A stretch of DNA of 11,097 nt from Pseudonocardiales bacterium (lineage in GTDB: Bacteria > Actinomycetota > Actinomycetes > Mycobacteriales > Jatrophihabitantaceae): positions 1 to 11,097 of the forward strand of contig JAVEEO010000015.1 of assembly GCA_030840415.1 (NCBI GenBank). Reading direction: 5' to 3'. This document shows, piece by piece, positions 1 to 11,097 of the stretch. The notes under the pieces were generated by a model, which was given only the letters and a program-made list of their open reading frames with translations, ran no database searches and was not told the DNA's origin. Position 1 is the stretch's first letter. Each line of letters starts with the position of its first letter. The translations under genes and the position numbers were made by a program.

Positions 1-1914
1 CGCGGAGGTGTTGGTGGGGTCCAGGTAGCGCAGCTCGTACCAGCACGAACCTGCCCAGTTGGGCATGGTGTTGGTCTCGCGCCGGTAGCGCTTCGGCCCG
101 TCCCCCAGATCCAGCTCGACGCTCACCCAGTCGGTCAGCCGGCCCAGCGGCGGCTCGGGCATCGAGTCGGCGTCGTCGGGCGGGTAGGACTTCGGGGTGA
201 AGTCGTTGGTCTCGGGCAGCACCAGCGGCAACAGCTCGTCCGGCAGCGCCACCGGCTGGTCGTTCTCGTCGTAGACGATCGGGAACGGCTCCCCCCAGTA
301 GCGCTGCCGGCTGAACAGCCAGTCCCGCAGCCGGTAGGTGGTGGCGCCGCGGCCGGCTCCGGTGCGCTCCAGGTAGTCGATCATCGCGGCCTTCGCCTCG
401 GCCACGCCCAGGCCGTTGAGGTCCAGGCCGTCGGTGGCAGAGTTGATCGCCGGCCCGTCGCCGGTAAAGGCTCCGCCGCTGGTTGAATCGAAGCCCTGGG
501 GCGGTTGCACGGTCCGCACGATCGGCAGCCGGAAGGACTCGGCGAACTCCCAGTCCCGCTCGTCCTGGCCGGGCACCGCCATGATCGCGCCGGTGCCGTA
601 GCCCATCAGGACGTAGTCGGCAATAAAAATCGGCAGCTCGGCCCCGGTCACCGGGTTGGTCGAGAATGCCCCGGTGAACACGCCTGATTTGACCTTGGCG
701 TCAGCGCCCTGGCGGTCCAGATCGGTCTTGGCGGCGGCTTCGGCCTGGTAGGCGGTGACCGCCTCGGCCGGGGTGGCGTAGCCGCCGGTCCACTCGGCCG
801 GGATGCCCGCCGGCCAGGCCGGCGCGGCCAGCTCGGCGACCAGCGGGTGTTCGGGAGCCAGCACCAGGTAGGTCGCCCCGAACAGGGTGTCCGGTCGGGT
901 GGTGAACACGGTCAGCCCGCCGGCCGGCGAATCGAAGGTGATGTGCGCGCCCACCGAGCGGCCGATCCAGTTCTTCTGCATGGTGCGGACCTTCTCGGGC
1001 CAGTCGATCTGGTCCAGGTCGGCCAGCAGCCGGTCGGCGTAGGCGGTGATCCGCAGCATCCACTGGCGCAACGGCTTGCGGAACACCGGGAAGTTGCCGC
1101 GCTCGGACCGGCCGTCCGCGGTCACCTCCTCATTCGCCAGCACGGTGCCCAGCCCGGGGCACCAGTTGACCGGCAGGTCGGCGACATAGGCCAGCCGGTG
1201 CCGGTCGATCACGGTGCGGCGCTGGGTGGCGTCCAGCTCTGACCAGGGCTTGGCGAAGTCGTTGGTGCCGGCGTCCGGCTCACGGCTGCCGGCATCCAGC
1301 TCGGCGATCAGCTCGGCGATCGGACGGGCCCTGCCGGCGCCGCCGTCGGCCTGCCGGTCGTAGAACGAATTGAAGATCTGCAGGAAGATCCACTGCGTCC
1401 AGCGGTAGAACTCCGGGTCGGTGGTCGAGACGCTGCGGCGCTGGTCGTGGCCCAGCCCCAACCCGCGCAGCTGGCGCCGGAAGGTCTCGATGTTGTGGTT
1501 GGTGGTGGTCGCCGGGTGCTGGCCGGTCTGCAGCGCGTACTGCTCGGCGGGCAGGCCGAAGGCGTCGAAGCCCATGGTGTGCAGCACGTTCTCGCCGCAC
1601 ATCCGCCGGTAGCGGGCATAGACATCGGTGCCGATGTAACCCAGCGGGTGCCCGACGTGCAGACCCGCGCCGGACGGGTAGGGAAACATGTCCATGATGA
1701 AGGTGTGCGGCTTGCCGGCCAGCCGCTGGAAACCCTCGCTCAGCTCGCCGGACGGATTGGGGGCGTTGAAGGTGCCGCGGTCGGCCCATACCTGCTGCCA
1801 GCGCGCCTCGATCTCGTTCGCCAGCGCGGCGGTGTAGCGGAACGGCGGCGATTCGGCATCGCCGGGCTGCGTGGTGCTCGCGGTCTCGCCGGGCTGCGCG
1901 GTGCTCGCGGTCAT
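1..1914 (-). CDS. leuS: Leucyl-tRNA synthetase, N-terminal 638 codons (3' end beyond window)
   Basis: Class I aminoacyl-tRNA synthetase that charges tRNA-Leu with leucine in the cytoplasm. The frame is open from the ATG at 1914 to the window edge. The HIGH signature appears as HVGH at residues 86-89, preceded by PYPSGAGL. The CP1 editing domain shows TTRPDT near residues 338-343 and [10 protein letters not shown] near 447-454, keeping the conserved Asp (451). [17 protein letters not shown] and the NTMPNWAGS stretch near the window edge are typical of LeuRS. The KMSKS loop would lie downstream, outside the window. The chosen ATG has GGAG ten bases upstream (GGGAGAG at 1923-1929). Residues 2-18 are a low-complexity Thr/Ala/Ser/Gln tail holding a tandem duplication, just before the conserved PPFRY start of the family. 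An attenuator-like leader lies upstream. Confidence 0.97.
1861..1914 (-). repeat. 27-bp tandem duplication at the 5' end of leuS
   Basis: Two adjacent copies, 1861-1887 and 1888-1914, match at 24 of their first 25 bases and differ at the last two. In frame they encode two 9-residue units, TASTAQPG and TASTTQPG each with one flanking residue. The period is a multiple of three, so the frame is kept. The repeat falls in the non-conserved N-terminal tail of LeuRS, ahead of the first family motif. Confidence 0.9.
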
Positions 1915-1954
1915 GATGGGGACTCTCCCGATCGTGTTGCATCGTGGGTGTGCT

Positions 1955-1974
1955 GGGCCGCTGACATCCGGCCC
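1955..1974 (-). other. Hairpin in the leuS 5' leader, between terminator and ribosome binding site
   Basis: On the transcribed strand GGGCCG (1974-1969) can pair with CGGCCC (1960-1955) around an 8-base loop. It lies after the terminator-like hairpin and 26 bases before the leuS Shine-Dalgarno sequence. Its role is unknown; a chance stem in GC-rich DNA is possible. Confidence 0.4.
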
Positions 1975-1986
1975 CGGACAGACGAA

Positions 1987-2012
1987 GAGCCCCTGCGCAG
2001 GCGCAGAGGCTC
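1987..2012 (-). terminator. Terminator-like hairpin of the leuS attenuator
   Basis: On the minus strand GAGCCTCTGCG (2012-2002) pairs over 11 bp, with one G-U, with CGCAGGGGCTC (1997-1987), closing a 4-base loop CCTG. The following bases TTCGTCTGTC are only partly U-rich, as is common for actinobacterial terminators. It stands 25 bases after the stop of the leucine-rich leader peptide and 72 bases before leuS, the position expected of an attenuator. It could also simply end transcripts from the octT operon. Confidence 0.7.
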
Positions 2013-2049
2013 GAGCCGCACTGGTCGGAAGCTGACTCAGCGCGGCTCG
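2012..2049 (-). promoter_or_regulatory. Hairpin overlapping the leader-peptide codons (1:2 stem of attenuator)
   Basis: CGAGCCGCGCT (2049-2039), which covers the last sense codons of the leader peptide and reaches its stop, is complementary over 11 positions (one G-U) to AGTGCGGCTCG (2022-2012), with a 16-base loop. It abuts the terminator stem and shares base 2012 with it. A ribosome paused on the leucine codons at 2060-2052 would cover its 5' arm, so its folding would depend on leader translation. I could not find by eye a strong competing 2:3 antiterminator, so the exact switching logic is open. Confidence 0.6.
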
Positions 2050-2072
2050 GTAAGAAGCAGGTGGGTACCCAT
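2037..2072 (-). CDS. Leucine-rich leader peptide [11 protein letters not shown] upstream of leuS
   Basis: An 11-codon ORF (ATG at 2072, TGA at 2039-2037) encodes three consecutive leucines at residues 5-7, read from CTG CTT CTT. CTT is normally a minor leucine codon in such GC-rich genomes, and none occurs in the 240 leuS codons I read singly (1-720). No Shine-Dalgarno sequence is visible, but a TACTAT element ends 7 bases upstream, fitting a leaderless mRNA. Paired hairpins and a terminator-like stem follow, then leuS. Such leader peptides act as sensors: scarce Leu-tRNA stalls the ribosome and alters RNA folding. Leader-peptide attenuators upstream of leuS have been predicted by comparative analysis in some Streptomyces. 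The role here is inference from layout; a chance small ORF is less likely given the Leu run and position. Confidence 0.75.
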
Positions 2073-2085
2073 GGCCTAGATAGTA
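2073..2085 (-). promoter_or_regulatory. Candidate -10 element for a leaderless leuS leader transcript
   Basis: TACTAT (2085-2080) fits the actinobacterial TANNNT -10 consensus. Seven bases separate it from the A of the leader-peptide ATG at 2072, the spacing expected if transcription starts at that A. No convincing -35 hexamer is visible. The element overlaps the last codons of octT. Confidence 0.5.
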
Positions 2086-2930
2086 CCCGGGAGCCGGCCG
2101 CCACGGGGCGCGGCCCAGCCGTCGCGCAGCTGGGCCGCTGCCCGCTCGCCCACCGCCCGATGGCAGCCCCAGCCCCAGTGCAGGCCGTCGACGTTCATCC
2201 CGGGGGTGCCGAGAAAGGGCTGCACCCAGGTGTCGAGGCGAAGCAGCTCGACCCCGACCCGGCCGCCCCAGTCCTGGGCAGCCCGGACCGCCGCCGGGTG
2301 GCCGGCCCGGACCCGCCCGTAACCTGGCGCGTCGTGCGGCGGCGGCACGATCCCGATGATCCTCACCTCCGGATGGAAGTGCCGGATCCCGGCCACGCAC
2401 CGACTCAGGTAGTGGTCGGTGAGCGGCTGCGGCAGGGTGCGCCAGCGACCGCGCAGCAGCACCGATCCCACCGGCTGGACCCGCCGGAACACCGCGGTGG
2501 CCGCGGTGCGCAGCGGCTTGGGACGCAGCAGCCGGATGCCCTCGCGCAGATGGGCCGGCAGCACGGTGGGCAGGTAGTCCATGCCGCCGACCGCCAGCAC
2601 TACGGCGTCGGCTCTCGGCAGCAGCACCGAGTACAGATGCGGATCGCGGGTGAGGGCGAACCAGGCGTCCCGGGCGGTCCAGCCGCGCCGGCCGAAGATG
2701 GTGGCCCGGCAGACCTGACCCGGACTGCTCAGCGCGCTGGCCAGCACGTTCGGCCACAGCTTCGGCTCGGTGGTCAGCTCGCCCAGCCCGGGGCCGTGGA
2801 AGGCCAGCGAGTCGCTGAGCACCAGGAGATTCCAACCGTCCTGGCGGCTCGAGCGGCCGACGCCGCCGAGAGAGCTCTCGCGGCGGGGGCGGCCCGCGCG
2901 GGCCGGGTGGTCGGCTGCCGGCTCAGGCAT
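2076..2930 (-). CDS. octT: SGNH-fold acyltransferase/esterase, OctT-like (diglucosylglycerate octanoyltransferase family)
   Basis: A 284-residue protein with SGNH-hydrolase blocks. The nucleophile block is [11 protein letters not shown] with Ser41, reading SDSL where the family usually has GDSL. The GxND-type block appears as GGMDYL at residues 115-120, and the terminal block is DGLH with candidate Asp248 and His251. In mycobacteria the homologue (Rv2418c) transfers octanoyl groups to diglucosylglycerate, an early intermediate of methylglucose lipopolysaccharides, and lies directly after gpgP and rsfS, the same order as here. The ATG at 2930 overlaps the phosphatase stop by 8 bp, and no separate Shine-Dalgarno sequence is visible, so translation is probably coupled. 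No signal peptide is seen, which suits a cytoplasmic enzyme. The SGNH fold is clear. The octanoyltransferase activity is inferred from synteny; a general esterase is the alternative. Confidence 0.8.
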
Positions 2931-3567
2931 CCGCGTCGGAGTGGTCGCCGTCCGGTGCCAGCAGCGGAATGACCGGCCCGGGCGGCCCGGCGTTGTGCGC
3001 GCGCAGAATCCAGCCGTCGCCGCTGTCGCGCAGCTCGGTCCAGTGGCAGTTGGCCAGCGGCCCCAGGATCGACGGGGTCTGGGGCAGCCCGAGCAGCGCC
3101 GCGGTCAGGCACATCGAGGTGGCGCCGTGGCTGACCAGCACCGTCAGCTCGGCCTCGGGGAGCTCGCCGAGAGCCTTCAGTGCCCGGGTGGCGACCTCCT
3201 GCCGGCTCTCGCCACCCCGGCGAGTGACGTCGCGGCCGGCCAGCCAGTCGGCGAACTCCTCGGGAAAGCGCGCCTGCACCTCGTCCCTGGTCAGCCCCTG
3301 CCAGTGTCCCAGGTGCCGCTCCCGCAATCGGGTGTCGTGAACCAACTGCTGGCCGGTCAGCGCGACGATCTTCTGGGCGGTCTGGTCGGCCCGGCGCAGG
3401 ACCGAGCACACCACCCGGTCCGGGTGCACCGCCGCCACCAGGGCGGCGACCTCCAGGGCCTGGGCCTGGCCCACCTCGTCCAGCGGCGGGTCCTCCTGGC
3501 CCTGGTAGCGGCGCTCGGCGTTCCAGGCGGTCCGGCCGTGCCTGAGCAGAACCAGCCGGCGCAGCAC
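2923..3567 (-). CDS. gpgP: Histidine phosphatase, GpgP-like (glucosyl-3-phosphoglycerate phosphatase family)
   Basis: A 214-residue member of the histidine phosphatase (phosphoglycerate mutase-like) superfamily. It shows LLRHGRTAWN with catalytic Arg9 and His10, SVLRRADQTA (Arg59), LRERHLG with the likely acid Glu83, and SHGAT with the second histidine at 147. In Mycobacterium tuberculosis the homologue Rv2419c dephosphorylates glucosyl-3-phosphoglycerate in methylglucose lipopolysaccharide synthesis and has the same neighbours. The frame stays open upstream of the motif, but the start is placed at GTG 3567-3565, which shares one base with the rsfS stop (TAGTG) and lies 8 residues before RHG. 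The start lacks a clear Shine-Dalgarno sequence, suggesting coupling to rsfS. The family is certain; substrate rests on synteny and overall likeness, and a broad-specificity phosphatase is possible. Confidence 0.87.
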   Translation of the reverse strand: MLRRLVLLRHGRTAWNAERRYQGQEDPPLDEVGQAQALEVAALVAAVHPDRVVCSVLRRADQTAQKIVALTGQQLVHDTRLRERHLGHWQGLTRDEVQARFPEEFADWLAGRDVTRRGGESRQEVATRALKALGELPEAELTVLVSHGATSMCLTAALLGLPQTPSILGPLANCHWTELRDSGDGWILRAHNAGPPGPVIPLLAPDGDHSDADA

Positions 3568-3983
3568 TAGAACTGGTCCGGCTGGCCGGCTCCGGCGGCG
3601 TGCGGAGTGGCGGCAGCCTTCGGTGAGCCGTCGTCGAACTCGATCTGCGGGCAGTCCTTCCAGAGCCGCTCCAGGGAGTAGAAGACCCGCTCCTCGGCGT
3701 GCTGGACGTGCACCACGATCTCGGCATAGTCCAGCAGCACCCACCGGCCGTCCCGCTTGCCCTCGCGGCGCAGCGGCTTGCTGCCGGCCAGGCGCAGCTT
3801 GTCCTCCACCTCGTCGACGATCGCCTCGACCTGCCGCTCATTGCTGCCGGTGACGATCACGAACACGTCGGTGATGGCCAGCCGATCGCTGACGTCGATC
3901 AGGACGATGTCCGTGGCGAGTTTGTCGGAGGCGGCCTGTCCGGCGATCCGGGCGAGCTCGATGGCGGTGTCGGTGGCAGTCAT
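3567..3983 (-). CDS. rsfS: Ribosomal silencing factor RsfS
   Basis: A 138-residue RsfS/Iojap/DUF143 protein. The family binds ribosomal protein L14 on the large subunit and blocks subunit joining when nutrients run low. Recognisable stretches are ASDKLATDIVLIDVSDRLAITD, of which the central part is the conserved strand region, then VFVIVTGSNERQVEAIV, REGKRDGRWVLLDYAEIVVHV and FYSLERLWKD. The C-terminal 25 residues are a variable Ala/Gly/Pro-rich tail, common in actinobacterial members. In many actinobacteria nadD sits just upstream, but here the upstream neighbour is hpf, 67 bp away. The ATG at 3983 has no good Shine-Dalgarno sequence, while a TATTCT element 8 bases upstream suggests a leaderless start. 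It begins the rsfS-gpgP-octT unit. Confidence 0.96.
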   Translation of the reverse strand: MTATDTAIELARIAGQAASDKLATDIVLIDVSDRLAITDVFVIVTGSNERQVEAIVDEVEDKLRLAGSKPLRREGKRDGRWVLLDYAEIVVHVQHAEERVFYSLERLWKDCPQIEFDDGSPKAAATPHAAGAGQPDQF

Positions 3984-3997
3984 GATGGTCCAGAATA
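3984..3997 (-). promoter_or_regulatory. Candidate -10 element for a leaderless rsfS transcript
   Basis: TATTCT (3997-3992) fits TANNNT and lies 8 bases before the A of the rsfS ATG, which otherwise lacks a Shine-Dalgarno sequence. No clear -35 hexamer is seen. The remaining hpf-rsfS gap (to 4050) holds only a short CGGGC/GCCCG stem with no U-tract. Confidence 0.4.
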
Positions 3998-4050
3998 CCG
4001 GGCTTTCGCGACCGTTCCGGCCGGGCGAGCACAGGCCCGCGGCGGCCGGC

Positions 4051-4653
4051 TCACTCGACGAGCCGGATCACCCCGTAGTCATAGCCCTTTCGTCGGTAGA
4101 CGACACTCGGGCAGCCACCGTCGGAATCGGCGAACAGGTAGAAGTCGTGGCCCACCAGTTCCATCTCGAACAGTGCCTGGTCGATCGTCATCGGCTTGGC
4201 CGGATGCTCCTTGACCCGCACCACCTGGCCGGGACCGTCGGCCAGCTCGCCGTCCGCGGCCGGCTCCTCGTCGGATGGGGAGACAAACGCCTCGGGCTCG
4301 ATCAATGCACCGGTGGCGGCGGCGACGGAGGTGGGGGTGTGCCGCCCGTGGTGCACCCGGCGACGGTCGGCCGCCTGCCGGAACTTACGTGCCAGTCGCT
4401 CGACGGCGAGGTCGAGTGCCTTGTAGAAGTCGGCTGCGCAAGCCTCGACCCGCACCACCGGGCCGCGCACCCGGCAGGTGATCTCGACCCGCTGGCAGAT
4501 CTCGGATTGCCTGGGATTCTTCTCGTGGAGGAGTTCGACGTCAGTCCGGATTATCCGATGGTCGTAACGCTCGACCTTGGCCAGTTTCTCCGCAACGTGC
4601 TGTCGGTAATGGTCGGGCACCTCGACGTTGCGGCCCCTCACGACAATATCCAC
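4051..4653 (-). CDS. hpf: Ribosome hibernation promoting factor, long form
   Basis: A 200-residue long-form HPF. The N-terminal S30AE/YfiA domain (about residues 1-100) opens with DIVVRGRNVEVPDHYR and binds the small-subunit decoding region. A variable linker leads to a C-terminal dimerisation domain (about 140-200) holding MTIDQALFEMELVGHDFYLF and VVYRRKGYDYGVIRL, which pairs ribosomes into inactive 100S particles. The start is GTG 4653-4651, with AGGAGG four bases upstream. The open frame continues upstream but those codons are not HPF-like. It follows comF by 91 bp, as in many actinobacteria, but is followed by rsfS, not the usual secA. Placing hpf beside rsfS puts two ribosome-inactivating factors in tandem. 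Confidence 0.95.
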   Translation of the reverse strand: MDIVVRGRNVEVPDHYRQHVAEKLAKVERYDHRIIRTDVELLHEKNPRQSEICQRVEITCRVRGPVVRVEACAADFYKALDLAVERLARKFRQAADRRRVHHGRHTPTSVAAATGALIEPEAFVSPSDEEPAADGELADGPGQVVRVKEHPAKPMTIDQALFEMELVGHDFYLFADSDGGCPSVVYRRKGYDYGVIRLVE

Positions 4654-4657
4654 GCGA

Positions 4658-4663
4658 CCTCCT
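4658..4663 (-). promoter_or_regulatory. Strong Shine-Dalgarno sequence that fixes the hpf start
   Basis: AGGAGG on the minus strand, four bases before GTG 4653. It supports this GTG over the longer open frame and is the strongest ribosome binding site in the window. The rest of the comF-hpf gap shows no convincing promoter or terminator. Confidence 0.75.
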
Positions 4664-4744
4664 GGCTGCTGGAGACGTCGCGAGCAGGACCTGCCGGACA
4701 GGCCCTCCCCCCAGCTGGCCCGCCCGAGCCTGGCTCGCTGGCGC

Positions 4745-5482
4745 CTATTTCGGTAGGTCATATGAACGTAGTCCTTCACCGGGAATCTGCCCAGTCGGAA
4801 CGTGCCTCGAGTGCCCCGTCGAGGGCCTGCGACGGTGCTCGGTCCGGCGCAGCCTGGTGGTGGCGATCACCGCCGCACCGGCCACCTGCCAGCCGGCCGC
4901 CCGCAGCGCCCGGGCCGCCTCGGCCAGGGTCGCGCCGGTGGTCACGATGTCGTCGACGATCAGCACCGGCCGGTCGGCGGCGGCCGGCGCCGCCAGCATC
5001 CGGTGTGCGAGGTTGGCCGCCCGCTCGGCCGCCGACAACCCGGCCGAGTCCCGGCCCCGGCCGGCCAGCCGCAGCGCCGACAGCACCTGCAGGCCGTGCT
5101 GGGGAGCGGCCTCGGCGGCCAGCCGCCGCAGGTGGTCACCGCCCCGCTGCCGGGCCGCCGCCCGGCTGGACGGCACCGGCACCAGCAGCGGCGGCTCGCC
5201 CAGCTGCTGACGGCTGACGTCGACGGCATCGCAGAGGTAACCGGCCAGCGGCCCGGCCAACCCGCGCTGGCCCCGCTCCTTGAAGGCCAGCAGCGCGCTG
5301 CGCAACCCGCCGCCGTACTCGCCGGCCGCGAACACCGGCAGCCGGGCCGCGACGGAGGCCTGCGCGACCCGCTCGGGCCGAGATGCCGGCCGGCAGCCCG
5401 GGCACCACAGCGGGCCCGGGTGGCCGCAGCACACGCAGCTGACCGGCAACGCGAGATCCAACAAGTCGGGCAATACCCTCAT
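4745..5482 (-). CDS. comF: ComF-family phosphoribosyltransferase-like protein
   Basis: A 245-residue ComF/GntX-type protein. An N-terminal zinc-ribbon-like motif has cysteines 16, 19, 27 and 30 (SCVCC then CPGC). AFKERGQR at residues 66-73 corresponds to the family's YKxxG element. The type I phosphoribosyltransferase PRPP loop is VLIVDDIVTTGATL at residues 173-186. Family members are linked to DNA uptake in competent bacteria, but the biochemical role of the actinobacterial copies is unclear. The start is ATG 5482, just before VLPDLLDLALPV. An in-frame TTG at 5572, touching the lpqB stop, would add 30 residues of poor family likeness. The Shine-Dalgarno sequence is weak. About 30 basic C-terminal residues after the fold look non-conserved. 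It follows lpqB as in Mycobacterium (Rv3242c). Confidence 0.9.
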   Translation of the reverse strand: MRVLPDLLDLALPVSCVCCGHPGPLWCPGCRPASRPERVAQASVAARLPVFAAGEYGGGLRSALLAFKERGQRGLAGPLAGYLCDAVDVSRQQLGEPPLLVPVPSSRAAARQRGGDHLRRLAAEAAPQHGLQVLSALRLAGRGRDSAGLSAAERAANLAHRMLAAPAAADRPVLIVDDIVTTGATLAEAARALRAAGWQVAGAAVIATTRLRRTEHRRRPSTGHSRHVPTGQIPGEGLRSYDLPK

Positions 5483-5533
5483 AGCGACTAGCCTGCCGGA
5501 AGGTCCGCCCGTACGCCCGCCGTTGCCGTGCCC

Positions 5534-5572
5534 TGTGGAAAACCGAGCGCGGAACGCCGGGGTGGTGGACAA
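5534..5572 (-). promoter_or_regulatory. Two DnaA-box-like 9-mers between lpqB and comF
   Basis: On the minus strand TTGTCCACC (5572-5564) and TTTTCCACA (5542-5534) each match the actinobacterial DnaA box TTGTCCACA at 8 of 9 bases. They have the same orientation and lie 30 bp apart, in a 90-bp gap between the lpqB stop and the comF start. Binding is not shown by sequence alone. Confidence 0.4.
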
Positions 5573-7315
5573 CTAGGGCGCGTACACCGGGTTGGTTCCC
5601 GCGGTCGGGGTGTTGCCCGGGAACGACGTCCAGGAGGTGCCCTGCTGCGTCCAGATCGAGTCGCTGGCCGAGACCAGCGGGGACTGCTGCGGCGCCGCGG
5701 CGATCGAGGTCGGCGGGCCCGGCAGGCCGAAGTTGTTCAGCGCGCCGAGTGCGGAACCGTCCGACATCACCTGCCAGACCCGAGTCTCGTCGTTCGGGGC
5801 CCCGGCCACCAGCAGCAGCTTGGTGGCATCGGCCCAGGCCAGGTCGCTGACCACCAGCCGGGCCGGGGTGAGCGGCTCGAACGAATCGATCCGGACGTCG
5901 CTGGAGGAGGTCACCAGCGAGCCGATCCAGGCCGTCAGCGCTCCGTCGGCGCCCCGCAGCACGGCCGCCAGCCGCACCCCGTCCGAGCTGAACCGCAGCG
6001 CCAGCACCTGGCCGGGCGGCAACCCCCCGACCGGCGAGGTGATCGAGACCTGCTTGACGCTGCCGTCCGGGTCGATCCGGTAGATCGAGCCCTTGGTGCC
6101 GACCCCGATCCAGGCGTCCTGGGCGTGCGGGCGCCACTCCGGCCGGCTCAGCACGCCGGCCGGCAGCGCCACCCTGGAGAGCTTGCCGGGCGAGCCGAGC
6201 TCGAAACGATTTCCGGCGACCGCGGCGACCTGCAACTCGCCGCCCGAGCCGCGGCGCAGCGCCACCGAGGTCAGGCCTCGGCCCGCCAGGCCGGTGACCG
6301 GCTGATTGTCGATGCCGTCGATCACCGCGCCGTCGCGAAGGAAGTACGGCTGGACGCCCGGTGCCACGCTGTCCGGGCCGGCCGCGGAGAAGTCGACGGC
6401 CGTGAAGGTGGCTCCCCGGGCGGCCGGGATGACGACCGGCCGGCCGGAATCGGTCAGCCTGAGCTGGGCGCCGGGCACGAACCGGATCTGGGCCAGCGTG
6501 TAGGCCAACTGCGCGGCCAGCCGGTCGCGCCCGTCGCCGTCCAACTGGCCGGTGCCGGGCATCTCGACCACGATCGGATCGCTGTCCACCACGGTGGGCC
6601 GGCCCACCTGGTCGGGAACCTCGTTGATCACCGACTGGGCCAGTTCCGGACGCGGCCCGGCCAGCAGCGCGGCCAGCAGCCAGGTACCCAGGGCCTGCCC
6701 GTTCAGCGCCGAGTAGCGCAGATCGGGCACCAGCAAGCGCTCGGACAGGTCGTAGAAGTACAGCTTGCGGGCCTGGTAGGTCCGCACGAACGCCGACTGG
6801 TTGATCAGCACCCCGGGCTGCAGTTGGTCGATCCGCCACTGCCCGTCGACCTCGGTCAGGTCGTAGGTGAAGGTCTCCTGGTCACCGACGCCGGTGCCCT
6901 TCAGCGACGGGCTGAACACCCCGCTGGCGTCGAGCTGCCCCACCCGGCGCCCCTTGACCTCGAGGGTGGCGCCGCTGCCGGTGACCGTCCACACCCCGAC
7001 GGTCCACTCGTCGACCACCGTCACGGTGGCGTCCTGCCACTTGCGGGCCGCCGCGTTGGTCAGGAACTGCCTGGCCTGCGAGTGCCCGGCATCGGCAGCA
7101 ACCCCCGCCGAGAGGAAACCGCTGACGATGCTGCGCGGATCGGCGCCGGGCTTCGGGCTGATGTTCGCCTGGGACACCCCCGGCCCGGCCCGGTCGACGG
7201 TGCGCACCACCAGCGGCGCGGAATCCGACGGCACCCCGGTGCAGCCGGCCAGCGGGACCAGCACGGCCAGCAGCAGGCCGAACCATCTCCTCGGGGACGG
7301 GACGCGCGGCCTCAT
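5573..7315 (-). CDS. lpqB: Lipoprotein LpqB, partner of the MtrAB two-component system
   Basis: A 580-residue secreted lipoprotein. A basic N-terminus and hydrophobic segment (about residues 11-22) lead to the lipobox LAGC with lipidated Cys25. After an N-terminal domain comes a GerMN-like region with LLAALLAGP near residue 220, then a beta-propeller-like C-terminal half (about 330-580) containing repeats such as LSRPEWRP, LALRFSSDGVRLA and VVSDLAWADATKLL. In mycobacteria LpqB sits on the outer face of the membrane, binds the extracellular part of MtrB and modulates MtrA phosphorylation. The ATG at 7315 overlaps the mtrB stop by 4 bp (ATGA), so translation is likely coupled. Length and order match the family. 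Confidence 0.96.
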   Translation of the reverse strand: MRPRVPSPRRWFGLLLAVLVPLAGCTGVPSDSAPLVVRTVDRAGPGVSQANISPKPGADPRSIVSGFLSAGVAADAGHSQARQFLTNAAARKWQDATVTVVDEWTVGVWTVTGSGATLEVKGRRVGQLDASGVFSPSLKGTGVGDQETFTYDLTEVDGQWRIDQLQPGVLINQSAFVRTYQARKLYFYDLSERLLVPDLRYSALNGQALGTWLLAALLAGPRPELAQSVINEVPDQVGRPTVVDSDPIVVEMPGTGQLDGDGRDRLAAQLAYTLAQIRFVPGAQLRLTDSGRPVVIPAARGATFTAVDFSAAGPDSVAPGVQPYFLRDGAVIDGIDNQPVTGLAGRGLTSVALRRGSGGELQVAAVAGNRFELGSPGKLSRVALPAGVLSRPEWRPHAQDAWIGVGTKGSIYRIDPDGSVKQVSITSPVGGLPPGQVLALRFSSDGVRLAAVLRGADGALTAWIGSLVTSSSDVRIDSFEPLTPARLVVSDLAWADATKLLLVAGAPNDETRVWQVMSDGSALGALNNFGLPGPPTSIAAAPQQSPLVSASDSIWTQQGTSWTSFPGNTPTAGTNPVYAP

Positions 7316-8958
7316 GCCAGCACCTCGGGCGGCTCCAGCGGCAGCGGCGAGCTGTCCAGCGCGCCGCCGGCCACCCGGGGCAGCGTCATCCGGAACACCG
7401 CGCCGCGGCCCCGGGCGCCCCAGGCCTGCAGCCAGCCATGGTGCAGCCGGACGTCCTCCAGGCTGATCGCCAGCCCCAGCCCGGTGCCACCGGTCAGCCG
7501 GCTGCGCGAGGGGTCACCGCGCCAGAACCGGTTGAACACCAGGGCCGCCTCGCCCGGGCGCAGGCCGACGCCCTCGTCGCGCACGGTCACCGCCACCGAG
7601 ACCTCGTCGGCGCCGACCCGGACGGCCACCGGCCGGCCCTCAGCGTGGTCCAGGGCGTTGCCGAGCAGGTTGCGCAACACCCGCTCGATCCGGCGGGCGT
7701 CCACCTCGGCCACCACCGGCTCGTCCCCGAGGTCGGCCCGCAACTCCACGCCGTGCCGGCCGGCCAGCGGCTGGGCCGCGACCACCGCCCGCTCCACGAT
7801 GCCGCGGATGTCGACCTGCTCGGTCTCCAGGTGGGCCGCGCCGGCGTCGTAGCGCGAGATCTCCAGCAGGTCGGCCAGCAGGCTCTCGAAGCGGTCCAGC
7901 TCGTTGGTGAGCAGTTCCACCGAGCGGGCCAACTCGGGCGCGAAGTCGTCCCGGCTGCCGTAAAGCAGCTCGGCGGCCATTCGGATGGTGGTCAGCGGCG
8001 TCCGCAGCTCGTGCGAGACGTCGGAGGTGAACCGCTGCTGCACCCTGGAGAGGTTCTCCAGCCGCTGGATCTGCTGTTGCAGGCTGTTGGCCATGTCGTT
8101 GAACGACTCGCCCAGCAGCGCGATGTCGTCGGCGCCGGAGACCTTGATCCGCTCCGACAGCGCGCCGCCGGCCAGCCGTCCGGCGGTCTGGGCGGCCACC
8201 CGGACCGGACGCACCACCTGGCGGGTGACCAGGGCTGCGATCGCGGCCACCAGCAGCACCAGCGCCAGGCCGGCGATCAGCACGGTCCGCTGCACCAGCC
8301 CCAGGGTCTTCTGCTCGGCGGTCAGCGGCAACAGGTAGTACAGCTCGAAGGCGCCGGCCTGGGTGTTCAGCGGCTGGCCGACGATCAGGCCGCGCACCTC
8401 ACCGGGCTGACTGGGGGTGCGGACCGGGGCGTACTGCACGGCGACCACACCCCGGTCGACCTGGCGGCGCAGCTCGTCCGGGATCGGCTGGCCGACCGGC
8501 AGCTGACGGTTCACCGTCTGATCGGCCGCGCGGACCACCTTGGTGAACAGGTCCCCGCCGCCCAGCGTGGCGGTCGAGCGGGCCGGGTCGGCGGTGATCT
8601 GGTCGACCGCCTGCCGGATGCCGTTGAGGTCGCCGGGGGTGAGGCCCTCGAACTCCGCGAGCGCGGCGTCCAGGCCCAGCGAGGCCTGGCTGATCGAGGC
8701 GTCGCGCTTGGCCTTGAGGACGCCCTTGCCGATCTGGTCGACCAGGAACACCCCGATCAACAGCACGATCAGGCCGGTGACCAGGGTGGTGGTGGTTGCC
8801 ACCCGCAGCTGCAGCGAGCGCCGCCAGCCGGCCGACAGCCGGGCCAGCCCCGGGCTCGACCGGTGGTTTAGCCAGTCGACGGCGCCCTGCAGGCGCTGGT
8901 GCAGCCGGGCCGACAGGGTGTCCGGGCGCGGGGCCCAGCGGCGTGCGGCAGGGTTCAC
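7312..8958 (-). CDS. mtrB: Sensor histidine kinase MtrB
   Basis: A 548-residue membrane kinase. Transmembrane segments lie near residues 53-76 and 224-246, enclosing an extracellular sensor region of about 150 residues. A HAMP domain spans about 246-298. The dimerisation/phosphoacceptor motif is FTSDVSHELRTPLTTIR with His316. The ATP-binding domain shows the N box LLGNALDHAEG (431-441), G1 DEGVGL (461-466), F box FNRFWR (475-480) and G2 GGTGLGLAI (490-498). In mycobacteria MtrB is found at septa and poles and phosphorylates MtrA. The start is GTG 8958, overlapping the mtrA stop by 4 bp (GTGA). An Arg-rich N-terminal cytoplasmic tail of about 50 residues precedes the first membrane segment, as in other MtrB proteins. 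Confidence 0.97.
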   Translation of the reverse strand: MNPAARRWAPRPDTLSARLHQRLQGAVDWLNHRSSPGLARLSAGWRRSLQLRVATTTTLVTGLIVLLIGVFLVDQIGKGVLKAKRDASISQASLGLDAALAEFEGLTPGDLNGIRQAVDQITADPARSTATLGGGDLFTKVVRAADQTVNRQLPVGQPIPDELRRQVDRGVVAVQYAPVRTPSQPGEVRGLIVGQPLNTQAGAFELYYLLPLTAEQKTLGLVQRTVLIAGLALVLLVAAIAALVTRQVVRPVRVAAQTAGRLAGGALSERIKVSGADDIALLGESFNDMANSLQQQIQRLENLSRVQQRFTSDVSHELRTPLTTIRMAAELLYGSRDDFAPELARSVELLTNELDRFESLLADLLEISRYDAGAAHLETEQVDIRGIVERAVVAAQPLAGRHGVELRADLGDEPVVAEVDARRIERVLRNLLGNALDHAEGRPVAVRVGADEVSVAVTVRDEGVGLRPGEAALVFNRFWRGDPSRSRLTGGTGLGLAISLEDVRLHHGWLQAWGARGRGAVFRMTLPRVAGGALDSSPLPLEPPEVLA

Positions 8959-9644
8959 GGCGGCCCGGCTTTGTAGCCGACGCCACGGACGGTCAACACC
9001 ACCTCCGGGCGCTCCGGATCGCGCTCGACCTTGGACCGCAGCCGCTGCACGTGCACGTTCACCAAGCGGGTGTCAGCGGCGTGGCGGTAGCCCCAGACCT
9101 GCTCCAGCAGCACCTCGCGGGTGAACACCTGCCGGGGCTTGCGGGCCAGCGCGACCAGCAGGTCGAACTCCAGCGGGGTCAGCGAGATCTGCTCGCCGTC
9201 GCGGACCACCTGGTGCGCCTGGACGTCGATGCTGACCGGGGATTCCGGCGGTCCGATCTGCAGCGTCTCACCGCCGGCCTCGTCGTAGCGGCGCAGCCGG
9301 GCCCGCATCCGGGCGGTGAGCTCCTTGGGCTTGAACGGCTTGACCACGTAATCGTCGGCGCCCGATTCCAGCCCCAGCACGATGTCGACGGTGTCGGTCT
9401 TGGCGGTCAGCATGATGATCGGGGTGCCGGACTCGGCCCGGATGGCGCGGCAGACGTCAATACCGCTCATCCCGGGCAGCATCAGGTCCAGCAGCACGAC
9501 ATCGGGCTTGACGTCGCGGAAGGCGGCCAGGGCACGGGAGCCGTCGGGCACGAATGCCGGCTCGAAACCCTCCGAGCGCAGCATGATCCCGAGCATCTCG
9601 GCGAGGGAGGAGTCGTCGTCGACCACCAGAACGCGAGGCTTCAT
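8955..9644 (-). CDS. mtrA: DNA-binding response regulator MtrA (OmpR/PhoB family)
   Basis: A 229-residue response regulator. The receiver domain (about 1-118) has acidic residues Asp9-11, phosphoacceptor Asp53 in LLDLMLPGM, Thr80 and Lys102 in VVKPFKPKE. The winged-helix domain (about 135-229) includes LTPLEFDLLVALARKPRQVF and NVHVQRLRSKVE, nearly identical to mycobacterial MtrA, and ends VRGVGYKAGPP. In actinobacteria MtrA controls cell-wall hydrolase and division genes and, in mycobacteria, binds the origin region and the dnaA promoter. The start is ATG 9644, directly before the first receiver strand. The only in-frame upstream start is TTG 9698, which would add non-conserved residues. A Shine-Dalgarno-like AAGGTG lies 13 bases upstream, better spaced for a tiny out-of-frame ORF. 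Confidence 0.98.
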   Translation of the reverse strand: MKPRVLVVDDDSSLAEMLGIMLRSEGFEPAFVPDGSRALAAFRDVKPDVVLLDLMLPGMSGIDVCRAIRAESGTPIIMLTAKTDTVDIVLGLESGADDYVVKPFKPKELTARMRARLRRYDEAGGETLQIGPPESPVSIDVQAHQVVRDGEQISLTPLEFDLLVALARKPRQVFTREVLLEQVWGYRHAADTRLVNVHVQRLRSKVERDPERPEVVLTVRGVGYKAGPP

Positions 9645-9669
9645 GATCCCATCGTGGCACCTTCGGTGC
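9641..9669 (-). promoter_or_regulatory. mtrA translation-start region: mini-ORF MGS and small hairpin
   Basis: AAGGTG (9663-9658) lies 5 bases before an ATG at 9652 that opens a 3-codon ORF (ATG GGA TCA TGA), whose stop overlaps the mtrA ATG as ATGA. The same purine stretch sits in a 5-bp hairpin GCACC-GAA-GGTGC (9669-9657) that could mask it. The mtrA ATG itself has only GGGA close by. The rest of the manA-mtrA gap (to 9707) shows no convincing promoter. Confidence 0.3.
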
Positions 9670-9707
9670 TCAATCGTTGGCAGGACGCCACACAGCAAGA
9701 GTCCCGG

Positions 9708-10943
9708 TCAGTCTAGGGACGGCAGGTTGGTGCTCGCCACGTACGCCGGACCGGTGCCCGAGACGGTGCAGGCCCGATCCCCCGGCGCGATGTAGACCGA
9801 CTCCCAGCGCCGCAGCGTCCGGTCCTGTGGGCCGCACCGCACCCGCACCGGGCCGTCGCCGCTGAGCAGCAGGTGCGGGCCGCCGGCTGGCAGCAGCCGC
9901 ACGGCTCCGGCGGTGAGCTCCAGCACCGACAACCGGAAGTCCGGCACCGGCACCTCGAACACCAGTTGGCCCTCGCCCGCTCGGACCGGTTGCCACCGGG
10001 GGTCGGCCACGCTGGTGAAATCGGCCACCCGCAGCAGCTCGGGGATGTCGATGTGCTTGGGGGTCAGCCCGCAGCGCAGCACGTTGTCGCTGTTGGCCAG
10101 GATCTCGATGCACATCCCGCGCAGGTAGGCGTGCACGTTGCCCGCGCCCAGGTAGATCGCCTCGCCCGGCATCAGCCGGACGTAGTTGAGCAGCAGCGCC
10201 AGCACCGCGCCGATGTCACCGGGAAAGTCCTCGGCGGCCAGCACCGAGGCGCGCGCGGCGTCCGCCCACCGCCCGCCCCGTCCGGCCAGCCGCCGGCAGC
10301 CGGTCACCACCTCGGCGACCAGCCGCTCGCGGGTCTCGCCGGCCAGGCTGAGCAGGGTGGTGAAGGTGGCCCGCAGGCCGTCCTGGCCGGCCAGCATCGG
10401 CAGGTAGCCGTCCAACGCCGGCACCGCCAGCGCCCCGAGCAGCTCGCAGGTGTCCGGCACCGGGCGGAACCCGCAGAACGCCTCGAACTCGGTCAGCGCG
10501 TAGGCCAGTTCGGGCTTGTGGTTGGGGTCGCAGTAGTTGCGCTCGGCGCTGCGGCGGGGGATGCCGGCGGCCTCCTCGGCCGCGTAGCCCGCCTCGGCCT
10601 GCGCCCGGCTGGGATGGACCTGCAGTGACAGCGCCCGGTCGGCGGCGAGCACCTTCATCAGGAACGGCAGCCGGGGGCCGAACTCGGCCAGGTTCGCCTC
10701 GCCCAGCCAGCGCCGCGGCTCGGCGGCGATCAGCTCGTCCAGCGCCGGCCGGTCGGGGTGGTCGGCCCAGCGGGACGGCTCGTCCGGGTGCGCGCCCATC
10801 CACAGCTCGGCCGCCGGCCGGCCGGTCGGCTCACGGCCCAGCAGCTCCGGGATCGCCCGCACCGACCCCCAGGCGTACTCACGGATCGCGTTGTGCAGCC
10901 TCAGTACCCGCGGCTGCTGATCGTGCGCCTCGTCCAGGGTCAT
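9708..10943 (-). CDS. manA: Mannose-6-phosphate isomerase, class I
   Basis: A 411-residue type I phosphomannose isomerase, a zinc enzyme interconverting fructose 6-phosphate and mannose 6-phosphate and so feeding GDP-mannose for mannosylated glycolipids. Zinc ligands fit Gln108 and His110 in LSLQVHPS, Glu145 in DPNHKPELAYAL and His271 in GAGNVHAYL. The active-site stretch SDNVLRCGLTPKH carries Arg290. The N-terminal REYAWGS and PAAELWMGAHP are family hallmarks. The ATG at 10943 overlaps the upstream gene's stop by 4 bp (ATGA), pointing to one operon. In many actinobacteria ahcY and tmk separate manA from mtrA, but here mtrA follows after 63 bp. Confidence 0.97.
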   Translation of the reverse strand: MTLDEAHDQQPRVLRLHNAIREYAWGSVRAIPELLGREPTGRPAAELWMGAHPDEPSRWADHPDRPALDELIAAEPRRWLGEANLAEFGPRLPFLMKVLAADRALSLQVHPSRAQAEAGYAAEEAAGIPRRSAERNYCDPNHKPELAYALTEFEAFCGFRPVPDTCELLGALAVPALDGYLPMLAGQDGLRATFTTLLSLAGETRERLVAEVVTGCRRLAGRGGRWADAARASVLAAEDFPGDIGAVLALLLNYVRLMPGEAIYLGAGNVHAYLRGMCIEILANSDNVLRCGLTPKHIDIPELLRVADFTSVADPRWQPVRAGEGQLVFEVPVPDFRLSVLELTAGAVRLLPAGGPHLLLSGDGPVRVRCGPQDRTLRRWESVYIAPGDRACTVSGTGPAYVASTNLPSLD

Positions 10944-11097
10944 CCGGCCCCGCCCGCGGCAGGTTCGGCTCCCTCGGTGGCAGGCCGGGCATCGGTGCCG
11001 GGCCGGGCGGCGGCCGGGACGCCGTCGGCGAGTTCGGGCCGGTAGATGTCGGGTTCGAGGTAGATCACCCGGGCGGCCGGTTCGACCGCCCGGATCC
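10940..11097 (-). CDS. C-terminal 52 codons of an unidentified protein, possibly a cation diffusion facilitator
   Basis: An open frame enters from the window edge and ends in TGA at 10942-10940, overlapping the manA ATG by 4 bp. The visible end contains IRAVEPAARVIYLEPDIYRP followed by an Ala/Pro/Gly-rich tail. The RVIYLEPD element resembles the cytoplasmic C-terminal domain end of actinobacterial cation diffusion facilitator (metal-efflux) transporters, which in some genomes neighbour manA. With so little sequence the family is uncertain; that this is a real coding end is well supported by the overlap. Confidence 0.6.
   Translation of the reverse strand, partial: IRAVEPAARVIYLEPDIYRPELADGVPAAARPGTDARPATEGAEPAAGGAG

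Follow-up and report, generated by a model that had tools for sequence, protein, structure and literature searches.

Does the short interval between octT and leuS in this actinobacterial DNA hold a switch through which the leucyl-tRNA synthetase gene responds to leucine? The window, that is, the whole stretch of 11,097 nucleotides analysed here, carries in this interval a compact series of elements, all on the reverse strand. The upstream gene, octT (2076..2930, stop TAG at 2078-2076), scores 226.5 bits against the NCBIfam model NF043016 (diglucosylglycerate octanoyltransferase), just under the cut-off of 250. Its last codons contain a candidate -10 box, TACTAT (2080..2085), 7 nt 5' of the ATG of an 11-codon leader ORF (2037..2072) that is probably leaderless. 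This ATG, at 2072, is 3 nt past the end of octT, and the ORF reads ATG GGT ACC CAC CTG CTT CTT ACC GAG CCG CGC TGA, in which CTG CTT CTT (2052..2060) are the regulatory codons. The final three sense codons and the stop lie within hairpin 1 (2013..2048), which has an 11-bp outer stem with three inner pairs and occupies the position of an anti-antiterminator. Hairpin 2 (1987..2012; 11 bp, 4-nt loop) is terminator-like and conserved in position, and it abuts hairpin 1 with no unpaired nucleotide between them. It is followed by the tail UUCGUCUGU (1978..1986), a weak U-tract with five U in 9 nt, and then by the leuS Shine-Dalgarno (SD) sequence, GGGAGAG (1923..1929). The 5' part of leuS (1..1914, ATG at 1914) extends beyond the window. 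In the fold of 2056-1910 the z-score was -4.63 and none of 200 shuffles was equally stable. Sequence and fold bear out the order given in the preliminary description, namely TACTAT box, 11-codon ORF, 11-bp hairpin, abutting 11-bp hairpin and SD. Consensus scans of 1600-2400 gave no sigma-70 promoter, the scan demanding a -35 element, and no terminator.

Attenuators of leuS are known in Streptomyces, and the leuS leader is of this described kind. They were predicted in S. avermitilis and S. coelicolor in 2005 (PMC1262725), and the S. lividans leuL2 peptide, MRAVRLLLSEPR* (asterisks mark stop codons), is described as leaderless by RNA-seq and as having a hairpin and uridines behind it (PMC8079986). 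The literature searched yielded no functional test of a leuS leader. The family link to the Streptomyces elements that had been proposed for this locus holds. Like leuL2, which has 12 codons, the window has a short ORF with a Leu run directly 5' of leuS and then a hairpin with uridines after it, and several of the leaders we retrieved carry the exact leuL2 peptide. The window peptide differs from that of S. lividans, and its U-tract is weaker, with the terminator scan silent. The leuS attenuators reported from S. avermitilis and S. coelicolor likewise combine a Leu-codon leader ORF with a terminator; an antiterminator is named in that account (PMC1262725), whereas here no such pairing rises above chance. 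The window also shares with classical attenuators a row of codons for the amino acid under regulation. The Corynebacterium ilvBNC and M. tuberculosis ilvB1 attenuators, as described in PMC11857589, PMC10272879 and PMC13236596, similarly have branched-chain codons in a leader peptide and then a terminator, and CUU is given there as a control codon in C. glutamicum. They differ in the gene that follows and in having an overlapping terminator and antiterminator, argued for with mutants. We consider it likely that leuS is under ribosome-mediated control by a leader of the LeuL2 kind, and leucine sensing by this leader is well supported.

Range of the leader and covariation of its stems

Upstream regions of leuS were retrieved through LeuS protein similarity, without use of the motif, and 60 of 61 genomes had a match. 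We examined 49 such regions, the window included; one of 66 nt (L038) was excluded, and genomes having only a divergent LeuS were left out of the set. The leader-bearing regions were chosen by eye and measured afterwards. They number 34 of the 49, or 33 of the 48 relatives, and share one layout: a box, a short Leu-rich ORF ending in a hairpin, then a second hairpin. Their peptides, conserved among relatives, include MAGVFLLLTEPC*. A lack of conservation among relatives had been named as the outcome that would speak against the element, and the opposite was found for both the Leu run and the stems. The leader is absent from the remaining 15 of the 49 regions. Within the window's genus it occurs in five of the seven relatives examined and is absent from two. 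One upstream region (L013) appears by eye to keep hairpin 1 without the Leu run or hairpin 2, as if decaying.

The covariance model R1 was built from a MAFFT alignment (A1) of 25 leaders, the window included, and several of the leaders that share the leuL2 peptide match it. Of the 246 class genomes searched, R1 has a match (E <= 0.1) in 150. The best 99 matches (E <= 1.5e-7) include 59 that sit 38-304 nt (median 63) 5' of a LeuS match of E <= 1e-40; a LeuS match of this strength is present in 116 of the 246 genomes, 56 of which have no R1 match at E <= 1.5e-7. The next gene was tested for 63 R1 hits from both groups, six loci of unknown offset being excluded. It is leuS, of two divergent types, for 62 of them and cimA for one. 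A set of 80 named actinobacterial leuS loci, taken as the best of at least 586 relatives of the window's LeuS and so biased towards its type, gave R1 matches in 70, including Micromonospora, Streptomyces, Geodermatophilus, Blastococcus, Jiangella, Actinoplanes and Saccharopolyspora. A search across the phylum (197 genomes) gave 19 with a match at E <= 0.001, seven of them outside the class (one strong, six weak). The sole strong hit outside the class (G375) encodes MAAALLLSPPR* and lies 5' of LeuS. The arrangement 5' of leuS is not due to chance, and its breadth across actinobacteria is new, as are the box spacing, the codon choice, the abutment of the hairpins and the sister leaders set out below.

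The genome G243 has two leuS genes, on contigs C5 and C30 (the latter locus L082), with the leader before both, while G267 has the leader before one of its two leuS genes (contig C1, locus L106) and no strong R1 hit before the other. The LeuS family model TIGR00396 was scanned for in the relatives L082 and L092.

The check for compensatory changes that the preliminary description had called for was made in two alignments. In the first, A4, 89 distinct sequences were aligned with R1, so that it is fitted to the structure and biased in its favour. Paired cells make up 98.6% for hairpin 1, and in 20 of the 89 sequences a C-G pair has become U-A at the first base of an Arg or Cys codon. Hairpin 2 is paired in 75.3%, because its register holds terminators of two kinds. 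The covariation score of A4 was 0.268 against 0.167 in shuffles, none of 500 being as high, and reached at most 0.121 when the structure was slid along the alignment; its further pair types were no higher than in shuffles (211 of 500 as high). In A1 the score was 0.280 against 0.185 (0 of 500; at most 0.178 when slid), and neither pairs in which both partners had changed (54 of 500) nor pair types (494 of 500) rose above the shuffles. Covariation of the stems is thus support for the structure and not proof of it, because kinship alone can push sequences above such shuffles without any structure.

Codon choice and spacing

A script was used to pick 92 leaders with a box 5-9 nt 5' of the start and at least two Leu codons, so that Leu runs and boxes were partly selected for and codon choice was not. 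The last Leu codon of the 87 distinct leaders is CTT in 72, CTC in 14 and CTG in one, which makes CUU or CUC the choice in 86 of 87. In the downstream ORFs, taken as the longest ORF, unnamed, after 73 of the 87 leaders, CTG makes up 79.7%, CTC 11.6% and CTT 1.5% of 2972 Leu codons, and CUU and CUC together 13.1%; seven genes of the window have CTT for 1.0% of their 312 Leu codons. At least three consecutive Leu codons occur in 76 of the 87 leaders, partly through the selection. The distance from the last Leu codon to the core of hairpin 1 is 5 nt in 69 of 77 leaders, the other ten of the 87 having yielded no spacing. Some leaders stop early (LLLT*, LLLK*) and still keep the GCC arm, and the tail of the peptide is therefore not the selected feature.

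In 71 of the 87 leaders TAnnnT lies 6 or 7 nt 5' of the nearest in-frame start, a count in which the box had been a picking criterion. For a cleaner test of the box, frame and start were derived from the hairpin arm in the 70 named loci that R1 had matched, which placed 64 of them and failed for six. TAnnnT is 6 nt (39 loci) or 7 nt (22 loci) from the start in 61 of the 64. This spacing, like the 7 nt of the window, is what a leaderless start would show, and the leader probably has the leaderless start that had been suggested for it. Among 66 named loci, 60 have CTT and four have CTC as the codon 5 nt 5' of the hairpin arm.

The codon bias fits the selective charging theory, as it is put forward in PMC1183508, and the contrast of 86 of 87 with 13% makes that theory of attenuator codons testable in high-GC bacteria. 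CUCCUU is also complementary to a Shine-Dalgarno sequence, and the bias therefore has two readings. By the wobble rules, a single tRNA-Leu isoacceptor decodes both CUU and CUC. In the window's genome ARAGORN was run on 12 of the 30 tRNA loci found; the only Leu anticodons among the 12 are CAA and CAG, with no tRNA-Leu(GAG), a result of little weight because the genome is 85.6% complete.

Candidate mechanisms

For ribosome-mediated control of leuS we infer the transcription start, the termination and the direction of the response as follows. Transcription would begin at the leader ATG. When charged tRNA-Leu is ample, the ribosome would clear CUG CUU CUU, finish at the UGA within hairpin 1 and depart; hairpin 1 would then close, hairpin 2 would form alongside it and transcription would stop near 1987. 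When charged tRNA-Leu is scarce, the ribosome would stall on the CUU codons. With the last Leu codon in its A site, a ribosome should cover the lower pairs of the 5' arm of hairpin 1. The front edge of the stalled ribosome would thus lie on this part of the arm, hairpin 1 would be unable to close, and RNA polymerase would pass hairpin 2 into leuS more often. The leader would in this way probably raise the output of the enzyme when charged tRNA-Leu is scarce. Two routes may lead from the loss of hairpin 1 to a weaker hairpin 2, either a weak, kinetic pairing between the segments 2 and 3 or help that hairpin 1 gives to hairpin 2.

The ribosome-mediated attenuation first proposed here stands in part: the conserved Leu-codon leader and its covarying stems support it, and the classical antiterminator lacks support. 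No strong antiterminator had been seen by eye. The 2:3 pairing of the window is -7.2 kcal/mol, and over 60 distinct pairs (9 of 82 located leaders having been excluded) such pairing is no better than in shuffled or non-cognate combinations (mean z +0.35; one of 60 with p < 0.1). Pairings of 5-7 bp are common among the leaders, simply from composition. When the leader is blocked to the edge of a stalled ribosome, minimum-energy folds of transcripts ended 9 nt past hairpin 2 lack hairpin 1 in all 75 leaders and keep hairpin 2 in 74. In longer transcripts three of the 16 leaders listed (L026, L041 and L102) have no hairpin 2 in the blocked fold, and L041 has none in the free fold either. The median pairing of the 5' arm of hairpin 2 in nascent RNA over 75 leaders is 0.41 stalled, 0.40 free and 0.53 with a shuffled upstream sequence, a control of little weight that also destroys the rest of hairpin 1. 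With no signal against shuffles or non-cognate pairs, and hairpin 2 persisting when the leader is blocked, a selected 2:3 antiterminator is not supported.

The abutment of the hairpins suggests that hairpin 1 may directly aid hairpin 2. In a sub-model of leader control, the same leader would have no antiterminator at all: hairpin 2, a poor terminator, would terminate efficiently only with a closed hairpin 1 abutting it, and the stalled ribosome would remove hairpin 1 and so let polymerase pass. We hold this as a serious possibility that falls short of being probable. The gap between the hairpins is 0 nt in 55 of 73 leaders and 0-2 nt in 70 of 73, hairpin 2 having been sought only from -1 to +5 nt; 2:3 pairing is not selected; and the leader block removes hairpin 1 only. 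However, good U-tracts are found in many relatives, with at least five U in the 9-nt tail of 63 of 76 leaders, and the 2:3 pairing that arises from composition might act as a weak kinetic antiterminator, as is argued for C. glutamicum ilvBNC in the account of PMC11857589. How such attenuators operate is the sharp question that the abutting hairpins raise.

A less probable reading, which we think improbable for leuS, is translational: the Leu-codon run would pair with the leuS SD until a ribosome on that run freed it, a scheme already proposed for the leuA LEU element. As described in PMC1262725, that element resembles the window in its leucine-codon leader in actinobacteria and differs in having a pseudoknot and a base stem of Leu codons with the SD, and no terminator. 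Such control would also explain the CUC CUU codons, CUCCUU being complementary to AAGGAG. In some leaders, L007 and L128 among them, the pairing partner is an SD-like stretch, and over 75 leaders, which are related sequences, pairing between leader and downstream sequence slightly exceeds that of shuffles (mean z -0.35, Wilcoxon p 0.0009). Yet cognate pairs are no better than non-cognate ones (p 0.69 and 0.11), a comparison that is not very telling since the SDs are alike. For the window itself z is +0.64, GGGAGAG is a poor partner for CUUCUU, and the LEU element with its SD stem is not supported. No T-box or other Rfam family was recognised by its family model: the window has no match at gathering score and only four weak, unrelated matches at E <= 10, and ten loci with leuS, cimA, leuA-like or ilvB leaders have none at gathering score. 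Lastly, it is very improbable that nothing is regulated here, the hairpins being the octT operon terminator, which so close to octT would block read-through, and the short ORF a product of chance, because a whole class keeps the Leu codons, the box, the codon choice and the spacing, and these accompany leuS of two divergent types.

For ribosome-mediated control of leuS we also count a similar leader in the same genome, before ilvB. Against it we count the lack of an antiterminator signal, the retention of hairpin 2 when the leader is blocked, the weak U-tract of the window, the silent scans, the regions without a leader and the two covariation measures that were not above shuffles. In Firmicutes, according to the account in PMC1262725, T-boxes control most synthetase genes and classical attenuation controls none. 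Our comparison suggests that in much of the class Actinomycetes leuS is instead controlled by a translated leader, kept before two divergent LeuS types. A reporter built on the leader could double as a sensor of LeuRS inhibition.

Sister leaders and other elements upstream of leuS

Twenty weaker R1 hits were retrieved, for which the next gene is cimA in 14, a divergent leuS in two, ilvB in one, a LeuA-like gene in one (called by eye, 32% to CimA) and unassigned in two. With L129 as a fifteenth case, the cimA leaders are at loci L084-L090, L093-L096, L098, L099, L101 and L129; the proteins were identified as CimA by TIGR00977 in four cases and by tblastn in the others. The leaders before cimA (citramalate synthase) carry Ile codons, for example MFYGLLIIGRRAG*, MTHWMIII* and MFYCMIII*, and have the same abutting pair of hairpins (alignment A3). 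No report of a cimA leader was found in the literature searched. In the window's own genome ilvB is preceded by the leader VQHLVLID*, with TAGGGT 7 nt 5' of its GTG (L144, contig C273, upstream of 5868), then by a hairpin and a T-run terminator; no such leader was seen before its cimA. Sister leaders precede cimA and ilvB and, probably, leuA. We put forward as a conjecture, rather unlikely to hold as a whole, that leaderless leader-peptide switches of one family are very widespread in actinobacteria, upstream of leuS and, in versions with Ile/Val/Leu codons, of cimA, ilvB and probably leuA, and that they work with no mutually exclusive antiterminator. The part removed by the stalled ribosome would be the hairpin 1 that abuts the terminator, and the leuS version would read one Leu isoacceptor (CUU/CUC).

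Other arrangements were observed before leuS. Where the leader is absent, leuS itself often looks leaderless by eye, with a TAnnnT-like box a few nt 5' of its start (L014, L016, L019, L025, L029, L050 and L051). In four regions from one family of the same order (L021, L023, L024 and L032), the sequence 5' of leuS shows by eye a box, a short ORF-like start and a hairpin that is strong, terminator-like and accompanied by a T run, but no series of Leu codons; this arrangement is possibly a different sensor. In family relatives of the window, a stem-loop some 50 nt long (GGTGCCCCCGCG...CGCGGGG...GCACC; z -4.3 and -5.6) is conserved 5' of leuS, at loci L007, L008, L010, L011, L014, L016, L018, L020, L022 and L025. 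It is absent from the window's genus and gave no Rfam match at eight loci. One strong copy of this stem-loop is present in 11 of 24 genomes of the family, and 10 of the 11 copies lie close 5' of leuS.
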